Below, one piece after another: positions 1-64,000 of a stretch of 64,000 nucleotides of DNA (positions are counted from its first letter, which is position 1; the number at the start of each line of letters is the position of its first letter). A model generated the notes under the pieces. That model saw only the letters and a list, made by a program, of their open reading frames with translations. It did not search any database and was not told where the DNA came from. The DNA comes from Candidatus Zixiibacteriota bacterium (lineage in GTDB: Bacteria; Zixibacteria; MSB-5A5; UBA10806): positions 1 to 64,000 of the forward strand of contig JAHEDG010000004.1 of the NCBI GenBank assembly GCA_024641335.1, read 5' to 3'. The translations under genes were made by a program, and so were the position numbers.

Positions 1-361
1 GCGACTGACGCTTGCCATGCCCCCCGGTCCACCAGGGAGCCAGCAATATCGAGGGAGTATGCCGCCGGATCAGTTCGGCCGCGATAAGCCTTGTTTCGTA
101 ACTATCCTGAAGACGGCAATCTCCCAAATCAAGATGGGCGGCGATCTCCGCCCCCATGATCGCGGCCGCTTCGGCGACCTCTTTTTTCCGGATCTCGACG
201 TTTCCGCCGGTACCCATCTCTCCCTGAGTCAGTATGACCACCCCGATTTTATAACCCCGCTTTTTGAGCTTGATAATCAAGCCGCCGCAACCCACTTCTA
301 TATCATCCGGGTGAGCCCCGAACGCTAATAGATCAAATCTCTTGTTTTCGACTGATTGCAT
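1..361 (-). CDS. PIG-L/LmbE deacetylase, BshB1-like (3' end outside window)
   Basis: The reading frame opens at the ATG at 359-361 and stays open to base 1, so 120 codons of the N-terminal half are present. It carries the signature AHPDD (about residues 16-20) followed by IEVGCGG, then LTQGEMGTGG and an LDLGDCRL strand. This is the metal-binding pattern of the PIG-L superfamily, closest to BshB1, which removes acetyl from GlcNAc-malate in bacillithiol synthesis. AHPDD supplies zinc ligands and the general base in the family. It follows the DA1-like gene on the same strand after about 100 bp. No other bacillithiol gene is visible, so the substrate is inferred from motif similarity only; other GlcNAc deacetylases share this fold. 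Confidence 0.85.
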   Translation of the reverse strand, partial: MQSVENKRFDLLAFGAHPDDIEVGCGGLIIKLKKRGYKIGVVILTQGEMGTGGNVEIRKKEVAEAAAIMGAEIAAHLDLGDCRLQDSYETRLIAAELIRRHTPSILLAPWWTGGHGKRQS

Positions 362-462
362 CTGATTTTTCCCCGATTCTGTTTTTGGATTCTCTACGTT
401 TATCCGGTTTGATTGACACACTCTTGCCGGCCAAAATCATTTTTCCGGATAAACTACCGAAT

Positions 463-1575
463 CTACTGATTTTTCATATAATCAAAAACCGCTTTCCTTC
501 CGGCCCTGCTCTCGATCTCGAGCATCTTATTCAATCCGTTGGAATATACGCTGCTGCCTTCGGTCATATTGGCGGCGAAGCTGTCGTAGCCGTAATACCG
601 GAGCGCGTAATAAGCGGTCCACTGGGCAAATCCCTCCCTATCGCTAAGACTCGCGTTGTTATCGCAATTTTCCGCCTGCCAGGCATGAGTAATCTCGTGA
701 GCCAATACCCAGATCAGGTCTTTCTTGCGCAGTCCGTACCTAACATAAATGTAAAATTTATCACCGATGCGGTAAAAAAGCCCGTTAAGATCTTTATTGG
801 AGCTTTTGCCTTTATCTTGAAGAAATTTCGAATCCCGAAGAGAGTAATCTATCGGATGCTTTATGGTCATACCCATATCCCCTTCGAGAAATCTCAAGGC
901 CATATCCTTAACGGGAGTAACCGACTCCGGCTGGAATAAAGCCTCGCTCCGGCAATCGCCGCAAAGATTCAGGCCATCATCGAGTTTTGTCCCGCCCGGT
1001 CCCGATGGCGCCCCGCAATCGGCGCAGGCCTGGTATCGAGCCACACAGTTCGAACAGAATTTCCTGCTCTGATCCCCCTCGAAATAATTATAGTTCTTTA
1101 AGATTATTCCGCGGCAGCTGTAACAACGCTGCGCCCCGGCCACGCATCGATCGCACAGTCCCGAATTGCCGATCGCTTCCGATGACTTGACCGGAATCCC
1201 GCATTCCAGGCATCGCGGCGACTTACTCTCGCACGAAAGACAAATATCGATTCCCAGGTCAGGATAAGAGCTGTAACCCCCGGTAATAGCCCGGCCGCAA
1301 AGAGCGCATTTACCCAGCTTGATATAGCAGTCGGCGCAAAAACTGATCTCTCCCACCCTGATTGCTGATTTGGTCAGTTTGCCGCACCCGGAACAAACCG
1401 AATATCTCGAATAACAATCCGCGCAGTAAACGGTATTACCAGGTCCCGCATAGTATCCGCCCGACGATTCCCGGCCGCAAAGATCACAGACCACAGTAGC
1501 TCCGAACACGGCTCCGGTCAACAAAATCAGACCAATTATTATAAGATGATATCTAATTAGAATCCCGGGCTTCAT
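463..1575 (-). CDS. Secreted LIM-like zinc-finger / DA1-like metallopeptidase
   Basis: A 370-residue protein with an N-terminal signal segment (hydrophobic residues about 7-25, cleavage near VFG-AT). Residues 28-215 hold a series of CxxC...CxxC modules (for example VCDLCG, CSGCGK, CALCG, CLECG, CYSCRG, CADCG) resembling tandem LIM/treble-clef fingers. The C-terminal third has a zincin motif HEITH (H293, E294, H297) followed by AW and a second acidic site, REGFAQW (E314). That order matches the peptidase domain of the plant ubiquitin-activated protease DA1 (HEMMHAW followed by EEG). The start has GGAG upstream and lies 12 bp after the isomerase-like gene, so the two are probably cotranscribed. 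A role as an exported or periplasmic metallopeptidase is inferred; no substrate can be read from the sequence. Confidence 0.8.
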   Translation of the reverse strand: MKPGILIRYHLIIIGLILLTGAVFGATVVCDLCGRESSGGYYAGPGNTVYCADCYSRYSVCSGCGKLTKSAIRVGEISFCADCYIKLGKCALCGRAITGGYSSYPDLGIDICLSCESKSPRCLECGIPVKSSEAIGNSGLCDRCVAGAQRCYSCRGIILKNYNYFEGDQSRKFCSNCVARYQACADCGAPSGPGGTKLDDGLNLCGDCRSEALFQPESVTPVKDMALRFLEGDMGMTIKHPIDYSLRDSKFLQDKGKSSNKDLNGLFYRIGDKFYIYVRYGLRKKDLIWVLAHEITHAWQAENCDNNASLSDREGFAQWTAYYALRYYGYDSFAANMTEGSSVYSNGLNKMLEIESRAGRKAVFDYMKNQ

Positions 1576-1587
1576 GACGATCTCCGT

Positions 1588-2400
1588 TCAATCGGGGTCC
1601 GGCTCCAAAGCCAGGTTTCGGAGGTATTCCAGCGATTTCAAAAGCTCGGTCTCAGGGAATATTTCGAGCACTGTATCTACGCCAATTGTATTCAGGATAT
1701 CGATATAAGCCGTCAGATTTACCCTGCCGCTGCCCAGGGTTTTGTGATCCCCGTTATCGCTGACATCATGAAGATGGGCCAGCCGTACATGCCTGATATT
1801 ATCCTGAAAAAATTTGATTATTCTGGTTTTATCCTGCGCGGGAAGAAGCTCCGTATGTCCGATATCCCAGACCAGTCCCAAACCGTCATCCTCGGCGGTC
1901 CGGGCTATTACATCGAGAAACTGCGGCGGGACAGCGTGAGTATTCTCAAAACAGATTTTAATCCGCCCGGCGGCGTGATCCAAAGCTCTCTTGATCGAAT
2001 CCTGAAAAAACCTGACATGCATATCCGGAAGCCGCTGCTCCATAAAAACAATCTTCCTCCGGGCGCTGGAATAAAACGCCAGTCGTCCCGGATGAAAGAT
2101 ATAATATTCCCCGCCCATATCCATGGCCAGATCGAGCATTTCGATATTCCGATCGATTCCGGCCCGGCGTATGCTTTCATGGCGGTTGAGCAGAGGGATA
2201 TCCGACGGGCCGTGGAAACAAAGACCCACCCCTTTATCTTTGTAAAGCTCCGATATCGCCCGTCGTTTCTCTTCAGAGAATTTTTCAGGAAAATGCCGGG
2301 AGGAATCGAGACTGATCTGGACCAGCTCGAAACCGTACTCGAAAGCGAATTCCGGGAAACGCTCCAGACCGTTTTCCATGGCGAACCCGGCAAAACCCAA
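1588..2400 (-). CDS. Sugar phosphate isomerase/epimerase-like TIM-barrel protein
   Basis: A 270-residue protein of the xylose-isomerase-like TIM-barrel superfamily (AP endonuclease 2 fold). Visible features are the first strand LGFAGFAMENG, the CFHGPSD strand with a metal-site His, YYIFHPG, the ICFENTH strand with a Glu ligand, LVWDIGH (Asp and His), VRLAHLHD and the terminal VLEIFPE. This His/Glu/Asp/His/Glu series is the divalent-metal set of the superfamily. The actual substrate is unknown. The start is uncertain: TTG at 2398-2400 has AAGG upstream; the frame is open further back into the neighbouring gene, and an internal ATG sits at 2377-2379. It lies between the secreted protein at 2433-3707 and the DA1-like gene in one minus-strand run. 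Confidence 0.8.
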   Translation of the reverse strand: MGFAGFAMENGLERFPEFAFEYGFELVQISLDSSRHFPEKFSEEKRRAISELYKDKGVGLCFHGPSDIPLLNRHESIRRAGIDRNIEMLDLAMDMGGEYYIFHPGRLAFYSSARRKIVFMEQRLPDMHVRFFQDSIKRALDHAAGRIKICFENTHAVPPQFLDVIARTAEDDGLGLVWDIGHTELLPAQDKTRIIKFFQDNIRHVRLAHLHDVSDNGDHKTLGSGRVNLTAYIDILNTIGVDTVLEIFPETELLKSLEYLRNLALEPDPD

Positions 2401-2432
2401 ACGACCCTTAAGGATATTTTTTAGTTTCCGAG

Positions 2433-3707
2433 CTATGTCTTCCTCTCCTTCTTCTTAGCCGCCGGGAAAAGGATATTATTTAATATCAATCTATAGCCGG
2501 GAGAATGTTTATGCAGCTTCAGTTCGGTAGGCGGATCACCGATCATATGCTGGTAATCCTCCGGATCGTGGCCGCCCAGAAAAGTAAATGTACCCTTGCC
2601 GTAGTTCCCGTGAATATATTTGGCTTCATTTTTACCGGGAGTTTCGGCCAGGATCGTAACGCTCTTTTTCATCAAATCTTTATTAAATGCTGTACATTGT
2701 CCCCAAAATCCATTGACAATATCTGTATGGTTTTGATTCAGCATAGTGGGTATCGGATCCCACTTGGCCGAAAAATCGAAAAGAGAAAAATAATCGGCTT
2801 CGGCGGTCAGACCCCGGCCCCCCCTGGTGGGTGACGTGTCTATATTGGAATGTTCGTAAATCGAAGGGTTGGTGACCAGATCGAAATTCTCGAATGCGTA
2901 TGTCCGGGAAAAATCCAGCTTCGATTTGTATTGAGGATCTATAGCGTCTCCGTCGAATTCCGACGGCACGATATCGGTATTCCACGCGGCCCTGGCGATA
3001 TCGTAAGTATCGGTAGCCGAACACATGGCGAATAAAAATCCCCCTTCGGCCACATACTTGTCTATCGCTTCGGCCACCATCAATTTCAACCTGGAGACCT
3101 TGGAAAAACCGAGCTCCCGAGCAGTCGTCTCATTCAGGGCCTTATCCTGTTTATACCAGATTGTCTCTCTGTAGGCGGCGAAGAATTTGCCATACTGCCC
3201 GGTGAAATCCTCGTGATGCAAATGAATCCAGTCATACTCGGAAAGCCTGCCGGCCAGAACGTCGGGATCCCAGATAACGTCAAACGGTATCTCCGCGTAT
3301 TCCAGCGCCAGGTTTACCGCGTCATCCCAGGGCTCATTCTTTCTGGATGGAGGAGCGTAAATGGCCACCTTGGGGGCTTTCTCCAGAAGAACGGTCTCCA
3401 TATTGTTATCCTCGATGGTCTTCTTTATAGATGATTCGGCAGCGCCGTCGATGATTTTAAAAGAGACCCCTTTGAGCCGGCAGGCCTCCGCCAGTTGGGG
3501 AAGATCGTCGGCTAAAAACGAACCGCCCCGATAATTCAACAACCATTCCACCGTGGTGCCGTACTGCAGACACCAATACGCGATTCCATAAGCCTTAAGA
3601 TGATCGGTCTGGGTCAAATCCATCGGTATAAGTATCTTTGACGCTTCAACCGGGGACGGATTGCCGGTCGCAATATATATTATAAGAAGAATCAGCGCTT
3701 TTCTCAT
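2433..3707 (-). CDS. Secreted protein of the family often labelled asparagine synthetase B
   Basis: A 424-residue protein with a short signal peptide (MRKALILLIIYIATG) and a C-terminal lysine-rich tail. The opening LIPMDLTQTDHLKAYGIAYW, then VEWLLNYRGGSF, is characteristic of a conserved family of Bacteroidetes-like genomes that databases often call asparagine synthetase B. I see neither the N-terminal Cys amidotransferase nor the PP-loop ATPase of real AsnB, so that name is probably a transferred error. The middle and end (EGGFLFAMCSATDTYDIA, YGKGTFTFLGGHDPEDY) look like a class I glutamine-amidotransferase/ThuA-like Rossmann fold. It is probably periplasmic with unknown function. Its TAG stop precedes the isomerase-like gene, with which it forms an operon-like run. 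Confidence 0.7.
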   Translation of the reverse strand: MRKALILLIIYIATGNPSPVEASKILIPMDLTQTDHLKAYGIAYWCLQYGTTVEWLLNYRGGSFLADDLPQLAEACRLKGVSFKIIDGAAESSIKKTIEDNNMETVLLEKAPKVAIYAPPSRKNEPWDDAVNLALEYAEIPFDVIWDPDVLAGRLSEYDWIHLHHEDFTGQYGKFFAAYRETIWYKQDKALNETTARELGFSKVSRLKLMVAEAIDKYVAEGGFLFAMCSATDTYDIARAAWNTDIVPSEFDGDAIDPQYKSKLDFSRTYAFENFDLVTNPSIYEHSNIDTSPTRGGRGLTAEADYFSLFDFSAKWDPIPTMLNQNHTDIVNGFWGQCTAFNKDLMKKSVTILAETPGKNEAKYIHGNYGKGTFTFLGGHDPEDYQHMIGDPPTELKLHKHSPGYRLILNNILFPAAKKKERKT

Positions 3708-4041
3708 CGTTTGTCCCTTTTCTTATCGTTTGATTAGTAAACGAGTTAAAGGCATCCCTTGTTCCATAACCACCCGAAACTCCAAAATAGCACCAAAAAA
3801 ATAATAGCGAAAGGTTTTTATGGGAACCGGACGCCCCCGAAGAACGTTATTTATGATAGTTCTATGACATGATAACGATTTTGAGATTCATTGTTAGATT
3901 AAAATTCGATTACTTTGTTCTTTTTCAATAAACTGTCGAGGACACTCAACAAATCGACAACCTGATTCTGACTGGAAGCAACAGCGCTACAACGGATTGA
4001 CTTCTTCGATCGACAACAGATTCGCATCAGCGCTATCCGAT
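3708..4041. other. Intergenic region without a supported gene
   Basis: About 330 bp between the start of the secreted-protein gene and the birA terminator. It should hold the promoter of the minus-strand run that begins at 3707, but I see no convincing -35/-10 pair. Short frames here overlap no recognisable motif. The plus strand of this region runs into a good T-tract terminator without an upstream plus-strand gene, discussed under findings. Confidence 0.5.
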
Positions 4042-4074
4042 AAAGGCGGGACGACAAAACCCGCCTTTTTTTTT
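4042..4074. terminator. Bidirectional rho-independent terminator after birA
   Basis: Stem AAAGGCGGG (4042-4050) with CCCGCCTTT (4060-4068), loop of 9, and nine T on the plus strand. Read on the minus strand, the stem is followed by TTTAT, 8 bp beyond the birA stop. Confidence 0.8.
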
Positions 4075-4082
4075 GGATTGAA

Positions 4083-5078
4083 TTATTTGCGCAAGGTGAT
4101 TTCGCCGGCCGCCAGGGTTCTGACCCCATCGCCGGTCCTGACCCGCAATCCGCCGTTTTCGTCAAAACCCAACGCCCGGCCCGCGTACTTTTTCTTACCC
4201 AGGCTGAAAGTGATCTCCCGACCGATCACCGCCGACCGTTTGACCAGTTCCGGGGCTATAAAACGTAATCCGTAACTGCAGAAATTTTTGTATGATTTTT
4301 CCAGATCCTGCAGCAGGCCTCGCAGAATATCTCCTCGGCTGTGAGTCTTCCCTGTTTCCACTGCCAGCGATGTCGCTTTCGACCGTAGGCGCAATGGAAA
4401 ATCGCTTTTCGGCGTATTAACATTTATGCCGATACCGAGGATAACATACGATACTCTATCGAGTTCTGCCGACATCTCTACCAATATCCCGGCGATTTTC
4501 CTGTTCGACAATAAACAATCGTTGGGCCATTTGATCCTGATATCCGATCCGGAAATTTTATTAAGAGTCCTGCTTATGGAAAGCGCCGCTACCAGCGACA
4601 GGGCCGGCAGCCTGGAATAAGGTATCTTGGGACGAAGGATCAGGGAAAAATAAAGACCTGTGCCTGACGGCGAATGCCAGGATCGCCCCAAACGTCCCCG
4701 GCCTTTGGTCTGTTTCTCGGCAATCACCAGAGTCCCTTCGGGCGAACCGGACTCGGCCAGCCGCCGGGCAGTCTCATTGGTAGAGCCGATACTCTTAAAT
4801 GAATGAATCTCCCTGCCTAAAGTCCCGGACTTAAGACCGCAATATATGATCGACGGCAGAATTTTATCTGGCAGGGAGTCGATGCTGTATTGCCGACCCG
4901 CTGAGATATCCACTCCTGATTCTTTCAGATGTTTGATAGCCTGCCTTAGATCTCTCTTCTCGATTTTCGTCAGCCTGGAGAGATGTGTAATGGTCAGGCT
5001 TTTCCCCTGGGATTCCAAAAGAACTCTCAGGATTTCGGCCTGAATATGATCGGATTCGCGTGCGGATATTTCGCTCAA
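4083..5078 (-). CDS. birA: Bifunctional biotin-protein ligase / biotin repressor BirA
   Basis: A 331-residue protein with the full BirA architecture. Residues about 10-65 form a winged helix (LTITHLSRLTKIEKRDLRQA). The ligase domain follows, with the ATP/biotin loop GRGRLGRSW and the SIGSTNETA entry strand, then KWPND and the GIGINVN strand, and a C-terminal SH3-like domain. It makes biotinyl-5'-AMP and transfers biotin to the carboxyl carrier protein of acetyl-CoA carboxylase; the HTH implies transcriptional control of biotin genes. Its start overlaps the nadC stop by 4 bp (ATGA), so the two are translationally coupled. A second, much more divergent ligase-like gene lies at 62833. Confidence 0.95.
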   Translation of the reverse strand: MSEISARESDHIQAEILRVLLESQGKSLTITHLSRLTKIEKRDLRQAIKHLKESGVDISAGRQYSIDSLPDKILPSIIYCGLKSGTLGREIHSFKSIGSTNETARRLAESGSPEGTLVIAEKQTKGRGRLGRSWHSPSGTGLYFSLILRPKIPYSRLPALSLVAALSISRTLNKISGSDIRIKWPNDCLLSNRKIAGILVEMSAELDRVSYVILGIGINVNTPKSDFPLRLRSKATSLAVETGKTHSRGDILRGLLQDLEKSYKNFCSYGLRFIAPELVKRSAVIGREITFSLGKKKYAGRALGFDENGGLRVRTGDGVRTLAAGEITLRK

Positions 5079-5923
5079 TCGATCACCATAAACGATAAAT
5101 CCAGAACAGGGGCGGAGTGGGTGATCTTACCTATCGATATGCGGTCCACACCCGCGGCGGCTATTTTTCGAATATTCTTGAAGTTAATATTGCCAGAAGC
5201 TTCTAATACCACTTGGGGCGCAATTCCTTTGGCCAGCTTCACCGCCTTTTTCAAATCTGCCGGTTTAAAATTATCCAAAAGAATATAATCGGGATCATGG
5301 GCCAGCGCCTGTTTCAATTCAGTCCGGTTTCTTACTTCTACCTCAATTTTGGCCCCGGTCTTTTTACTGTGAATCGAGGCCGCCTTAAGCGCGCTGTCAA
5401 TCCCTCCGGCGGCGGAAATATGATTCTCTTTAATAAGGTACATATCGTAAAGCCCCATACGGTGATTAGCCCCGCCGCCGTCTTTGACCGCCTTTTTCTC
5501 CCAGGCTCTCATGCCGGGCATGGTTTTTCTGGTATCCAGGATCACGGCGGGATAGCCGAGAATCGCTTCGGTGTAACGAGCGGTCAGCGTCGCCACTCCC
5601 GAAAGGTGCGAGATAATATTCATGGCGCTTCTTTCCCCTGTTAACAGGATATCGAGCGGCCCGACAACGCTGATTATCGTCTCCCCCGACGACACTCGCT
5701 GGCCATCCTTTTTGCCGGCCTTGAATTTGATTCCCGGCCGAAGAATCTCGAATACTTTTCTGAACGGGCCTGTGCCGGAAACAATTCCATCTTCCTTGGA
5801 GATCACAATTCCCTTTCCCATTCTTCCGCGGGGCACAAGGGCACGGGTAGTGATATCACCCGAGCCGATATCCTCGGCCAGGGCAAGTCTGATAATCTCG
5901 ATATCTTTTTTCGAATAGCGCAT
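5075..5923 (-). CDS. nadC: Nicotinate-nucleotide pyrophosphorylase (quinolinate phosphoribosyltransferase)
   Basis: A 282-residue protein of the usual NadC length. It converts quinolinate and PRPP to nicotinate mononucleotide, CO2 and PPi in de novo NAD synthesis. Visible signatures are LAEDIGSGDITT near the N terminus, ERSAMNIISHLSGVATLT, ILDTRKTMPGMR (substrate Arg/Lys loop), GGGANHRMGLYD with the conserved His-Arg, EVEVRN, ILLDN and VVLEASGNI. The ATG at 5923 has only a weak ribosome binding site. The histidine kinase gene diverges from it upstream, so the 90 bp between them must hold both promoters. No nadA or nadB is present in the window. Confidence 0.95.
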   Translation of the reverse strand: MRYSKKDIEIIRLALAEDIGSGDITTRALVPRGRMGKGIVISKEDGIVSGTGPFRKVFEILRPGIKFKAGKKDGQRVSSGETIISVVGPLDILLTGERSAMNIISHLSGVATLTARYTEAILGYPAVILDTRKTMPGMRAWEKKAVKDGGGANHRMGLYDMYLIKENHISAAGGIDSALKAASIHSKKTGAKIEVEVRNRTELKQALAHDPDYILLDNFKPADLKKAVKLAKGIAPQVVLEASGNINFKNIRKIAAAGVDRISIGKITHSAPVLDLSFMVID

Positions 5924-6013
5924 GGCTCTAATTTAGCAGCGTCTATGACGATGTCAATTGGAATTATATTGACATAAAAATAAGAGGCTCTCATATTGTT
6001 ATCGGAGGATATT

Positions 6014-7654
6014 ATGGCTGTTTCCTTAAAAACCCCATGTACACAGGAACAGATGAGCGGGAAGATATGCTGGCTTAACGGGTTCGCCGAAGATCATATC
6101 CCCACCGAACTCCAGGACGATATCCTTATCTGCAAGGACTGTCCGACTTTCAAGGAAACCATCAATCGGGCGTTCGGCCGAAGAACCGCCGATCAAACCC
6201 TGGGCCGGACCATCGCCAGACTTCTAATGCTTGTATCGGAAAGAACTTACCGTCTTCAGGAAACAAGCATTGAACTTAAATCGAAAGTAGAAGAACTGGC
6301 CCTGATTAAGACCATTACCGAGGCTGTGGTCAAAACCACCGATATCCATAAAGCCCTGAAAATCATACTTACCGGGGTCACCTCCGGACGAGCTTTCGGT
6401 TTCAACCGCGCGGGCATATTCCTGGTCGATGAACGTCACGAATACCTCTTGGGCAAGCACGCTGTAGGGCCGAAGAACAAACAGGAAGCCCTGGAAATAT
6501 GGAATAGGCTGACCGCCACGAGCCTCAATCAGCAAATCGAAAATATCCTCGACGAATCACCGGTGGAAACAGACTATCTACATAAAAGAGTCGAAAAAAT
6601 CAAAATTCCTCTGACCGATGAGGCCAATATTTTTATTCGGGCGCTGGCCGAAGAAAATCCGCGAATCTTTCGAAAGGGGTTAATACCGTCAGAGCTCGAA
6701 AATACCATCCGAGCCTATTTTGATTTTAATGAATTTGTGATAATACCTCTCAAGGCCGAGGGTCCATCCCTGGGACTCCTGGTGGCCGATAACTACTACT
6801 CCGGCCAGCCGATCACCGAATCGACCATCGACGCTCTTTATACGCTGGCCGTGGCCTGTACCACGCTTTTGGAAAATACGCTCCTGCACAGCCAGCTTTC
6901 CTTACGATTGAAGGAACTCGAGCAGGTCAACCGGCTTTTGAGGGAAAATCAAAATTATCTTATCCGGACAGAAAGACTGGCCGATATCGGCAAGCTGGCC
7001 ACAACCGTCGCCCATGAATTCAGAACCCCGCTTGTAACCATCGGCGGATTCGCCAGGAGGATGCTTCGAACGATCAAACCCGGCAATTCCGGGGGCCGGG
7101 AACTTAAAATCATCGCCTCGGAGGTCGACCGTCTGGAAATGATTACCGGGGAACTGCTGGAATACTCCAGGCAGGTCAAGCTCGATCTTAAACCACGCAA
7201 TCTCAACGATCTTGTCCGGCATTCTCTTGATTTAATGGAAGGGCAGCTGACATCCGGCGGAATAAAACTAAAAACAAAATTCAGCCGCGATAACATATAT
7301 TCCCGTCTCGACGACCGTCGGTTCAGCCAGGTAATTTTCAATATCGTCGGCAACGCGATCGAAGCCATGAATCGCGGTGGTATGCTGACTGTCAGCACCA
7401 GGCTCGATAACGATTTCGTTATTCTGGAAATCTCTGATAATGGGTGCGGGATCGATGTTGACGATAAAAGCCAGCTGTTCAATCTCTTCTTCACCACCAA
7501 ATCCCGGGGATCCGGCTTGGGACTGCCTATTTCGAAAAAAATCGTCGAAGACCACGGAGGATACATTAAGCTGGAATCTTCAGCGGGAGAGGGAGCTTGC
7601 TTTTCGCTGTTTTTCCCCCGGTTTATTGAAACAAAGGAGAACGCCGCTGAATAG
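6014..7654 (+). CDS. GAF-domain sensor histidine kinase with an N-terminal Cys motif
   Basis: I place the start at the ATG at 6014, six bases after GGAGG, rather than the upstream TTG at 5996. The protein is 546 residues with no transmembrane segment, so it is a cytoplasmic sensor. The first 45 residues carry four cysteines (C9, C19, C41, C44; the last pair CKDC) in a pattern suited to a metal or cluster. A helix and a GAF-like domain follow (about 85-290), with a large insert, then a dimerisation helix with the phospho-acceptor motif HEFRTPL and a GHKL ATPase domain with N box (NIVGNAIEA), G1 DNGCGID, FFTTK and GSGLGLPISKKIVEDHGG. The receiver protein 57 bp downstream is its likely partner. 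The signal sensed is unknown. Confidence 0.93.
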   Translation: MAVSLKTPCTQEQMSGKICWLNGFAEDHIPTELQDDILICKDCPTFKETINRAFGRRTADQTLGRTIARLLMLVSERTYRLQETSIELKSKVEELALIKTITEAVVKTTDIHKALKIILTGVTSGRAFGFNRAGIFLVDERHEYLLGKHAVGPKNKQEALEIWNRLTATSLNQQIENILDESPVETDYLHKRVEKIKIPLTDEANIFIRALAEENPRIFRKGLIPSELENTIRAYFDFNEFVIIPLKAEGPSLGLLVADNYYSGQPITESTIDALYTLAVACTTLLENTLLHSQLSLRLKELEQVNRLLRENQNYLIRTERLADIGKLATTVAHEFRTPLVTIGGFARRMLRTIKPGNSGGRELKIIASEVDRLEMITGELLEYSRQVKLDLKPRNLNDLVRHSLDLMEGQLTSGGIKLKTKFSRDNIYSRLDDRRFSQVIFNIVGNAIEAMNRGGMLTVSTRLDNDFVILEISDNGCGIDVDDKSQLFNLFFTTKSRGSGLGLPISKKIVEDHGGYIKLESSAGEGACFSLFFPRFIETKENAAE

Positions 7655-7711
7655 AAAGACAGACAGGCGAATAATACGCAAAATGAAATCAACTGAGGAA
7701 GCGGGGGTACT

Positions 7712-8077
7712 ATGTCGTCGATATTAGTGGTGGAAGATGAACGGCATTTGCTGGATCTTTATACCAGCGAATTCCAGGATATCGGTTTCTCGGTCAGATC
7801 GGCGGTTACCGGAAAGGAAGCCATCGAGAGCGTAAAAATACAGCGGCCCGATATAGTAATTCTGGATATCATGCTGGAGGATATGGAAGGGCTGGAAGTA
7901 CTCAACGAAATTAAAGCCCTCGATAAATCGATCCCCGTTATTCTCAATTCGGCCTATTCGATTTATAAATCCGATTTCACCAGTTGGATGGCTGATGATT
8001 ATATCGTCAAATCATCAGATCTGACAGAGCTGATAGACAAAGTCAAATCCATTACCGGCATAAGCAGCTTAAATTAG
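7712..8077 (+). CDS. Single-domain response regulator (CheY-like receiver)
   Basis: A 121-residue protein consisting only of a receiver domain: VVEDE acidic pocket, phospho-acceptor Asp in VILDIML, the Ser of LNSAY at the usual Thr/Ser switch position and the Lys of IVKSS. With no output domain it probably acts by protein contact or relays phosphate from the kinase just upstream. A strong terminator 40 bp beyond closes the two-gene unit. Confidence 0.92.
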   Translation: MSSILVVEDERHLLDLYTSEFQDIGFSVRSAVTGKEAIESVKIQRPDIVILDIMLEDMEGLEVLNEIKALDKSIPVILNSAYSIYKSDFTSWMADDYIVKSSDLTELIDKVKSITGISSLN

Positions 8078-8117
8078 GCAGTTAATCCAAATGCTGTTCC
8101 GCAGGCCGAAAACAAGA

Positions 8118-8144
8118 AAGCCCCGTCAGGTTCGACGGGGCTTT
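8118..8144 (+). terminator. Rho-independent terminator after the two-component genes
   Basis: AAGCCCCGTC (8118-8127) pairs with GACGGGGCTT (8134-8143) across a 6-base loop, followed by T. It lies between convergent genes and probably also serves the FG-GAP gene on the minus strand. Confidence 0.85.
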
Positions 8145-8164
8145 TCACTTAGCTTTATTTGGCT

Positions 8165-10093
8165 TTATTTAAGCAGAGTCATCCGCTTGGTTTCCCCGCG
8201 GCCGTCGGCGGAAATGCTATAGAAATATACGCCGCTGGCGGTCTCCTCTCCCCGGCTATCGAACCCGTTCCATATAGCCTGATGTTCGCCCGCTTCCTGA
8301 TACTCACTGATCAATGTCCTGACCAGTCTGCCGGTCAGATCATAGATCGATACTCTGACGTCCGTCGAAATCGGGAGACTGTAAGTTATCGCGGTGGTGG
8401 CGTTAAACGGATTGGGATAGTTGGCCAGGGAGAAAAATCTCTCGGGTACTCTGCCATTCTCGATATCGTCATCAATCGGCGTCTGTTGAACAGTCCCTCC
8501 GGAAATGACAAAGAGCTTTCCGCCGCCGCTGTAAAGCATCTGCTGCCCGGCGATGATATCGTCAAAACCGTCTCCATTGACGTCCTTTATCGGCCTGACC
8601 GTGAATATCTTGGCATCGGTAGGACACTCCCAAACAAGGCCTCCGGATGCGCCGTTGATGAGATAAACGCTTCCGTTGAAACATCCGGCCACTACTTCTT
8701 TGATGCCGTCGCCGGTGACATCGAACGCCCAGTATACCGCCCAGACATCGTCGCCCGTATAATATGTCCAGAGCTCCGAACCGTCGGCCCCGGAAAGAGC
8801 GGCTACGAAATTACCCCATGAGGCGACCAGAACGTCTTCGAGACCGTCGTTATTAAGATCTTCGCAAACCACTATTTTCATGATCGCGTACCCGACGGAT
8901 GTGCTCCAAAGCACCTGGCCGTTGCCGCTGGAATGACCGGAAAGAGCCATAATCATATTTCCGTTGTACCAGGTACCGGCAACCACATCATTGTAGCCGT
9001 CGTTATTGATATCGCTGATTCTATCCACAGACCAGACCGAGGCACCCGTGGGATGCGCCCAGAGCACCAACGGATAGCCCTGTGAGGCTCCGGATATGCA
9101 GTATACTCTGTCTTCGCCCGCATCGCCCCCGCCTAGTATGGCATCGGGATAGTTATCGTCGTTGACATCATCGATAGCTACTGTGGTATAAATGACATCT
9201 CCCGCCTGTTTTCTCCAGATCAGATCGCCGGTGGCGCCGTCCAGACAATAACCGGCGTTCGATTCCGAACCTGCGCCGGCAATGACTTCGGGTATATTGT
9301 CGCCGTTGAGATCCCCTAAGGTGTTAACGCTGTATATCCAGCCGGACGGAGGATGTTCGTAAGTGTCGTAGGTCCAGATAGTTTCTCCGGTGGCTCCGTC
9401 TATCGAAAAGATCGAGCGGCTGCCCCAGGCAGTGCCCAAAAGCAAATCGCCTATGCCGTTGCCGTTGATATCATCAATAGCCGTCAGGCAATCATCTCCG
9501 TAACCGCCCGAGCTGGACGGTCCTCCGACGGGTCTGGCCGACCATAAAAGCTGACCATCCAGATTCCCCGAACCGGAAAGGCAAATCAGGTTATCGCCCT
9601 GAGCCCCGGCGTCAAAAGCCTCGGCCACTACTTCGGGAAAACCATCACCATTGAGATCATCGAAAGCGGTACAGCAAACAACGTTTTCGATACATTGATA
9701 GCTCCAGATAATTTCTCCCGGCTCGAAGGCCGGAGCGCCGGCGGCTGTAGCCGGCAACGCTCGGGTGGGATTCGTCGGATCGTTGGAGGTAATCGTAAAA
9801 ACACAATCGTAGCTGATCGCGTCAATCGGGGAGAAACGGATTCTGAACAAGACCAGCGAGTTGGGGGTAATTGTCACCGGCAACGCGGGATTAATCAGGG
9901 AGAACGAGAAATCCGGACACTCCAGATCGGTAATCATCAGATTTTCATCCCCCGCGTTTCCTATCCTGAAAGTGCGCTGATTTTCTCCTCCGGCTGATAT
10001 ATAGCCGAAATGAAGAGTATCGACATCTATATTTATTTCGGGCGATGCCGCCACCACGGCAGTCAGAAGCAAAAATATTACTAAAACCTTCAT
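8165..10093 (-). CDS. Secreted FG-GAP/PQQ-type propeller protein with C-terminal sorting domain
   Basis: A 642-residue protein. Signal peptide at 1-17, then an Ig-like ASH/HYDIN-type domain (about 20-110, with ITSNDPTNP). Seven or so propeller blades follow, each with a DxNxDG calcium-type loop (DLNGDGFPEV, DINGNGIGD, DLNGDNIPEV, DVNDDNYPD, DINNDGYND, DLNNDGLED, DVNGDGFDD). The end is a sorting domain starting NYPNPFNATT and finishing RMTLLK. It is predicted to be exported through a type IX-like route and attached or released at the cell surface; the propeller may bind ligands or serve adhesion. The start has GGAGG 8 bp upstream. It heads the minus-strand series of exported proteins with the M14 gene upstream. 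Confidence 0.88.
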   Translation of the reverse strand: MKVLVIFLLLTAVVAASPEINIDVDTLHFGYISAGGENQRTFRIGNAGDENLMITDLECPDFSFSLINPALPVTITPNSLVLFRIRFSPIDAISYDCVFTITSNDPTNPTRALPATAAGAPAFEPGEIIWSYQCIENVVCCTAFDDLNGDGFPEVVAEAFDAGAQGDNLICLSGSGNLDGQLLWSARPVGGPSSSGGYGDDCLTAIDDINGNGIGDLLLGTAWGSRSIFSIDGATGETIWTYDTYEHPPSGWIYSVNTLGDLNGDNIPEVIAGAGSESNAGYCLDGATGDLIWRKQAGDVIYTTVAIDDVNDDNYPDAILGGGDAGEDRVYCISGASQGYPLVLWAHPTGASVWSVDRISDINNDGYNDVVAGTWYNGNMIMALSGHSSGNGQVLWSTSVGYAIMKIVVCEDLNNDGLEDVLVASWGNFVAALSGADGSELWTYYTGDDVWAVYWAFDVTGDGIKEVVAGCFNGSVYLINGASGGLVWECPTDAKIFTVRPIKDVNGDGFDDIIAGQQMLYSGGGKLFVISGGTVQQTPIDDDIENGRVPERFFSLANYPNPFNATTAITYSLPISTDVRVSIYDLTGRLVRTLISEYQEAGEHQAIWNGFDSRGEETASGVYFYSISADGRGETKRMTLLK

Positions 10094-10198
10094 TCCTTAT
10101 CCTCCGCTAAAAAAACCAGACACCATCCATTATGCCAGCTTTCTCGTCCCTCATCAATCACCATCAATCCAACAAGTTTAACAATATAAACAGTTCCC

Positions 10199-12070
10199 CT
10201 ATTTCAAGTAAATCATCTTTTTAGCCTTTATTTCAATATCAGAAATAATCCTATAGAAGTAAATACCGCTTCTTATTTCATTTCCGTTGAGATCTTTGCC
10301 ATCCCAAACGACCTTTTCGCTATCCCCGGGTTCATCACCCCGGAAATTAATTTGTCTGACCAAACGTCCGGTTATGTCATAAATCCCCAAAGTGCCTTTT
10401 TCTCCGGCCGGCAAATTTACCGGGATAACAGTATGAGAATTGAACGGATTCGGATAATTCTGACCGAGAGAGATATATTCCGGCCTGGTCAAATCGCGGT
10501 CCATGCCAGTTTGAGCATCTATCGTAAATGACCGGGCTTGCGAATAGGGCCCCCAGCCGTTGGAGTTGCCGCCTTTTACGCGCCAGAAATAAACCGAATC
10601 GGGCAATGATGAATCTATAGCGTAAATCGTATCGGCAACGGTTGAATCGGCGACGATAAGATCGGTAAACTCGCTGTCGTAGCCAAGTTCCAAAAGATAG
10701 TAATCTGCCAGATCGGACGGATTCCAGATAAATGAGATCAAGTTATCGGCCAAAATAGTATCGGCCGGAGGATAGCTTTGTCGGGGAGCCGGAGGACGGG
10801 GATGCAGCGGACTAAGCAGTACGTCGACTTCGGTTGGCCCGGAATTTACAACTCCCACATTATAAACTGTTTTGGAGATATAGTCGTTTATAATAAAACG
10901 CAAAGTATAGCTTCCCTGGGCCAAAAGCCTACGGTAACGTCCAAATTCGGGTCGGGAAAGACGAGGATTAATATCAGCGTTGATATGCTGCAATACTTGA
11001 ACTTCAGCCTCCAACGGCTCCATAGTAACCGAATCCCTGATTACCCCGGTTATACCGGCGCCCAGGGATCGTTCCAGAAGATAATACTGGCTGGGAAGAT
11101 GAGCCGCCACAATACTGTCTACCAGGGCGGGGTCCTGAATAGTCGTATCAGAAATTTCCACGGAGAAGGCAGCTGTGCCGAAATTACCATAAAAATAAGT
11201 CTTGAAATCCCCCTTATTGACCAGAGCCCGGCGGGCGGTATAGGTACCTGTGGAGGAATCATCGGGGATAGCCTGAATTAGGGAGGCATATGATTGGCAG
11301 ATGGAACTCATCAGAACTTCGTCCGGACTCATGCCGTGACCGCCGACGTTGCCGTACCAATACCAGGGATAGTAAGCGACATTGGGCCGTCCGTAACTGG
11401 GAGAATGATAGTCCAGGGCAACCAAAGGCCTGTATTTCCACGCAAAATCGGCCATAGCCATATTCTCGGATTGGGTAAAAGGCGCGGTTCCTTTGTACAT
11501 CAATGATTCCGGAGTATTGGCGCCTATTTCGTTGTCGATACTCCAGCCGAAATCATAATTGCGGTTGTTATCTACACCGTCATGATAATCAAAAAAACCG
11601 TTATGGTCATTATCGCATTTATTCTTGCGCCATTCGGTATTACCGGCCTCGACAGTCAGATGCCCCTCCGGGTTGATGAACGGCACGCAGAATATCTCCA
11701 GGCTGTTGATATAGTCGATAATCCGGGAGTCCCCGTTATTATACTTTTCGATAATATCCTGGACAAACCACATAACCACTTCGACTCCAAGGACCTCGTC
11801 GGCATGAACCCCGCCGCAATAGAAAATCGCCGGTTCATCCTCATCGATCCCGACATTATCGGATATCTTGAACCGCAGCATCGGGATAGAATCACGGGTG
11901 GAGTAGCCCATGGTATCCAATTTACATATTTGCGAATTATCCCTTTGGATGTCCGCCAGCGTTTGAACCGCGTCGGCATACCTGGTATATCTGGCCGGAA
12001 GCTGGGCCCGACCTATGGAAAAAAGCAGCAATGAAATCAAAAGAGGCGATACAATCCTGCTAAACGGCAT
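10199..12070 (-). CDS. Secreted M14 zinc carboxypeptidase with FN3 and C-terminal sorting domain
   Basis: A 623-residue protein. Signal peptide 1-22, catalytic M14 domain about 25-330 with zinc ligands in GGVHADE (His and Glu), the substrate-site PFINPEGH and NRNYDF, the third-ligand His of LDYHSPSYG and the catalytic Glu in SVEISD. A carboxypeptidase-regulatory-like beta domain (ITGVIRDSVTMEPL) and an FN3-type domain (LISFIWNPSDLADYYLLE) follow, then a sorting domain starting NYPNPFNSHT and ending MIYLK. It should remove C-terminal residues from extracellular peptides. AAGGAG precedes the ATG. It is probably part of an extracellular protein-degradation set with the C25 proteins. Confidence 0.92.
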   Translation of the reverse strand: MPFSRIVSPLLISLLLFSIGRAQLPARYTRYADAVQTLADIQRDNSQICKLDTMGYSTRDSIPMLRFKISDNVGIDEDEPAIFYCGGVHADEVLGVEVVMWFVQDIIEKYNNGDSRIIDYINSLEIFCVPFINPEGHLTVEAGNTEWRKNKCDNDHNGFFDYHDGVDNNRNYDFGWSIDNEIGANTPESLMYKGTAPFTQSENMAMADFAWKYRPLVALDYHSPSYGRPNVAYYPWYWYGNVGGHGMSPDEVLMSSICQSYASLIQAIPDDSSTGTYTARRALVNKGDFKTYFYGNFGTAAFSVEISDTTIQDPALVDSIVAAHLPSQYYLLERSLGAGITGVIRDSVTMEPLEAEVQVLQHINADINPRLSRPEFGRYRRLLAQGSYTLRFIINDYISKTVYNVGVVNSGPTEVDVLLSPLHPRPPAPRQSYPPADTILADNLISFIWNPSDLADYYLLELGYDSEFTDLIVADSTVADTIYAIDSSLPDSVYFWRVKGGNSNGWGPYSQARSFTIDAQTGMDRDLTRPEYISLGQNYPNPFNSHTVIPVNLPAGEKGTLGIYDITGRLVRQINFRGDEPGDSEKVVWDGKDLNGNEIRSGIYFYRIISDIEIKAKKMIYLK

Positions 12071-12145
12071 TTAAGACTCCTTCTGTTTTGTCATTCCGGC
12101 CGTCATTACTTGCCTCAATATAACACAAGATTCGAATTCGTCAAC

Positions 12146-12222
12146 AAAAAAAGAGATTCGCGAAAGTCATATCGCATTGTCACGCAATGCGTTACATTTT
12201 CATTTAGCGCGAATCTCTTTTT
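12146..12222 (-). terminator. Nested double hairpin between the C25 and M14 genes, probable terminator
   Basis: The outer arms GAGATTCGCG (12153-12162) and CGCGAATCTC (12208-12217) are perfect inverted repeats flanked by seven A on the left and five T on the right. Inside sits a second perfect stem, CGCATTG (12173-12179) with CAATGCG (12185-12191). On the minus strand it lies 30 bp past the C25 stop and ends in seven T, so termination is the simplest role. Confidence 0.65.
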
Positions 12223-12251
12223 CTGGGTAAACCGATTTCGAATTCTCGGAT

Positions 12252-15200
12252 TTACTTCAGTAATGTCATCCTTTTTGTTTCAGCCCCCTGGGGCCAAGAT
12301 AACCTGTAAAAATAAACTCCGGAGGGTATATCCCCGGCGTTCCAGATAACTTTGTGCGAACCAGCCTGTAATTCATTGTCTACCAACGTAGTAATCTTCT
12401 GGCCCAAAACATTGAAGATCTCCAGTTGGACATTCCCGGCTGACGGAATCGAAAACTCGATGGCAGCGGAAGCGTTAAATGGATTGGGATAGCTTTGAGC
12501 CAGCGAAAAACCGCGCGCCAGTTTGCTTTCATCTTCAGTACCGGTGAAATACATAGAGCCGGTAGTAAATTTGAGCGCCCTTCCGTTGGTGATATTCGCG
12601 GCCCCGGCAGCATAGTTGTTGTTGAAAATATAACCGATTCCGTCCCGTCTATCCGGAGAGCAGATGCCAGCCGACATGGAATAGGGGCTGGAAACCGAAT
12701 TGTACTGGAATAGTATCTCATTATCGCCGGTCAATGTCGGCCAGGCGGTCAGATCGAGGAAGATGATTTCGAAGGTCTGATACCTGAATACATCTTCGTC
12801 ATAAGCGTTATTCCAGCCGACAATAAACCGTCCGTTATCGACATCGTGATAATAGTAAATCCTCAATCCGCTTTGTTTGAAATCATCCCAGAACGCGGCC
12901 ACCATTCCGGGGGCGTTCTGCGGCGCCGGAATAGGAGTATTATACCAGGCGTTCCAGTCTGTCCCTCCGAGGGCCACAAAACCATTATCACAAATGGTCA
13001 ACCGCTCGAACTCCTCGCCGTAATATGATACTGTAAAGGGTAGAGTGATCAGCCTGACCTCATCATCCCCTATCTGCACATATTGCCAGTTCTGGGTATC
13101 GATCGGTATCCAGTCGAACTCCGGATGATAGGTATAGGAGGTATCGGTATTGTCGAAGCAGTAATACCCGTAGTCGTCGGGCCCGATCGGATCGTGGCTG
13201 GAAATCTCGCCAACCGGCAGACTGAATGCGGTAGTGACTACCTGAGGGCCGATTCCGGTCAACTCCAGGGTGAAGTTGATAACATGACCTACATAGATAA
13301 AGTCGTCAGCCCGCAAGATAAAGGTATTGTTTTGGTTATCGAATGACTCGCCGGGAGGACAGTTACCGAAAGCCGCCAGAGAATCCATGATCGTTACCTG
13401 GTCGTCGGATGTTCTTAGAATTCCCGCGCCGCTTTCTATTCCCAGATCCCCGATATTCGAAAGAGAAATTCTCAGCTCGCAAATTTCGCCCGGATCAATC
13501 CTTCCGTCGCCGGCATCGATAACAGTAACGCTGTCGACAGAAAATTCAGCCGCTTCCACATTCTCGTGGATAATGGCGTTCCAGCTATGTCCTTCGTTGT
13601 CGGTTATGACCAGTATCAAACCGCTCCTGGCCATATTGGCCGCGTCGGGATGAACATTCACCAGATAAGGTTGATTGCTGGTCCCCACTCCTTCCGGAGC
13701 TATATCTCCGAAACCGGCGGAGTCTCTCATGACTTCGATATACTCGTTGTTACTGGAAAGAACCGCGGTAACATTATGAGCGGTCTCCGTTAGTCCGTAA
13801 TTTTTCAGTTCCAGAGAGAGTTCTATTGTTTCCGACGGATTCAGAACGCTGTTACCGTTGCCCGACGATTCCCCACTGGCGTCATCGTCGATAATATGCG
13901 ACAGATACCCTATGGTAACGCTGTTGCTGTAATATTCCGCGGATCCTTCATAAGGAATATATCCGGGAGCTACCGCGGTTACCCGCATACTCCCTTCGGT
14001 CAGGGCAGTAGCGTCAAAATGAATCTCACCGTTGGCGGCCGTGAATCCTCCGTCATAAATTTCCTCGCCCTTCCAGATATTGACATAAGCTCTTTCGAGA
14101 GGACTGCCCAGCCCGTCGGTTACTGTCACGTCGAAATGATTCTGCCCCATTTCAACCGAATCGGGGTGATCCGCTATCATCTGCATGGGAATATCTTTCC
14201 AGCAATTCAGTTCCGGATCGCCCAAGATATTATAGCTGTTGAAATACAGCTCCACCTGTCCGTTAACTCCCCGATCGCTGGGGAACGAGTAATAGAGATT
14301 CATTTTGCCCATGAGTAATCCCTGAGCCAGAGTGGTCGATCCTTCGTAAAACCAACCCCAGTAGATACCGGCGTCGATCGAGTTGGTCCAAACTGTGTGA
14401 GCATAATGATTGGTATTGCCCATAAAACCGGCCCCGCCCTTATTGGCGGATCTGATCCAGGTTTCTCCGAAACATTCCGGAGTCCAGCCATCGTTGAAAT
14501 CGCCGGTTCCGCAGACAATAGATGTCATGATCGGATACCTGGGACCGTTGGAAAGCTGCGAAATACTCGAGGAAACGAACCGGGGATATGTCCAGCCGGT
14601 GGCGTCGCCGTAGCCTCTATAATTCACGAAAGAGACGCCGCTGTTGATGCTGGAAATTACCCGTGACGCCGGAATATTTCCACTGCTATCGAACATCGTG
14701 TCGACAAAAGTATACCCGTTGTTCATCATAAACTCGCGGCAGAGCATCTTGGTAATTCGAGGGCTGACAAAATAGCCGTCGTCTCCCCCTGATGATACAG
14801 AGGCCCGGTGATACCATTCGGTATCCCCCATGTAGGGAGTTCTTTCATAGGCGAACAACTTGGCAATATACTGATTCAGGTGGGTGACGCTGTAAACCGA
14901 GATTCGTCCTATGAGGACTTCGGGGAAATAGTCATTGCCTTCGATAAATGTGTAATAGTTATCCGATTCGATATCTCCCGAACCGTGCGGATTGGAATAA
15001 TTGCGGGTGGGGATACCGTAGTTGTTAGGCATGGTCACGTCACCCACAATGGCGATGTAATCCGGTTTCACGTCACAGGTATCGAATAACGCGACTATAT
15101 AATTTTTAATATTGACATAAGTCGGATTAGAACCGATATCGCCTTTGGCGATCAAACGGACGCTAAAGCCTCTGGTCTTGTTCCATTCGATCAGCGGATC

Positions 15201-15926
15201 AAGATACTCGAGATAAGCGTCGGGGTAGATTATCCAGTAGGCTCCCCGGGTAATCTCGATCGGATCGAAAACCAGCGGATTATCGAGGATAGATTTGTAT
15301 ATGGGGGAGAAAGCTTCGGAGATCTTACCGTCGTAACGGGTCATTTTGGAGCCCGAATGAGTTATTTCTATCTCTATATTGTCGTAAACCAGGAGAGTCG
15401 AATTTTCAGGGTCGTACCTTACCGGCGATATCGTTACCGAATACAATCTTAAATCTCTCATTATCCCGGCGTTCTCACCGACGACCAGATTAGCCTGAAA
15501 ATTCATGGAAAAATCGTTGTCGGAACTGCGGTAGGAAGCTAAAGCCTCATCGTCCGCCGGCGCCAGATTGAATCTTTCGAATTCCTTATAACTCGAACCG
15601 AGGATCTTAACTGTCGGCTCGGAATCGAACGGGACGGCGATAATCCGGGTAATGGTCGGCAGAAGAACGTCTTGCGGCCCGAGGTAAGCTCCTCTCGACA
15701 TTTCGAAATCGTCCGGAAGAGATACCGAATATTCGATTTCGCCGTTAACAGCGTTCTGCTCATATTTCAATTCGGCCAAATCTATGCTCAGTATTGTGCG
15801 GCCTGGTTCCTGAACAGACACCGTTACGCCGGAATTTCCAGCATTGAGAATAAGGGCCTCTTTTTCGGCTCCCAGAGCCGTCGAGCATAAAAAGAACAAA
15901 CCTGCCGCTAATGCGCGAAAATTCAT
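12252..15926 (-). CDS. Large secreted gingipain-like C25 protein lacking the canonical catalytic His
   Basis: 1224 residues: signal peptide 1-19; gingipain-type propeptide about 25-210; C25 fold from about 225 (ARG-AYWIIYPDAYLEYL, DYIAIVGDVTMP) to 590; Ig-like domain; two CARDB-type modules (each with SGNGNSVLNPSETIELSLELKNYG-like seeds); a nidogen-like beta domain beginning GPDDYGYYCFDNTDTSY; sorting tail SYPNPFNASA...RMTLLK. The nucleophile region is kept (VCGTGDF, C472), but the His expected in YxGHG is Tyr (NYRGYGDATGW, Y439), 33 residues upstream. The paralogue at 20253 shares this layout and has Trp there. It is therefore either an inactive protease homologue or uses another His, perhaps in NHYAHT. 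AGGAGG precedes the ATG. Confidence 0.9.
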   Translation of the reverse strand: MNFRALAAGLFFLCSTALGAEKEALILNAGNSGVTVSVQEPGRTILSIDLAELKYEQNAVNGEIEYSVSLPDDFEMSRGAYLGPQDVLLPTITRIIAVPFDSEPTVKILGSSYKEFERFNLAPADDEALASYRSSDNDFSMNFQANLVVGENAGIMRDLRLYSVTISPVRYDPENSTLLVYDNIEIEITHSGSKMTRYDGKISEAFSPIYKSILDNPLVFDPIEITRGAYWIIYPDAYLEYLDPLIEWNKTRGFSVRLIAKGDIGSNPTYVNIKNYIVALFDTCDVKPDYIAIVGDVTMPNNYGIPTRNYSNPHGSGDIESDNYYTFIEGNDYFPEVLIGRISVYSVTHLNQYIAKLFAYERTPYMGDTEWYHRASVSSGGDDGYFVSPRITKMLCREFMMNNGYTFVDTMFDSSGNIPASRVISSINSGVSFVNYRGYGDATGWTYPRFVSSSISQLSNGPRYPIMTSIVCGTGDFNDGWTPECFGETWIRSANKGGAGFMGNTNHYAHTVWTNSIDAGIYWGWFYEGSTTLAQGLLMGKMNLYYSFPSDRGVNGQVELYFNSYNILGDPELNCWKDIPMQMIADHPDSVEMGQNHFDVTVTDGLGSPLERAYVNIWKGEEIYDGGFTAANGEIHFDATALTEGSMRVTAVAPGYIPYEGSAEYYSNSVTIGYLSHIIDDDASGESSGNGNSVLNPSETIELSLELKNYGLTETAHNVTAVLSSNNEYIEVMRDSAGFGDIAPEGVGTSNQPYLVNVHPDAANMARSGLILVITDNEGHSWNAIIHENVEAAEFSVDSVTVIDAGDGRIDPGEICELRISLSNIGDLGIESGAGILRTSDDQVTIMDSLAAFGNCPPGESFDNQNNTFILRADDFIYVGHVINFTLELTGIGPQVVTTAFSLPVGEISSHDPIGPDDYGYYCFDNTDTSYTYHPEFDWIPIDTQNWQYVQIGDDEVRLITLPFTVSYYGEEFERLTICDNGFVALGGTDWNAWYNTPIPAPQNAPGMVAAFWDDFKQSGLRIYYYHDVDNGRFIVGWNNAYDEDVFRYQTFEIIFLDLTAWPTLTGDNEILFQYNSVSSPYSMSAGICSPDRRDGIGYIFNNNYAAGAANITNGRALKFTTGSMYFTGTEDESKLARGFSLAQSYPNPFNASAAIEFSIPSAGNVQLEIFNVLGQKITTLVDNELQAGSHKVIWNAGDIPSGVYFYRLSWPQGAETKRMTLLK

Positions 15927-16208
15927 CGAGATAACCTCCTGGTATTGATTCTTAGAGAAACAAACAGCCCGCCATACCCCATTTTAATTTATTAACATAA
16001 AATCTTCATCATCCGTTCCCGGCATATTGCCGGGGTTCGGCTGTCTAATCAACATGACCAGCATAAATATAATTAAATGACCGAATAATGCTAACTGTTT
16101 TTTTAATTGGACTAATTGCTCCATGTCATTGATGACTTCCCATAATTTGTGCTAATTATTCATTAGCGGAATGATCAAGTGATAATGGTCTTGCGAATAC
16201 GTATTGTA

Positions 16209-17552
16209 CTAAGCGGAAGGATCGCCAAAAATACCTAACGGTCTGAAAAACCTGCGGCAGTCGATGATCTCGGCGATCTCCTTCTTCCCTTTAGGTCTGA
16301 CTATCGCCAGGGGATGACGATAGACATTTACACCGTTCGGAGCCGCCTTCTGCGGTGAGAGACGTTTATTATAATCCCTGTCCCTGATGGCGAAAGTCCA
16401 GTAGTCTCCGGGAGTGAGATCGATATTCTTGTCCGGGGAATGAAACGTAGCCTTGATCCCTCTTCCCAGATCATATACTTTTTCCGGAATCAGCGATTGG
16501 CTGTATCCCGACCATCGTCTTAACCGCGGAGCCAGTTCGAGTTTCGGCCCCGATTTCCCGGCGATCTTCATGCGGGTCAACAGGGGATGAATTGTCGAAT
16601 CGAGAGTGATAGTCAGGCCTGTCTCGTCCTGGGTAAGCTCGACAATTCTGGCCATCTGGCCCCCCTGACGATGAAGCTCCGTGATGATATTCGAGATTTC
16701 CACCCAGTCTCCGGTATTAAGGGATTCGCCGGTAACCGCCTCGGACTCCTCCACGATCATGGTGTTATCCCCCGCGATCTTCAATATAGGTACGATTGTG
16801 GCGGCGTTTTCGTCGGACCACTTGAACCCCTCGCTGAATCCGCCGTTGGATACCGCCCCCCGATGCAGCTCCAATCTGAGGTGAAGATTGCCCGGAATCA
16901 ACCCGCCGCTGACATCAACCTCACCGAAATTTATCGGAATCTGCCTTGACGACTGATCAATCTTGATAGTCAGCGAAAGAGAATTGGAGGAGAGTCTATC
17001 CTTTATGTAATGATATGCGTCGGACGGCGACTCGATATTTTCGCAGGCTATGGCCTTCACCTGCCCGACCAGCTTGCCTCGCAGCGAGGTATCCGGTCCG
17101 CCCAAGGCAGGTTCCCGAACAATCTCATCATCGATATAGTTCACGCTTCTGACCCAGATTTCCATATAAATCATTATATCGCCGTGAGCTTCGGGAATCT
17201 CCGGCTCAGGGTAATCAGGCTGGGTTCTGAAAGTCATCTCTTTTTCGATAACATAAGGATATCCGCCGAGATATACCAGGCCGTTCCCGATTGAAAAATC
17301 AATTACCCCGGCCGGACCGGTTGTAAAAGAGGAGATCCCGCAGGCGCTCGAGTTGTCGTCGGTTATTTCGTTGGCCGATAAAGGAATAGCGAATTCTCCG
17401 AGGATATCTCTGGTCAGACGGCGAAAATTCTCCCGCCAGATATCGGACTGTTCATTCCAGTCCGAATCGAGATCGACTCGTCCCTGCTGCTTGTATACAC
17501 CGATATAGTTTTTAGCGCTGTCGAATGTAAATCTGGTAAAATCGCCTTTCAT
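16209..17552 (-). CDS. DUF6519-type protein (contractile-injection/phage-tail associated family), orphan
   Basis: A 447-residue protein without a signal peptide. The N terminus MKGDFTRFTFDSAKNYIGVY followed by QQGRVDLDSDWNEQ is the signature of the DUF6519 family, which often occurs in extracellular contractile injection system and tail-like loci. The remainder is beta-rich (VYLGGYPYVIEKE, EIWVRSVNYIDDE, LHLRLELHRG). It sits alone between C25 genes with AAAGGAG at its start; no sheath, tube, baseplate or AAA ATPase gene is nearby. Its role here is unknown. It may be a stand-alone structural or surface protein, or a remnant of a lost cluster. Confidence 0.7.
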   Translation of the reverse strand: MKGDFTRFTFDSAKNYIGVYKQQGRVDLDSDWNEQSDIWRENFRRLTRDILGEFAIPLSANEITDDNSSACGISSFTTGPAGVIDFSIGNGLVYLGGYPYVIEKEMTFRTQPDYPEPEIPEAHGDIMIYMEIWVRSVNYIDDEIVREPALGGPDTSLRGKLVGQVKAIACENIESPSDAYHYIKDRLSSNSLSLTIKIDQSSRQIPINFGEVDVSGGLIPGNLHLRLELHRGAVSNGGFSEGFKWSDENAATIVPILKIAGDNTMIVEESEAVTGESLNTGDWVEISNIITELHRQGGQMARIVELTQDETGLTITLDSTIHPLLTRMKIAGKSGPKLELAPRLRRWSGYSQSLIPEKVYDLGRGIKATFHSPDKNIDLTPGDYWTFAIRDRDYNKRLSPQKAAPNGVNVYRHPLAIVRPKGKKEIAEIIDCRRFFRPLGIFGDPSA

Positions 17553-17999
17553 GTTTCTCCTTTACATATTGGAGTCATGCCAGGGGTCGTTACCGCCTGA
17601 ATTGCCGCCGTTTTCTTTATCACCGCGGAACAGTTCCGTCAAGAAATAATCAGCCCGTCTCTCGTATTATGGACCGAATACTATACGGAAATGAGAATGC
17701 TTCAGAATGTTATGATTCAATTCGCAATGAAGTTTCCTTTTGAAATTGAATTCAGTCAACAACTTGCCAATATTTTGATCATTATCCGGCGGTTTTTGGT
17801 ATCGAAAGGAAACATTGATATTCGCTTGAAATCAAGCATTATAACAGACATGGACTTATGATAATCGATATTATTCAACCGATAATTCGGGCCTTGACTA
17901 CTCGCGTACAGCCGATGCAGATTCAGCCGAATAGTTTAATTAGACGGCGATCCGGCTACCGGAGTATCGGCCTCTAATATTACGGAAAGGTATTGGAAA
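17553..17999. other. Intergenic region between divergent genes, no gene seen
   Basis: About 450 bp between the divergent DUF6519 and START-domain genes. It must hold both promoters. I see a short perfect dyad GCTTGA/TCAAGC (17824-17837) followed by ATTATAAC, which could be an operator beside a -10 element, but no matching -35 is clear. Confidence 0.45.
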
Positions 18000-18419
18000 A
18001 TGGAAATAATAAAAGAAGTCTCGATAAAAACGGATATCAGCGAACTCTGGGGCTATCTAATAAACAGGAAAATTCTCGAAGAAGCCTGGGGCCAACGGGT
18101 AAAAGCCGATTTCAAGAAAAACGGGTATATTCAGTTCCCGGATTCCGGCCAAACCTGGAAAATCACCGAGATGGAGCGTGATGAAGTACTTTCATTCAGC
18201 AATAAAATCGCCGCCTCAACTCTATTGACATCCTGCCGTCTGATCGCCAGAGGAAAAAGGACTATTCTTAAAGTCACGATCAGCGGCTGGGAAAACATCG
18301 AGCAGGAAATCTCCCGCAAGGAAATCCCGAAAATATCCATGGAGTGGGAAAAACGTCTGAATAATTTCAAAAAGACGGTTGAAAAGGCAATAAAAAGCTC
18401 TTCGGGATCCGTCAGGTGA
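18000..18419 (+). CDS. START/SRPBCC-domain protein (AHSA1/polyketide-cyclase-like)
   Basis: A 139-residue protein. It has the first strand and helix of the Bet v1/START fold (IIKEVSIKTDISELWGYLIN), then DFKKNGYIQF, TWKITEMERDEVLSFS and a long C-terminal helix (SMEWEKRLNNFKKTVEKAI). The family binds hydrophobic ligands in a cavity or, in AHSA1, activates Hsp90; which applies cannot be told. GGAAAGG lies 9 bases before the ATG. It is transcribed alone, away from the DUF6519 gene, with no linked partner. Confidence 0.75.
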   Translation: MEIIKEVSIKTDISELWGYLINRKILEEAWGQRVKADFKKNGYIQFPDSGQTWKITEMERDEVLSFSNKIAASTLLTSCRLIARGKRTILKVTISGWENIEQEISRKEIPKISMEWEKRLNNFKKTVEKAIKSSSGSVR

Positions 18420-18838
18420 ATATAACGATATAACGCCATCAAGCTTAAATTCATTAGATCCTATATCACCATATGAATCCGCAGGATATTTCGGCCCCCT
18501 GGCTCCCTCCTTAACTGACCCTGCTTCCCCGGTTGAGGCTGAATAGAGCCCTCAGCATCGACATAATAGATCTATTATCGCCAATTTAGCGGAACAAATC
18601 GGACACTGATCACTGTTTGAACAGTAATGTTATGGTGTTATTCGAGCTTGACAATTACGGTGATATTTTTATATTTAGGCAAAAGTCCGACCCCCCCCCC
18701 GGGAGGTCTTTCCAAGGAAATTTAGGCCGAAAGGTAGCTTCAATACACATTCGACGCCTTACGATAGGGATCTGAGCGTTTTCGAACGCCCCGAGCTTTC
18801 CCGATCTTAATTTCAGGCCATTATTTATGGAGAGGAAA
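18420..18838. other. Intergenic region with a C10 homopolymer tract
   Basis: No gene is supported in these 420 bp. A run of ten C followed by GGG lies at 18691-18703, about 140 bp before the LVIVD lipoprotein start, where it could affect a promoter by slipping; see findings. No terminator hairpin with a T-tract is obvious after the START-domain gene. Confidence 0.5.
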
Positions 18839-20200
18839 ATGATTGCCAGTTTGAAAGCTGTTAAAACAGAGTTTATTTACGCCCCTATGCTCATTCTCGC
18901 CTTAGGTATTCTAATTCTTATGGCCGGTTGCGGCGACGAAAAAGTCATTGTCAGGTATAGGGATATACCAGCGCCCATAGACTTAAGCTATCCGCCGGCG
19001 GATACATTCCTGACAATAAGCAATCCTACATTTTCATGGCATCCCGGCGAATCGGCAGTTCTCTACCAGCTTCAGGTTTCATCATCTCCTACTTTTATAA
19101 GCAAAAGTATAGATGTCACTACGCAGGATTCGTCCTACACTACTATTTCCAATCTGATCAACGGCAGTTATTTTTGGAGGGTTCGCGGACAGAATATTGA
19201 CGGAGTCCGGGGTGACTGGTCTGATGCCGATATCAGAACCTTTTTCAAAAGCGACTATGTAAATTATATCGGGTTGGTTTCCACTACCAGGACAATCGGT
19301 ATTCCGCAGGACCTTTTCATACGCGGAGACACGGCCTATATCGCCGACGGACAGGCCGATCTGACTATAATCGACATTTCCGATAAGGCCGCGCCGTTTA
19401 TCTTAAAAAATATCGACACTATCGACGATGACTTTGCCAAGAGCGTTTATATAGCGCCGACTGACACTTTCCCGTACGCCTTCGTGGCCGACATGGATGG
19501 CAAGGTCCAGATGATCAACACCGCGGATACAACCATGCTTTTCAACAGTTCCATAGGGACTCAGAACCTCGAGGAAGTAACCGGATATTATATTCAGGAT
19601 ACTCTCTATATATTCACCGTGAGATCGAGATCCGGGTTCAATCTGGCCGGTATGACAATCTATCAGATTGTTTACGACCCCCTGCCCCGCTCCGGCGATT
19701 TTTATATAGTTAATCCTATCGATACGCCGGCTGACGCCAATGGAGTGGATATTCAGGGAAATTACGCTTTTATTGCCTGCAGCATTTCCGGGCTGGCCAT
19801 AGTCGATATCAGCGATATTTACAATCCGTTCGGGCTAACGTTCTTTGAGCTGGACGGATCATCTTTAGCGGTGGATGTGGAAGGGGATTACGCTTACATA
19901 GCCGCTGATCGGGCCGGTTTTTATGCGATCAATGTAAGCGATCCGTCTAACCCCGTAATCTCTGCCCAGGTAAATACTTCGGGCAGGTCGAAGGATATTC
20001 ATGTGGCCGGGAATTTCGCGTTCATAGCCGATGGTTCGAGCGGCTTGAAAGTTATCGATATATCGGTTCCGGATTCGGCGCATTTCGTGGCCGCTTATAC
20101 CACTCCTTACGCTTATGGAGTCTGGGCGGACGAGAACTATATATATCTTTGCGATAGAGACGAGGGCCTGATGATTTTCGAGAACCGGACCTCGCGATAG
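18839..20200 (+). CDS. Lipoprotein with FN3 domain and LVIVD repeats
   Basis: I choose the ATG at 18839 (GGAGAGG immediately upstream) over the ATG at 18827, which overlaps that site; 453 residues. The N terminus has a hydrophobic stretch ending in a lipobox, LMAGC, so the mature protein is lipidated at that Cys. An FN3-like domain follows (PTFSWHPGESAVLYQLQVSS...YFWRVRG), then a beta-propeller built of LVIVD-type repeats (ADLTIIDISD, GLAIVDISD, GFYAINVSD, GLKVIDIS) each followed by a NPF/AAP-like turn. It is probably a surface or periplasmic binding lipoprotein. The large C25 gene starts 52 bp downstream on the same strand, so the two may be cotranscribed. Confidence 0.87.
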   Translation: MIASLKAVKTEFIYAPMLILALGILILMAGCGDEKVIVRYRDIPAPIDLSYPPADTFLTISNPTFSWHPGESAVLYQLQVSSSPTFISKSIDVTTQDSSYTTISNLINGSYFWRVRGQNIDGVRGDWSDADIRTFFKSDYVNYIGLVSTTRTIGIPQDLFIRGDTAYIADGQADLTIIDISDKAAPFILKNIDTIDDDFAKSVYIAPTDTFPYAFVADMDGKVQMINTADTTMLFNSSIGTQNLEEVTGYYIQDTLYIFTVRSRSGFNLAGMTIYQIVYDPLPRSGDFYIVNPIDTPADANGVDIQGNYAFIACSISGLAIVDISDIYNPFGLTFFELDGSSLAVDVEGDYAYIAADRAGFYAINVSDPSNPVISAQVNTSGRSKDIHVAGNFAFIADGSSGLKVIDISVPDSAHFVAAYTTPYAYGVWADENYIYLCDRDEGLMIFENRTSR

Positions 20201-20252
20201 AAAGATTGATATTCTATGATAATAGTTAATCGTTAACACATCTGGAGGAACC

Positions 20253-23200
20253 ATGAAAGACATGCTACGACTTTCGTTGGCCGCATCATTGACGCTTCTT
20301 CTCGCTTTCGCGGGAATCGCCATGGCCGCCGAATCGATCCGAGTCGTTTCGGACATCGAAAACGAAACAGCCGTTTTCAGTGTCGGAAAAACGGTATCGG
20401 CCGACGCGGCTATCAGCCTCGATCTGCCGGCCGTCGGGATATCGACCGTCACTCTCGACGGAACCGAATACGACGAAATCCAGCTTCCGGCCGCCGAACA
20501 TTTGTTCGCCGGTGAGACAGCTGAAGACGGTCAGCCGAATATGCCGATTCTCACCACCAACCTGGCTATACCCGACCGAGCCGGGATCGAGTACACGGTG
20601 GAATATTCAGGATTTGACGTTATCGATAATATCGATATAGCGCCGTCGCAGCCGGCCACACTCGAATCCGGCGAGAATCTTCCGGCATTTACTATAGATA
20701 CGCGGACATATTCAAGCGACAAATTTTATCCGGGAGATCTGGCCGAGGTTCATGATCCGGTTATTATGAGAGATTTGAGAATGGTTCAGGTATCAATGTA
20801 CCCGGTGCAGTATAACCCGGTCACCCGCCAGCTGCGAGTATACCGTGATCTTTCGGTATCTGTTTCCTATACATCGGAAAACGCGGTCAATCCCAAAACC
20901 GTCCATCATCAATATCTCTCCGACGGTTTCTATCCGATTTATCGTTCCACCGTATCGAATTTCGACGAGTTTTTCTCAACCACAGAGGTTCGCCGCGGCG
21001 GTTATCTGATAATCGCCAAGGACGCTTTTATCGACACTCTGAGAGCCTTGGCAGACTGGAAGCACAGAAAAGGATACACTGTCTATATCACGCCGACTAC
21101 GGAGATTGTTCCCGGAGGAAGCCCTTCCCAGAGTCAGGTTTACAATTATATCAGAACCGCGTATCAAACATGGGAAACTCCTCCGGAATACGTGATGATC
21201 GTGGGCGACGAAAGCGGCAGCTACAGTATCCCCGATTACCCTTACGGCAGCTACGCGTCCGACCATCCGTATTCAATGGTAGAAGGTTCGGATTACCTTC
21301 CCGATCTGTTTGTCAGCCGATTCTCGGTCGCCAGTATGGCTCAATTGAGAGTGGCTCTGGCCAAAGTAATGGACTATGAGACGAATCCTTATATGGACGA
21401 TCTCAACTACTGGCGCAGGGGATTATCGGTCGCCGGAAACGTTATTGCCACGACGCCGAGAACGACGGTACTCTGGGTACGGCAGCTTCTTCTTCAAAAC
21501 GGCTTTACCCATGTCGACACGTCATTCAGATGGAGTTCGGGAGAAACCGACCCCTACCTGCTGGGATATTTCAACAGCGGACCATGCCTGATCAGCTACA
21601 GGGGCTGGGCCGGATCATCAGGATGGTATTCGCCGTCCTTTAATACCGGCAACCTGGCTCAGATTCAAAATCACAACAAAATCGGGGTCATGGCATCTCT
21701 GGTATGCGGTACAGGCGATTTTGCCAGCAGCGAATGTTTCGGGGAGATGTGGCTTCGCATGGGATCCTCAACTACGATTTACAAGGGCGGGCCCGCCTTC
21801 TATGGAGTTACCGATCACAGCACCCATACCAGGTGGAACAACCCTATTATGACCGGATACTACTGGGGAATTTTTTCGGAGGAGATCTACCATTTCGCCG
21901 CCGCGGCGGTCAGAGGCAAGATCCAGCAGTATAACACATTCCCGCGGTATGCCGGCCCCGGCGGGTATGTCGAGCAGTATTTCCATACCTACAATATGCT
22001 CGGCGATCCGGAACTGGAAATCAGAACCGCGGTACCCAGCAGGCTGAGCGCCACCTACCCCTCTTCTCTCAATCTCGGAATAAATCACATTGAGATAAAT
22101 GTAACCCATGAACTGGATCAACCGGTTGAAGGGGCTTTTGTCACCCTGGTTAAACATTCGGGAGACGAAGAAGAAGTCTTCGCAGTGGGGAAAACCGACG
22201 CCGCCGGCAACATAGCTTTGTCGTTTGACGCCACTACGACCGGCGAGATGTTCGTTACAGTATCGGGCCGCAATTTCATCCCCCATCAGGGTTCGGTCTC
22301 CATTGTCGACGGCGAAATAGCGGTCGGTTACGATTCGCATAGTATCGATGACGATAACAGCGGGTATTCATCGGGCAACGGCGACGGCATAGCCGATCCC
22401 GGAGAGACTATCGAGCTGACAGTCGATCTCAAGAATTTCGGCACCAGCGGAACCGCTTATAACGTAACCACCTCCCTGGAATCAATGGATAGCGATCTTA
22501 TTTCGGTATTTGATTCCGACAGGAGTTACGGCGATATCGCTCCGGGCCAGATAGTTTCATCAGAATTTCCATTCGTTATAAAGATCGATAACCGCGCTCA
22601 GGAAGGCGATATCGCTCGTTTGAAGCTTTCGGTCACCGATACCAACGGAGATTCGTGGTACTCGGTAATCGAGATCTCGATCGAGTCGGCCAAATTCAAG
22701 GTGACTACTGTAGGTTTCCCCGGCGGCAATGGCCGTCTCGATCCGGGCGAAACGATTGAAATGGTACTGACTATCCAGAATATCGGCTCTATAGACGCGG
22801 CCGGGGTCAGCGGATATGTAACCACCGATGACGATTACACTACTGTGACAGCCGGCTCCTCATCCTTCGGCGATATACCGGTTGACGGTTCGGCCAATAA
22901 CATGAACTATCCTTTCGTTGTCACCTGCGACGCGTCGACGTTCGAGGGAAGACAGGTCGGATTGCTTCTTCATACCACGCTGTCGAACGGAGCCGAATCG
23001 GTTGTGCCGTTCTTCACTACGATCGGCAGCCTGCAGGCCAATGATCCGACAGGGCCGGACGCTTACGGCTATTATATGTTCGACAACACCGATACCGATT
23101 ATTCGCCTGCCCCGACCTACGAATGGGTCGAATGTGTTCCCGGGCTGGGCGGCAGCGGCACCCGTATTTCCTTCTCAAACAGCGATGATTATTCGGTAAT

Positions 23201-24587
23201 AATCTCTTTCCCGTTCGACTTCGTTTATTACGGTGATGTAACCCGTGATGTCATAGTCAGCACCAACGGTTTTATCGCTCTGGATACCGCTGTCTACGAT
23301 ATGGGCGGCAACCGCTGGTACAATTTCTTCAACTGGCCGATCCCCGATCCGGCCAACGGCCGCGGACAGATTTCGCCGTTCTGGGACGATCTCAGTTATA
23401 CAGGCAGCACCTACGGCGTTTATTATTGGTATGACGAGGATAATCATCGTTTCATAATCGAATGGTACCACATGACTCAACGAAACACCAGCGCCACCGA
23501 AACCTTCGAGATGATTATCACCGATCCGGCCTATTACCCCACCCTGACCGGCGATTCCGAAATTCAATACCTTTACAACGCTATAATCAATAACGATAGC
23601 GGGGAGAACTATTCTTCGGTAGGTTTCGAGAGTTTCGACGAGAAGAGGGGATTGGAATACACTTACGATAACACCTACACTCCGGGCGCCGCTACTCTGG
23701 CCAACGGACGCGCCGTAAAGATCACCACCAATACGGGCAGAGGGGCGGTCGGCGGCATGGTCGATCTCAGCAACTTCGGGTTTAACCAGAATGTTGTCGT
23801 ATCCTCTTCGACTGGGCAGCATCGTCTAACCCCCCAATCGGGCGCCTACTGGATCAAAAACGTCCCTCCGGGGGAAGTCAGTATTTCGGCTGAGATCAAC
23901 GGTTATTTCCCGATGACAATCGACGGAGTAACGGTTACCGCCGATCTGACCACCGACAATATCGATTTCGACATGACCAGGTGTCCTGTAATCACCGACC
24001 TGCAGGCTTCGCAGGGTCTGGGCGACCGGATAGAGCTGGGCTGGACCGCTGTGGATCACGCCGATCTGGCGGGATACAATATCTTCCGTTCGCTTTGGGA
24101 GAACGGCGATTACGTTAAGCTGAACACGGATCCTGTTACGGGAACCAGTTACACCGATTCCGAAATTCCCGACAACGATATCTACTGGTACTACGTTACA
24201 GCCGTATTCTCAGGCGATTTCGGCGCCGCCGAATCGTTCGCCTCGAACAAGGCGGCCGGATCGACAGGCATTATGACCGATATCGATAACGGGTCGGTTT
24301 CTATTCCCGATAAATTCTTCCTCTCGCAGAACTATCCGAATCCTTTTAACCCGACAACGACCATCTCCTATGGTCTGCCCACTGGGTCTGACGTAAAGAT
24401 CGAGATTTATAATGTTCTCGGGCAGAATGTCCGGAACCTGATGGACGAGTACCAGACTGCCGGATATAAATCTATTGTCTGGGACGGTGAGGATTTCACG
24501 GGCAGCAAGGTATCATCGGGCATCTATTTCTATACTATCAAAGCCGGGGATTATCAGGCTTCCAGGAAGATGCTCATGATCAAATAA
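20253..24587 (+). CDS. Very large secreted gingipain-like C25 protein with Trp at the catalytic His position
   Basis: 1444 residues: signal peptide 1-25; propeptide to about 240; C25 fold (RRGGYLIIAKDAFIDTL, PPEYVMIVGDESG) to about 590; Ig-like domain; two CARDB-type modules (SSGNGDGIADPGETIEL); nidogen-like domain (GPDAYGYYMFDNTDTDY); a carboxypeptidase-regulatory-like domain near 1165-1240; an FN3 domain (LGWTAVDHADLAGYNIFRS); sorting tail NYPNPFNPTT...KMLMIK. The nucleophile segment is SLVCGTGDF (C485), but the His position 33 residues earlier is Trp (SYRGWAGSSGW, W452). It shares this layout with the minus-strand gene at 12252, indicating duplication. GGAGG precedes the ATG, and a terminator follows. 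Confidence 0.9.
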   Translation: MKDMLRLSLAASLTLLLAFAGIAMAAESIRVVSDIENETAVFSVGKTVSADAAISLDLPAVGISTVTLDGTEYDEIQLPAAEHLFAGETAEDGQPNMPILTTNLAIPDRAGIEYTVEYSGFDVIDNIDIAPSQPATLESGENLPAFTIDTRTYSSDKFYPGDLAEVHDPVIMRDLRMVQVSMYPVQYNPVTRQLRVYRDLSVSVSYTSENAVNPKTVHHQYLSDGFYPIYRSTVSNFDEFFSTTEVRRGGYLIIAKDAFIDTLRALADWKHRKGYTVYITPTTEIVPGGSPSQSQVYNYIRTAYQTWETPPEYVMIVGDESGSYSIPDYPYGSYASDHPYSMVEGSDYLPDLFVSRFSVASMAQLRVALAKVMDYETNPYMDDLNYWRRGLSVAGNVIATTPRTTVLWVRQLLLQNGFTHVDTSFRWSSGETDPYLLGYFNSGPCLISYRGWAGSSGWYSPSFNTGNLAQIQNHNKIGVMASLVCGTGDFASSECFGEMWLRMGSSTTIYKGGPAFYGVTDHSTHTRWNNPIMTGYYWGIFSEEIYHFAAAAVRGKIQQYNTFPRYAGPGGYVEQYFHTYNMLGDPELEIRTAVPSRLSATYPSSLNLGINHIEINVTHELDQPVEGAFVTLVKHSGDEEEVFAVGKTDAAGNIALSFDATTTGEMFVTVSGRNFIPHQGSVSIVDGEIAVGYDSHSIDDDNSGYSSGNGDGIADPGETIELTVDLKNFGTSGTAYNVTTSLESMDSDLISVFDSDRSYGDIAPGQIVSSEFPFVIKIDNRAQEGDIARLKLSVTDTNGDSWYSVIEISIESAKFKVTTVGFPGGNGRLDPGETIEMVLTIQNIGSIDAAGVSGYVTTDDDYTTVTAGSSSFGDIPVDGSANNMNYPFVVTCDASTFEGRQVGLLLHTTLSNGAESVVPFFTTIGSLQANDPTGPDAYGYYMFDNTDTDYSPAPTYEWVECVPGLGGSGTRISFSNSDDYSVIISFPFDFVYYGDVTRDVIVSTNGFIALDTAVYDMGGNRWYNFFNWPIPDPANGRGQISPFWDDLSYTGSTYGVYYWYDEDNHRFIIEWYHMTQRNTSATETFEMIITDPAYYPTLTGDSEIQYLYNAIINNDSGENYSSVGFESFDEKRGLEYTYDNTYTPGAATLANGRAVKITTNTGRGAVGGMVDLSNFGFNQNVVVSSSTGQHRLTPQSGAYWIKNVPPGEVSISAEINGYFPMTIDGVTVTADLTTDNIDFDMTRCPVITDLQASQGLGDRIELGWTAVDHADLAGYNIFRSLWENGDYVKLNTDPVTGTSYTDSEIPDNDIYWYYVTAVFSGDFGAAESFASNKAAGSTGIMTDIDNGSVSIPDKFFLSQNYPNPFNPTTTISYGLPTGSDVKIEIYNVLGQNVRNLMDEYQTAGYKSIVWDGEDFTGSKVSSGIYFYTIKAGDYQASRKMLMIK

Positions 24588-24614
24588 GATCTGATTCAAT
24601 TTAGATCTGACAAT

Positions 24615-24642
24615 AAAAAACCCGGCCGACGCCGGGTTTTTT
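24615..24642 (+). terminator. Rho-independent terminator after the C25 gene
   Basis: AAAAAACCCGGC (24615-24626) and GCCGGGTTTTTT (24631-24642) form a perfect 12-bp stem with a 4-base loop, between convergent genes; it can work in both directions. Confidence 0.9.
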
Positions 24643-24694
24643 ATTTCCTGATTTTCTTCAGGGATTAAGTTTCGAAATACCGGCCACGCCGCCT

Positions 24695-26104
24695 TTATTT
24701 CAACAATACCGCTTTTCTCGAATCGACATGATCGCCGCTTCTAAGAGCGATAAAATAAACGCTGGACGGCAGTTGGGAAGCGTCGAGATGAACATTATGT
24801 TCTCCAGCTTTCGCCAAACCGTCGGCGACTACTATTACTTCCCGACCGAGTATATCGTAAAGGCCGATCCTGATATATGAATCTTCGGGCAGATCATAGG
24901 TGATGACCGTAAAGGCGTTGAAGGGGTTGGGGTAGATCGATGAGATGAGCGGCTTGCCGGGCAGGTTTAATCCGATATTATCGTTCAGGCCGGTAGCAAA
25001 ATCGCTTTCCCACCAGGTGATTTTATCGGCCCGTTCGGCGGCCGCTACGATATCGACATCTCCGTCATTATCGAGATCGGCCGGAACGGCGGCCCTGGCT
25101 TTGGAGAAATTTCTGGTCAGATCATGTCTTTCGAAGCTGAAATTGCCCAGGTTTTCCCACCAGGTGATCGCGCTATCGCGCCAGGCGGCTCCGGCGACAT
25201 CGAGATCGCCGTCGTTATCGATATCGGCCGATTTGATATTCCAGCAGCCGTAAAAATATTCGTCCACAGTTTGCAATGAAAAATTCTGGGTGCCGTCGTT
25301 AACAAAGCAATAGACCTTGTGATGCCAGAGATCGTTGGTGAGTATATCGAGATCGTTATCGCCATCAAAATCGACAAGATCGAGGGAGGTGGCAAAACAA
25401 CTGTCGACATGGGAAATCATGTGGCGAATAAAAACCTGATCGCCGATATTTTCGAACCAGCTGACCTCCTCATAGGCCGCTCCGGCAACCACATCCATAT
25501 CGCCGTCTCTATCCAGATCGACTCCGGCAACAGAATAGGGATAACGGAAATTCGAGGCTACCCAGTGCTGGGTGAAACCCCGGTTGCCGTCGTTTTCCCA
25601 CCAGGAGACTTCATGCCCCCAATTGGACACACCCAGCAGGTCTATATCGTTATCGCCGTCAATATCGACAGCATCGACCGCGTAGGCGTTCTCGAAAAAA
25701 TCGATGATCAGGTGTTCGGTGAAATTTTGTGCGCCATCATTTTCCCACCAGCTTATTATTCCATCATAACTGTAACCCTCGCCGGCTCCGACCACGTCCA
25801 TATCGCCGTCGCTGTCAATATCCGAGACTACGACGCATCTTCCGCCCTGAAAGTCGGGGTCTATTATATGTTTGGTGAAGTTCTGAGAGCCATCATTTTC
25901 ATACCAGGCGACATCGTCAGCATCCTTGGAACATCCGACCACGTCCATATCGCCGTCGATATCCAAATCGGCCACAGTTATGCCCCAGGCGCCGTCAAAG
26001 GAAGCATCGATATCATGTTCAATCCAGTTGATCTGGGCGGCAACCGGGGATACACATACGATGAGTATCAGAGTCACAAACCAAGCTATAGCAGTTGTTT
26101 TCAC
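24695..26104 (-). CDS. Secreted VCBS/FG-GAP propeller protein with C-terminal sorting domain
   Basis: 469 residues. GTG start (26102-26104) with GAGAGG upstream; signal peptide 1-23 ending VAAQ. Seven near-identical repeats of about 48 residues follow, each with a DxDxDGDxDVVG calcium-loop and a WWENDG strand (for example DIDGDMDVVG, DSDGDMDVVG, DGDNDIDLLG, DNDGDLDVAG). The sorting domain starts IYPNPFNAFT and ends KAVLLK. The repeats make a surface propeller of the integrin-alpha type, likely for adhesion or binding. It is convergent with the C25 gene and divergent from pepF. Confidence 0.9.
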   Translation of the reverse strand: MKTTAIAWFVTLILIVCVSPVAAQINWIEHDIDASFDGAWGITVADLDIDGDMDVVGCSKDADDVAWYENDGSQNFTKHIIDPDFQGGRCVVVSDIDSDGDMDVVGAGEGYSYDGIISWWENDGAQNFTEHLIIDFFENAYAVDAVDIDGDNDIDLLGVSNWGHEVSWWENDGNRGFTQHWVASNFRYPYSVAGVDLDRDGDMDVVAGAAYEEVSWFENIGDQVFIRHMISHVDSCFATSLDLVDFDGDNDLDILTNDLWHHKVYCFVNDGTQNFSLQTVDEYFYGCWNIKSADIDNDGDLDVAGAAWRDSAITWWENLGNFSFERHDLTRNFSKARAAVPADLDNDGDVDIVAAAERADKITWWESDFATGLNDNIGLNLPGKPLISSIYPNPFNAFTVITYDLPEDSYIRIGLYDILGREVIVVADGLAKAGEHNVHLDASQLPSSVYFIALRSGDHVDSRKAVLLK

Positions 26105-26478
26105 TTAACACCTCTCATTTGAAAATGAAACCATGAAACCCTCTAAAGCGGGTTTCTATTATAAGTTAAGTTATCCTCTGATATTGTCAAGAGTGAACTG
26201 AACCTCCGGCGCAACCGAGCAACGGCCGGTTTCGCGGGATCGAATCATGCCGGACAATATCATGATATAAAACAGATTTTGGTCATATATCGTTCCGTTA
26301 TATATGAGTGATGGGTCGGACAGTATCTTTCGCTTTAGTTGAGCCTTTAATGGCAGTAATTTTCACCGCCGGGCCGGAATAATCAGGATTTAGATATTCT
26401 CCTTGATATCCTTTCCCGATACCGTTATCTACAGTTTGACATTAATCTGGAATTAATCGGGGATGGAGGAATAAGATA
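26105..26478. promoter_or_regulatory. Divergent promoter region with an 8-bp inverted repeat
   Basis: About 370 bp between the divergent VCBS gene and pepF. TCATATAT (26283-26290) and ATATATGA (26300-26307) form a perfect inverted repeat with a 9-base spacer, a shape typical of a dimeric regulator site. A TTGACA lies at 26436-26441 but I could not find a -10 at proper distance. No gene is visible. Confidence 0.4.
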
Positions 26479-28290
26479 ATGACCGGTAACAACAACATTA
26501 ACGCCCCCAAATGGGAAATAGAATCGATTTTTCCGGGCGGATCAAAATCCGGCGAATTTGCCGAATTCAGAAAGAAAATCGTAACCGATCTGGCGGCCGC
26601 GGCGATTAGCCTGGAGAAGCTTCCGGCCAATCTTGACACTAAGGGGATTTCGGATTGGGAAAACTGGATTCTGGAGCTTCAACGGCTTTACGAGCATCTT
26701 CATCTGGCCGGGGCATTCACAGGATGTCTGACCAGTCAGGATGTGAACGATGATGAAGCGCACAGAATGGAATCGGAAATCGATGAGTATTATTCGAGAT
26801 GGAGCATGATGAGAGCATCGCTGGAATCGTTTTCCATAAGACAGACGGATGGGGACTGGAAGAAGCTGCTCAATGGCAACGGCTTGAAGGCTATCGGCTT
26901 TTATCTTGACGAAATGCGCAATAATGCCCGAAAAAAAATGCCCGAGGAAATGGAGAAACTTACTTTAGAGCTGGCGGTTAACGGTTACCATTCCTGGAAC
27001 AGGCTCTATGATAAGATGGCCGGTGATCTGCGGGTTGAGATCGAGCAGGACGGCAAGAAGACTCTGATATCGATGGGGCAGAACGCTGCCAGAATGTCCG
27101 AGCCCGATAGAGAGACTCGTCGTGACGCTTTTCATAAAATGGAGAAAGCATGGGAAACCCAGGCCAATCTGGCCGCCATGGCTCTTAATTTTCAGGCCGG
27201 GTTCAGACTTTCGGTTTATAAAAGACGGGGCTGGGATTCGCCGTTGTACGAGGCTTTACTCAATGGCCGTATAAAACGTGAAACTCTTAACGCTATGTGG
27301 TCGGCTATTTCCAACGGCCGTGGCAAGCTAACCGACTATATCAGGGCCAAATCGAAGTACCTGGGAATCGAGAAAATCCGCTGGTATGATCAGACCGCCC
27401 CTGTGGGCAAATCGGCGCGAAAAATCCCTTATCCCGAAGCCGCCGATTTTATCTGCGAACATATCGGCAGTTTTTCCGAAGAGATGGGGAAATTCACCAG
27501 AATGGCAATAGATAAGCATTGGATCGAAGCGGAAGACCGTTCAGGCAAAGCCGCCGGGGGCTGGTGTTCGAGGGTGCCGATCAGAAAGGAATCCCGTATA
27601 TTCATGACCTATACCGGCAATTTCGACGGGCTGGGAACATTGGCCCACGAGTTGGGACATGCTTACCACGGATATGTATTACGGGACGAGCAACCGCTTG
27701 CCCAGACTTATCCAATGAACCTGGCGGAAACCGCGTCGATCTTCAACGAATTGAGAGTTACCGACGCCGCCTTCGAGGTTTCCGATGATCCCGACGAAAA
27801 GCTGATGCTTCTGGATCAAAAGCTCCAGAGCGCATTTGGTTATTATACCAATATTTTTGCGCGCTTTCTTTTCGATACCCATTTTTATAATGAACGCGGC
27901 CATGGGATGTTGAGCAAGGATCGACTTTCACAAATAATGAAGGAAGCCCAGAAAGAGGCCTTTATGGGGCTTTTGGACGAGGAGGACGGTTATCATCCTT
28001 TGTTCTGGGCATCAAAACTGCACTTTTTCATCACCGGATCGCCGTTCTATAATTTCCCCTACACATTCGGCTATCTTTTCGCCAGCGGAGTCTATGATCG
28101 GGCTGTCAAAGAGGGATCGGGATTCGCCAAAAATTACCGCGACCTCCTGGCCGACACAGGCAGGATGACAACCGAAGAAGTGGCGATGAAACATTTGGGC
28201 GCGGACCTGACCAAAGAGGATTTTTGGACGGATGCGGTCACCAGATCGCTGGTTGATGTCGATTTATTCGTAAAACTCTGCGGCAAGTGA
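26479..28290 (+). CDS. pepF: Oligoendopeptidase F family metallopeptidase (M3B)
   Basis: 603 residues, the normal length for PepF, with no signal peptide, hence cytoplasmic. The zincin motif is HELGH (H390, E391, H394) in LAHELGHAYHGY, with the downstream Glu in AETASIFNE as third ligand. The catalytic-core sequences around YTGNFDGLGTLAH and the terminal SPFYNFPYTFGYLFA are typical of family M3B. It hydrolyses short cytoplasmic peptides of roughly 6-20 residues and would recycle peptides made by the many exported proteases after uptake. Ribosome binding site GGAGG lies 10 bases before the ATG. Confidence 0.95.
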   Translation: MTGNNNINAPKWEIESIFPGGSKSGEFAEFRKKIVTDLAAAAISLEKLPANLDTKGISDWENWILELQRLYEHLHLAGAFTGCLTSQDVNDDEAHRMESEIDEYYSRWSMMRASLESFSIRQTDGDWKKLLNGNGLKAIGFYLDEMRNNARKKMPEEMEKLTLELAVNGYHSWNRLYDKMAGDLRVEIEQDGKKTLISMGQNAARMSEPDRETRRDAFHKMEKAWETQANLAAMALNFQAGFRLSVYKRRGWDSPLYEALLNGRIKRETLNAMWSAISNGRGKLTDYIRAKSKYLGIEKIRWYDQTAPVGKSARKIPYPEAADFICEHIGSFSEEMGKFTRMAIDKHWIEAEDRSGKAAGGWCSRVPIRKESRIFMTYTGNFDGLGTLAHELGHAYHGYVLRDEQPLAQTYPMNLAETASIFNELRVTDAAFEVSDDPDEKLMLLDQKLQSAFGYYTNIFARFLFDTHFYNERGHGMLSKDRLSQIMKEAQKEAFMGLLDEEDGYHPLFWASKLHFFITGSPFYNFPYTFGYLFASGVYDRAVKEGSGFAKNYRDLLADTGRMTTEEVAMKHLGADLTKEDFWTDAVTRSLVDVDLFVKLCGK

Positions 28291-28302
28291 TTTCAAAACA
28301 AC

Positions 28303-28337
28303 CCCGCCCGGAATCTTACCAAAGTAATCCGGGCGGG
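28303..28337. terminator. Convergent terminator between pepF and the DinB gene
   Basis: CCCGCCCGGA (28303-28312) pairs perfectly with TCCGGGCGGG (28328-28337). The minus-strand side is followed by GGTTGTTTTG and the plus-strand side by a T-rich stretch. Confidence 0.65.
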
Positions 28338-28356
28338 CTGGTATTCGATTTATATT

Positions 28357-28860
28357 TTATATTTCAGGTTCCGGCATACCGTAATTTCCCCATTCCTCTT
28401 TCGATGGTCCGAACGCCCCAGGGACCTTCAACCCGGCCTGCCTCATCAAAACTGTCATCTGCCCCCTGTGATGGACCTGATGTTCGATCAAAATTCTGAG
28501 GGTCACTCCCCGTTTCCACTGACTGCCATATAGGTCGTCCGATTTTTCCAAAGTTTCATCATTCCACTTTTTCGTAACTTCCTCGATCAATGAGGCGGCT
28601 GCATGATTATACTGGCGTAAAATCTCGGCGGCACTCTCCGGGGCCGGATCCTTCTCCGATGGCCCTTCGGGGCTGAGCCCCGTTCTGGACATCATTTCCG
28701 GAATCGTCTGGGTGATATGCCAGGCTATCCGCCCCATCGTGCGATGACCATCGGCTACATATTGTTTCAATGATTCATCGGTAAGCGCGGCGAATGTTAT
28801 CCGCGTAGCTTTCGCGTCGGCGTCCCAAGCGTCGCGGAAATGTTCTATTTTCGAGAACAT
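28357..28860 (-). CDS. DinB/YfiT-like four-helix putative metal-dependent hydrolase
   Basis: 167 residues from the ATG at 28860 (GGGAG upstream). It is all-helical with the DinB-family metal triad: the first His in IAWHITQTIPEMM and the last two in LIEHQVHHRGQMTVLMRQAG, the latter typical of the family. Members include thiol transferases such as bacillithiol S-transferase and damage-inducible proteins of unknown reaction. Given a BshB1-like gene at the window start, a low-molecular-weight thiol link is possible but inferred. It stands alone on the minus strand. Confidence 0.88.
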   Translation of the reverse strand: MFSKIEHFRDAWDADAKATRITFAALTDESLKQYVADGHRTMGRIAWHITQTIPEMMSRTGLSPEGPSEKDPAPESAAEILRQYNHAAASLIEEVTKKWNDETLEKSDDLYGSQWKRGVTLRILIEHQVHHRGQMTVLMRQAGLKVPGAFGPSKEEWGNYGMPEPEI

Positions 28861-29214
28861 AATCAATCTCCCTGTTTAAACCTCGTTTACAAATCATTAT
28901 GCGGAAATCGCGGTCTTCGGGCAAGCAAAAAAGCCTCCCGGCAAGTCGAGATTGCTTCGGGTCGAAGACCCGCGCGGGACGATATCCGGCCGGCCGGATG
29001 AATTTCCCGGATCGTTGGTAATACCATCGCGCAATTATCGGATCGGAATATTTGCATATGGACACCGCGGGGATATCGTCACGCGGCTCCCGACCGGAGG
29101 TCGGGAGCAAGCAATCTCGATCCGCCAGTTGTCAGGATAAAATCAACTTCGAAGAGCATTTGTTTTACCAGGGCCGGATAAACGAAGAGTCATTTAACGT
29201 GAATTAATATTCCG
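28861..29214. repeat. Intergenic region with three closely spaced perfect dyads
   Basis: No gene is visible in these 350 bp. Three perfect dyads occur within 150 bp: CGGGTC-GAA-GACCCG (28958-28972), the 16-bp palindrome ATCCGGCCGGCCGGAT (28984-28999), and GCTCCCGACC-GGA-GGTCGGGAGC (29086-29108, 10-bp stem, 3-base loop). None is followed by a T-tract. They may be extragenic palindromic elements or regulator sites for the divergent DinB and lysozyme genes. Confidence 0.5.
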
Positions 29215-29757
29215 ATGAGAAAAAAACGGACAATTGTCCCGCTGGGTTTTGGCGAGGCTTCGAAATATAAAGATATCATTTACAAGATATCAACGGAATA
29301 TGAGATTCCGCCATCGATAATTGCCGGGATCGGTTCCAGGGAATCGGGATGGGGGCTAAGACTCAGACCGCCGGGACCGAGCGGGACAGGGGATTTCGTT
29401 GAACGGTCATTCCCGCGCGGGCTTCGCAAGGGACCATTGCCTCCCGATGGATTAGGCTTCGGGCGTGGCTTGATGCAGATCGATTTCGACTATCACCAGT
29501 TCGCCCGTAAAGGCAACTGGCAGGATCCGGCTGAAAATATTTCATACGGGGTCAGTCTTTTGAAGAAATATATAAAATATCTCAGCCGATATTCCGATTC
29601 TCGTCGCGCGGGTATAGCCGCTTATAACGCCGGGCCGGGGATGGTTTCCCGGGCTATTAAGAAAGGGATCGATCCGGATTATTATACATCGGGCGGAGAT
29701 TACTCAATCGACATACTTAAGCGCGCAGAATTCTTCAAATCAAGAGGATGGGTTTAG
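29215..29757 (+). CDS. Goose-type lysozyme-like lytic transglycosylase (GH23)
   Basis: 180 residues. It matches the g-type lysozyme order: catalytic Glu in GIGSRESG (E43), then FGRGLMQIDFDYH, a GNWQDPAENI loop, GVSLLKKYIKYL, GIAAYNAGPG and the C-terminal YSIDILKRAEFFKSRGW. It cleaves the MurNAc-GlcNAc bond of peptidoglycan. A proline-rich insert (RPPGPSGTGDF...GPLPPDG) separates the catalytic Glu from GLMQ. No signal peptide is seen at the N terminus MRKKRTIVPLGFGE, so either it is cytoplasmic, exported by another route, or used as a toxin or cargo. The ribosome binding site is weak. Confidence 0.85.
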   Translation: MRKKRTIVPLGFGEASKYKDIIYKISTEYEIPPSIIAGIGSRESGWGLRLRPPGPSGTGDFVERSFPRGLRKGPLPPDGLGFGRGLMQIDFDYHQFARKGNWQDPAENISYGVSLLKKYIKYLSRYSDSRRAGIAAYNAGPGMVSRAIKKGIDPDYYTSGGDYSIDILKRAEFFKSRGWV

Positions 29758-29795
29758 GGACGAGACCCCGATCTTTGCCTCGTCCCAATTTGTTT
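29757..29795. terminator. Convergent terminator after the lysozyme gene
   Basis: GGGACGAG (29757-29764) pairs with CTCGTCCC (29779-29786), followed by AATTTGTTT; it overlaps the stop of the lysozyme gene and lies 14 bp from the M14 stop. Confidence 0.65.
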
Positions 29796-29809
29796 CGGTA
29801 AAGTATTAA

Positions 29810-32632
29810 TCAATACGGCGCCGGCCAACGGGCTCCCATACCGGGACCCAACAGAATGGCGTTAATCAAAAGTCTTCTGGAACCGTGGAAATACGAACGA
29901 AGGAAAGGATGAGAGGCGAACAGAATAATCTGCCCTTTTCCTTTTCCTTCTCTTGTGCAATAAGCGGTATTCGCCCACCTGTTTTTGGCCTCCGGCCAAA
30001 CCAGGCCGGAAAGCCTGATACTATTTTCATCGCTGAATCGGGCAACTGTTTTAACCGGTGATTTGGCCAGATAAGCGTTGCCGGTATACACTATGACCGG
30101 CAGCCTCTCTCCCAATCCGAACGATAGCCATTCTGTGGTATCAATCAGACATTCGAATATAGTTCCCTGCGGCGAGAAATTCCTCGCGAAATCATCGGCT
30201 CTCTTCAAATCATCTTTGGATAACTCGACCTCACCATCTTCTTTTTTCGCCTCGGCAGTTTTTCGTTTGGCATTTTCCCAGACCATCAGGCTGTCAATTA
30301 TTACATTATCAGCCGCTTTCTCCAGCTTTAGGGCATACTCATACTCGTCGAGTTTATCCAATGACTGGTTTTTCAGACGGACTTGAGAAAACCCCGATGA
30401 ACTATCGGCGCAGAAACCAGCGGCCTGGTCCATCGCTATTAATGTGCCTCCATCCTCGACCCATTTTCTAAAATTGGAGATACCGCCGTCGCCAAGAATC
30501 GATTTCAGCATTCCTGGACCGCCCCAGATCGACGGCATAATCAGGACGTTATATTTGTTAAGATCTGAATTTCCGGCCCTGGTGATATCTATCGATGCCA
30601 GCCGTAAACCATACTCGCGGTCGAGCATATGCCAAAGCGAGCCATAATCGGAAAAATCTATTCCCTGCCCCGCCAGCATGGCTATCCTGGGTTCGGTCAG
30701 AAGACGGAACTCGCTGCCGCCCAGATCGGGGCCGTCCGCCGCCAATGCCGTATTTATCCCGGTAACATCAACCCGGTATTTCTCCGACAATCCTTTCAGG
30801 ATATCTTTGAGATCGTCAGGGTTTTCCTTAATTACAAAGAGGAAACTTCCCCGACTGAAGCTGGGGCCATCGACCGTAACTGGCTTTACGGATGTTCTTA
30901 TTTTCAAACCGGCGGCTAAAGCGTCAGCCAAAAAACAGGTGGCCGCGTCGTCCTTGTAATCAACCATATAACCATAAGCGGGATCATCCCCCTTGACTAC
31001 GCCGGAACGTTCGGCTATCTCGGTGATCTTCGACGATTTGACATTAGCCCGGCTTCGGCAAAAATAGCTGTCCAGCCCGAAAGCCAAAGGCATCGACCAG
31101 GCGGAGACATCATAGGTCCTCGATCCCCAGCCCTTCTCTATGGAACGACGCTCCTCATAGAGCGCCTTATTGGTCATCCTGATATCATAATCCAACAGCA
31201 CCTGAATCAGGTATCTTGACGGCTGCGCCAGATCTATGATGTAGCTGCCAGGATTGAATTTTACTGACGATACCTTGCCATGTTCATTATACAAGCCGGA
31301 TACGCTGAAGCCGGTTTCCGCCCGTCTGACCTCGATTCCCTGCATAAGCAGGGTCTCCACGAATTTGTCGACCCTGGAGGGGTTTTGTGAAGGGTCGACT
31401 ATAAAAGACTCGCCCAGAGAATTATCTTTGTTATCGATCGCCCTCTGCCTGTGTTCGACATAGCTTTTTAATAATCCCTGCCTGTTTATCGAGGCAGTCT
31501 TCAAATTGGCCAGGGTACTGACAAAATGATGATGTACCGATTCGGCGTAGGTCAGGATCTCCCCGTTTTTCTGCTTGACCATAGAACCATCGACTCCGGC
31601 CTGTTCATACAGTATACCGACCATTCCAAGAAAACCGCCCCAGGCCGACATGTAGCCTGGAAACCATTCTTCGTTCCAGTCACGGGTGAAATAGCTCCAT
31701 CCGTACCTGTCGAACGCCCTGGCCTGGTCCGAGGCGAATATATCCCACCACTTGCGAAGATCCTTGCCCCAGTAGGGATTGAACGGTTCTCTCGGAGGTG
31801 AGAAAAGATAAGTGTCCATCGGTCCCATCTCGTGCGAATCGATCATCAGCTGAGGATGCCATTCTACGCAGACCGCGATTTTCCCCCTCGTTTCAGGATG
31901 CACCAGAGTAAAGGCGTCACGGTTGAGATCGATGAAATAGTGATTCCCCCGTCCCCACGGCCAGGCGCCGGTATGCTGCAGACTCTGCAAATCATAGCTG
32001 GGCACATTTCCGGCAAACTGCCTTAACTGCACCAGGAAGCGTTCCCGGCCGTCCGGATTCTGCATCGGATCAATCAGAATTATCAGATTATTCAGAAGAT
32101 CCAATGTCCCCGGATCGATGCCAGCTGCCAGTTGATAGGCCACAGCTAAAGCGGCGTCGGTGGACGATATCTCGTCGCCATGAATGCCGTAACCGGCCCA
32201 GACAACCGCCGGAAGATCCGCTATCATCCTGCTTGTATTATCTCCTTTGCCCATTGTCCGGGGATCGGCCAGTTTATCATGAAACCGCTTAATATCCTCT
32301 ATCCGCGACTGATTGGATTCCGATGTAATGACCAGGTAATATAGCTCATGCCCTTCAAAGGTTTCTCCGTACTTATAATATTCAACCCTGGGAGATGATT
32401 CCGACAAAAGTTTGATATACCCGGCCACCGCGGCATGACCGGCTGGTTGTGAACCCAGAGGAAATCCCAGAAAATCGGATGGTTTCGGAACCAACTGATC
32501 ATATTTATCGCTCGTAAAAAACGGTCCTGACGGCGACGACGCGGGATCGCCCTGGGCCCGAAGGGAACCAGCGACAATAAAGATCGCCAGAGCTGTGGCG
32601 ATAACAGTATAAAAAACGCGCGAATTTTTCAT
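29810..32632 (-). CDS. Large secreted M14-family zinc carboxypeptidase-like protein
   Basis: 940 residues with a signal peptide (1-26, ending LRAQ). Catalytic M14 domain at about 50-370: zinc ligands in GYGIHGDEISS (His and Glu), DPMQNPDGRERF substrate site, FIDLNRDAF and the third-ligand His in LMIDSHEMG. A long C-terminal half follows with a glutamine-amidotransferase-like Rossmann region (RIAMLAGQGIDFSDYGSLWH, VLIMPSIWGG, FRKWVEDGGTLIAMDQAAGF). This two-part form is a known M14 subtype in Bacteroidetes-like and related genomes. It lacks a sorting domain, so it is probably periplasmic. GGAGG precedes the ATG; the YihY gene lies 73 bp upstream on the same strand. Confidence 0.9.
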   Translation of the reverse strand: MKNSRVFYTVIATALAIFIVAGSLRAQGDPASSPSGPFFTSDKYDQLVPKPSDFLGFPLGSQPAGHAAVAGYIKLLSESSPRVEYYKYGETFEGHELYYLVITSESNQSRIEDIKRFHDKLADPRTMGKGDNTSRMIADLPAVVWAGYGIHGDEISSTDAALAVAYQLAAGIDPGTLDLLNNLIILIDPMQNPDGRERFLVQLRQFAGNVPSYDLQSLQHTGAWPWGRGNHYFIDLNRDAFTLVHPETRGKIAVCVEWHPQLMIDSHEMGPMDTYLFSPPREPFNPYWGKDLRKWWDIFASDQARAFDRYGWSYFTRDWNEEWFPGYMSAWGGFLGMVGILYEQAGVDGSMVKQKNGEILTYAESVHHHFVSTLANLKTASINRQGLLKSYVEHRQRAIDNKDNSLGESFIVDPSQNPSRVDKFVETLLMQGIEVRRAETGFSVSGLYNEHGKVSSVKFNPGSYIIDLAQPSRYLIQVLLDYDIRMTNKALYEERRSIEKGWGSRTYDVSAWSMPLAFGLDSYFCRSRANVKSSKITEIAERSGVVKGDDPAYGYMVDYKDDAATCFLADALAAGLKIRTSVKPVTVDGPSFSRGSFLFVIKENPDDLKDILKGLSEKYRVDVTGINTALAADGPDLGGSEFRLLTEPRIAMLAGQGIDFSDYGSLWHMLDREYGLRLASIDITRAGNSDLNKYNVLIMPSIWGGPGMLKSILGDGGISNFRKWVEDGGTLIAMDQAAGFCADSSSGFSQVRLKNQSLDKLDEYEYALKLEKAADNVIIDSLMVWENAKRKTAEAKKEDGEVELSKDDLKRADDFARNFSPQGTIFECLIDTTEWLSFGLGERLPVIVYTGNAYLAKSPVKTVARFSDENSIRLSGLVWPEAKNRWANTAYCTREGKGKGQIILFASHPFLRSYFHGSRRLLINAILLGPGMGARWPAPY

Positions 32633-32705
32633 AGAACCTCCATATTTTGTTTAGATCATGATATGAGTAATCCGGGTTGACCGCAACCGCAAAATCGCGG
32701 GAGAC

Positions 32706-33626
32706 TCAACGGAGCCGGATCGCCCGTTCCCGTTCCAGATGATCCCGCCGTTCCCTGTAAAGCTGCGCTATCTGCGCTCCGACAAGAAAAATCACCGACG
32801 AGTAATAAATCCAGAAAGTAATAACCGCGAAAAGCATGTAGGTGCCGTATATACGTTTCAGGGAAGCGAAGTTGGTAATATAATATCCGAATATCTCTTT
32901 GGCCGCGGCCCACATGACCGCCGCCCAGAACGCTCCCAGAGCTGGAATTTTCAAACCGAGCCGCTTATGCGGTATCAGAGTGTACAGAACAAAAAATAAA
33001 ATAAATATAGTGGCGAAAGAACCGACGAAAAAGAGCTTGCGCTGAATATCGCCCAATCTGAATACATTCAAAACAGTTATCTTCTCCGCCGAGTCTTTCA
33101 AAACCTCCAGGGTCGGGAAAATAGCCGTGGACAAAATAACAAATACTATAACCAGCAAGACCATGCCGACATCCTTGAGTTTGCCCATATAAACTCTTTT
33201 GGGACCGCCGGTAATGAAGATCCGGTCGAGGCTGGTTCTCATGCCGCTGAAAAGTCCGCTGGCGGCGAAAAAGAGACCCACCCCGCCTATGTAACCGGCG
33301 ATCTCCTTATAAGCGATAACCTCATCGGCCCTGGAATGAAGAATCCTCTTGACGGCGTTGGAATATTTCAGATAAGGGATCATCGTATCGATAAATAGAT
33401 CCAACTGCTGATTGACCGCCTGCGACTCGAGTAAATGACCGAGCAGATAGATGACTATAAGAACAAACGGCACTATGCAGGTGATCAGAGAAAAGGCCAG
33501 CCCTCCGCCAAACAGGAAAATATGATTCTCTCCCACCCGTTCGTAAAGCCCACCGAAATAATGCCGCAGAAAATCCCTGCTTCTTTCCCAGTAAAACCGC
33601 GACGACAGGTTATCGCTCGGAATCAT
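32706..33626 (-). CDS. YihY/UPF0761 family inner-membrane protein
   Basis: 306 residues with six predicted membrane helices (for example FSLITCIVPFVLIVIYLLG, IGGVGLFFAASGLFSGM, VLLVIVFVILSTAIF, LFFVGSFATIFILFFVLYTLIP, AFWAAVMWAAAKEIFGYYI, YMLFAVITFWIYYSSVIFLVG). The family signature around the fifth and sixth helices (ALWAA...YGTYxxxFAVITFWIYYSS) is clear. It was once called ribonuclease BN in error; its true function, perhaps in envelope transport, is unsettled. A basic, charged C terminus follows the last helix. Confidence 0.92.
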   Translation of the reverse strand: MIPSDNLSSRFYWERSRDFLRHYFGGLYERVGENHIFLFGGGLAFSLITCIVPFVLIVIYLLGHLLESQAVNQQLDLFIDTMIPYLKYSNAVKRILHSRADEVIAYKEIAGYIGGVGLFFAASGLFSGMRTSLDRIFITGGPKRVYMGKLKDVGMVLLVIVFVILSTAIFPTLEVLKDSAEKITVLNVFRLGDIQRKLFFVGSFATIFILFFVLYTLIPHKRLGLKIPALGAFWAAVMWAAAKEIFGYYITNFASLKRIYGTYMLFAVITFWIYYSSVIFLVGAQIAQLYRERRDHLERERAIRLR

Positions 33627-33719
33627 ATTCGAGACCTCGGTATGTTTTCATATACCGGGTATATTACGCGCGGATGTTTGATAAACAAAGAACATTCTTC
33701 GAACTCAAGTTGTGTATTT

Positions 33720-33738
33720 GAAAATCATTCTCATTTAG
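33720..33738 (+). promoter_or_regulatory. Possible Fur-like box
   Basis: The 19 bases from 33720 begin GAAAATCATTCTCATTT and match the 19-bp Fur consensus at about 12 positions by eye. It lies between the divergent YihY and DUF899 genes, 50 bp before the latter's ATG. No fur gene is in the window. Confidence 0.3.
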
Positions 33739-33787
33739 GGAACCTGCCTCTATCCCGTCTTTGTTATTAAATTAAACAGGAGGTATT

Positions 33788-34357
33788 ATGACAGACCTTT
33801 TAAATCGGATCGAATCGATCGAGAAAGATATAGCGGAAAAGAGAAAGAATCTGCTCGAGCTTAAGCGGAGTATTCCTCCGGTAAAAGTGCAGAATTACGA
33901 ATTTCGCGCTAATAATGACCGGTCAGTCAAGCTCTCAAAGCTTTTCCTCGGACACAGTGAGCTTATGATAATACACAATATGGGAAAGGGTTGCCCCTAT
34001 TGCACATTATGGGCCGATGGACTCAATGGAATGATTCATCACCTGGAAAACAGAACCGGATTAGCGCTGATCTCTCCCGATGATCCGGCGATTCAGAGAG
34101 AATTTGCGTCTGGCCGGGGCTGGCGGTTTAGCATAATATCCGGCACAGGATCGAGTTTCAGCAAAGATATGGGATTTGAAAAATCGGATGGCGAATATAT
34201 GCCGGGCGTTCTGACTTTCAAGAAAGACAGCGCCGGAAAACTCTACCGGACAGGAATGGATTTTTTCGGACCGCACGATAATTATTGCGCCCTGTGGCAT
34301 CTGTTCGATCTATTGCCCGATGGTATCAATAATTGGGAGCCAAAATTCAGTTATTAA
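33788..34357 (+). CDS. DUF899-type thioredoxin-like protein
   Basis: 189 residues. An N-terminal coiled helix (MTDLLNRIESIEKDIAEKRK) leads into a thioredoxin-like fold with MGKGCPYCTLWADG, giving a CPYC redox pair, then LALISPDDP, GRGWRFSIISGTGSSFSKDMGF and MDFFGPHDNYCALWHLFDLLPDG at the end. These are DUF899 family marks. A disulfide or peroxide-related activity is likely but undemonstrated. AGGAGG precedes the ATG, and the VOC gene follows 42 bp later on the same strand, so the two form a unit ended by the hairpin at 34799. Confidence 0.85.
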   Translation: MTDLLNRIESIEKDIAEKRKNLLELKRSIPPVKVQNYEFRANNDRSVKLSKLFLGHSELMIIHNMGKGCPYCTLWADGLNGMIHHLENRTGLALISPDDPAIQREFASGRGWRFSIISGTGSSFSKDMGFEKSDGEYMPGVLTFKKDSAGKLYRTGMDFFGPHDNYCALWHLFDLLPDGINNWEPKFSY

Positions 34358-34399
34358 ACCGATAAGCTGTAAATTAAAACTCTTCAAAGGAGAATAATC

Positions 34400-34768
34400 A
34401 TGCCGAAAGTAGTCCATTTCGAGATTAGTGTCGATGATCCCGAGCGGGCGGCCGAATTCTACAAAAAAGTATTCGGATGGAAGATCGAAAAGTGGGACGG
34501 TCCCCAGGAATACTGGCTTCTCAATACCGGCGAAGAAGGCGAACCGGGCATCGGCGGCGGTATGATGAAGCGAAAGGACGGCTGGTCGGGAACCTACAAT
34601 ACTATCCAGGTCGATTCGGTGGATAATTATCTGACCAAAATTACCGCTGCCGGCGGAGAAATCGCTGTCCCCAAAATGGCTATACCAGGAGTCGGATACA
34701 TGGCCTATTTCAAGGATACCGAAGGAATTATATCGGGAGTCATGCAGATGGACCCTGAAACCAGGTAA
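34400..34768 (+). CDS. VOC-superfamily (glyoxalase/bleomycin-resistance fold) protein
   Basis: 122 residues forming one pair of beta-alpha-beta-beta-beta modules. Module 1: VVHFEISVDDPERAAEFYKKVFGW, EYWLLNT. Module 2: YNTIQVDSVDNYLTKITAAGGEIAVPKMAIPGVGYMAYFKDTEGI. This is the short subtype related to a glyoxalase-like predicted enzyme; the catalytic specificity cannot be told. AAAGGAG lies upstream. Confidence 0.88.
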   Translation: MPKVVHFEISVDDPERAAEFYKKVFGWKIEKWDGPQEYWLLNTGEEGEPGIGGGMMKRKDGWSGTYNTIQVDSVDNYLTKITAAGGEIAVPKMAIPGVGYMAYFKDTEGIISGVMQMDPETR

Positions 34769-34798
34769 ATCAAATCTATCCCCAAACCTCGAAAAATT

Positions 34799-34838
34799 GC
34801 CATCGCCAGCCGGCAACAGCGGCGATGGCGATTCTTTT
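34799..34838 (+). terminator. Rho-independent terminator after the VOC gene
   Basis: GCCATCGCC (34799-34807) pairs with GGCGATGGC (34821-34829), followed by GATTCTTTTT. Confidence 0.8.
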
Positions 34839-34958
34839 TCTGCGATGAAATATAGGTTGTTCCCGATTTTTATTACCGCTATAATCAATAACAGCGGCCG
34901 TTGAATATCGACCGTAGGAATGTCTCGAAACTAAACTTTAAGCCACGGGAGAAACGGA

Positions 34959-35447
34959 ATGAATGAGCCGTTGAGCTGGCCCCAATACTTCATGTCCCTT
35001 GCGCTGGTCGCCTCGTTGAAATCCAAAGACCAATCCACGCAGGTCGGGGCGGTCATTATTGACAATAAAAGCCGTAAAATTGTCAGCTCCGGCTACAATG
35101 GTTTTCCCCGTTATCTCGATGACAACCGGATACCGCAGACCAGACCGGAAAAATATTTTTATGTAGTTCACGCGGAACTCAACGCCATCCTTCATGCCCA
35201 GCGCGATCTGACCGACTGCACTATGTATGTCACGGTATTCCCATGCTCCGAGTGCATGAAAGCGGTAATTCAGACAGGCTTGAAAAATATCGTCTATCTT
35301 AACGATCTTTCCGGCGGCGACTGGGATGAATCCAAAAAAGCCACTATGAAACTGACCGATCTGGCCGGAATCAAAATAGAGCGGTTCGCGGAGAATAATG
35401 AAATCATCGATTTTTTACGATCCAAAGTCAATATACGGAAAAGCTGA
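34959..35447 (+). CDS. dCMP deaminase (ComEB-like cytidine/deoxycytidylate deaminase)
   Basis: 162 residues. Zinc-site motifs HAELNAI (His ligand and catalytic Glu) and PCSECMK (two Cys ligands) are spaced as in dCMP deaminases, and the N terminus has LASLKSKDQSTQVGAVIID and GYNGFPR as in ComEB. The enzyme converts dCMP to dUMP for thymidylate synthesis. GGGAGA lies before the ATG. It converges with the MCE operon 50 bp downstream, without a clear T-tract terminator between. Confidence 0.93.
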   Translation: MNEPLSWPQYFMSLALVASLKSKDQSTQVGAVIIDNKSRKIVSSGYNGFPRYLDDNRIPQTRPEKYFYVVHAELNAILHAQRDLTDCTMYVTVFPCSECMKAVIQTGLKNIVYLNDLSGGDWDESKKATMKLTDLAGIKIERFAENNEIIDFLRSKVNIRKS

Positions 35448-35499
35448 ATTACCCTTGTCACCGGGCGTAAGGGATATTAATTCTCTCCCTGGCCGCTAT

Positions 35500-36456
35500 T
35501 TAGAAAAGTGATAATTTTACATATTTTTTCGGATGCTTCCTGATATCGATCATCAGGCTGTCAAGAGAATCCAGAGTGGAAAACAGCTTTGTATAGACCT
35601 CGTCGTTATTGACCATTTGGCCCAATGTCCCCTGGCCGGAATCCATTTTTTCCAGAATCCTCGTCATCAGGGTAAGCAGACTGTCGGTGTGATCGTAAAT
35701 TTCGTTTTCGGTAGCTAATTTCCCGAGGCTTCCCTGTCCGCCGTTGATATTGGTCATGAACAGCGCTGACTGATCGAGCAGAGCGGTCAGTCGATCATAA
35801 AAAACAGGATCATTGATAAATTCCGCGAAGGAACCGTCACCCTTTTGAATCTTTCTGGTGATATCTGTCCAGAGTACCAGGAGAGAATCGAGATTGGTGT
35901 ACATCCTGGGATCGTTGATGACCTGCGCCAGGGTACCGTCCCCGTGGTTTATTTTCCAGGTTATCTCTTTGGCGTTTTGGGCGGTTAGTTTCACATCCGT
36001 AAGCATGTCGCCGCTTTCAGAGATTATATCGTCGATCTGGTAAGCCTCGATTGTGGCCACATATTCTCCCTGAACCAATTGAACCTGTTCGGGCGAACCG
36101 ACCGAGATATCGACAGTCCTGTCTCCCAAAAGCCCTTTACTTCCCAGTCTGGCGATAGAATCTTTTTTTATTCTGGGAAAACTTTTCGCTTCGACCGACA
36201 TGGAGACAATTACGAATTTATCTTCGCCGTCGGGAGAGAAACCTATTTTATCAACTGCCCCCACTTTCACACCACCCAGGCGAACCGGGGCTCCGATTGT
36301 CAATCCTTCTACATTGGCGAATTTGGCTTTGAGCTCGTATTTCTCCTTGAAAAAACCTTCTTCGCCGCCGATTACAAAAAACGCGCTGAAAATAATGATA
36401 AAACCCAAGGCTATCAGGGCGCCGACCCTGATCTCTTTGCCCACGTTACTTTTCAT
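35500..36456 (-). CDS. mlaD: MCE-domain lipid-transport protein (MlaD-like)
   Basis: I choose the ATG at 36456, 4 bp after the MlaF stop; the frame extends upstream but overlaps mlaF. 318 residues: an N-terminal membrane anchor (RVGALIALGFIIIFSAFFVIGG), one MCE domain (KAKFANVEGLTIGAPVRLGGVKVGAV...DRTVDISVG), then a long helical region with three to four repeats of the form GDGTLAQVINDP / GQGSLGKLATEN / GQGTLGQMVNND. MCE proteins form hexameric rings carrying phospholipid between inner and outer membranes. It is the last gene of an MlaE-MlaF-MlaD operon. Confidence 0.93.
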   Translation of the reverse strand: MKSNVGKEIRVGALIALGFIIIFSAFFVIGGEEGFFKEKYELKAKFANVEGLTIGAPVRLGGVKVGAVDKIGFSPDGEDKFVIVSMSVEAKSFPRIKKDSIARLGSKGLLGDRTVDISVGSPEQVQLVQGEYVATIEAYQIDDIISESGDMLTDVKLTAQNAKEITWKINHGDGTLAQVINDPRMYTNLDSLLVLWTDITRKIQKGDGSFAEFINDPVFYDRLTALLDQSALFMTNINGGQGSLGKLATENEIYDHTDSLLTLMTRILEKMDSGQGTLGQMVNNDEVYTKLFSTLDSLDSLMIDIRKHPKKYVKLSLF

Positions 36457-36460
36457 GATA

Positions 36461-37192
36461 TCAAACCGCCTTTCCGCCGGACCGGAATGTCCTGACAAAC
36501 TCCAACTGGCTTTGTTCGAACTCGTCCCAGGTTCCTTCGAAATAAATTTCTCCCTCTTTCAGCAAGACGATCTTCTGAGCCACGAATGAGGCGCTCTCCA
36601 GATCGTGAGTGACTACGATAACAGTCGAGCCGGTATGCTCCTGAACTCTTTTTATAAGCTCGTTAATGGTCTGTGCCGTGATCGGATCCAGGCCTGTGGT
36701 CGGCTCATCGAAAAAGATATAATCCGGTTCGGTGACCATCGCCCTGGCCAGGGCGATTCTTTTTTGCATTCCGCCGGAGAGCTCCGACGGCAGCAGCGCT
36801 TCGGTCCCCGACATCTCGACAAAACTGAGTTTTTCCTCGACTCTCAACCGGATATCCATTTCGCTCATTTTGGTATGTTCGCGCAGAGAGTAGGCCACGT
36901 TTTCGAAAACCGTCATGGAATCGAACAGCGCCGATCCCTGGAAAAGCATGCCCATTCTGCGCCGAATATCCATCATCTGGGATTCGGAAAAATCGGTGGT
37001 ATCGATACCATCCACCAGTATCCGGCCGGAATCCAGGGGCATAAGACGCAGGATCAGTTTTAGCAGCACGCTTTTGCCTGTGCCGGACCGTCCCAATACT
37101 ACCGTGGTTTTGCCATTTTCGAACACGACATCGAGTCGTTTGAGCACCGTCTTATCGCCGAAGTCTTTGGAAAGCTCAAAGATCTCTATCAT
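36461..37192 (-). CDS. mlaF: ABC transporter ATP-binding protein for lipid transport (MlaF-like)
   Basis: 243 residues with Walker A GRSGTGKS, Q-loop LFQGSALFDSMTVFENV (a Mla/Ttg2 hallmark), signature LSGGMQKRIALARA, Walker B YIFFDEPTTGLDP and switch His in VVTHD. It powers the lipid permease encoded just upstream. Its start overlaps the permease stop by 4 bp. Confidence 0.95.
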   Translation of the reverse strand: MIEIFELSKDFGDKTVLKRLDVVFENGKTTVVLGRSGTGKSVLLKLILRLMPLDSGRILVDGIDTTDFSESQMMDIRRRMGMLFQGSALFDSMTVFENVAYSLREHTKMSEMDIRLRVEEKLSFVEMSGTEALLPSELSGGMQKRIALARAMVTEPDYIFFDEPTTGLDPITAQTINELIKRVQEHTGSTVIVVTHDLESASFVAQKIVLLKEGEIYFEGTWDEFEQSQLEFVRTFRSGGKAV

Positions 37193-37977
37193 AACGGCCC
37201 CGAAATAAGGAAAAAGATCTTGGTCATTACAAAGTTAAAAACAAATATCGAAATAGACGACAGAACGACCGATAAAGTGGTCGAGCTGCCCACTCCTTTA
37301 GTGCCGCCGGTGGTGCTCATCCCCAGGAAGCAGCCGATGGTTCCGATCAGCCCGGCGAATACGACAGGCTTGATCAATCCCGATACCAGATCGTCCATGA
37401 GAAGAGCTTCCAGCACCGTGGTTTTATATAGCTCATAACCGACATTAAGATTGGCGGTAGCGATAAGCAATCCTCCCAATATACCCAGAACATCGGCCAC
37501 CGCCACCAGAAGCGGCATCATGATCAATAGCGCGACTATGCGGGTGAGAACCAGTTTTTTGTACGGATCGGTGGCCATAGCCCGCATGGCGTCGATTTGA
37601 TCGGTCACCTTCATCGAGCCTAATTCGGCTGTGATACCGGCTCCGACTCTGCCGGCCACGACCAAGGCTGTGAGAACCGGCCCGAGTTCCCGTACCAGTG
37701 AGAGCGCCACCACTGTGCCGATATACGATTTGGCCCCAAACCTGCTCATCTCCATACCAGTCTGAAAAGCCATGACCATACCGGTAAAAATCCCGGTCAG
37801 AGAGACGATGGATAGAGATCTGTATCCTATCTGGTAGAGCTGTTCCAGAACTTCATTGAAATAGTATGGCCCCCGCGCGGCCGCCTTAATTACTGTCCCT
37901 AAAAACATGGCGTACTTATAAAGATGTGTCAGGAATTCGCCGGCCTTCGTCTCTATCAGAATATCGTAAATCTTCAT
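37189..37977 (-). CDS. mlaE: MlaE-family ABC lipid permease
   Basis: 262 residues, with an amphipathic N terminus and about five membrane helices. Family marks: SLTGIFTGMVMAFQTG, RELGPVLTALVVAGRVGAGITAELG, the coupling helix MKVTDQIDAMRAMATDPYK, and the C-terminal TTGGTKGVGSSTT. It is the inner-membrane permease of the Mla/MCE system and the first gene of the operon. No mlaC or mlaB is adjacent. Confidence 0.95.
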   Translation of the reverse strand: MKIYDILIETKAGEFLTHLYKYAMFLGTVIKAAARGPYYFNEVLEQLYQIGYRSLSIVSLTGIFTGMVMAFQTGMEMSRFGAKSYIGTVVALSLVRELGPVLTALVVAGRVGAGITAELGSMKVTDQIDAMRAMATDPYKKLVLTRIVALLIMMPLLVAVADVLGILGGLLIATANLNVGYELYKTTVLEALLMDDLVSGLIKPVVFAGLIGTIGCFLGMSTTGGTKGVGSSTTLSVVLSSISIFVFNFVMTKIFFLISGPL

Positions 37978-38123
37978 AACTTCATCAGCCTCGGCATCTG
38001 GCCGGGGCGGTCTATATATACTATATTCTCAAGTATCGCCATACAATATTTTACTCTTGTAAAGGATATTAATCCAAAAAATAGAACCGGATTGCAATCG
38101 ATTTCGCCGATAACCGTTTGGAA

Positions 38124-38534
38124 TTACTTTTTATGGAAGTTATCCAGACTAAAGCCCCCGGAGCCGTTGCTTAAAATCATAAGAAGACCGCCGGTGATAG
38201 CGGCATTTTTCATGAAGCTGGATAATTGACTGCCGTATTTAACTGCTTCCACAGCCCAGAAGTTATGAAAGATAAGTGTCACGGGAACGATAAAGATAAC
38301 TAAAAGAGCCGCTCCGATTCTGGCTCTATAACCGGCCAGCACCGATAACGCTCCGGTAAGCTCGAATACGATGGCCATAAACAGGAAGAAACCGACCGCT
38401 ATCATGCCGTGCGATTCCATATTAGCCGCTGTTTTGGACCAATTGCCGATTTTTGAGAATCCGCTTCTAAAAAAGATCGAGCTCAACAAAAGCCGTCCGA
38501 TCAAGGCGGCAAATCTGTTGGTATTTTCCAGCAT
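38124..38534 (-). CDS. DoxX-family membrane protein
   Basis: The open frame begins earlier at 38666, but that part overlaps the CDGSH gene; I take the ATG at 38534 with AAGGA upstream. 136 residues with four membrane helices (LIGRLLLSSIFFRSGFSKI, GFFLFMAIVFELTGALSVL, RIGAALLVIFIVPVTLIFH, AITGGLLMILS) and the family Lys in GFSKIGNW. DoxX-like proteins act near thiol or sulfur redox chemistry in some species; here the role is unknown. It starts 10 bp after the CDGSH gene and is probably coupled with it. Confidence 0.88.
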   Translation of the reverse strand: MLENTNRFAALIGRLLLSSIFFRSGFSKIGNWSKTAANMESHGMIAVGFFLFMAIVFELTGALSVLAGYRARIGAALLVIFIVPVTLIFHNFWAVEAVKYGSQLSSFMKNAAITGGLLMILSNGSGGFSLDNFHKK

Positions 38535-38544
38535 AATCCGATCC

Positions 38545-38781
38545 TTATAAGGTTTTATGAGTAGCGTCGCAATACGGGGCATTGGCGGTCCGTTTGCATT
38601 GGCAGTACGAGCGCAATTTCTCCTCGACAACTTCGAACTCCAGAGGCGTAAATTCCGTCCCGACATGAGAATCGTCGCAGAACGGCTGGTTTTTCGAACG
38701 TCCGCACCTGCACCAGAGATATTTCCCGGGCTTCAATGTCAGCTTGATAGAAGCTTTGGCGGCGATATTCGGTTCGCTCAT
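38545..38781 (-). CDS. Tandem CDGSH iron-sulfur domain protein
   Basis: 78 residues with two CDGSH-type [2Fe-2S] motifs: CRCGRSKNQPFCDDSH at about 24-39 and CQCKRTANAPYCDATH at about 60-75, each with three Cys and one His. Such small proteins hold labile clusters used in electron or cluster transfer. GGGAGG precedes the ATG. Its pairing with DoxX suggests a small redox module. Confidence 0.93.
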   Translation of the reverse strand: MSEPNIAAKASIKLTLKPGKYLWCRCGRSKNQPFCDDSHVGTEFTPLEFEVVEEKLRSYCQCKRTANAPYCDATHKTL

Positions 38782-38943
38782 ACTTTTCCTCCCGATTGAT
38801 GTTCGCGGTCGCGGTTCGGACAGAATCTTTGTACCGCCCGATGACGTTCTGCTCGATCAAACTACCGTTCACAACAGTCGGTTCCTCGGATCTCGATATA
38901 TCGGATAGAATATAAAAAGAGCTTTTGATCTTTTTCAAAATTA

Positions 38944-39378
38944 CTATGAATCGGAGAGATGTTTGCCCATGCTTATATGATCTTCGATATTGTAGCCGAG
39001 TTTTTTGTAGAATTCCACTACACCGGTATTCGACGAGCGGACTTGCAGATTCAGCTTGGTACACCCTTTTTTTATCAGCTCCGATTCCACCTGTTTCATC
39101 AGGGCTTCACCAACCCCCTTTCGTCGATGTTCGGGGCTTACGGCTACATAATAGACCCATCCCCGATGACCGTCAAAACCGGCCATCGCGGTACCGATTA
39201 CGCGCGAATCAGTCTCGGCCACCAGGAACATTTCCGGCTGTATCTTCAGCTTGCGCTCGATATCCTTTTCGGGGATATTCCAAGGCGGATTATTCGGGAA
39301 TACTTCCCGCCAAAGATCGGCGACCGCTGTTTTGTCGTTGTCTTGGAAGGGACGAATCCTCATACTTTCGGAATTCAT
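38944..39378 (-). CDS. GNAT acetyltransferase (YpeA-like)
   Basis: 144 residues from the ATG at 39378 (GGGCGG upstream; GTG at 39384 and ATG at 39363 are alternatives). Motif A is VAVSPEHRRKGVGEALM (acetyl-CoA pyrophosphate loop), preceded by GWVYYV and followed by the motif B helix GVVEFYKKLGY. It resembles the YpeA class. The acceptor is unknown. It begins 21 bp after the DUF4440 lipoprotein gene and is likely cotranscribed. Confidence 0.9.
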   Translation of the reverse strand: MNSESMRIRPFQDNDKTAVADLWREVFPNNPPWNIPEKDIERKLKIQPEMFLVAETDSRVIGTAMAGFDGHRGWVYYVAVSPEHRRKGVGEALMKQVESELIKKGCTKLNLQVRSSNTGVVEFYKKLGYNIEDHISMGKHLSDS

Positions 39379-39398
39379 CGGCACACCGCCCGATACAG

Positions 39399-39878
39399 CT
39401 ATTTATCTTCCGGGGTCGGATTATCGTTGCCGATATCGACCAGAACCTTCCAGGAGCCGTCGGCCTGTTTTTTCCAGACATTCAGGTATTTCCCGTGGGC
39501 TTGCTGGTCTACGCCATCTTTATCCTTCCAGGAAAGAACGGACACTCCCCAGGTCCAGCCCATATCGCCGGAGGAGGAGACCTCTCCGTCCATCGGAGAC
39601 CAGCCCAATGTGTATTTCCCTTTGGATTTGCTCATTCCCTCGTAGATGGAATCTCGGCCGATTACCGGGTATCTGCCTTCTGGCATCTGCATGGCGTTCT
39701 GGTCTAAGTACATATTGAAGGCGTCCGCCGCGCCGACTTCGAGCGAATTCGCGGCAAAATCCCTGTCGGTCTGAAGAAGATTTTCCTTTTCGGCCGCGAT
39801 ATCGACTTTTGTCTCGCAGGAGAAAACCATAAAAGCTATGGAAGCGATAACCGCCGCGAATTTCAGTTTTATCATCAT
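39399..39878 (-). CDS. DUF4440/SnoaL-like lipoprotein
   Basis: 159 residues. A signal sequence ends in lipobox MVFSC (Cys21), followed by a helix (AEKENLLQTDRDFAANSLEV) and the cone-shaped beta fold of DUF4440/NTF2-like proteins (MQMPEGRYPVIGRDSIYEGM, GWTWGVSVLSWKDKDG, GKYLNVWKKQADGSWKVLVD). It is lipid-anchored in the envelope. Function unknown; fold members bind small ligands or act as ketosteroid-isomerase-like enzymes. Confidence 0.85.
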   Translation of the reverse strand: MMIKLKFAAVIASIAFMVFSCETKVDIAAEKENLLQTDRDFAANSLEVGAADAFNMYLDQNAMQMPEGRYPVIGRDSIYEGMSKSKGKYTLGWSPMDGEVSSSGDMGWTWGVSVLSWKDKDGVDQQAHGKYLNVWKKQADGSWKVLVDIGNDNPTPEDK

Positions 39879-40008
39879 TCCCGTCCTGATTTTGGTTTAT
39901 TATCAAATTGGCCGTTTAATCTTTCACTAAAAACCGATTGACCGCTTTGACCGCGACTTTGAATATGGGAGATAATTCGCGATCCTCGCAAGATGTTATT
40001 TATCAATA

Positions 40009-40043
40009 AAGGCGGGACAGCCTCTTCAAGAAGGCAATCCCGC
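40009..40043 (-). terminator. Terminator after the outer-membrane barrel pair
   Basis: On the minus strand GCGGGA (40043-40038) pairs with TCCCGC (40017-40012), followed by CTTTATT. Its end resembles the birA terminator (CCCGCCTTTAT). Confidence 0.55.
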
Positions 40044-40065
40044 GCCGGACTAATCGAAGGGAATT

Positions 40066-40797
40066 CTAAAAATACAAAGAGATGCCGAGTCTGACGCTCG
40101 CCGGAGAGAATACCAGGCTGTTCGTTTCCGAGCTGGATGATGATTTCTGTGGGGTATTGTTATGGATTGTGGATTTCATCCACTGATAATAAAGCGACGA
40201 TCCATATTCGGCCAGGAAGCTGATATTCTTAACCGCGAACCACTCGACCCCGGCGATGCCTGACATTCCGGCGCTTAGAGATTTATTTTCATCATTCCTC
40301 GTGCTGATCGCGCCCGTGCTCAGGGTGATTCTCTCGGATTCGTAACTCGTGCGTTGATACCGAAAATTGGGACCCGCGCCCCAGAAAAAGTGGATCGGAG
40401 ATTTTAATGAGGTGTATCTGATATACTGTATATCAAAACCGGATGACGCCCAGAAATTGCTGTTGTTTTCGCTCGTGAAGCTGGAATCGTTCGGCTGTTG
40501 ATATGTACTATGGGTGTCGTTTCCAGATGAGCTGACATATATATCGACTCCGAGTCTGATCGCGGTCTTATCGGAAATATGCTTTTTGCCTGAAAAAGCC
40601 AGTCCTTTAAAGGCCGATAGGGAAAAATTATCGGAAATTTGAAACTGCAAAGACGATGACCCGTCATAAAGCGAATTTTCACCATTAAGTGTCGGCTGAC
40701 TATCGGCCTGCGAGAAGGCAACGGAATACAGCAAGGCTGCTCCCAAAAAAGCGGCCGCCCCGGTTCTTAATAGTCCTGATTGAATGATCGATCTCAT
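40066..40797 (-). CDS. Outer-membrane beta-barrel-like protein (paralogue 1)
   Basis: I take the ATG at 40797, after GGGAGAAG, giving 243 residues with a signal peptide ending near AFSQA. The remainder is alternating-residue beta strands typical of an 8-to-10-strand barrel (LQFQISDNFSLSAFKGLAFSG, AIRLGVDIYVSS, FFWGAGPNFRYQRT, SFLAEYGSSLYYQW) and ends in VRLGISLYF, a C-terminal aromatic outer-membrane signal. It resembles the next gene in length and strand order, indicating tandem duplication. Confidence 0.75.
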   Translation of the reverse strand: MRSIIQSGLLRTGAAAFLGAALLYSVAFSQADSQPTLNGENSLYDGSSSLQFQISDNFSLSAFKGLAFSGKKHISDKTAIRLGVDIYVSSSGNDTHSTYQQPNDSSFTSENNSNFWASSGFDIQYIRYTSLKSPIHFFWGAGPNFRYQRTSYESERITLSTGAISTRNDENKSLSAGMSGIAGVEWFAVKNISFLAEYGSSLYYQWMKSTIHNNTPQKSSSSSETNSLVFSPASVRLGISLYF

Positions 40798-40835
40798 TTT
40801 CTTCTCCCTGTAAACTGGTTTAATCTTCACGCTTT

Positions 40836-41594
40836 CTATAGAATAATCGAGATTCCCAGGCTGACCGGACCCGATCTGATCATGAATGAGTTTCCGTTTG
40901 CTTTTTGAGAATATTCGCTCTCGAGATATGAAGAACTGAAGACGGTTTCATATTCCGATCGATTCCAACTATAATCGAACGAGGCCATGCATTCGGCATA
41001 AAAGCTCGCCCTGGAAAATACCCTCCATTCAACTCCGACAAAGGCGTTCGTTCCTATATTCCAAATATTCCAAAAATCTCGCCTCGATTGACTTCGCGAT
41101 ATCGTCGAGCCTATCCTGTTTTGTGAATCGGCATAGCTGTTATCCCGGAGCCTGAAACGAACAAATGGCCCGGCACCGTAAACGGCCCGGAAATCAGCAT
41201 TACCTGAACTGCGCCTTAAATAAGCCATGCTTAGGGAAAGTCGGTTAACGCTATAGTCTAGATCATAACGGGTTATTGCCGTATCCTGATAAAAGAAGAT
41301 AGAACTTTCGCCGTCGATCCAGTCCAATCTGCTTGAATATTCCAAACCAAGACGAAGCGCCGATTTTTCCGAAACATCTCGCTGAAGCGCTATGGTCGCC
41401 TCGCTAAAAGGCCTTAGGCTGAATTTCGAACCGATCCCGAATTGAATCGCCCAAGGGCCTATATCCGATTTGGCCGTCGCGGTTTCAGGAGGGTCAAGAT
41501 TGTCGGCCAATACAGGGGAAACGCCAGGAAATAACGCTATACCGGCAGACAAGACAATCAGGCTCATTCGCCTGACCAAAAATAGAAACAGCAT
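40836..41594 (-). CDS. Outer-membrane beta-barrel-like protein (paralogue 2)
   Basis: 252 residues with a signal peptide (cleavage after VLADN region). Strands such as SALRLGLEYSSRLDW, RLSLSMAYLRRSS, AVYGAGPFVRFRLRD, NAFVGVEWRVFSRASFYAECMASFDYSW parallel paralogue 1, and it ends VSLGISIIL. AAGGAGG lies before the ATG, and paralogue 1 follows after 38 bp. No ligand is apparent; the predicted eight-strand size fits a small surface barrel or channel. Confidence 0.72.
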   Translation of the reverse strand: MLFLFLVRRMSLIVLSAGIALFPGVSPVLADNLDPPETATAKSDIGPWAIQFGIGSKFSLRPFSEATIALQRDVSEKSALRLGLEYSSRLDWIDGESSIFFYQDTAITRYDLDYSVNRLSLSMAYLRRSSGNADFRAVYGAGPFVRFRLRDNSYADSQNRIGSTISRSQSRRDFWNIWNIGTNAFVGVEWRVFSRASFYAECMASFDYSWNRSEYETVFSSSYLESEYSQKANGNSFMIRSGPVSLGISIIL

Positions 41595-41927
41595 CTATCC
41601 TCCTTCGGTTTATAGTTGACTATCCAATAATGTTCGGAATTTAAGATCACTCGGTACGCCTCGAGTAAAATCCAGTCATGATATCTCTGTTATAAAGCAG
41701 GCTGCTGCCATCCGCATGAAACATTCGCGATGCCGATCGAGGTGTCGTTAATTCCGTTTAGACATAATCAACAATCATGCCGGAGCGTTGGCGAGCTCAA
41801 CTGCTTATATCCTATCAGCTTAGGATTACGCTTGAATTTACTGTCGAATCCCGGACGCACTATAATAGTTCATCGATGACCTGAAATTGTGCGGCAATGA
41901 TACCGCCTGTTATAACAAGAGACAAAT
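41595..41927. other. Intergenic region, nothing identified
   Basis: About 330 bp upstream of the barrel pair and downstream of the [4Fe-4S] gene. It should contain the promoter of the barrel genes on the minus strand and a terminator for the ferredoxin-like gene; I could not identify either with confidence. Confidence 0.4.
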
Positions 41928-43184
41928 TCACGTTGACCGCCTGATACTATCCAGGAATCTCGATCGTAAGGTATCACTCATCAGAGCTTTTTTCATCGGC
42001 GGCAGCTTCAAGAATCCGCCGACCAGCCCGCGCATAAACGTATGCCCGGCGTTTTGCGGATTATTAAAGATAAGATTTTGCAGCGAGCCTCGTTCCAGCG
42101 CGGAGAGGATTACTTTCTCGAACGTATCGGCCGGATGCAGGACCCGCTGTTCGCGTTTGATCAGCTTCATCGATTCGGTCGAGCAATCCAGGGCGCAGAC
42201 TCCACAGCCCATACATATTGAATCGTCGACAATCGGGCCGCTACCAGGCTTCATCTTTATGGCGTTTACGGGGCAGATCTCGGCGCAGTCGCCGCATTCG
42301 GCGCAGGTTTCGGTGTTGCTTCTGGCGATGAAGCTCGATGTAACGATGGCGTTGGCATAGCCGAAGCTGCTGACTCCCAAAAGGACATTGCAGCAGCACC
42401 CGCAACAAAAGCAGATGAAACCTACATTCTTTTGAACATTATCGGCGTTGAGCACCAGGCGAAGTTCTCTCGACCGGGCCAGGTTTTCCAGCATTTGGGA
42501 TTTTTCCACCTCTTCGGCGAATCCGTGGCGGATCATGTAATCGGCGGCGGAATCGAACGAGGCGCACATGCTTAACGGGGCATGGCATTGACGGTTCTCG
42601 GCGTGCAGCTTTTCGTGACGACAAGAACAGATCCCGACCGCGAACTTTTGGGTATTCTCTATAATAGCCGTGGCTTTCTCGTAATCGAGGACCTCGACAT
42701 ACTCCGACATATCTATGGTCTCTTCATGGGGTATCGTTCGAAGAGGCATCACTTTCTCACCATGACCGAGATTGGCTTTATAGAACGAATTCTTATCCTG
42801 CAGGTAATCGTGAAAAAGCCTGGCCCACTCCTTAGTATTCAATTCCCCCCGGGTTCTCATCATGGTGAATTCGAATATGCCGATGACCAGCGGCGAAACG
42901 GTGTAGCGAAACCCCTTGCCATACCAGGCGTCGATCATCAGGCCTTTGTCGCAGAGGCGGTCGAGCAGGTTCTTCAGCTTCGCCGACTCGATCCCGGTAA
43001 CCCGCTGAATATACTTGAGCGTATTGAGGCCGTAGGGCATTTTGACAATCAGATCGGCTTCGTCTTCGGTATAGAGCTCTTTCAGGATGGAGTGGAACGC
43101 GCTGTTCCACGGAGTCCGGGCGCCCAGATTGTCGATTTTTTTGCCCAGCTTCTTATATATATCCTTGCCGACCATGTGTCCCAT
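41928..43184 (-). CDS. [4Fe-4S] ferredoxin-type protein with N-terminal winged helix
   Basis: 418 residues, cytoplasmic. Residues about 30-105 look like a winged helix (EADLIVKMPYG, TLKYIQRVTGIESAKLKNLLDRLCDKGLMID). The middle has two unusual cysteine clusters: GICSCRHEK followed 12 residues on by CHAPLSMC, and FICFCCGCCCN. The C-terminal part is a classic double ferredoxin (CAECGDCAEICPVNAI and CMGCGVCALDCSTESM). Thus several iron-sulfur clusters are expected. The family occurs in anaerobes and may act in electron transfer tied to sensing. AGGTGAG precedes the ATG. No linked redox partner is visible in the window. Confidence 0.88.
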   Translation of the reverse strand: MGHMVGKDIYKKLGKKIDNLGARTPWNSAFHSILKELYTEDEADLIVKMPYGLNTLKYIQRVTGIESAKLKNLLDRLCDKGLMIDAWYGKGFRYTVSPLVIGIFEFTMMRTRGELNTKEWARLFHDYLQDKNSFYKANLGHGEKVMPLRTIPHEETIDMSEYVEVLDYEKATAIIENTQKFAVGICSCRHEKLHAENRQCHAPLSMCASFDSAADYMIRHGFAEEVEKSQMLENLARSRELRLVLNADNVQKNVGFICFCCGCCCNVLLGVSSFGYANAIVTSSFIARSNTETCAECGDCAEICPVNAIKMKPGSGPIVDDSICMGCGVCALDCSTESMKLIKREQRVLHPADTFEKVILSALERGSLQNLIFNNPQNAGHTFMRGLVGGFLKLPPMKKALMSDTLRSRFLDSIRRST

Positions 43185-43355
43185 AGCTCACCTCGCGAAC
43201 CAGAGATTATTACAGGCAATTCCGTTCATCGATACTAATTACATGATAAATATAGAGATTCGGATTTAGGTTGTCATCAGATATTATGGCCGACAGACCA
43301 CCTTAGCAGATTCTATCGATTATTTTCCGGCAAACGATTGCTGATCTCGAAAACG

Positions 43356-44792
43356 TTACCTCACCAACGCCATACGTTTGATGATGACATTATCGCCGGA
43401 GGTCAATCTATAGAAATATGAACCGCTGGAAACATCCCGGCCGCCAATATTCACTCCGTTCCAGACGAATGAGTGTTCGCCGCCTTCCAACGCGCCGTCG
43501 ATCAGACGATTCACCAGCCGTCCGCGGATATCAAATATATCCAAACGGGCATGAGCGGTTTCAGGCATATAGACTTTTATCCGAGTCGATGAATTGAACG
43601 GGTTGGGGTAAGCCTGATACAACTCGACCGTTCCCGGCCTGGGAGGCTCTCCGTCGACGGATGTCATATTGAGTATATCCTCGAGGGCGATTATAAAACC
43701 GGTCATCTCTTCCATAGTGCCGGTGGAAACCCTGATATGATGGGTCATACCCCATCCGGTTCGAACATAAAATCCTCTGGTTGCCAGGGCACCGCGCACG
43801 CCTTCAGCGTAAGAGCCGACATTAACCATAAAAAAACTGGCTTCCGAATGAATATAACTCAGATTCATCCGATCAAACTCTCCGAAGCAGTAGCTTTTGG
43901 CCTGATTGGCCAGAGCGATCGTATCGCTTCTGTGTTGTATGCTGCGCAAGGCCTCTTTAGCCGCTTCCAGCGACGAGCGGGATACCATGCAGATCATTCT
44001 ATAACCCATCATCGTATTCATGATTTCATTGTATCCGACCGCGTAACCGATACGCGCCCCCGCCAGACCGTAGACTTTGCTAAAAGTTTTGATGACTACC
44101 ACTTTCTTACCGGATCTGACCAGTTCGACAGCCGACGGATAATCGGGTGTGGAGATATAGTCGTAGTAGGCTTCGTCGATTATGGTAACTACATGGGATG
44201 GCAGATCGTCGACAAAAGCAGAGAGATCGCCCGGATCGATTACGGTAGCCGTCGGATTATTGGGATTGGTGATACAGACCGCGGTGGTATTGTTGTCTAC
44301 CCTGCCCATCATAGCGTCGAGATCGACTTTGTGGTCGCTGCCGAGGTTGGCATACCGAACTGACGAGCCGTATAATTCGGCGTCAGCCGCGAACTGGCCG
44401 TAAGACGGGCTGGGAACAACCACGTTGGAGCCCGGTCCGCATAATATCATAGCGCAAAAGCGTAATAGCTGGGTAGCCCCGGAACCACAGAGAATCCGAC
44501 CGGAGGAAACGTCATGATACGCCGATAGGCGGGCCACCAGCGAATCGGAGAACCAGTCGGAATATCGATGAGCCATCGAGGCTTCGGCCTCCATCGCTTC
44601 AATGACCGACGACGCCGGCCCCAGCGGGTTTTCATTGAAACATAACCGGCCGACATAATCGGTGATAATATCCTGCCCAGGGAATGTGTCGGCAATCGCT
44701 TTTCGGTCAAAACCGATTAATGATAAAGCCGCCGCCCCGGTAATCGTATTTATGAAGTTTCGACGGGATAGATCGTTAGAATCGTTATCCAT
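43356..44792 (-). CDS. Tat-exported HisC-like PLP aminotransferase with C-terminal sorting domain
   Basis: 478 residues. The N terminus carries a twin-arginine signal (LSRRNFINTITGAAALSLIG). Residues about 40-375 are a class I/II fold-type I aminotransferase of the histidinol-phosphate group: NENPLGPASSV, LCGSGATQLLRF, CITNPNNPTAT, IIDEAYYDY and the PLP lysine in KTFSKVYGLAGARIGY. The last 85 residues are a sorting domain (AYPNPFNSST...RMALVR). An exported PLP enzyme would have to fold with its cofactor in the cytoplasm, which explains Tat use. The substrate is unknown; being outside the cell, histidine biosynthesis is improbable. AAGGAG precedes the ATG. Confidence 0.92.
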   Translation of the reverse strand: MDNDSNDLSRRNFINTITGAAALSLIGFDRKAIADTFPGQDIITDYVGRLCFNENPLGPASSVIEAMEAEASMAHRYSDWFSDSLVARLSAYHDVSSGRILCGSGATQLLRFCAMILCGPGSNVVVPSPSYGQFAADAELYGSSVRYANLGSDHKVDLDAMMGRVDNNTTAVCITNPNNPTATVIDPGDLSAFVDDLPSHVVTIIDEAYYDYISTPDYPSAVELVRSGKKVVVIKTFSKVYGLAGARIGYAVGYNEIMNTMMGYRMICMVSRSSLEAAKEALRSIQHRSDTIALANQAKSYCFGEFDRMNLSYIHSEASFFMVNVGSYAEGVRGALATRGFYVRTGWGMTHHIRVSTGTMEEMTGFIIALEDILNMTSVDGEPPRPGTVELYQAYPNPFNSSTRIKVYMPETAHARLDIFDIRGRLVNRLIDGALEGGEHSFVWNGVNIGGRDVSSGSYFYRLTSGDNVIIKRMALVR

Positions 44793-45052
44793 AACCGACT
44801 CCTTGGAAGTTTCAGGGCCGTTTCGTAAACTACACTAGTTATAAGAAACCTATTTTTTGTATTTTGTCAAGATCCATTCGAGCTTCATCGGATAAACAGG
44901 CAGCAAAGCATACCATAAGCATTTAACATATTGGCAGTTATGCCTTTTCCCTGGAGGGAGCCGGCTATTTACCGCGGAAAAATCAATGTAATATCTGTAA
45001 AACCATCCATTTTTTGCTTTTGTTTTCGGGATTTTATCCTATTTTGATCATG

Positions 45053-45097
45053 GAGCGAATAGGTGTCAATTGTTTTATCAGATTCGCTCATTATATT
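45053..45097 (+). promoter_or_regulatory. Putative promoter with overlapping 8-bp inverted repeat
   Basis: GAGCGAAT (45053-45060) and ATTCGCTC (45082-45089) are perfect inverted repeats 21 bases apart. They flank a possible -35 TTGTTT (45070-45075) and precede TATATT (45092-45097) at 16-bp spacing, 39 bp before the C25 ATG. A dimeric repressor at this site would cover the promoter. Confidence 0.4.
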
Positions 45098-45135
45098 TAT
45101 GAATAAGTGGATTTTAGCTTAATATGGAGGAATCG

Positions 45136-48100
45136 ATGAGAAAAGCGGCTAACAGGATCACCTTGGCGGGAATATTAATTGGCGCGTTTTTCATATCCGC
45201 GTCTGCCGATCAAACCGTGCGGTTTTCCGATATCAAATCCGGCACGGCCATACTTAACCAGGACCGGAACGGTCTTACCATAGCTGTCGATATAGGCTCT
45301 ATTGAATTTCGCTCGCTGATTATTCCCGATGGAGAATTCACGGCCGTCGGCATCGATGGTTTTGCCCGCTCTCAGAGGATCGGGGAGCCGAATCTGCCTA
45401 TGATCAATAAGACTTTGACCATACCATTGGGATGCGAATTAAGCGCGGAAGTTCTGGAATTTGAGATAGAAGAGATCGATCTGGCCGATTACGGCCTGAC
45501 CTCCCCTATAGTTCCGGTTCAGCCGTCGCTCTCCAAATCGGAGAACCCCGGCTCCGTACCTTTCGAATATAACCGGGCGATATACAACCAAAACGGCTAT
45601 TACGGTCTCCCCCTGACGGAAACGTCGGAGATAGGTATTATGAGAGCTTTAAAACTGGGAGAAATCTCTGTGGCCCCGGTTGAATATAATCCTGAGTCGA
45701 ACAGTCTGCGTGTATATAAGAGGATGGTGATCCGGGTCAACTATCTTCATCCGGATTGGTCCGCCACTACGGAAGCCCGCATTCGCTATTTCTCCCCGTT
45801 TTACGAGCCGGTATATGATCAGATTTTCAATTATGAACCTCTTCCCCCCACCATACTCGACGACCTGGTGACCTACCCGGTTAAATATGTGATTATAGCC
45901 GACCGTATGTTTGAAGCCCAATTGCAGCCGTTCATCGCCTGGAAGGTGAAAAAGGGATTTCAGGTGATAACCGGGTATACCGACGATATCGGCGGTTCCA
46001 ACACCGCCATCAAGGCGTATATCAGGGGACTCTATGAAAACAGCAATCCTCCCGATGATCCCGCGCCGTCCTTCGTGCTGTTAGTAGGGGACCATCAACA
46101 GATCCCAGCGTTTGATTATTCCGATCATATTTCCGATCTCGATTTCTGCGAATTCACCGGCGATCATAATCCGGAAATATATTACGGCCGGTTCTCCGCG
46201 CAGAATACGTCGCAATTGCAGCCTCAGATAGATAAGACTCTCGAATATGAGCAGTATCTGATGCCCGATCCGTCATATCTGGGCAATGTCACCATGATCG
46301 CAGGAGTGGATCCCACCTACGCTCCGACTCACGGCAACGGCCAGATAAACTATGGAACTAATATTTATTTTAATTCGGAGCACGGCTTATATTCAAACAC
46401 ATGGCTCTACCCGGCATCGAATGATCCGGGCGCGGCGGCGGCTATCAGGGCGACTGTCAACCAGGGCGTAGGATTCATCAACTATACCGCCCATGGCTCT
46501 CATGACGGCTGGGCCAATCCCGAATTCAGTTCCTCCCAGGTCGGGGCATTGACCAATGTCCATAAATACACGACAGCCGTCGGCAACTGCTGTCTGACCT
46601 GCACATTCGGAACGGATTATTCGACACCGTGCGCCGGAGAGGTCTGGCTTCAATCCGCCGACAAAGGAGCGGTTGGTTATATCGGCGGCTCCAACTCATC
46701 CTATTGGGATGAGGATTATTATTGGGGAGTCGGCTACGGGCCCATCATGGGCCAGGGACCGTCTTACGAGCAAACCGGGCTGGGAGCGTACGACGGCGTG
46801 TTTCATGACCACGCCGAACCAGTCAGCCAGCGCTACGTGGTCAATGACGCCCTGGTCTTTTGCGGAAACATGGCAGTACAGGAATCCGGCAGCAGCTTGA
46901 TAAACTACTACTGGGAAATATATCATCTTATGGGCGATCCATCGGTCTCGACATACCTCGGAGTTCCGACAGCCAACACTGTTCAGCAACCCGAAACCAT
47001 AGTCCTGGGCGCCAACACAGTTCATATATCCGCCGATCCGGCTTCATATATAGGACTCTCCAAGAACGGCGTGTTTCACGGCGGCGCCTATGTAGATGAA
47101 TCCGGAGTTGTAGATATGTCCATTACGCCGTTCGATGTTCCCGGCACGGCGGATATAGTGATTACCGGACAGAATAAAGAACCATATGTATCCACCATTC
47201 AGGTCATCGCGCCGTCAGGACCGTATGTTATTTTCGATTCCAGCGCGGTTAATGACTCCGTAGGCAATAACAACAACTTGATCGATTTCGGAGAAGCAAT
47301 CCTTCTGGATGTTCAGCTTATGAATGTCGGTCCGGATACCGCCTTTGGGGTCTTCGCCTTGCTTACGACCGAAGACGAATATGTTACTATTACCGATAGT
47401 GTTGAGGTATACGGAACGATCGCGGGGGATTTAGCCTTTGTCAATATCGAGAACGCTTATGGTTTTGATGTCGCTGTCGGCGTTCCGGACAGACACAGCA
47501 TTTCGTTTTCTCTCACTGTAAGCGACGCTAACGATGAGACCTGGGGTTCCAATTTCACTTTGCAGGCTCATGCCCCGGTGATCAATTTTGTCGAACTCTC
47601 CATTGACGACAACTCCGGCAACGGCAACGGCATATTCGAAGCGGGCGAGACCGCCGAGATGACCGTTACGCTGATCAACTCAGGCTCATCATCGGCCTCT
47701 TCAGTAACAGGCGTCTTATCTTCCAATGATGAATATGTAACTATTTCCGACGCCAATGGTTCGTTCGGCGATCTGGACTCGAACGGCGGCCGCGGCGACA
47801 ACTCAACCGATGTTTATATCATTACCGCTCACAACGATTATCCTCCCGGACATTCGGTACTGTTCGGCCTGGCTCTGCAATCCGTAGACGGATATGCGCA
47901 AAACCTGCAGTTCATTCTCAGAGCCGTCGAATCGTTTGAATATGACGATGGCGGCTGGGTCGGCGATGGCAGCTGGCAATGGGGCGAGCCGGGGTCGGGC
48001 CCCGGTTCGGCGTATGACGGCACCAAAGTATGGGCGACAAACCTGACCGAGGAATATCCCGACAACGCGGATGACAGACTCTATACGAAATATTTAACAG

Positions 48101-49794
48101 TAGAAGATTCCACCGCCTCTATCGGTTTCTACCATTGGTACAGCTTCGAATCCGGATGGGACGGCGGCAATCTATGCGTCTCCTCCGACGCCGGGGCCAG
48201 CTGGGAGATTATTGTTCCGGAAGGCGGCTATCCCGATCAGGATATTATCGGATTGGATAACGAACCCGGCTTTTCCAGCGAATCCGGAGGCTGGATGGAA
48301 TCATCATTTTCATTGGCCGATTACGAGGGCATGGCAATCAGGCTAAGATTCCGTATGGGGTCTGATGGATCGGTTACGGATGACGGGTGGTACATCGACG
48401 CGGTAAATATTACCGGGGTCAGAACATGGAGCGCCGATTCCGCCGAACTGTCTGTCTCTCCTATTTCATTTAATATCACTCTCGATCACGGAAATTCCAC
48501 TCAGAGCCCCCTGACAATCTCCAACAACGGCAGCGGACTACTTGTTTATGGAATAACGCCGATTACCATCGGTACTTTAACGGAATCCCACGACGAACTT
48601 CCGGCCATTCGTAGGGACGATGGCGGCAAACATATTTTTCATGAAAGAACAGGGGAGTTTTTAACAGTTACCTATGACGGGCCGAAAACCGAGGAATCGG
48701 ACGGGGAAACCGGCCCGCCGACAATAACTGATTTCGGCGGTCCTGACGAATTCGGATATATGTGGATCGATTCGAATGAGCCGCAGGGTCCGGATTTCGA
48801 ATGGGTGGATATATCGGTGATCGGCCAACCATTGACTTTTGGCGACGATCAAAACCAGGGACCGTTCGATATGGGCTTTAGCATGCCTTTCTACAACAAT
48901 TATTTCGGCTCAATCCGAATTTGCTCCAACGGATGGCTTTCCTTCACTTCCTCTGCCACCAACTTTTCCAATAGCCCTATCCCGGGCAGTTCCGATCCGA
49001 ACAATCTCATAGCGCCGTTCTGGGATGATTTGAATCCGTCAAATGGCGGTTCCATCTATTTTTATACCAATAGTACAGACAGCGCCATAGTCGAATACTC
49101 CAATATTCCTCGTTTCGCCGGCGGCGGGTCATTGACATTTGAGGTGATCCTTACTTCAGGTGGAGATATCACATTCCAGTATCTCTCGATGGAGGCGGAT
49201 CTATCCTCATGTACTGTCGGAATAGAGAACGGTGACGGTTCTATCGGGCTTCAGGCGGTATACGACGGCACCTACGTGGAAAACAATCTCGCCACTATAT
49301 TCAAGCTCCCGGCTTTCTGGCTATTCCCGGAATTTTCAGGCGGATACGCTTTGCCCGGCCAATCGGTTGATTTAGATATCACGTTCGACGCTACCGAGCT
49401 CAATGACGGCCGATATACCGGTTACCTTAGAATAAACTCCAACGATCCTGATAATCCGGTTTATGCCGTCTACTGCACCCTGACCGTCGGAGAACTGGTC
49501 GATATCGACGATATCGCCGGTAATATACCATCCGCCTTCAGTCTGAATCAGAACTATCCCAATCCGTTCAACCCATCTACGTCAATACAATACGCGCTGC
49601 CTGAACAATCTCATGTCACTATTATCATCTACGATATTCTCGGCAGACAGGTCGAGAGATTGATGGACCGGGTTCAACCGGCCGGTTATTACGATCTGGT
49701 CTGGAACGCCTCCGATAAGCGTTCCGGCGTTTACTTCGCCAGGCTGGAAACGGAAAGCCATACCGGAACGATAAAAATGGTATTGCTGAAGTAA
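45136..49794 (+). CDS. Large secreted gingipain-like C25 protease with an intact His-Cys pair
   Basis: The ATG at 45136 follows GGAGG; the ATG at 45124 would lie before that site. 1552 residues: signal peptide; propeptide to about 255; C25 domain with catalytic His in NYTAHGSHDGW (H453) and Cys in VGNCCLTC (C485/C486), 32-33 residues apart as in gingipains; Ig-like domain; two CARDB-type modules (SVGNNNNLIDFGEAILL, SGNGNGIFEAGETAEM); a choice-of-anchor/MAM-like jelly roll (about 935-1100); nidogen-like domain (GPDEFGYMWIDSNEPQGP); an ASH-like strand set (RINSNDPDNP); sorting tail NYPNPFNPST...KMVLLK. It should be a secreted endopeptidase; P1 preference cannot be read. Confidence 0.93.
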   Translation: MRKAANRITLAGILIGAFFISASADQTVRFSDIKSGTAILNQDRNGLTIAVDIGSIEFRSLIIPDGEFTAVGIDGFARSQRIGEPNLPMINKTLTIPLGCELSAEVLEFEIEEIDLADYGLTSPIVPVQPSLSKSENPGSVPFEYNRAIYNQNGYYGLPLTETSEIGIMRALKLGEISVAPVEYNPESNSLRVYKRMVIRVNYLHPDWSATTEARIRYFSPFYEPVYDQIFNYEPLPPTILDDLVTYPVKYVIIADRMFEAQLQPFIAWKVKKGFQVITGYTDDIGGSNTAIKAYIRGLYENSNPPDDPAPSFVLLVGDHQQIPAFDYSDHISDLDFCEFTGDHNPEIYYGRFSAQNTSQLQPQIDKTLEYEQYLMPDPSYLGNVTMIAGVDPTYAPTHGNGQINYGTNIYFNSEHGLYSNTWLYPASNDPGAAAAIRATVNQGVGFINYTAHGSHDGWANPEFSSSQVGALTNVHKYTTAVGNCCLTCTFGTDYSTPCAGEVWLQSADKGAVGYIGGSNSSYWDEDYYWGVGYGPIMGQGPSYEQTGLGAYDGVFHDHAEPVSQRYVVNDALVFCGNMAVQESGSSLINYYWEIYHLMGDPSVSTYLGVPTANTVQQPETIVLGANTVHISADPASYIGLSKNGVFHGGAYVDESGVVDMSITPFDVPGTADIVITGQNKEPYVSTIQVIAPSGPYVIFDSSAVNDSVGNNNNLIDFGEAILLDVQLMNVGPDTAFGVFALLTTEDEYVTITDSVEVYGTIAGDLAFVNIENAYGFDVAVGVPDRHSISFSLTVSDANDETWGSNFTLQAHAPVINFVELSIDDNSGNGNGIFEAGETAEMTVTLINSGSSSASSVTGVLSSNDEYVTISDANGSFGDLDSNGGRGDNSTDVYIITAHNDYPPGHSVLFGLALQSVDGYAQNLQFILRAVESFEYDDGGWVGDGSWQWGEPGSGPGSAYDGTKVWATNLTEEYPDNADDRLYTKYLTVEDSTASIGFYHWYSFESGWDGGNLCVSSDAGASWEIIVPEGGYPDQDIIGLDNEPGFSSESGGWMESSFSLADYEGMAIRLRFRMGSDGSVTDDGWYIDAVNITGVRTWSADSAELSVSPISFNITLDHGNSTQSPLTISNNGSGLLVYGITPITIGTLTESHDELPAIRRDDGGKHIFHERTGEFLTVTYDGPKTEESDGETGPPTITDFGGPDEFGYMWIDSNEPQGPDFEWVDISVIGQPLTFGDDQNQGPFDMGFSMPFYNNYFGSIRICSNGWLSFTSSATNFSNSPIPGSSDPNNLIAPFWDDLNPSNGGSIYFYTNSTDSAIVEYSNIPRFAGGGSLTFEVILTSGGDITFQYLSMEADLSSCTVGIENGDGSIGLQAVYDGTYVENNLATIFKLPAFWLFPEFSGGYALPGQSVDLDITFDATELNDGRYTGYLRINSNDPDNPVYAVYCTLTVGELVDIDDIAGNIPSAFSLNQNYPNPFNPSTSIQYALPEQSHVTIIIYDILGRQVERLMDRVQPAGYYDLVWNASDKRSGVYFARLETESHTGTIKMVLLK

Positions 49795-49814
49795 AAGTTC
49801 AATCAATAAAAATC

Positions 49815-49843
49815 AAAGGCGGCTTTCTAAGGCCGCCTTTTTT
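49815..49843 (+). terminator. Rho-independent terminator after the C25 protease gene
   Basis: AAAGGCGGC (49815-49823) pairs with GCCGCCTTT (49832-49840) and six T follow from 49838. Confidence 0.88.
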
Positions 49844-49865
49844 AATTCTATTCTAATCTATCCGG

Positions 49866-51440
49866 CTACCACCAGACCTGCAGGCCGTCCTCTATAGTGA
49901 ATATTCGTTCCTCTTTGTCGGAATCGATTTCCACTAACCAATATAACGATCCGGTCGGGACATTTTCGAAGTTCAGCGGTTTGTCTTCGGCGGTCGATTT
50001 CCCCGATGATTGCCAGCCATCATCGAAATAAAAGAGTTCGTATTCTTTACCGGAGTTGAAATATGCCCTGGCGACGCCATCGGTGGAGATCTCCTGTTTC
50101 CGTTTTGTGGTGGATGTCAGGGTCAGGGTGGTCGGCAGGTTGTCTTCGGGACGCAATTCCCGCTCGTGGCCGTCGGGATCGAGAATAAAGGGCCTGCCCC
50201 AGGGGACGATCTTTTCGTCAAGATAAAGCGCCGGAAGATAAGCGATATCCCGTCCCATATCGGTGAATACGGCTTTGCCGGCTTCGATCCTGCCCCAGTG
50301 TATCGGCTGCCATTCGCCGGAATTGAACACGCAGAGATAGGCTATATCCACCGAATCGGGAATCTCTTGTTCAAATCCGATGGTCACATCGCAGGCATCG
50401 ACATAGTCTGCGGTAACGTCAGCATAGCTTCTCCCGGCCAGCCAGCGAGGGACTTTCTCCTGTTTTCGTTTTTGAAAAATCAAATTTTCTTTCTGTTTGC
50501 CGAAGGTCTTGCGATATACTTTAGCCAGCTTGTTGGCCAGACGGTATTCCCCGGGATTAGCCTCGGCTCCCATGAACGGCACGACTTTGCCGTCGGGCGT
50601 AACGATAGCGTTCCAGGCGTGATTATTTCCTGAATTCGCCCAGTAGGGAGTATAATCGCTGGTCACCGGCAGACCGTTGGCCCGCAGCGCGTAGATGGTC
50701 ACGTTGGTCATATCCTCGCATCGTCCCAATCCGTTGTTGAGCATCTCCGAGAGTCCCTGATCGGTGGGATGATAATAGAAGCGCGGATTGAATGTAAACC
50801 AGGTCATAACATCGTTATTGATAAGCTTGGTCGCCTCGATCGGGTCGGCCGGGTCGGTCATACGGGAATCGAATCCGGCATATTTTGTCAGGAACATCGA
50901 GCGCCATTCCTCCAGAGGCTCGTTGCTTCCGCGGTACGGAAGGATATATTCGCAAAAAGTCTGAAATGAAAAACGTTTCGCCCATGGTTTTCCGCGCCAT
51001 GCTTTGAAAGCGTTATCGATCTGATCGATTAAGAATCCCGAGGTAATAGCGTCCCAATCATCAACGGTCTCCTGTTTATCGAAATCGAGCGGTCCATACC
51101 GCGATTCCAGCGTATCGAAAGCAGCCAGTAAAGCGTCGAAATCGGGGTAATCGAGCACGTTAAATTCGATCTCGCTGCCCAGGGTATCTTTCAGCGCGTA
51201 GGTCACGCAGCTGTGTCCTTCCATGTTGCCGATCAGGTAACAGGCCGCCTGGTATTTGAGGGTATCGGGATCTGATTTATAGTGGTTCAGAGTTTTCTCC
51301 AGCTCGACCCGGTTGGTGCCCGCTTTTTCCAGTATCTCGTTTACTTCCGGAGGGAAGGTCGAATCTCCGGCGATGATAATATTAAACGGGAGTATCACGG
51401 CCGTGATAAGGGACGCCGCGAATCTTGTTTTACCGATCAT
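49866..51440 (-). CDS. Secreted transglutaminase-like (papain-fold) protein
   Basis: From the ATG at 51440 (GGAGG upstream), 524 residues with a signal peptide (FAASLITAVILPFNIIIAG). After a helical region, residues about 240-320 contain the transglutaminase core: Cys in GLGRCEDMTN, then SGNNHAWNAIVTPDG with the His. The C-terminal part is beta-rich (VTIGFEQEIPDSVDIAYLCVFN, TLTLTSTTKRKQEIS) and ends GLQVWW. Similar proteins in Bacteroidetes-like genomes are thought to be periplasmic or surface peptidase-like enzymes. It starts 22 bp after the ornithine-cyclodeaminase homologue, so both are probably in one operon. Confidence 0.87.
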   Translation of the reverse strand: MIGKTRFAASLITAVILPFNIIIAGDSTFPPEVNEILEKAGTNRVELEKTLNHYKSDPDTLKYQAACYLIGNMEGHSCVTYALKDTLGSEIEFNVLDYPDFDALLAAFDTLESRYGPLDFDKQETVDDWDAITSGFLIDQIDNAFKAWRGKPWAKRFSFQTFCEYILPYRGSNEPLEEWRSMFLTKYAGFDSRMTDPADPIEATKLINNDVMTWFTFNPRFYYHPTDQGLSEMLNNGLGRCEDMTNVTIYALRANGLPVTSDYTPYWANSGNNHAWNAIVTPDGKVVPFMGAEANPGEYRLANKLAKVYRKTFGKQKENLIFQKRKQEKVPRWLAGRSYADVTADYVDACDVTIGFEQEIPDSVDIAYLCVFNSGEWQPIHWGRIEAGKAVFTDMGRDIAYLPALYLDEKIVPWGRPFILDPDGHERELRPEDNLPTTLTLTSTTKRKQEISTDGVARAYFNSGKEYELFYFDDGWQSSGKSTAEDKPLNFENVPTGSLYWLVEIDSDKEERIFTIEDGLQVWW

Positions 51441-51462
51441 AAATCCTCCGCTTGAGAGCAAC

Positions 51463-52443
51463 CTATATCTTCGCCTCGATGCCGACACCGGCCCGCACCG
51501 CTTTATCATAAACCAGTTTCGCGGTAGCGGCATCCTGAATGGCCAGACCGTTCGATTTGAAAAGAGTGATCTCGCTATCGCCTGCTCTACCCGGTTTTTT
51601 TCCTGTTATAATTTCACCGAGCTCGGCATACATATGCGATTTATTTATAGCCCCCTCCTGTATGGGGATCATGATATCTCCCGCCTCCTTCAGACAGGCC
51701 TCGTATGAGTCGGCGACAAATTTCGACCGTTTGATAATAGCTGTATCCAGCTCGCGGGCGTTGGGGGTGTGCGATCCGATTCCGTTGATATGAGTTCCCT
51801 CTCGCGCCTTCGAGCCGTCGAAAATGGGGGTGGACGACGACGTGGCGGTACAGATGATATCGCATTGGGCTAATATCTGATCGGCCGAGGTTGCCTTGGC
51901 GATCTCGATATCGAGCTTTGGCCCCATCTCGGCGATGAACGATTTGATCGCCTCATCGGAGATATCGTAGACGAACGCTTTGGAAAGCTCCCTCGCCTCG
52001 GCTGTCGCCCAGAGCTGCATCTTCGCCTGAACCCCGGCGCCGAAAATACCGGCGATCTGCCGTTTATCATCGCGAGCCAGGTATTTGGCGGCGACACCGC
52101 TGGCCGCGCCGGTACGTACGGCAGTCAGGTAGCCGCCGTCCATGATACAGATAACGTCTCCCGTGGCCGGGTCCTGCAGAAGCACCTTACCGATGGTTGT
52201 GGGCATATTGTGTTGTTTGGGGTTGTTCTTGTAAACCGTCACTACCTTGCAGGCCAACGCTCCCGAATCTTTGAGATAAGCGGGCATATAGAGCGCCAGA
52301 CCGTCGGGCGGTGTGATATTTATCCGAAGCGGTAAAACCGCGGTGCCGTTGGCTAATTCTGCGAACGCTTTTTCCACCGCCTCCATGCAGTCTTTCATTT
52401 CGAGGACATTTATGACATCTTCCCGGGAAAGCAACAAGGGCAT
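51463..52443 (-). CDS. Ornithine cyclodeaminase / mu-crystallin family NAD(P)-dependent enzyme
   Basis: 326 residues of family-typical length. N-terminal LLLSREDVINVLEMKDCMEAVEKAF, the substrate-binding ACKVVTVYKNNP and GGYLTAVRTGAASGVAAKYLAR, then a Rossmann NAD site GIFGAGVQAKMQLWA and CDIICTATSSSTPIF, with GSHTPNARELD at the end. Members include ornithine cyclodeaminase, alanine dehydrogenase and ketimine reductase; sequence alone does not decide between these. AAGGAGG lies before the ATG. It precedes the transglutaminase-like gene in the same unit. Confidence 0.92.
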   Translation of the reverse strand: MPLLLSREDVINVLEMKDCMEAVEKAFAELANGTAVLPLRINITPPDGLALYMPAYLKDSGALACKVVTVYKNNPKQHNMPTTIGKVLLQDPATGDVICIMDGGYLTAVRTGAASGVAAKYLARDDKRQIAGIFGAGVQAKMQLWATAEARELSKAFVYDISDEAIKSFIAEMGPKLDIEIAKATSADQILAQCDIICTATSSSTPIFDGSKAREGTHINGIGSHTPNARELDTAIIKRSKFVADSYEACLKEAGDIMIPIQEGAINKSHMYAELGEIITGKKPGRAGDSEITLFKSNGLAIQDAATAKLVYDKAVRAGVGIEAKI

Positions 52444-52586
52444 CGTTTCCTCCTTTATCCGAACAGATTACACCATACCCAGAACATTTAAGACAGTATA
52501 TCGCCGGGGATCGGGCGAGGCAAGGGGTTTTACGGAGATTAGGGTCTTATAGCAATTGCCGGGATTTTTCCTGCGATTACGTATGA

Positions 52587-52616
52587 GCCGGTCCCGGATC
52601 GCATACCCGAACCGGC
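52587..52616 (-). terminator. Hairpin downstream of the subtilisin gene (weak terminator candidate)
   Basis: GCCGGT (52587-52592) pairs with ACCGGC (52611-52616), with additional CGG/CCG pairing inside. There is no T-tract, so termination is uncertain. Confidence 0.35.
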
Positions 52617-52630
52617 CCTACCTTCGAGGA

Positions 52631-55012
52631 TTACTTCAATAGAGTAACCGCTTTTGACTCAACGAAATCACCGGCTTTTAGTTTGTATAAATAGACGCCG
52701 GAAGTAACACCGGAGGCGTTCCAAACAACTTCGTGATATCCGGCAGGTCTTGACTCGTTAAGAATTGTCTCGATTTTCTGACCTGAGAGATTGAATATTT
52801 CTATTTCTACATATGAATCCAGCGGAAGCGCGAATTCTATTATTGTTTGAGAATTAAAGGGGTTAGGATATGCGGAATTCAAAGCGAATGCTTTAGGTAT
52901 CTCCTCATTAGGAGAAGATTGCTTGGGAATCTTCGGGTCCGGTTCCTCCGGGACAACAACGGTAATAGTAACGAACGGAGGTCTCTCGGATTCAGCGTAT
53001 TGATTAAAGGCAACCACTGTATAATCGGCATCGTCAACCCAATATGCGATCGGACCGGGATGCGGCGTTGAAAATTCAATTTCTTCATATTGGTTATTCA
53101 GCGAAGGTAGAGACGCTATAAGGACCCAATCCGGCTCTATGCCATGAACCATTCGATATACAGCATACCCGTCTATTTCGTTTGTTGGACTGGGATTCCA
53201 GGTAATCAAGGGATGAAACGTTGGAGAGGGTGATACAGAGAGATTACTTGGAGGTTGCTGTGTGCCATCGGCCAGAATAGTAAATGCGAATTCGCAGTCC
53301 TGCCAGTGGTTTGGATACCAACCGAGATATGTTAAAGGCGGCCAAGCCCGAAAGCGCCAGACCTCATAAACGTAGGTACGCAGAGTCGCGCCATTTTGGT
53401 CGGAAGAGACGACTTCACATCTGCGAATTCCGTAATTAGGATCGGATGCCGACCAGCCATGCGTAAGACAATCTATGCCCCATACTACAGGCGTTGAAGT
53501 GATTGGGTCAAGCAAAGGTGGCTGGCAATCACAATCCAGATAGTTGAGATCGTAGAGAACTTCGTACCGTTTCACAATATAATTCCAATGGTCGGGAAGA
53601 ACCCGCGTTCCCGAAAATCGCCATTCTTGCCCCGGCGGGTCAGGATTAGCAAGGTACGGCATGGATCCCGCAGCAGTACATGTATAAATTCTGTTAGGTC
53701 GACTAATGAAATCCAATGCGGCCCCGGCATTCACTCGACCATAACCCGTTAGGTTGTCGTAACCCGATGGCGGTATGTCGACCGCAGTATTAACGATAAC
53801 GTATCTAAAATTGCTGCCGAACGCCGGAAGCTGGTTGTAAAAATCGAGGAGTCCTACTAAACCGCTGACATGAGGTGCGGCAAAAGACGTGCCCCCATCG
53901 TAGTTATAAGTGTTGCCAAAACTGGTGGAATAAATCTCGTGAACTGAATTTCCTTCCAGAGCAGTGCCGCCGGGCGCTACTACATCCAGGCCTTCGCCCG
54001 TACTGGAGAAATTGCTTTTTAAGTTTCTGTCTGTGAAGGCCCCTACGCTCAGAACCCAGTCACCGGGATAAGATGCCGGAAATAACGGCGTATCGTTAGC
54101 CTGATTTCCCCGGGCGGCGACGACCAGATGCCCCATATCATGAGCGATGCCGAATTCCTGATGCACTAAACTCTGGAAATCGAGCGATCCCCAACTGTTA
54201 TTCAGAACATCCGCGCCGCCATTTTGAATGGCATCAATCACCGAGTTGTAAATGTGAACTTCATCATAAGTATGGATGTCTTTTGAGTAAATCTAAGAAT
54301 TCCAGGTAACCCCGGCTATACCTTGCGCATTGTTCCCTTGCGCCGCCGCAATTCCGGTTACGAAAGTACCATGGCTGCTGAAATATTCACCCGGGCCATC
54401 GCCCGCAAGCCGGTCGGCATATTCAATATGTCCCTGCACTCCGTTGTCTATGATTCCTATTACTGTTGAGGCGTCGCCCTGAGTAAGATCCCATGCTTCC
54501 GGCGCATCGATATCAGCGTCAGGAACGCTTCCCTGATTCTGCCCGGTGTTATGCATGCCCCACTGTAGCGAAAAAGAGCTGTCATCCGGTTCGAACGCCA
54601 ACTGGCCGGTACCGTTTTTGTCAGAGAAATATACGTCCGGGTAGTCCTTGAGCTTCTCGTTAAGGGCATCTCTTTTCGCGGGATCGGCCAGATAAATTCT
54701 GTAGATTCTATCCAGCCGGGCTTGCCTGGCGAACAATTGCGGAAATCTACTTGACTGAATAATAGTATCGGCCGGATTGAAATCCGGAAAGGCGACTGTT
54801 ATAATCTCGGCGCTGCAGCAAAGAAGCGTCGCTTTCAACGAGTCCGGATTGAAAGTAACTTGACTTACCTGCGCCGATAAAGCGCCCTTAGGCATCTCTA
54901 CAACGTTTTCCGCAAACATGGTGATCACTTCATGGTCGTATGCGTCCGCGAGCAATTGAGGAGAAGTGCCAAAGAATAGGGCGATTGCGAGTAGAATTGA
55001 TCCGCTATTCAT
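52631..55012 (-). pseudogene. Secreted subtilisin-like (S8) protease with sorting domain, interrupted by one in-frame TAG
   Basis: A single frame of 794 codons with one amber at 54293-54295. Upstream (240 codons before the TAG): signal peptide, a propeptide-like part, the catalytic Asp in IGIIDNGVQG and His in SSHGTFVTGIAA, ending GVTWNS. Directly in frame afterwards: IYSKDIHTYDEVHIYNSVID, LNNSWG (oxyanion Asn region), VVAARGNQ, the catalytic Ser in GGTSFAAPHVSGL, an FN3-type domain and the sorting tail AYPNPFNSQT...KAVTLLK. The triad is split over both halves, so neither alone could work. The TAG sits where the family usually has Lys or another residue, one base from AAG or CAG. TAG is an ordinary stop elsewhere here. 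AGGAGG precedes the start. Confidence 0.88.
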
Positions 55013-55036
55013 GTTTCCTCCTTCAGCATAGTCTTT

Positions 55037-55977
55037 TTAGAAGGTTAGCTGAGTGATCGCGGTGCCGTCCCAGTTCATTATCCATAATCTTCCATTATCC
55101 TTACGCGTGTCTGTAAATACGATTTTCTGGCCATCCGGCGAGAAGTTCGGCCGCAAGCCGAATCTACGAAGCTGTGTTGTCTGCTCACTGCCAGGTTCAA
55201 GGGTCCAGATGCTTTCAGCATCGCCATACTCTTGAGCGTGAAAAATAATTCTGCCCGTAAGAATGTGCATTCTTGGAGCAGGGCTGTGCCATGAAATCTG
55301 CGGCAGGGAACACATAACGCGTATGAAATTCCTCGCAGTATCGGTCATACAGATAGCGCCAAGAGGTAGCGCCCAATCCAGGTTGATATATACAAGGCTG
55401 TCCGCTAGCGCCCAGTCGACCGCCATTCCATAGGGCATCACCATTCTATAATTCCCGTTGTCGGGATCCATAATGTAGACACCAGCTTCATCACCCAGAT
55501 GTTTTGAAAATGCGATATGACCGCCGCCCGGCGACCAGACAGGTCCCCAGTATTCTCCGCTCGGAGTCAGGGTATCCACCTGACCACCGGGATATGAGAG
55601 CTTCACCAGTCTCCCGCCGGAGTTCGCTACCAGCCACATTCCGCCTTGCGTCCAGTCTATTCCAAATGTAAACTCGCTTCTGTAAAACAGCCGTTTTCCC
55701 GTCCCGTCCGGGCTAATGATATATATTCCCGACGAATCGGGATCGTCAGAAAATGGAAAACGATCATGGATATAAGCGATAAGGTCGTGATGTGCCGACC
55801 AGACGGCGTAATAGTCTATCGTTGTGGTTAGCGGAAACTGATTCGGCTTCGAGGGATTATCGCCGCAGGCCAAATACGGCAGGGAAATATTATAATGACC
55901 AACAGAGAGAGGGTACCGATATTTCGGAAAGATAAACAACCTATATATCGTTGCCCAGGATAATTCTTATTACTCAT
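55037..55977 (-). CDS. TolB/WD40-like propeller lipoprotein, frameshifted in its signal peptide
   Basis: The uninterrupted frame runs 55939-55037 (TTG start, 300 residues) and encodes a TolB-type propeller with repeats such as SGIYIISPDGTGKRL, GPVWSPGGGHIAFSKH, VYIMDPDNG, RPNFSPDGQKIVFTD and LWIMNWDG. Its N terminus shows SLPYLACGDNPSK, a lipobox without a proper hydrophobic segment. That segment lies in another frame just upstream: the ATG at 55977 leads to SFRNIGTLSLLVIIIF. Adding one T to the TTT run near 55890 joins the two into LLVIIIFSLPYLACGDN, an ideal lipoprotein signal. So the true gene most likely starts at 55977 and carries a one-base deletion, real or from assembly. The S8 gene follows after 24 bp. 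Confidence 0.75.
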
Positions 55978-56066
55978 ATAAGACCCCCGGAGCAATACAC
56001 TCTTATTCTAACAAGCCCAATATAAACTTCCTCTATCCATTGTCAATTTAAAAACAGATTAATCCC

Positions 56067-56798
56067 TTACCTCCGCCCCTTATGCACGAGTATATATTCC
56101 CTGGCCAACGCGCCGATTTCGGCGGCCGATTCCTCGGAGAGATGCACATTTTGCAGTTCTTCCTCGCTGACGTCGGAGCTTTTCTCATATGTAGCCTCTA
56201 ATATCGCCAGGTCGGCGCCGGCGGCCATTTCGCGAAGCGTCTCGCAATCGCCGGTATCGCCACTGATAACCACCGTTTCGCCGCCACTGGAGACTCTGTA
56301 TCCCATCGCCGGTATCGGAGCCAGAACCGATGCCCCCTCGATGCTCCCGCAATGAACCACCGGGAAGGCTTCGATAGACATTCCCCCGATCTCGAATTTC
56401 TCACCCGGATTCGCCTCGCGAGAGATGACCGTAAAAGGTATGGTCTCTCCGTAAATTTCGATGAAACTTTCAATTACCGCTTTAACTTCAGCGCACCCCC
56501 GGGGCCTGATAACCGGCAGATCATCTTTCCTTCCGATCATCCGCAAAAATCCCAGAATCGAATGAAGTCCGCCCATGTGATCGAAATGGCCGTGGGTGAA
56601 GAAGATTCCGCCGAGATTATCCCTGTTGAGCCTGTTGGCCCGGATATCCCGCAGCGCCCCATCGCCCGCGTCGATCAGGATAGCCCGGTCATCATTCTCG
56701 ATCCAGATATGCTGGGCGATACCGGCCCGCGAATGCAGGACTATGACATCGTGCTTATCGCCCGTCCATCGTTGAAACCCGTCGTTCATATCTCTCAA
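56067..56798 (-). CDS. Metallo-beta-lactamase-fold hydrolase (ribonuclease Z-like subgroup)
   Basis: 243 residues. Metal site HxHxDH is present as THGHFDHMGG, followed by FPVVHCG (third His), VISGDTGD (bridging Asp) and NVHLSEESAAEIG (a His of the RNase Z-like group), ending VHKGRR. These fit the short RNase Z/arylsulfatase-like class lacking a recognisable exosite arm. TTG at 56798 has AAAGGAG at good spacing; ATG at 56789 is an alternative. No signal peptide. The substrate cannot be told. Confidence 0.9.
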   Translation of the reverse strand: MRDMNDGFQRWTGDKHDVIVLHSRAGIAQHIWIENDDRAILIDAGDGALRDIRANRLNRDNLGGIFFTHGHFDHMGGLHSILGFLRMIGRKDDLPVIRPRGCAEVKAVIESFIEIYGETIPFTVISREANPGEKFEIGGMSIEAFPVVHCGSIEGASVLAPIPAMGYRVSSGGETVVISGDTGDCETLREMAAGADLAILEATYEKSSDVSEEELQNVHLSEESAAEIGALAREYILVHKGRR

Positions 56799-56932
56799 AA
56801 CCGCTCTCCTTTCCCTTTCGAAACCTTATTATAGGCTGGAATCATATTACCCGAAAGCAAAAAGACTGAAACCGAATAACGGAAACTCCGTAATCAAACC
56901 AGAGGCTTTGATAATCGGCAGGAGGAAAAATT

Positions 56933-57508
56933 ATGCGAAATATGATTATTGTTCCGGTGGTTCTTCTGGCATTGCTCTCGACAGCTTTCGCGGCCGGTGA
57001 CGAATGCCGCGTTATTTCGAGTGGTGATAAATACGATTGCTGTATCGACGATTATAATCTCAGAATACGCGACGGCAACGTGATTCTTATCGCGGACGAC
57101 GGCCGCCGCACCAGGATCAAGATCACCGATGATTACAAGCTGTATATCGACGGGGAATTGATAGAAACCGACGACGAGCAGAAAGAGATGATAAGAGAAT
57201 ACCGAGATAAGATTATCAAACTTCATGAGGATACCAGGAAGATCGCCATGGATGGGGCCAGGCTGGGCGCTCAGGGAGCCGGACTGGGTATTAAAGCGGT
57301 AGCATCGGTGATCAACCTCTTAAGCCCCAATTACGACAGCGACGATCTCGAACGGGAAATGGAATACGAAGCCCAAAAGATCGAGGCCAAAGCTGACGAA
57401 CTGGAACGTCAGGCCGAGGAGCTGGAAAGACAGGCCGACGATCTCGAGACTCTCCAGAGAAAGCTGGAAAAAGAATTCCGCTGGCTGGAGAAGAAATCAC
57501 GGCTGTAA
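56933..57508 (+). CDS. Secreted coiled-coil protein resembling YggN/DUF2884
   Basis: 191 residues with a signal peptide (MRNMIIVPVVLLALLSTAFA). Residues 40-85 read YNLRIRDGNVILIADDG...LYIDGELIETDDEQKEMIREYR, which resembles the DUF2884 (YggN) beta segment and the following helix. A Gly/Ala-rich segment (ARLGAQGAGLGIKAVASV) and a long charged coiled coil (about 132-190, rich in E, K, R) complete it. Periplasmic with unknown role; the DUF2884 link is by eye. GGAGG precedes the ATG and a strong terminator follows. Confidence 0.75.
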   Translation: MRNMIIVPVVLLALLSTAFAAGDECRVISSGDKYDCCIDDYNLRIRDGNVILIADDGRRTRIKITDDYKLYIDGELIETDDEQKEMIREYRDKIIKLHEDTRKIAMDGARLGAQGAGLGIKAVASVINLLSPNYDSDDLEREMEYEAQKIEAKADELERQAEELERQADDLETLQRKLEKEFRWLEKKSRL

Positions 57509-57530
57509 GTTAGATTATTGAGATAGCCAG

Positions 57531-57565
57531 AACGGGGGGAAGGATCAATCCCCCCGTTGTTTTTT
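57531..57565 (+). terminator. Rho-independent terminator between the YggN-like and selenoprotein genes
   Basis: AACGGGGGGA (57531-57540) and TCCCCCCGTT (57549-57558) form a perfect 10-bp stem with an 8-base loop; GTTTTTT follows. It overlaps the stop codon of the minus-strand gene. Confidence 0.92.
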
Positions 57566-58720
57566 ATATTCCAATAAACGCTTGAAATAATCGTCATTAG
57601 CCGGGTCCTCGTTGACTGCCTGCTGAATCATGCTTACGGCTTCGTCGATATTCCCTCTTTCATAGCAGATCTGTCCCAGAGTATTGAGAATCTTCCCTTT
57701 GAATTTTCCGGGCTGCGATTTATTCATAGCCTTGCGGGCCAGAGATTCGGCCTCCACTAAATTGATTTTTCTTTCCAGGCACCAATCGGCAAAGCGATAA
57801 TACTTATCGGGATTATTCTCCCAGCCAGCTCCCAGGGATGTTTTTTTTATCCTCAAGGCGGAGGTCGTATCCGATTTGCCATAAAGCGCCAGATCGGCCT
57901 CGAAATCCGCCCGGTAGCCGGTTAATTTTTTATCGCGGCTGGTAGAAACCGCATCCAGACCGGCTCGCAGGTATTTCTCGATTCTATCGGTTTCCTCCTT
58001 ACGGCGGGCTACTCCGCTGAATATCCGGGCAGCTTTGATAATATTCGAACTGCTTTTTCTCCCGGAGAAAATAACACTGTCGGCCGCGCTGATCAAAGCC
58101 TCGAATTCTATCTTGTCGTTCCAGACAGCGTTAGCCGTGTTCTCGAAAATCTCATATGAATAATCGATATTCGGCCGGTTGGAGAGCTTACCGGCCTGAC
58201 GGTAATAGTCGACCGCGTTCAGATAATCTCCGGTATCGGCGCTGTATTCGGCCATGAAGTAGGCGTCTTTGAAACTCGGATCGGTTTTGAGTCTTTTCTT
58301 TCGCTTTTCGACCGTGGTCAGATCGGCGGCGGCTTTTCGAAAAGATGTCAGAAACCTATCGGCCTGTGAAAAACCTGTCCAACGGCCGATGACACTTGCG
58401 GAACTATCGGTTAGAATAAAGACCGGGAAATATGATCCGACTTTATACAGTTTTTCCAGGTCTATCCCCTCCCCTTCCAATACATTAATGGGGATATGGA
58501 TCACCGTTTGGAAGGCTTCCTTAATTTTGGTATTGGTTTCCGCCTCACGGGCGGCCGCCTGACAGTATTCTCAGTCTTCTCGAAAAAACTCGATCAGAAT
58601 CGGTTTACCCTGCCGGGCGGATAATTTCTTAGCTTCATTTAATGTCGTGGGAGTTTGGGCCAATGCCCCCCCGGCCGAAACGAGTATAGCCGACAACGCG
58701 ATAAAATTTCTGATTTTCAA
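57545..58720 (-). CDS. Exported thioredoxin-fold/TPR protein, probable selenoprotein (TGA-encoded Sec in UxxC)
   Basis: Reading through one TGA (58571-58573) gives 391 residues. The TTG at 58720 has GGGAAGG upstream and a signal peptide KIRNFIALSAILVSAGGALA; ATG at 58744 is an alternative. The thioredoxin domain reads GKPILIEFFRED, then TGA (residue 50), EYC (Cys53), QAAAREAETNTKIKEAF, a VGSYFPVFILTDS strand with the cis-Pro, and a GRWTGF end. TGA stands exactly at the first Cys of CxxC. A C-terminal helical-repeat part with TPR character (PDKYYRFADWCLERKINLVEAE; ILNTLGQICYERGNIDEAV) follows. Termination at TGA would leave a 49-residue fragment. A hairpin with SECIS geometry begins 16 bases after the TGA. 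A chance Cys-to-stop mutation is the alternative. Confidence 0.78.
58540..58573 (-). promoter_or_regulatory. Candidate bacterial SECIS hairpin after the in-frame TGA
   Basis: On the minus strand, bases 17-31 after the TGA form CCGCC (58554-58550), loop CGTGA (58549-58545), GGCGG (58544-58540). This gives a 5-bp stem, a 5-base loop and a G at loop position 2, 23 bases from the TGA. Known bacterial SECIS elements have a G in the first two loop positions and a loop about 16-37 bases downstream. Confidence 0.5.
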
Positions 58721-58771
58721 AATCGACCTTCCCTTTTGAGTTTCCCGCCGCATAATCGGCAGCCTCTTAAT

Positions 58772-58830
58772 ATTATACGATTCACATTCGACCCATGAAA
58801 CAAAAAAAGGAAATATTCGCGAATATCTCC
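58772..58830 (-). promoter_or_regulatory. Putative promoter -10 and palindromic operator upstream of the selenoprotein gene
   Basis: On the minus strand a perfect TATAAT lies at 58777-58772, 51 bp before the TTG start; the matching -35 is weak. About 35 bp further upstream, 58813-58826 is a perfect 14-bp palindrome ATATTCGCGAATAT, extended to 10 of 11 pairs over 58809-58830. It lies in the divergent region shared with tyrosine phenol-lyase. Confidence 0.45.
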
Positions 58831-59021
58831 GCATTCCTATCCGCCGCAACGGGATATGGAGATCAAAGGTAATCCGGCCTGTGATAATCGGGCAGGATAT
58901 CGAGATCCGGGCAGATAGGAGCTTAATTTCCTTGATAATACCGGCAGGCTTTTTTACATTGAGCGTTCCATAAAAGGGGACTACCCGCGCGATTAAAACC
59001 GCTCTTTGTACAGGAGGATCA

Positions 59022-60395
59022 GTGAAATACGTACCCGAGCCCTTCAAAATAAAAACAGTCGAACCTATCAGGATGACCACTAAAGAATATCGGCAAAAGG
59101 CGATCAAGGAAGCCGGATTTAATACTTTCCTATTACGAAGCGAGGATGTTTTTATAGATCTTTTAACCGACAGCGGCACCAGCGCCATGAGTGACGCGCA
59201 ATGGGCCGCGCTGCAGATGGGTGATGAAGCCTACGCCGGCAGCCGGAATTTCTATGATCTCGAAGATACCATCCGCGATGTATACGGCTATAAATATTTC
59301 GTACCCACTCACCAGGGGCGGGCGGCCGAGCATATTATGTCCAAATTGCTGATAAAACCGGGCGATTTCGTGCCCGGCAATATGTATTTCACGACCACCC
59401 GGCTGCATCAGGAAATGGCTGGAGGGAAATTCGTAGATGTTATTACAGACGAGGCCCACGATCCGGATAATCCGCATCCGTTTAAGGGAAATGTGGATCT
59501 CAATAAGATGCAAAAGTTAGTCGACGAGGTCGGAGCGGATAAAATCCCCTATATCAGCTACGAGACCTGCGTAAATATGGCTGGAGGCCAGCCGATCTCG
59601 ATAGGCAACCTGAGGGAGCTTCGGAAATTCTGCGATAAATACGATATCCCTATAATGCTCGATAACACACGCACGGTGGAAAACGCCTACTTCATTCAGA
59701 AGCGGGAGAAAGGTTACGCCGGTAAATCAATAAAAGAAATAGTCAGGGAGATCTGCTCTTATACCGATGGCTGCACCTGCTCGGCCAAGAAGGACGGTTT
59801 GGTAAATATCGGCGGTTTTCTGGCCATGAACGACGAGGAGTTCTTTATCAACGCCAAGGCGCAGGTGGTGATTTACGAAGGATTGCACACCTACGGCGGT
59901 ATGACCGGACGCGATATGGCCGCCCTTGCCCAGGGTATCCGGGAATCGGTGGCCAATGACGACTATATCAGGTACCGGGTAGAACAAACCAACTACCTCG
60001 GCGAAGTTTTAACCGATGCCGGTATCCCGCATGTCACTCCTCACGGGGGGCACGCCATTTTCCTCGACGCCAAAAAGTTCCTGCCCCATATCGATCAGGA
60101 GCAGTTTCCGGCACAGGCGTTGGCATCGGCTATCTATGTTGAGACAGGTGTCAGAGCGATGGAACGGGGCAATGTCTCCGCCGGACGAAATCAGGAAACC
60201 GGTCAGAACTTCAAGCCGAAGCTGGAACTGGTTCGGCTGACTATCCCCAGAAGAGTATATACTCAAAGCCATCTCGATTACGCCGCCGAGGGGATCATAA
60301 ACCTGTATAAAAATAAAAATGAAATAAAGGGATTGAAGTTCGTTTTCGAACCAAAAGTACTGCGCTTTTTCCAGGCCAGGTTCGAACCCGCTTAG
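59022..60395 (+). CDS. tpl: Tyrosine phenol-lyase (beta-tyrosinase)
   Basis: 457 residues from GTG (GGAGG upstream). It is a fold-type I PLP lyase close to Citrobacter tyrosine phenol-lyase along its length: EPFKIKTVEPI, NTFLLRSEDVFIDLLTDSGT, MGDEAYAGSRNFYDLE, PTHQGRAAE, GNMYFTTTRLHQE, PLP lysine in SAKKDGLVNIGG (K257), and RLTIPRRVYTQSH. The residues separating the two related enzymes favour phenol-lyase over tryptophanase: TTTR after GNMYF, and ETGVRAMERG with Arg382, where tryptophanase has EIG. It cleaves tyrosine to phenol, pyruvate and ammonia, a catabolic reaction suited to an amino-acid fermenter or proteolytic organism. A palindromic operator lies upstream. Confidence 0.92.
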   Translation: MKYVPEPFKIKTVEPIRMTTKEYRQKAIKEAGFNTFLLRSEDVFIDLLTDSGTSAMSDAQWAALQMGDEAYAGSRNFYDLEDTIRDVYGYKYFVPTHQGRAAEHIMSKLLIKPGDFVPGNMYFTTTRLHQEMAGGKFVDVITDEAHDPDNPHPFKGNVDLNKMQKLVDEVGADKIPYISYETCVNMAGGQPISIGNLRELRKFCDKYDIPIMLDNTRTVENAYFIQKREKGYAGKSIKEIVREICSYTDGCTCSAKKDGLVNIGGFLAMNDEEFFINAKAQVVIYEGLHTYGGMTGRDMAALAQGIRESVANDDYIRYRVEQTNYLGEVLTDAGIPHVTPHGGHAIFLDAKKFLPHIDQEQFPAQALASAIYVETGVRAMERGNVSAGRNQETGQNFKPKLELVRLTIPRRVYTQSHLDYAAEGIINLYKNKNEIKGLKFVFEPKVLRFFQARFEPA

Positions 60396-60428
60396 GATTT
60401 TATAAGTATATTCATTTAAAGACTCAAG

Positions 60429-60451
60429 CCGCCGATCCGGCGGTTTTGTTT
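60429..60451. terminator. Convergent terminator after tyrosine phenol-lyase
   Basis: CCGCCG (60429-60434), 3-base loop, CGGCGG (60438-60443), then TTTTGTTT. It overlaps the stop of the M23 gene on the other strand. Confidence 0.75.
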
Positions 60452-62693
60452 AGCGGATGAGTATTAGTTTCCTCGTTTGCGAGTGCTGTTCTGATTCCAA
60501 TTTGCTAAAATATACTCCGCTGGCATGATTGCCGGCGTCGAATAATACCGAATAATCCCCGGGACCCTGAATACCGTTTACGAGGCTGGCTATTTCCCGT
60601 CCCATAAGATCGTAAATTTTGAGCGTCACCATTCCCTTATTTGGCAGAGTATATGAAATCATCGTTTCAGCATTGAAGGGATTGGGATAATTCCGCGCCA
60701 AATAAAAATCACGCGGCCCGCCAGGATTTCGGCCTGTGACGCCTACGTTGCCGTTTTTGAAACGAACATCCATGCTGTCTATCGTGGAATTCCCATATTC
60801 GTCGCGGGCTTCGATAAATATTCGGTAGTCGCCGTCGGTGTAATTATCTGTGTGGAAGGCCAGTTGCTTCTCGGAAAGTTCGATCAGCGAGTCGCCGTTA
60901 TTGTTGGTCATAATGTGGTAATAATCGCGCCGCGTATTCATCCAATCGGAGGGAATCAGGATATTATCCCGTTTATAGATTACCGTGGCCCATTCGATAA
61001 ACGGGTCGACCGAATAGAAGTTATATGCGTGATTCAGTATTTGTCCCAGCGTTCGGGGGAATACCGTATCGCCGGTGGCGACGCCGACTACCCAGTAATA
61101 TGTCTCGAAGGCCGGTTGTTCCCATTCGGAATCGCCGACCAAATCCCTGATTTTAGCGATAATATCTATATCCCCGTAAAGGCTGTCCGAGTTCTGGTAG
61201 ACGCTGGTTTCGTTACCGCAGAAAGCGAATTTCGAATTTTCGAAAACGTCATCGAAAACGGGAGGGATCGTATCCGTATCCGGCCGAAGCGAAAGCAGAG
61301 GATTGTAGTTTATCCCCCACTCGTTATCGTCGTAATGCCAGACCAGCCCGTAATCTCTGATTTCCACAAAATGGATATGTCCCCAATCGGAATACCATTG
61401 GACTATATCACCGAGGTAATCATAGATCGCGACCGTGTCCCCGACGTCGAACTGAATCGAGCTTTGGACCAAATGAGCATAGAGCCAGCCGTTGGAAAAC
61501 CCAAACGACTGTTCCGGGCTGATAGCGATTCGCCAGTAGGAACTTCCGCCAAGAGTAAGCACGCACTTAACCACGCCGCCGCAAACCGCGTAAACCGGCT
61601 CGCCGATGGGGGTTATCAGATCCAATCCCTGATGAAGGTAAGAACTACCGTTGTATGCCATATGCTGCTCGTAATAATTCCAGACTGTGCATACACTATC
61701 ATATGGCTCGAACGGCCAGGGTATCGGATCGTAGGTCAGGAACGAATCATCGGGCTGTTGGGGTCTTTTACGAACGGGAATCGCCTTTCGCGATTCAGTT
61801 CGCTCCATGATAATATTTCCGATATAATCGTACTCCCTCAGGATTCCTCTGGAACTCGTATTATCCCGATAGTGAATACCGGTCAATATCAGGCCATTGT
61901 TTGCGGCCAGATCACGATATGAAAGAGGACCAGAAAGAGTATCGGCGAAAAGCAGTACGCCATCGGCCAGGGAAAAGACTTTCAGATGTCTTTTATCGAC
62001 CGCCGCGATGAATTTATTATCCGGCGATATTTCGAGGCCTCGCGTATGGAAATAATCTGTCTGAATTTCTTTTGCCAATCGATTTCCAGTATATATTAGG
62101 ATTTTATTTTCAACAGCCACGGCTACGAGATCGCTGTCGGCCGAGATATCGAATTGAAAACCTTTTCGGAGAAGATCGCTTTTCCCTTCCAGCAAAGAGA
62201 TGATATGCAAGTTAGCGGTCGTGCCTACCCCGAACTTATTGCCGTCGGGCGAGAATCCGAAAAGAGCCGCGCCGGCGAATTTCCCGGAGTAAATAGCCTG
62301 CCCGGATTTCGAGTAAATGTTTACAGTCAATTCGTTTCGAAAATGATAAGTGTGGTCCAGAAATGCGGTGATACCCGAATCGGAGATATAAAGATCGGAG
62401 CCGGGCGCCTTTTTCAGCTGATAGAGGAGCTGGTCGTTTTCGTAAAATCGGAAATTCGCCAATTCCCGGATCTCATCGCCCGCCGCGATAATATCGAACC
62501 GGCAGGAGTAGATACCGTTCTCGGAAACAAATCCGCCGTCGGCGATGGAGGGATGGCGGATGAATTTCCCGTTGAACGATACGGAGATACCGCCGAAACC
62601 CGGCCGCGACGCGTAATTCCCAATGGCTGATACGGGTAAAGCCGACAAAACGGCGATGGTTAAAAGGAAGAGAATCCTGATTATCTTCGACAT
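60450..62693 (-). CDS. Secreted M23-type peptidase with N-terminal propeller and C-terminal sorting domain
   Basis: I take the ATG at 62693 (GGAG six bases upstream), 747 residues. Signal peptide KIIRILFLLTIAVLSALPVSA. Residues about 50-300 look like a WD-type propeller (LFGFSPDGNKFGVGTTA, GLEISPDNKFIAAVD). An M23 domain follows at about 350-480: HQGLDLITPIG (His, Asp zinc ligands), YAVCGGVV, SNGWLYAHLVQ and WGHIHFVEI (HxH). A long beta region and the sorting tail NYPNPFNAET...KLILIR end it. M23 enzymes cut peptidoglycan or Gly-rich peptides; here it is exported, presumably for use outside the cell. It is divergent from the second biotin-ligase-like gene. Confidence 0.9.
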   Translation of the reverse strand: MSKIIRILFLLTIAVLSALPVSAIGNYASRPGFGGISVSFNGKFIRHPSIADGGFVSENGIYSCRFDIIAAGDEIRELANFRFYENDQLLYQLKKAPGSDLYISDSGITAFLDHTYHFRNELTVNIYSKSGQAIYSGKFAGAALFGFSPDGNKFGVGTTANLHIISLLEGKSDLLRKGFQFDISADSDLVAVAVENKILIYTGNRLAKEIQTDYFHTRGLEISPDNKFIAAVDKRHLKVFSLADGVLLFADTLSGPLSYRDLAANNGLILTGIHYRDNTSSRGILREYDYIGNIIMERTESRKAIPVRKRPQQPDDSFLTYDPIPWPFEPYDSVCTVWNYYEQHMAYNGSSYLHQGLDLITPIGEPVYAVCGGVVKCVLTLGGSSYWRIAISPEQSFGFSNGWLYAHLVQSSIQFDVGDTVAIYDYLGDIVQWYSDWGHIHFVEIRDYGLVWHYDDNEWGINYNPLLSLRPDTDTIPPVFDDVFENSKFAFCGNETSVYQNSDSLYGDIDIIAKIRDLVGDSEWEQPAFETYYWVVGVATGDTVFPRTLGQILNHAYNFYSVDPFIEWATVIYKRDNILIPSDWMNTRRDYYHIMTNNNGDSLIELSEKQLAFHTDNYTDGDYRIFIEARDEYGNSTIDSMDVRFKNGNVGVTGRNPGGPRDFYLARNYPNPFNAETMISYTLPNKGMVTLKIYDLMGREIASLVNGIQGPGDYSVLFDAGNHASGVYFSKLESEQHSQTRKLILIR

Positions 62694-62832
62694 TTGAATC
62701 TCCATCATAAGATAGCGGATATTCCGATATTGGCAACATTTATATGGAGCGTTGTTTAATTTTGTTAATCTTATTGGTCTGTTGTCCGGTTGACTTTGCG
62801 GGCGCTCCCATATAAATTCAGATTGAGAAGCT

Positions 62833-63765
62833 ATGATAATCTACACCGATAACACCGAGTCCGCCGATAAATTTCTCCCACGCGATAATCTTGCCTGGAA
62901 CCCGATAGGCAATACGGTCGACCATGACGTTATACCGCTGATCTACAGGTTATTCGAGAATAAGCCTGTTCACTCGACAATTATAAGATCCGATTCATCT
63001 TTCGGACATCTTTTTATCGCCCGGCATTCCTCTGAATCACAATACGATATATTGATAGACCTAAGACGGGAAAATATTTCCCTGCCTCACGGGGTTATTT
63101 GTCTGGCCGAGAGGGGAGATCGATTCCACGGTTACAAAGGTCGACGATGGGAGTCGCCGCCGGGGAATATTTATCTTTCGGTCTATTTCGCGCCGCGCAA
63201 ACCGGTGGAGAATTTCAGATTCGGCTTTACTGTTTTAGCGGCGGTAACGGTTATTGATGTTATCGACAGGCTGCCGGGATTTGAGGGTCGGGCAGGAATA
63301 AAATGGGTCAACGATATTCTCGTGGAAGGCTCCAAGGTCTGCGGCGTTTTGGCTTATACCATTTCCGAAGGGGATCTTTTGACCGGGGCGGTAATAGGAA
63401 TCGGCCTTAATGTTAATACCACGCCCAAGATCGAATCTACTCCATTTGTGCCGAGCGCCGGCAGTTTGCGCGATTTTTCTCCCGATAACCGTGAGATTCC
63501 TCTGGAAATTGTCCTTGAATATATGATTGAATCTCTTGACGAAAACTACCGGATCCTCGAGCAGGGAGACGTCGGACAGCTTTTGGAGCTTTACCGGAAA
63601 CGGTCGCTGATAATCGGCCGCGAAGTGGTGGTGTGCGAGGATAATCCCGGGCCGGAAATAGTGGAAACGGTGTCCGGAGTGGTGGCAGCGATCGGTGACC
63701 ATCTCGAACTTTATCTGGAAGGGGAAACGAAACCGGTCACCCGTGGCAGATTGATTATGAAATAA
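62833..63765 (+). CDS. Divergent biotin/lipoate-protein-ligase-like protein
   Basis: 310 residues. The BPL catalytic fold is recognisable from LPHGVICLAERGDRFHGYKG, then RRWESPPGNIYLSVYFAP, AGIKWVNDILVEGSKVCGVLAY, VIGIGLNVNT and the C-terminal SH3-like part (IVETVSGVVAAIGDHLELYLE). The ATP/biotin loop is altered: where BirA at 4083 has GRGRLGRSW, this has RFHGYKGRRW. There is no N-terminal HTH; instead about 90 residues precede the ligase part (for example NLAWNPIGNTVDHDVIPL) without a known domain. It could biotinylate a particular carrier or use another acyl group. It diverges from the M23 gene; the ribosome binding site is weak. Confidence 0.8.
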   Translation: MIIYTDNTESADKFLPRDNLAWNPIGNTVDHDVIPLIYRLFENKPVHSTIIRSDSSFGHLFIARHSSESQYDILIDLRRENISLPHGVICLAERGDRFHGYKGRRWESPPGNIYLSVYFAPRKPVENFRFGFTVLAAVTVIDVIDRLPGFEGRAGIKWVNDILVEGSKVCGVLAYTISEGDLLTGAVIGIGLNVNTTPKIESTPFVPSAGSLRDFSPDNREIPLEIVLEYMIESLDENYRILEQGDVGQLLELYRKRSLIIGREVVVCEDNPGPEIVETVSGVVAAIGDHLELYLEGETKPVTRGRLIMK

Positions 63766-63776
63766 TGAATTGATCC

Positions 63777-63805
63777 TTGCATATCCCGATAAAGCCGATT
63801 ATAAT
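63777..63805 (+). promoter_or_regulatory. Sigma-70-type promoter for the last transcription unit
   Basis: TTGCAT (63777-63782), 17-bp spacer, perfect TATAAT (63800-63805). A transcript would start near 63812, about 85 bp before the small frame at 63897. A 23-codon frame at 63813-63884 in this leader has no ribosome binding site and is not annotated. Confidence 0.6.
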
Positions 63806-63896
63806 ATTTCTCATGAGTTGGCGTCGTAACTACCTCGGCGCTGTTGATGTTGGCGTCGGACCCGCTGCCGCGGAACGGCGCTAAGGGAGAACGTAA

Positions 63897-63974
63897 TTGA
63901 AATGGCTTGAGAAGTTCTTTTATGCCTCGGCGACTGCCGCGGTATTTTTATTGTCTTTTCGGGAGCGTGGATGA
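63897..63974 (+). CDS. Small membrane-helix ORF (25 aa), coupled to the next gene
   Basis: TTG start with AAGGGAGA 6 bases upstream, 25 codons (KWLEKFFYASATAAVFLLSF core) and TGA overlapping the next ATG as ATGA. It may be a tiny membrane peptide, a leader for coupling, or the true N-terminal anchor of the next gene separated by a frameshift. Confidence 0.4.
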   Translation: MKWLEKFFYASATAAVFLLSFRERG

Positions 63975-64000
63975 ACATATCGGGCCGAGTCTCCTCAATA
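63971..64000 (+). CDS. Start of an unidentified gene (cut by window end)
   Basis: ATG at 63971 with GGGAG five bases upstream; only ten codons (MNISGRVSSI) are present, too few to recognise. Confidence 0.35.
   Translation, partial: MNISGRVSSI

Follow-up and report, generated by a model that had tools for sequence, protein, structure and literature searches.

The open reading frame at positions 463-1575 of the window, the window being the whole stretch of 64,000 nucleotides analysed (contig JAHEDG010000004.1 of a Candidatus Zixiibacteriota bacterium), encodes a protein that, judged from profile comparisons, is a distant relative of the plant DA1 peptidases, which control organ and seed size. 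The protein, in which an array of zinc modules precedes a gluzincin-type peptidase domain, is a real and well-conserved variant of the DA1-like kind, while the claim made for it with respect to the origin of DA1 is weaker than the original prediction had it.

The repeated CxxC modules and the HEITHAW (residues 293-299) and REGFAQW (residues 313-319) motifs on which that prediction was based are all present in the frame, together with a hydrophobic N-terminus. Twelve CxxC pairs make up six modules, with at least 24 cysteines in all, and the gene is single-copy in its genome. The same layout is kept in relatives at 35-53% identity within the phylum and at 26-31% in other phyla, and it is therefore not a product of chance. 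The coordinates of the features are listed in Table 1.

Table 1. Features of the array-type peptidase gene and of its neighbours in the window (rows are those of the 84-row alignment used for the tree)
Feature	Positions	Strand	Basis or remark
Whole open reading frame, 370 aa + stop	463..1575	minus	ATG start; zinc-module array and gluzincin-type peptidase, probably exported
N-terminal hydrophobic segment, residues 1-25, probable signal peptide	1501..1575	minus	helix 4-21 in model
Zinc module 1, residues 30-54, CxxC-x17-CxxC	1414..1488	minus	spacing; strand-strand-helix in model
Zinc module 2, residues 61-83, CxxC-x15-CxxC	1327..1395	minus	spacing; model
Zinc module 3, residues 90-115, CxxC-x18-CxxC	1231..1308	minus	spacing; model
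Zinc module 4, residues 122-144, CxxC-x15-CxxC	1144..1212	minus	spacing; model
Zinc module 5, residues 151-177, CxxC-x19-CxxC, first half of the LIM-like unit common to DA1	1045..1125	minus	alignment
Zinc module 6, residues 184-208, CxxC-x17-CxxC	952..1026	minus	four Cys in 84/84 rows
Peptidase domain, residues 212-370	466..942	minus	DA1 profile match; M1 aminopeptidase fold, Z 11.8
HEITH, zinc-binding and catalytic motif (H293, E294, H297)	685..699	minus	H, E, H in 84/84 rows
E314, expected third zinc ligand of HExxH-x16-E-G (putative role)	634..636	minus	84/84 rows
Y344, candidate catalytic tyrosine of YxxG (putative role)	544..546	minus	83/84 rows, remaining row a gap
PIG-L deacetylase, cut by contig start	1-421	minus	top NCBIfam match BshB1, 111.7 bits on the fragment (cut-off 182.5)
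TIM-barrel protein (PF01261; CbiR-like below cut-off), directly upstream gene	1588..2400	minus	9/9 neighbourhoods
424-aa predicted exported protein, conserved neighbour before the TIM barrel	2433..3707	minus	8/9 neighbourhoods

The zinc modules

The LIM identity originally proposed for the modules is not borne out. In the LIM consensus a linker of two residues separates the two zinc modules, whereas all five inter-module linkers of the window protein are exactly six residues long, and this spacing rules out canonical LIM domains. In addition, the module ligands are all cysteines, with no histidine among them, and the protein has no match to PF00412 at E <= 0.1. Six-residue linkers are found in 159 of 164 cases among the 52 array proteins. 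The LIM pattern C..C-x-H..[CH]..C..C is present in 28 of the 86 distinct related ORFs and in none of the 52 array proteins. On PF00412, single scans of two LIM-bearing relatives give 61 and 71 bits, and some array proteins of other phyla also reach its cut-off of 22.9 (L036, 23.5 bits; L037, 29.6 bits).

In the predicted structure, modules 1-4 each consist of a CxxC knuckle, a hairpin and then a helix bearing the second CxxC, which is a treble-clef-like order. The best Foldseek match of the fingers is to the LIM domains of PINCH (E 8e-5), with query-normalised TM-scores of at most 0.29 among the matches listed. What the modules would share with the LIM domains of proteins such as PINCH and paxillin is a predicted treble-clef-like build and the arrangement in pairs. 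On this model, the fingers of the window protein are treble-clef-like modules at even spacing, presumably occupied by zinc, and differ from canonical LIM domains.

In 32 of the 36 proteins that have at least four modules, a module is more like those of its own parity than those of the other parity, and the number of modules is 2, 4 or 6 in 49 of the 52 array proteins, the other three having odd counts. Therefore, it appears from the sequences that the unit of array growth is a pair of modules. Ten CxxC pairs are counted in L098 and in L043, whose frame begins at the edge of a contig, and eleven in L009. The last pair is the best conserved between proteins (mean score 62, versus 29 and 22 for the others), and of the three two-module units, 1 and 2 are closer to one another than to unit 3. 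By alignment, the last pair (modules 5 and 6) is the counterpart of the LIM-like unit of DA1. Module 6 has all four cysteines in every row of the alignment, including that of DA1; in module 5, histidine is present at two ligand positions in 19 and 31 of the 84 rows, and the first cysteine pair is unaligned in the DA1 row.

The peptidase domain

The H, E, H, W, E and G residues of the peptidase motifs are present in all 84 rows, and the spacing HExxH-x16-EG is kept in 82 of them, the other two having x17. The AlphaFold2 model of the window protein has a pLDDT of 89 and a pTM of 0.67. Residues 212-370 of the model align to PepN of E. coli (2dq6) with a Z score of 11.8 and an rmsd of 2.8 over 144 residues, and the Z scores against M1 aminopeptidases (PepN and leukotriene A4 hydrolase) range from 10 to 11.8. 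As modelled, the domain belongs among the gluzincin-like folds and has the fold of the M1 catalytic domain, although a shared fold does not amount to membership and does not make the protein an M1 enzyme.

Relationship to plant DA1

The window protein scores 15.6 bits on PF12315 (DA1 family), which is under the Pfam cut-off of 25, and slightly higher, 16.6 bits, on DUF6782, which is also under the cut-off (27). The PF12315 cut-off is narrowly passed by the relatives L031 (25.3 bits) and L037 (25.4 bits), and a match at E <= 0.01 is found in 32 of the 35 aligned relatives. Among 58 genomes of relatives, PF12315 has a match in 14, over the cut-off in 11; among 14 control genomes it has none.

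The Arabidopsis DA1 reference used here is a sequence not copied from a database record, which is considered good enough for use because it scores 322 bits over the full PF12315 profile. Alignment A1, made of 17 array-type proteins, matches this sequence in hhalign (98.5%, E 2.1e-15) over a range spanning module 6 and the peptidase. With the peptidase taken alone, the array group matches the LIM group at E 1.2e-32 (0.095-0.88 in five column-shuffled controls) and the DA1 reference at E 3.6e-11 (97.2%), and the ten Zixibacteria array proteins match the LIM group at E 9e-22. The assignment to the DA1-type peptidases is therefore supported by the matches of the relatives to PF12315 and to DA1 and by the comparison of the peptidase alone. 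The lack of a significant DA1 profile match, which would have refuted the original prediction, is thus not what is seen, though the window protein alone stays below threshold.

The protein shares with the plant DA1/DAR proteins the HExxH-x16-EG and YxxG motifs and the LIM-like zinc unit directly before the peptidase. It differs from them in having no canonical N-terminal LIM domain, in having three zinc units in place of a LIM domain and a LIM-like unit, and in bearing the N-terminal hydrophobic segment. Nor is a ubiquitin-interacting motif matched in the window protein, in contrast to two in the DA1 reference, one of which is over the cut-off. The second cysteine of module 6 is taken to be residue 274 in the DA1 reference, and C187 of the window protein aligns with it. 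A search for known counterparts gave no NCBIfam match, no phmmer match in PDB sequences and no match in plasmids or phages, and no solved DA1 structure is present among the best 60 of 133 PDB sequence profile matches or among the fold matches listed.

According to Dong 2017 (PMC5322733), DA1(C274Y) is neither ubiquitylated nor active on the substrate BB; the loss of activity may be indirect, since ubiquitylation is lost as well. The same paper, citing Burroughs 2011, states that the LIM-like region of DA1 resembles Roseiflexus proteins. The bacterial kinship of DA1 has thus already been published (PMC5322733), and the array branch looks like a variant of known relatives. These relatives, the bacterial LIM-DA1 proteins (from other Zixibacteria families, Chloroflexota and, as mentioned in Dong 2017 with reference to Burroughs 2011, Roseiflexus), have the same peptidase and C-terminal zinc unit as the window protein, and those of Zixibacteria also have the hydrophobic N-terminus. 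In contrast, they carry a canonical LIM domain with histidine ligands and fall in a separate clade (see below). In the literature searched, which is without most subscription journals, no paper on an exported array-type DA1 relative and no biochemical data on bacterial members were found; the accessible part of PMC3482391 makes no mention of LIM or DA1.

Phylogeny and the origin of DA1

The tree was built from the last zinc unit and the peptidase, in an alignment of 226 columns and 84 rows (83 bacterial sequences and the DA1 reference). L050, L133 and L134, which have no CxxC modules, were left out of the 86 distinct related ORFs. The tree separates a group of 28 LIM proteins, three shortened LIM relatives and plant DA1 (support 100/99) from the 52 array proteins, the window protein among them. 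Within the former group, the closest placement of DA1 is beside four LIM proteins that came from the search of Chloroflexota (100/94). When DA1 is constrained to the ten Zixibacteria array proteins, the tree is 43 log units worse and is rejected (p-AU 0.022), whereas the AU test does not reject (p-AU 0.28) a constraint with all array proteins, which is equivalent to placing DA1 on the branch connecting them to the LIM clade. The tree should be taken as a guide and not as proof, with the DA1 reference as a single sequence on a long branch, few phyla sampled and the bootstrap unsettled.

The window protein as a direct ancestor of DA1 is rejected by the tree and the AU test. It is extremely improbable that the lineage of the window, or one very near it, was the bacterial source of plant DA1: the C-terminal unit and the peptidase are held in common, and the position on the connecting branch would allow it, but the grouping of DA1 inside the LIM clade and the outcome of the Zixibacteria constraint stand against it. 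Because that constraint is rejected, the relevance of the window protein to the origin of DA1, which the original prediction had raised, is indirect only; what stands is a link through the LIM-bearing bacterial proteins, and not one through the array clade. The question of origin is nevertheless sharpened, since DA1 goes with LIM-bearing bacterial proteins, the nearest being signal-less ones of Chloroflexota, and not with the exported arrays.

Distribution and probable export signal

Relatives found by the pattern scan are in records of Candidatus Zixiibacteriota, Omnitrophota, CSSED10-310, Anaerolineae, Gemmatimonadetes and unclassified bacteria. In the phylum of the window, alignment A2 has a match at E <= 0.001 in 57 of 132 genomes; the weak matches (E above about 1e-6) take in the HExxH region or a few fingers only and probably represent other proteins. 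For the phylum to which the Anaerolineae record belongs, matches, weak ones included, are found in 64 of 301 genomes, and the corresponding numbers are 13 of 14 for the group of the Omnitrophota records and 3 of 5 for that of the Gemmatimonadetes record. The Gemmatimonadota-type L044, L045 and L047 have four modules and a long open frame upstream, and their start sites are unsure. One LIM-type gene (G113:C72:13643-14810) appears to be divided between two open frames, 266 and 146 aa long, which may reflect gene breakage or a fault in the assembly.

The putative export signal was assessed in 83 sequences from the hydropathy of the 60 residues that precede the first module, L043 being left unjudged because it is cut by the contig. 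A hydrophobic N-terminal segment is present in all 52 judged sequences outside Chloroflexota and in none of the 30 Chloroflexota sequences (L042 and L095-L123), nine of which have fewer than 15 residues ahead of their first module. Presence of the signal thus goes with lineage, and the arrays are probably located on both sides of the membrane. Since a hydrophobic N-terminus is usual in the family outside Chloroflexota, the exported array of the window protein is not a lone oddity.

Gene neighbourhood

Nine array-type loci of Zixibacteria, including the window, were compared, a tenth genome (G004) being left out. The TIM-barrel and peptidase genes often overlap by four bases, and they are likely to be co-transcribed, from which a shared pathway does not follow. 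The CbiR-like match of the TIM barrel, which is below cut-off, points to no clear pathway. The 424-aa protein is present in 115 of 129 genomes from the phylum, its full-length matches being about 56-79% identical, and by this count it may be regarded as a core protein of the phylum. It has no Pfam or NCBIfam match and no clear match in PDB or plasmid sequences, and its predicted fold has a pLDDT of 35. In loci of genomes where no array-type peptidase was found (L175-L186), the TIM barrel adjoins the 424-aa gene in one of twelve. Neither protein is present in any of 15 LIM-type or Chloroflexota neighbourhoods, and five Omnitrophota-type regions and one CSSED10-310 region contain none of the conserved neighbours of Zixibacteria.

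Proposed mechanism and alternatives

The protein is probably an exported DA1-like zinc metallopeptidase, in which module 6 is needed for activity and modules 1-5 serve as a rod for substrates or partners. The N-terminal signal would send the enzyme across the inner membrane, and the HExxH motif and the downstream Glu of the C-terminal gluzincin-type domain would bind the catalytic zinc. Module 6, lying directly before the peptidase, may be needed for the active state in the way of its counterpart in plant DA1. Modules 1-5 would form a rod of mononuclear treble-clef-like units, which may recognise or position protein substrates or partners outside the cytoplasm and so lead to selective cleavage. 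The trigger used in plants, ubiquitin, is not expected here, because no ubiquitin-interacting motif was matched. The equivalent of DA1 Cys274 is kept in bacterial proteins without such motifs, and module 6 may accordingly have a direct effect on the peptidase. Bacterial relatives with the same module beside the same peptidase, and without the ubiquitin part, may thus serve as small models for the coupling between a LIM-like unit and a peptidase.

A further-reaching proposal, regarded as doubtful, is that the array clade is a separate, unnamed family, sister to all LIM-DA1 proteins, whose array has grown in steps of two modules (2, 4, 6) and which, where exported, serves outside the cytoplasm as a gate that senses zinc or redox state; the peptidase would then be turned off when module 6 loses its metal, as in DA1 C274Y. 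It is also unlikely that the CxxC pairs of the mature exported protein form disulfides or a thiol-redox switch in place of zinc sites, with the array as a redox sensor that controls the peptidase. The high number of cysteines in a probably exported protein would fit such a switch, and so would the adjacency of the family f1 genes to a PIG-L deacetylase gene whose top NCBIfam match is a bacillithiol enzyme, but that match, to a gene truncated at the contig end, does not reach the cut-off, and the deacetylase gene adjoins the peptidase gene in just four of the nine neighbourhoods. Moreover, the modules keep treble-clef-like spacing and shape, the histidines at the two ligand positions of module 5 suit a metal and not disulfides, and the signal-less members of Chloroflexota retain the same modules.

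The matches of the predicted fold to M1 enzymes, together with a score of 13.7 bits on PF01433 (M1 aminopeptidase), might be taken to indicate an M1-aminopeptidase-like enzyme with fingers, its likeness to DA1 being confined to the shared gluzincin motif. This is distinctly improbable, as the score is far below the cut-off of 27.7, the motif spacing is x16 and not the x18 of M1, and the M1 accessory domains are absent. The kinship to DA1 also takes in module 6 and the residues that lead from this module to the motif. The match between the LIM group and DA1 extends as far as the YxxG end, and column-shuffled controls give nothing. Loss of activity is known for some families with zinc peptidase folds, and the protein has no known substrate, so that a non-catalytic scaffold whose peptidase fold only binds partners may be considered; with the catalytic positions all kept in the 84 rows, this is very unlikely. 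The reading as an active, exported DA1-like peptidase is therefore preferred.

Other features of the window

Three large ORFs on the minus strand (8165-10093, 10199-12070 and 12252-15926) all match one L153 ORF over about 100 residues, and two of the three fall in one similarity cluster. On the plus strand, positions 5996-8077 encode a histidine kinase and, after it, a single-domain response regulator, an order that is kept in three relatives of the same family.

Follow-up and report, generated by a model that had tools for sequence, protein, structure and literature searches.

The locus and the architecture of P0003

The window analyzed here, a 64,000-nucleotide stretch of DNA from a Candidatus Zixiibacteriota bacterium, encodes on its reverse strand (positions 12252–15926) a secreted C25-related protein of 1224 amino acids, P0003, whose open reading frame is open and intact. 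Residues 1–20 (MNFRALAAGLFFLCSTALGA; 15867–15926, reverse strand) were assigned by eye from the sequence as a predicted signal peptide. Further along lie a Propeptide_C25 domain (residues 88–196; 15339–15665, reverse strand; Pfam E 2.3e-11) and a C25 catalytic domain (residues 230–574; 14205–15239, reverse strand) recognized by Pfam (E 5.7e-61), by AF2 modeling, and by superposition on RgpB. P0003 matched PF01364 Peptidase_C25 with 207.2 bits against a threshold of 23, covering profile positions 1–373 of 374. An Ig-like stretch separates the Peptidase_C25 domain from a type IX secretion sorting domain (residues 1146–1219; 12270–12491, reverse strand), which scored 33 bits with PF18962 (cut-off 27) and 39.6 bits with TIGR04183 (cut-off 23).

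P0003 was modeled with AF2 together with 58 other C25 proteins, giving a pLDDT of 92.9 and a pTM of 0.92. The model has the gingipain fold: it superimposed on RgpB (4ief_B) with a Z score of 46.4 and 2.0 Å over 407 residues, and the next solved relative was Kgp (Z 44.9). In one pair of orthologues, dN/dS was 0.10 across the catalytic domain, against about 0.145 in the remainder of the protein, indicating that the catalytic domain is under purifying selection that is stronger than in the rest of the protein. A sequencing error or a pseudogene is ruled out by the orthologues and these ratios.

The gene next to P0003 (10199–12070, reverse strand) encodes an M14 zinc carboxypeptidase with intact zinc motifs (HADE, DYHS, and VEI), and in at least four related genomes the P0003 orthologue is followed by such a gene. 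This neighbor fits, and does not prove, a role in peptide breakdown. Upstream of P0003 lies a gene for a DUF6519 protein (16209–17552), which also precedes the orthologues in two related genomes.

Active-site positions compared with gingipains

A His-Cys dyad defines clan CD, which includes caspases, legumain, separase, and the gingipains. We aligned P0003 directly to RgpB (1cvr and 4ief) and Kgp. The clan CD Cys after the fourth core strand is present as Cys472 (codon TGC; 14511–14513, reverse strand), at the position of RgpB Cys244 and Kgp Cys477. The clan CD His-then-Gly after the third core strand is absent, because Tyr-439 (NYRGYG; codon TAC; 14610–14612, reverse strand) occupies the position of RgpB His211 (NYTGHG) and Kgp His444. 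A sequence-only reading of this DNA had described a C25 homologue with Tyr at the catalytic His position and Cys472 placed 33 residues further on. Both statements were borne out: both codons were checked, the spacing is right in the RgpB/Kgp alignment, and the orthologues agree, with Tyr in nine and Trp in one of the 10 (including P0003).

The same reading held that all other landmarks were kept, which our alignment contradicts. The gingipain catalytic acid (RgpB E152, Kgp D388) is replaced, mostly by VAGN, IGYT, or VSGG across the family of His-lacking domains described below (the YRG clade). In P0003, one Asp of a GGDD motif may align with Kgp D388; it is not conserved in the clade. Asp163 of the RgpB S1 pocket is also replaced, with Pro389 of P0003 aligned there, and the adjacent Arg390 is near-invariant in the Zixibacteria members of the clade. 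These findings do not support the picture of one isolated Tyr replacement in an otherwise unchanged active site.

Given the loss of both the catalytic acid and Asp163 and the new Arg437 of the YRG motif (14616–14618, reverse strand), P0003 should not be expected to cleave after Arg or Lys. In a profile alignment, the YRG-clade profile matched the RgpB and Kgp pro-domains. We also considered the pro-domain as a source of information on specificity. Asp/Asn P1 specificity, suggested by a D in the latency loop at the presumed equivalent of Kgp K129, was rejected because canonical Asp163-type domains carry D too, and the pro-domain gives no clue to P0003 specificity.

Distribution and phylogeny of the YRG clade

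Of 132 genomes searched within the phylum, 121 returned matches. A single-sequence search of the genome contigs with P0003 found nothing, and the clade alignment used as query found 59 loci. From the phylum search and related-locus retrieval we aligned 136 distinct C25 domains of at least 300 amino acids each. Within this set, whose related-locus sampling is biased toward the motif used as query, His was present at the gingipain position in 59 domains and missing from 77. All 77 have an Arg two residues upstream of that position (YRG, with variants such as FRG and YRV), where His-bearing domains have Cys, Thr, or Ser. In place of His they have Trp, Tyr, Phe, Gly, Glu, Ala, Ile, Leu, Asn, or others; the loss is therefore neither private to P0003 nor specific to Tyr. 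The Cys at the catalytic position is invariant, both in the 136 domains overall and in the 77 of the YRG clade.

YRG members came from Zixibacteria, WOR-3/Stahlbacteria, Hydrothermus, TA06, Marinimicrobia, Calditrichota, Cloacimonadota, and Delongbacteria. In a tree computed after removal of the trait columns, the core of these 77 formed one clade (SH-aLRT 99, and 100 on a thinned set, where a branch with that value separates the core clade minus WOR-3 group C from the rest). Because the group C paralogues were placed beside the core clade with weak support, His was lost once or twice. The YRG clade is a large, overlooked branch of gingipain-like proteases, and we found no paper on it in the open-licence literature searched. 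The earlier view of an ordered loss rather than decay is sustained by this clade-wide pattern, by the Cys retained in 136 of 136 domains, and by the dN/dS of about 0.10 in the catalytic domain.

A conserved loop histidine following the fifth core strand

Outside WOR-3, 57 of the 58 YRG members carry a His within the eight-residue loop 503–510, which follows the fifth core strand, compared with 0 of 59 His211-type domains and a background His frequency of 2%. His510 itself (14397–14399, reverse strand), part of the motif HT[RK]W[NT]N, occurs in 50 of these 58 members and in all 10 P0003 orthologues. Of the remaining members, seven have a His two or three residues earlier, and L134 alone lacks any loop His. 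A second loop His, represented in P0003 by His507 (14406–14408, reverse strand) and variable among the orthologues, was found in 19 of the 50 members that keep His510, compared with the earlier loop His in all seven of those that lost it. This exceeds expectation (Fisher 0.0025 by sequence count), but the independent events number only about five, and the pattern is no more than suggestive. Two Zixibacteria paralogues, L054 (TGTRWNN) and L055 (TNTKWNN), lack His510 and have His507, and so offer a natural comparison of the importance of the two loop His residues.

The WOR-3 members differ: group B (11 sequences, TSSRWNN) and group C (eight sequences) keep the Cys and have no conserved loop His. 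Lacking both His residues, they may be true pseudoenzymes. They argue either for pseudoenzymes in those groups or against the loop His being essential.

Could the whole clade, P0003 included, have lost proteolysis, with the preserved groove (Cys, Arg437, and the HTRWNN loop) binding a peptide or polymer and the Cys serving in folding or covalent capture? The replacement of both the catalytic His and the acid speaks for this, as do the WOR-3 members that retain Cys and Arg437 without a conserved loop His and the existence of an NCBIfam model of a type IX-exported inactivated metalloprotease. There is also a precedent in pseudo-orthocaspases, where Tyr occupies the His position (PMC6426788). However, those proteins lose the Cys as well; loss of catalysis predicts neither a Cys kept in 77 of 77 members nor a new loop His in nearly all of those outside WOR-3; and the catalytic domain is more constrained than the rest of the protein. 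We consider loss of proteolysis the main rival reading for P0003, less likely than a relocated His. The sequence-only reading had left the choice between a pseudoprotease with a binding role and the use of a different His, such as in NHYAHT; the second option is the better supported, given that His510, the conserved His of this motif, is retained among orthologues and across the clade outside WOR-3, and that it aligns with a position next to the catalytic Cys in relatives.

Predicted position of His510 relative to Cys472

In the profile alignment, His510 falls on Kgp Asn510 and Trp513 on Kgp Trp513. The RgpB loop is shorter, and the placing of gaps decides whether its residue 281 falls on His507 or on His510; the HMM alignment gives His507, owing to a three-residue insertion in the loop. 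In the AF2 model this loop is a turn leading from strand 500–504 to a helix starting at T511, and the block has pLDDT values of 94–97. Kgp Asn510 is listed as the equivalent of legumain Ser215, which lies within hydrogen-bonding distance of the catalytic Cys189 and is part of the extended active site (PMC9604545). In RgpB, Gln282 and Trp284 of the same loop belong to the P1 binding site (PMC4357240), and Asp281, examined as a candidate base for Cys244, proved a poor one (PMC10882967). From the alignment to Kgp Asn510 and this literature, the new His most likely sits beside Cys472, on the opposite side from the old one.

A second alternative keeps P0003 a Cys enzyme in which the loop His is not the base: Cys472 would pair with Arg437, the Cys would be activated with the help of the substrate, Arg437 would bind an acidic group of the substrate, and the loop His would bind substrate. 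Cys472 and Arg437 never vary in the clade, WOR-3 included. For RgpB, computation has led to the proposal that the substrate helps to activate Cys244, with no His acting as base (PMC10882967). Furthermore, WOR-3 members lie within an operon for poly-gamma-glutamate, an acidic polymer. On the other hand, this explanation accounts neither for the loop His in 57 of 58 members outside WOR-3 nor for its shift by a few residues instead of its disappearance, and we regard it as improbable.

Paralogues, secretion system, and genomic context

The genome of P0003 contains six C25 genes. Three are of the YRG type, namely P0003, P0001, and one on contig C56, and three keep the His, including PorU. P0001 (20253–24587, forward strand) has Trp at the His211 position (YRGWAG) and the loop DHSTHTRWNN. 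The contrasting case in the window is P0002 (45124–49794, forward strand), a His-bearing (YTAHG) Kgp-like paralogue.

PorU is a C25 member and the sortase of the T9SS. In this genome it scored 708 bits, and SprA 678 bits; the presence of both makes T9SS export of P0003 credible, and P0003 thus combines a C-terminal sorting domain with a T9SS in the same genome, as expected of type IX cargo. P0003 is not PorU itself, which is encoded on contig C89. A transpeptidase or sortase-like function akin to that of PorU, instead of hydrolysis, could be proposed because PorU belongs to C25 and the PorU/PorU2 profiles match P0003 weakly. These matches, however, reach 51–61 bits against cut-offs of 420–450, the genome has its own PorU with a canonical GHG, and YRG paralogues occur several per genome, making such a function highly improbable.

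Directly upstream of P0001 is a gene for an LVIVD-type beta-propeller (18827–20200, forward strand). The same arrangement, an LVIVD gene immediately preceding a YRG-type C25 gene, recurs across Zixibacteria, WOR-3/Stahlbacteria, and Hydrothermus (18827–20253 in the window and L104, L111, L115, L117, L118, L121–L123, L126–L128, L131–L134, L138, and L153). None was found upstream of His-bearing C25 genes in the stretches of the 19 that were checked. In WOR-3/Stahlbacteria, two YRG C25 genes without the conserved loop His are part of a single run of overlapping genes together with PgsB, PgsC, a poly-gamma-glutamate system protein, an LVIVD gene, and a T9SS-tailed BNR protein (L121:86–13345; same order in L117, L122, L123, L131, and L153). 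The genome of P0003 has a PgsB-PgsC-system protein cluster with two unknown genes of that run (L168:6019–10819, contig C64), and this cluster is not adjacent to a C25 gene.

A proposed relocation of the active-site histidine

We favor the interpretation, at a probability of roughly 55%, that P0003 is a Cys enzyme whose active-site His has moved across the Cys. P0003 would be a cysteine enzyme, exported by the type IX route to the cell surface or beyond, from the distinct, C25-related YRG clade. The ancestor of the clade would have lost the His that closes the third core strand (the counterpart of RgpB His211) along with its acid partner, and the loop His after the fifth core strand (His510, HT[RK]WNN) would have taken a place on the other side of Cys472, most likely as general base or ion-pair partner. 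The S1 pocket appears to have been rebuilt, with Asp163 gone, Arg437 invariant, and Arg390 near-invariant in Zixibacteria, from which we infer a changed specificity. Hence, the YRG enzyme may have shifted a portion of its catalytic apparatus instead of losing its activity. The broader proposal, a multi-phylum clan CD clade in which the catalytic His passed from the end of the third strand across the Cys into the loop behind the fifth, converted the substrate-separated dyad to a Cys-adjacent pair, and came with a new specificity, is more tentative, at slightly under even odds.

Several points weigh against relocation. In clan CD, His and Cys are on opposite sides of the substrate (PMC9604545), so protons would have to reach the leaving group by another path if the His stood on the side of the Cys. 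The Cys persists in WOR-3 groups B and C and in L134, where no conserved loop His is present, showing that it can be kept without one, and the conserved Cys could be structural. The HMM placement of RgpB residue 281 at His507 rather than His510 is a further such point. Since the His swap amounts to essentially one or two events, its correlation with the loop His is no statistical proof of function; the argument is the conservation that followed.

If relocation is true, the YRG clade would be a clear case of active-site migration in the clan CD fold; otherwise it would be a sizeable group of pseudoproteases that are secreted. In both cases, Arg/Lys gingipains are overcounted by C25 annotation of sediment and subsurface genomes, as the three YRG-type genes among the six C25 genes of the P0003 genome illustrate.

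Comparison with known systems

Bacterial pseudo-orthocaspases (Tyr-Ser) resemble P0003 in that Tyr stands where clan CD peptidases have their catalytic His (PMC6426788). They differ in that His and Cys are both replaced, with no replacement His described in the abstract, whereas the YRG Cys is kept throughout. In legumain (C13), Ser215 occupies the position equivalent to His510, next to the catalytic Cys; unlike P0003, legumain retains its His148, and Ser215 merely tunes activity. PorU shares with P0003 the C25-type domain, the genome, and the secretion route, but keeps GHG, and P0003 scored 51.3 bits with NF033707 against a cut-off of 420. RgpB and Kgp (MEROPS C25) share with P0003 a homologous pro-domain, the caspase-like domain, an Ig-like domain, the Cys, and a T9SS sorting tail. 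In contrast to these gingipains, P0003 has His211/His444, E152/D388, and Asp163 replaced, and it has the invariant Arg437, the loop His, and a three-residue insertion in the S1 loop.

Follow-up and report, generated by a model that had tools for sequence, protein, structure and literature searches.

The window, a 64,000-nucleotide stretch of Zixibacteria DNA, contains a gene whose three-part architecture is confirmed at the level of sequence: a predicted Tat signal, a PLP aminotransferase and a T9SS tail (Table 1). Sequence also shows the conservation of this architecture, the intact PLP residues, the co-present export machinery and the absence of HisD. The product probably belongs to a conserved aminotransferase family, as yet undescribed, that acts beyond the cytoplasm; it would be exported by Tat and then by T9SS and would transaminate outside the cell. 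We give this reading a probability of about 0.6. As the combination recurs in relatives of several phyla, the three-part protein is a real enzyme family.

Architecture of the gene and its product

A single frame with an ATG start encodes 478 residues. In Pfam, Aminotran_1_2 (PF00155) matches residues 50-366 with 159 bits, Por_Secre_tail (PF18962) residues 395-474 (29.4 bits, cut-off 27), and FlgD_ig (PF13860) residues 402-465 (34 bits, cut-off 27). The AlphaFold model (pLDDT 84) displays a HisC-like domain followed by a seven-stranded C-terminal sandwich, with strands between residues 390 and 476. It is poor across the signal (pLDDT ~40, residues 1-43), which counts against the explanation as a surface enzyme. 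Invariant throughout an alignment of 30 fused proteins are, in the signal, R10, R11 and F13; in the enzyme, N178, D206, Y209, K239, R247 and R354; and in the tail, P396 and P398. FlgD_ig is found in 30/30 fused orthologues and Por_Secre_tail in 25/30. The domains, the motifs and this alignment bear out the first-pass annotation, which had described a HisC-like enzyme with PLP motifs, a twin-arginine signal and a YPNPFN tail.

Table 1. Features of the aminotransferase gene, in window coordinates
Feature	Position	Strand	Basis
Gene: Tat signal, HisC-like aminotransferase and T9SS type A sorting domain (predicted)	43356..44792	(-)	ORF, Pfam domains, orthologues
Ribosome binding site AAGGAG, 6 nt 5' of the ATG	44799..44804	(-)	Read directly in the sequence
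Tat signal peptide (predicted), residues 1-34	44691..44792	(-)	Sequence; R10, R11, F13 invariant in 30/30 orthologues
Twin-arginine motif S-R-R-N-F, residues 9-13	44754..44768	(-)	Sequence, orthologue alignment
Fold-type-I PLP aminotransferase domain, residues 45-380	43653..44660	(-)	PF00155, 159 bits; predicted structure resembles HisC crystal structures
K239 codon, PLP Schiff-base lysine (TFSKVYGLAGARIG)	44076..44078	(-)	Invariant in 30/30 fused proteins and all compared HisC
T9SS type A sorting domain, residues 388-478, predicted seven-stranded beta-sandwich	43359..43631	(-)	PF18962 and PF13860 above cut-off; AlphaFold strands 390-476
YPNPFN motif of the sorting domain, residues 395-400	43593..43610	(-)	Sequence; P396 and P398 invariant in 30/30

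Scans for promoters and terminators returned matches not above chance. The adjoining gene (41928-43184, minus strand) encodes a 418-residue protein with a C-terminal 4Fe-4S cluster pair and a Cys-rich CSCRHEK / CFCCGCCC region, and an MlaD-ABC-MlaE phospholipid transport cluster lies at 35500-37977 (minus strand). No gene neighbourhood is conserved beyond close relatives and no neighbour hints at a substrate, which also counts against a surface enzyme. Some Marinimicrobia have a fatty-acid desaturase gene beside the aminotransferase gene; in WOR-3, its vicinity contains genes for a rhodanese, an aspartyl protease and a beta-propeller protein.

The catalytic domain

The window protein possesses the complete residue set of fold-type-I (class I/II) PLP enzymes: the Schiff-base Lys (K239), the PLP-contacting Asp and Tyr (D206, Y209), the Asn (N178), the PLP-phosphate Arg (R247) and the carboxylate Arg (R354). 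The predicted structure best matches the HisC-type aminotransferases 3ffh, 3ly1 and 4r2n, and the profiles point to the same type. It thus resembles HisC (TIGR01141; PDB 3ffh, 3ly1) in its fold and in all PLP-contacting residues, which are likewise retained with respect to cytoplasmic HisC of the same phylum. It differs from the latter at T107 (D in HisC), Q133 (G), H287 (F), M322 (L) and W347-x-M349 (F-x). Among NCBIfam models, TIGR01141 ranks first, with 221-222 bits, under its cut-off of 276.55. The designation "HisC-like" of the first-pass annotation therefore stands for the fold, but not for an assignment as HisC, given this score, the different pocket and a genome without HisD.

The enzyme may be exported and yet be a PLP lyase, decarboxylase or cyclase that performs no transamination and needs no second extracellular substrate, such as a cysteine-type beta-lyase resembling alliinase, or a relative of CobD or of GntC/VioD. 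The CobD, GntC and VioD models match 30/30 members, an Alliinase_C match, although weak, appears in 7/30, and the positions T107, Q133, H287 and W347-x-M349 are unlike those of HisC. Against this, the top models and top structures are transaminases, and PtaA, the nearest functionally known exported relative, transaminates. We consider such a non-transaminase unlikely.

The export signal and the sorting domain

Judged from its motif, the N-terminus MDNDSNDLSRRNFINTITGAAALSLIGFDRKAIADTF is a Tat-type signal. The leader, MDNDSNDLSRRNFINTITGAAALSLIGFDRKAIA↓DTF, is made of the twin-arginine motif, a weakly hydrophobic h-region, the basic pair R30-K31 and the predicted cleavage site AIA↓D. These are the features of a Tat substrate: SRRNF fits (S/T)RRxF, the h-region is moderate (mean hydropathy of 1.61 among 37 family members), basic residues precede AIA↓D, and the host encodes TatC (216 bits). 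This Tat-type motif takes the place of the Sec signal peptide described for known T9SS cargo. Among the 89 ORFs with a T9SS tail in the same genome, a hydrophobic leader can be recognised in 74, and the aminotransferase alone bears an (S/T)RRxF motif ahead of it. Six other automatic Tat flags in this set correspond to MRR at a Sec-type start or to RR outside the leader; one of them, L242, is ambiguous as to the Tat motif.

At the other end of the protein, the characters are those of T9SS type A cargo: Por_Secre_tail lies at the extreme C-terminus, over its cut-off, and the host possesses the outer-membrane machinery, with SprA (678 bits), PorV (210 bits) and PorU (709 bits) all over cut-off. 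On contig 89, a PorU gene and a PorV gene lie close together. SprA matches were obtained in 25/25 tested hosts of fused proteins, 22 of them over cut-off.

The T9SS cargo set of this organism is very rich, with ~90 tail proteins (89 ORFs) in a 2.86 Mb genome. In the window, two gingipain-type C25 peptidases combine a C25 propeptide with a T9SS tail, at 12252-15926 (minus strand) and at 45124-49794 (plus strand), the latter being divergent from the aminotransferase gene. A subtilase (S8) with a T9SS tail, at 52631-55012 (minus strand), is interrupted by one in-frame TAG at 54295-54293 (...GVTWNS*IYSKD...), and is either a pseudogene or the product of a sequencing error.

The tails do not share one history. 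Those of WOR-3, Marinimicrobia, Krumholzibacteria, bin29 and one divergent Zixibacterium show mutual medians of ~87-104 bits, versus ~50-66 bits to ordinary T9SS tails; being closer to each other than to ordinary tails, they appear co-inherited. The window gene has its tail in common with closely related Zixibacteria (up to 142 bits), and the tails of Eisenbacteria and of L114 form a third type. A single ancestral tail is not supported, as there are at least two unrelated types. On one Tat-aminotransferase lineage, L085-L089 and L114 differ in tail type from L082/L084/L088 and the window gene, which suggests tail swapping or repeated gain. The lineage thus kept its Tat signal and enzyme through a replacement or a repeated gain of the tail; this suggests that selection acts on the sorting function of the tail.

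The C-terminal domain might instead be an Ig-like module serving assembly or binding in the periplasm, where the enzyme would stay like PtaA and which T9SS export would not involve. Domains of the FlgD_ig type are general Ig modules, the closest relatives lacking the tail are predicted to be periplasmic, and tails like that of the window gene are no nearer to other fused tails than to ordinary ones. Set against these points are the score over the T9SS sorting-domain cut-off, the resemblance to the tails of ~90 other proteins of the same genome, and the SprA, PorV and PorU that this genome encodes. A periplasmic location is, in our view, distinctly improbable.

Distribution and phylogeny of the family

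The family scan, run over 84,980 species genomes, used a tail-less alignment of signal and enzyme as its query. Its two peptide patterns both lie within the enzyme, so that the RLC[YF]NENP signature is selected for, and neither the signal nor the tail is. In the closer group (L082-L118), every complete locus has an RR leader, the enzyme and a tail. The hosts are Zixibacteria, Eisenbacteria, WOR-3/Stahlbacteria, Krumholzibacteria, Marinimicrobia, one Gemmatimonadota MAG and unassigned bins. A record labelled Chloroflexi (L111) carries a fused aminotransferase of the Marinimicrobia type, which falls among those of Marinimicrobia; this MAG probably bears the wrong label. The farther group (L119-L160) has no tail and is found in Bacteroidota, Gemmatimonadota, Rhodanobacter, Acidobacteria and a few Bacillota; most of its members have an RR leader, with none in Bacillota. 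The search for the same architecture in related genomes, proposed in the first-pass annotation, thus found it conserved across several phyla, and its reservation that homologues may be cytoplasmic is answered by nearest relatives that mostly bear predicted twin-arginine leaders. No viral relatives were found.

In a draw of 199 Marinimicrobia-group genomes, 11/11 strong matches lie in frames of 474-501 codons, with room enough for a tail. The occurrence is patchy, in 6/132 genomes of the own phylum and 11/199 of the Marinimicrobia draw, which counts against a surface enzyme. The enzyme and the tail are under purifying selection in close pairs, with dN/dS below 0.3 wherever computable; the signal also stays below 0.3 in all computed close pairs save one (0.53, few sites).

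The maximum-likelihood tree unites the fused proteins in one clade (support 95/95), beside tail-less relatives with an RR leader and apart from cytoplasmic HisC (93/81). This topology bears on the reading of the protein as a cytoplasmic HisC of histidine biosynthesis with irrelevant N- and C-terminal extras, for which TIGR01141, as top NCBIfam model, would speak. HisD was not found in the own genome, rated 100% complete, although the model detects it in 13/14 controls, so the organism may be a histidine auxotroph. With the HisC score under its cut-off and HisD absent, histidine synthesis is not the task of the enzyme. As the RR pair is also invariant across phyla, a cytoplasmic HisC is very improbable.

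Related Zixibacteria genomes harbor the same three-part protein at 59, 57, 56, 53 and 41% identity. Some carry more than one copy, and two of these genomes are scaffolded with N runs that break up further copies. The junction of enzyme and tail at 43600-43700, where the first-pass annotation allowed for an assembly join, is genuine. Although the genome of the window is a draft in 98 contigs, an artefact of assembly or binning is practically ruled out and chance excluded, since independent assemblies (many MAGs) carry the same fusion in full-length three-part homologues at 35-59% identity, and base composition has no step at 43600-43700.

Comparison with known systems

The closest functional parallel is PtaA, the periplasmic pyoverdine transaminase of Pseudomonas (NF051461), which is exported folded with PLP via Tat (PMC6206403). 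Like PtaA and the PRK09105 subfamily (NF006580), the window protein appears as a HisC-like PLP transaminase; its sequence has a Tat-type signal and a HisC-like fold. Both models align from the N-terminal leader on, covering residues 6-7 to 367-375 of the window protein. They stop where its C-terminal tail starts, and the scores are below the cut-offs (192 bits against 500 for NF051461, 201 against 444 for NF006580). Unlike that of PtaA, the window gene has no siderophore context. For PvdN, a Tat-exported periplasmic PLP enzyme, folding and PLP binding have to precede translocation by Tat (PMC6206403). The window protein resembles it as a PLP enzyme with a putative Tat signal; PvdN catalyses another reaction, and no T9SS tail is described for it.

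With T9SS type A cargo (PF18962, TIGR04183), such as gingipains, the protein shares the C-terminal seven-stranded sorting domain and a host with PorU, PorV and SprA. It departs from known cargo, described as using Sec, by its Tat-type N-terminal signal and by being a cofactor enzyme. Reviews describe T9SS cargo as Sec-dependent (PMC9127263; PMC9251779), which counts against the surface-enzyme explanation; T9SS transport of folded cargo is also described (PMC9251779). In the open-access literature, no description was found of a T9SS aminotransferase with a Tat signal, of a combination of Tat and T9SS, or of T9SS in Zixibacteria. As far as found, the conserved Tat-to-T9SS route is undescribed, whereas Tat-exported transaminases are already known. 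The view that an exported cofactor enzyme is unusual must be narrowed accordingly: PtaA is a precedent for a Tat-exported HisC-like transaminase, and the T9SS step is the unusual part.

Proposed working and significance

The route, final location, reaction and substrate that we infer are as follows. By analogy with PtaA and PvdN, the enzyme would fold and load PLP in the cytoplasm and, once folded, cross the inner membrane through Tat, the signal peptide being lost after Ala34. The C-terminal beta-sandwich would then be recognised, and the enzyme, still folded, would traverse the outer membrane by the SprA pore together with PorV. PorU would cut off the tail, and the enzyme would be released or anchored at the surface. 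Outside, it would most likely perform ping-pong PLP transamination, much as PtaA does in the periplasm, on an alpha-amino acid or on a compound whose alpha-amino acid group is exposed; the carboxylate-binding Arg354 is kept. Because transamination regenerates PLP, no cofactor supply would be necessary outside. The many secreted T9SS proteases alongside could free substrates for the aminotransferase.

On balance, we lean towards a family in FCB-related phyla whose cofactor-loaded enzymes pass serially from Tat to T9SS, keep PLP bound across both membranes and transfer amino groups outside the cell. With a conserved T9SS cargo bearing a Tat signal in several phyla, the acceptance by T9SS of pre-folded, cofactor-bound and perhaps dimeric Tat cargo becomes directly testable. 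If this reading is true, amino-group transfer, thought to be intracellular or at most periplasmic, takes place outside the cell, and the family points to extracellular amino-acid transamination in uncultivated lineages, namely marine Marinimicrobia, WOR-3 and Zixibacteria.

Follow-up and report, generated by a model that had tools for sequence, protein, structure and literature searches.

Does an in-frame TGA in a putative thioredoxin gene of Candidatus Zixiibacteriota stop translation, betray a broken gene, or encode selenocysteine (Sec), and what kind of protein would result? The TGA lies in the window, a stretch of 64,000 nucleotides of one draft genome. An earlier note on this DNA had proposed an exported selenoprotein at this locus and did not give the strand; here the feature was assigned to the minus strand. 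We conclude from comparative sequence evidence that UGA codon 50 is almost certainly decoded as Sec and that this is a genuine selenoprotein gene (probability about 0.95). The features are as follows.

58720-57545, minus strand: whole ORF, with a TTG start, 391 residues when the internal TGA is read as Sec, and a TGA stop.
58658..58720, minus strand: predicted signal peptide MKIRNFIALSAILVSAGGALA, read from the sequence, with cleavage expected before Q.
58571..58573, minus strand: in-frame TGA read as the Sec codon, residue 50, motif U-E-Y-C.
58540..58554, minus strand: bSECIS stem-loop, with a 5-bp stem CCGCC/GGCGG and the loop CGUGA at 58549-58545.
58325..58642, minus strand: thioredoxin-fold domain, PF13899 Thioredoxin_7, 35.1 bits (cut-off 27).
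58424..58426, minus strand: invariant Pro, residue 99, in 22/22 rows, the expected cis-Pro opposite the active site.
57554..58312, minus strand: all-helical TPR-like C-terminal domain, from Pfam, an AlphaFold2 (AF2) model and Foldseek.
57779..57781, minus strand: third conserved Cys, at residue 314; it lies within the TPR domain, in a motif of the type WC[LF]E.
4987-6147 of contig C12 of the same genome (G000): paralogue L049, with TGA, the motif U-G-S-C and a conserved SECIS-like hairpin.

The start, ribosome binding site and signal peptide described earlier can all be read in the sequence. The TTG start (58720-58718) has a good Shine-Dalgarno sequence, AAGGGAAGG, 5 nt upstream. An in-frame ATG upstream of it is a second candidate start; the TTG is preferred because it is aligned with the ATG starts of homologues. 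Hydrophobic N-termini equivalent to MKIRNFIALSAILVSAGGALA are also found in homologues. The TGA (58573-58571) stands in the context EFFRED-U-EYC, at the first active-site position of the thioredoxin fold, so that its proposed place at the first Cys of CxxC was borne out. The long open frame claimed beyond it is also present, with 341 residues between residue 50 and the TGA stop at 57547-57545.

Comparison with homologues showed which residues are tolerated at this site. We collected 52 loci, all from Candidatus Zixiibacteriota, which represent the family together with a close paralogue. The aligned codon is TGA in 39 and TGC or TGT (Cys) in 13, and nothing else occurs; thus the check for Cys rather than random residues, suggested in the earlier note, gave only Sec or Cys. 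The dipeptide within the motif varies among paralogues (EY versus GS and others). Parsimony on a tree of 49 rows requires at least 8 Sec/Cys changes, six of which are forced by well-supported branches, and therefore the exchange was repeated. Outside the phylum, five more matches were found in four genomes, four of them with TGA and a similar hairpin sequence. Genome G338, one of the four, has a TGA copy (L126) and beside it a paralogue in which the site is Ser (L125), which suggests that one copy has a changed redox function or has lost it. A scan of genome contigs with a five-row profile had matched Zixiibacteriota only; this does not prove absence elsewhere, because the profile patterns are narrow and distant members were later found. 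Searches for relatives in viral contigs and in plasmids gave no match.

These loci also bear on the two trivial explanations. In the first, a Cys or Trp codon was turned into TGA by mutation or sequencing error, leaving a broken thioredoxin gene. The genome is a draft of 98 contigs and a nearby subtilase gene has a nonsense TAG, which would be compatible with this; against it, the frame beyond the TGA is intact and conserved across all 39 TGA loci of the phylum, and four further TGA loci lie outside it. Where a homologous locus was flagged for an internal TAA or TAG, the codon was its terminal stop. A sequencing error is excluded because 39 loci carry the identical TGA, and we regard a pseudogene as extremely improbable. 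The chance is equally negligible that the downstream 319-codon GTG ORF is a separate TPR protein with its own start, since, although a table-11 gene caller would give an ORF at 57545-58504, this ORF starts inside the thioredoxin fold without the active site and the Cys homologues form one uninterrupted ORF.

The subtilase gene itself (55012-52634, minus strand; Peptidase_S8 with a secretion-tail domain) has the in-frame TAG at 54293-54295 in the context GVTWNS*IYSKDI, and its remaining frame is intact. Pyrrolysine was rejected as an explanation because PylS was not found in the genome, so this TAG is probably a nonsense mutation or a sequencing error. We also considered the region 463-2400 (minus strand), in which two adjoining genes in the same frame are separated by a TGA and 12 nt. 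This was rejected as a selenoprotein, as it looks like ordinary neighbours, a sugar-epimerase-like protein and a Cys-rich protein.

Folding confirmed the hairpin described in the earlier note, with G at loop position 2 and 23 bases from the TGA. The structure CCGCC-CGUGA-GGCGG spans 17-31 nt after the UGA, and the key G is at 58548. Taken alone, the window hairpin has a folding z-score of -0.11, and 5-15% of the TGAs throughout the window are followed by a comparable hairpin. Thus, a single hairpin is weak evidence; it becomes significant because it is conserved only in TGA-bearing homologues, with one Cys exception. Among the TGA copies 39/39, versus 1/13 of the Cys copies, can form a stem of 4 bp or more whose 5-nt loop covers nt 22-26 after the UGA and has G as its second base (Fisher p = 6.3e-11; the rows are related, so hairpin, covariation and codon counts are not independent events). 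The exception is L033, in which Cys is combined with a 6-bp SECIS-like hairpin and a CGUGA loop; it may be the product of a recent Sec-to-Cys change. Another Cys copy, L113, has the CGTGA loop and a broken stem.

Published criteria for a bSECIS element are a loop of 3-9 nt located 16-37 nt after the UGA, G in the first two loop positions, an upper stem of 4 bp or more and a minimum free energy (MFE) of at most -7.5 kcal/mol (PMC13188914). This geometry is found in all 39 TGA rows, and the MFE of the window gene is -12.1 kcal/mol over 60 nt from the TGA, within the limit. Among 37 distinct rows, five of seven stem pairs change on both sides, and in the closing pair the window copy has C-G where most others have U-A. 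The covariation score was 0.264 versus 0.173 ± 0.013 for shuffled alignments (0/500 shuffles reached 0.264), and slid versions of the stem scored at most 0.084. Furthermore, 34/38 copies use CGT for the Arg encoded in the loop, whereas further downstream these genes use CGT for 14% of their Arg residues. This indicates selection on the RNA and not on the protein alone. Sec copies retain the AARE block of the protein and most Cys copies do not, a clean example of an RNA element shaping local protein sequence.

The genome also has the Sec machinery that the earlier note asked for. On contig C69, selB, selA, selD and the tRNA-Sec gene lie in this order within 8.4 kb (selB 355 bits; selA 440 bits; tRNA-Sec 68.5 bits, anticodon TCA). 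The selD frame (L048, 8516-9592) itself has an in-frame TGA, CAGUASKFSK. The motif UxxK is recorded for SelD in the selenoprotein inventory (PMC13188914) and the TGA is at the usual Sec position, which makes SelD of this genome a candidate selenoprotein too. In the window, 16 of 51 frames of at least 200 codons end with TGA as an ordinary stop, so TGA is not generally recoded. On this comparative evidence, the downstream bSECIS hairpin and the complete set of SelA, SelB, SelD and tRNA-Sec of this genome direct Sec insertion at UGA 50.

The Sec machinery is a property of most of Zixiibacteriota, as selB was found in 117/133 genomes of the phylum. For the same reason, a test of co-occurrence with selB has little power. 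SelB was not found at E ≤ 1e-60 in six Sec-bearing genomes (G034, G048, G058, G109, G115 and G120), two of which have tRNA-Sec; this probably reflects incompleteness of metagenome-assembled genomes.

As weaker matches, we observed a shorter family (~300 residues) in the same phylum, exported or lipoprotein-like proteins with a thioredoxin domain and helical repeats (L038, L044-L047, L059-L063, L065 and others). The motif is often WUKWC, and at the site 25 loci have TGA (11), Cys (13) or Ser (1). Two other copies have CxxS. By simple criteria their hairpin is less uniform, and the case for these as selenoproteins is less complete.

Structural analyses agreed with the predicted domain order. In addition to Thioredoxin_7, PF13098 matched the window protein with 25.4 bits, just below the cut-off of 27, and TPR_2, TPR_8 and TPR_14 of Pfam matched close to the C-terminus. 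The AF2 model, built with 22 aligned homologues (mean pLDDT 91, pTM 0.84), consists of a thioredoxin fold and, after it, nothing but helices. Foldseek with this model matched TPR superhelices and, less strongly, thioredoxins. Thus, both the cis-Pro strand and the TPR-like tail expected earlier have their counterparts, the Pro in the alignment and the TPR domain in Pfam and the model. The closest solved thioredoxin domains among the profile matches listed are PDI-like 2kuc (2e-19) and DsbD gamma domains. The protein has the hallmarks of a thioredoxin-fold oxidoreductase, namely the fold, a motif of the CxxC type where a helix begins, and a Pro expected to be cis. The Cys at residue 314 is kept in 48/49 rows covering the position and could be structural or an additional redox partner.

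What does the protein do? Given its combination of a signal peptide, UxxC, the invariant Pro and a TPR domain, we read it as a probable thiol-disulfide oxidoreductase of the envelope, whose TPR domain would recruit clients or partners. We consider the odds roughly even for an envelope oxidoreductase fed by DsbD. The protein would be exported via the Sec translocase and act in the cell envelope, where the selenolate of UxxC would attack client disulfides or oxidised thiols and the second Cys would resolve the intermediate. Clients or partner proteins may bind to the TPR superhelix, and the enzyme would probably be recycled by a transmembrane reductase of the DsbD type. The genome encodes DsbD with a C-terminal CxxC thioredoxin domain, which makes it a plausible electron donor. 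In the gene neighbourhood, no partner is kept beyond close relatives, and nothing points to a pathway.

A role in oxidative folding or isomerization (DsbA/DsbC-like) or in peroxide handling, in place of DsbD-fed reduction, is possible, if less probable. The best sequence match is annotated as PDI-like (2kuc), redox direction is not readable from sequence, and the motif dipeptide differs across paralogues (EY versus GS and others), all of which leave room for this role. However, DsbD gamma-type thioredoxin domains are also among the close relatives, and the low redox potential of Sec favours reductive chemistry.

We regard it as unlikely that the protein is a selenium-dependent envelope counterpart of CnoX, by analogy with which the TPR domain would hold unfolded clients and UxxC would protect or repair their cysteines. 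The domain order, thioredoxin then TPR, is that of CnoX (PMC8129009), and the AF2 model shows this architecture. However, CnoX was absent among the 60 sequence and 50 fold matches listed, and it is tied to cytoplasmic GroEL, against which the exported location argues. It is similarly doubtful that the exported thioredoxin-TPR paralogues of the phylum (UEYC, UGSC and the shorter WUKWC) are periplasmic chaperedoxins that together serve a phylum-wide selenium-dependent envelope proteostasis; in such a system the TPR domain would hold clients and selenium chemistry would repair their cysteines. The DsbD-fed envelope oxidoreductase remains our preferred reading.

Is the family new? The earlier note held that it is not a standard selenoprotein family. 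This is supported by an inventory from 2026 with 119 families and subfamilies of prokaryotic selenoproteins, none of them joining thioredoxin to TPR (PMC13188914), and by NCBIfam 20.0, which has no family for the window protein or for paralogue L049. A description of this thioredoxin-TPR selenoprotein was not found in the literature searched, exclusive of subscription papers. Since it is absent from all three, we class it as a new family whose architecture is also new, within a kind of protein that is itself well known. A phylum with almost no selenium coverage in the literature searched thereby gains a selenoprotein family with good support. Standard annotation would truncate such genes or call them broken. 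Furthermore, Sec and Cys have replaced each other at least 6-8 times in nature, which allows one to ask what selenium contributes to an otherwise similar enzyme.

Among known systems, the nearest in the inventory is the Trx7/PDZ (seleno)protein NF041199, which shares a Thioredoxin_7-type N-terminal domain and Sec/Cys exchange. However, it has a C-terminal PDZ domain and CxxU (PMC13188914), whereas the window protein has TPR and UxxC; the Pfam scan of the window protein found no PDZ domain, and the NF041199 model gave 12.9 bits (E 0.039) against a cut-off of 300, which places the protein outside that family. TsoB, the rhodanese/DsbD fusion-like selenoprotein (NF045694), weakly matches the thioredoxin domain of L049 (34.9 bits, cut-off 805) and has another architecture with two Sec (UxxxxU). 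The DsbD gamma domain and PDI-like 2kuc are without a TPR fusion and have Cys rather than Sec. Sec-containing thioredoxin (PF00085) and the thiol:disulfide interchange selenoprotein (PF13098) have UxxC in a thioredoxin fold, as here, and are listed without the TPR domain that the window protein has (PMC13188914). The chaperedoxin CnoX (YbbN) has the same plan, thioredoxin then TPR, and this is a similarity of plan only: CnoX has SxxC or CxxC (PMC8129009) and acts together with GroEL, which is cytoplasmic, whereas the window protein has UxxC and is predicted to be exported.
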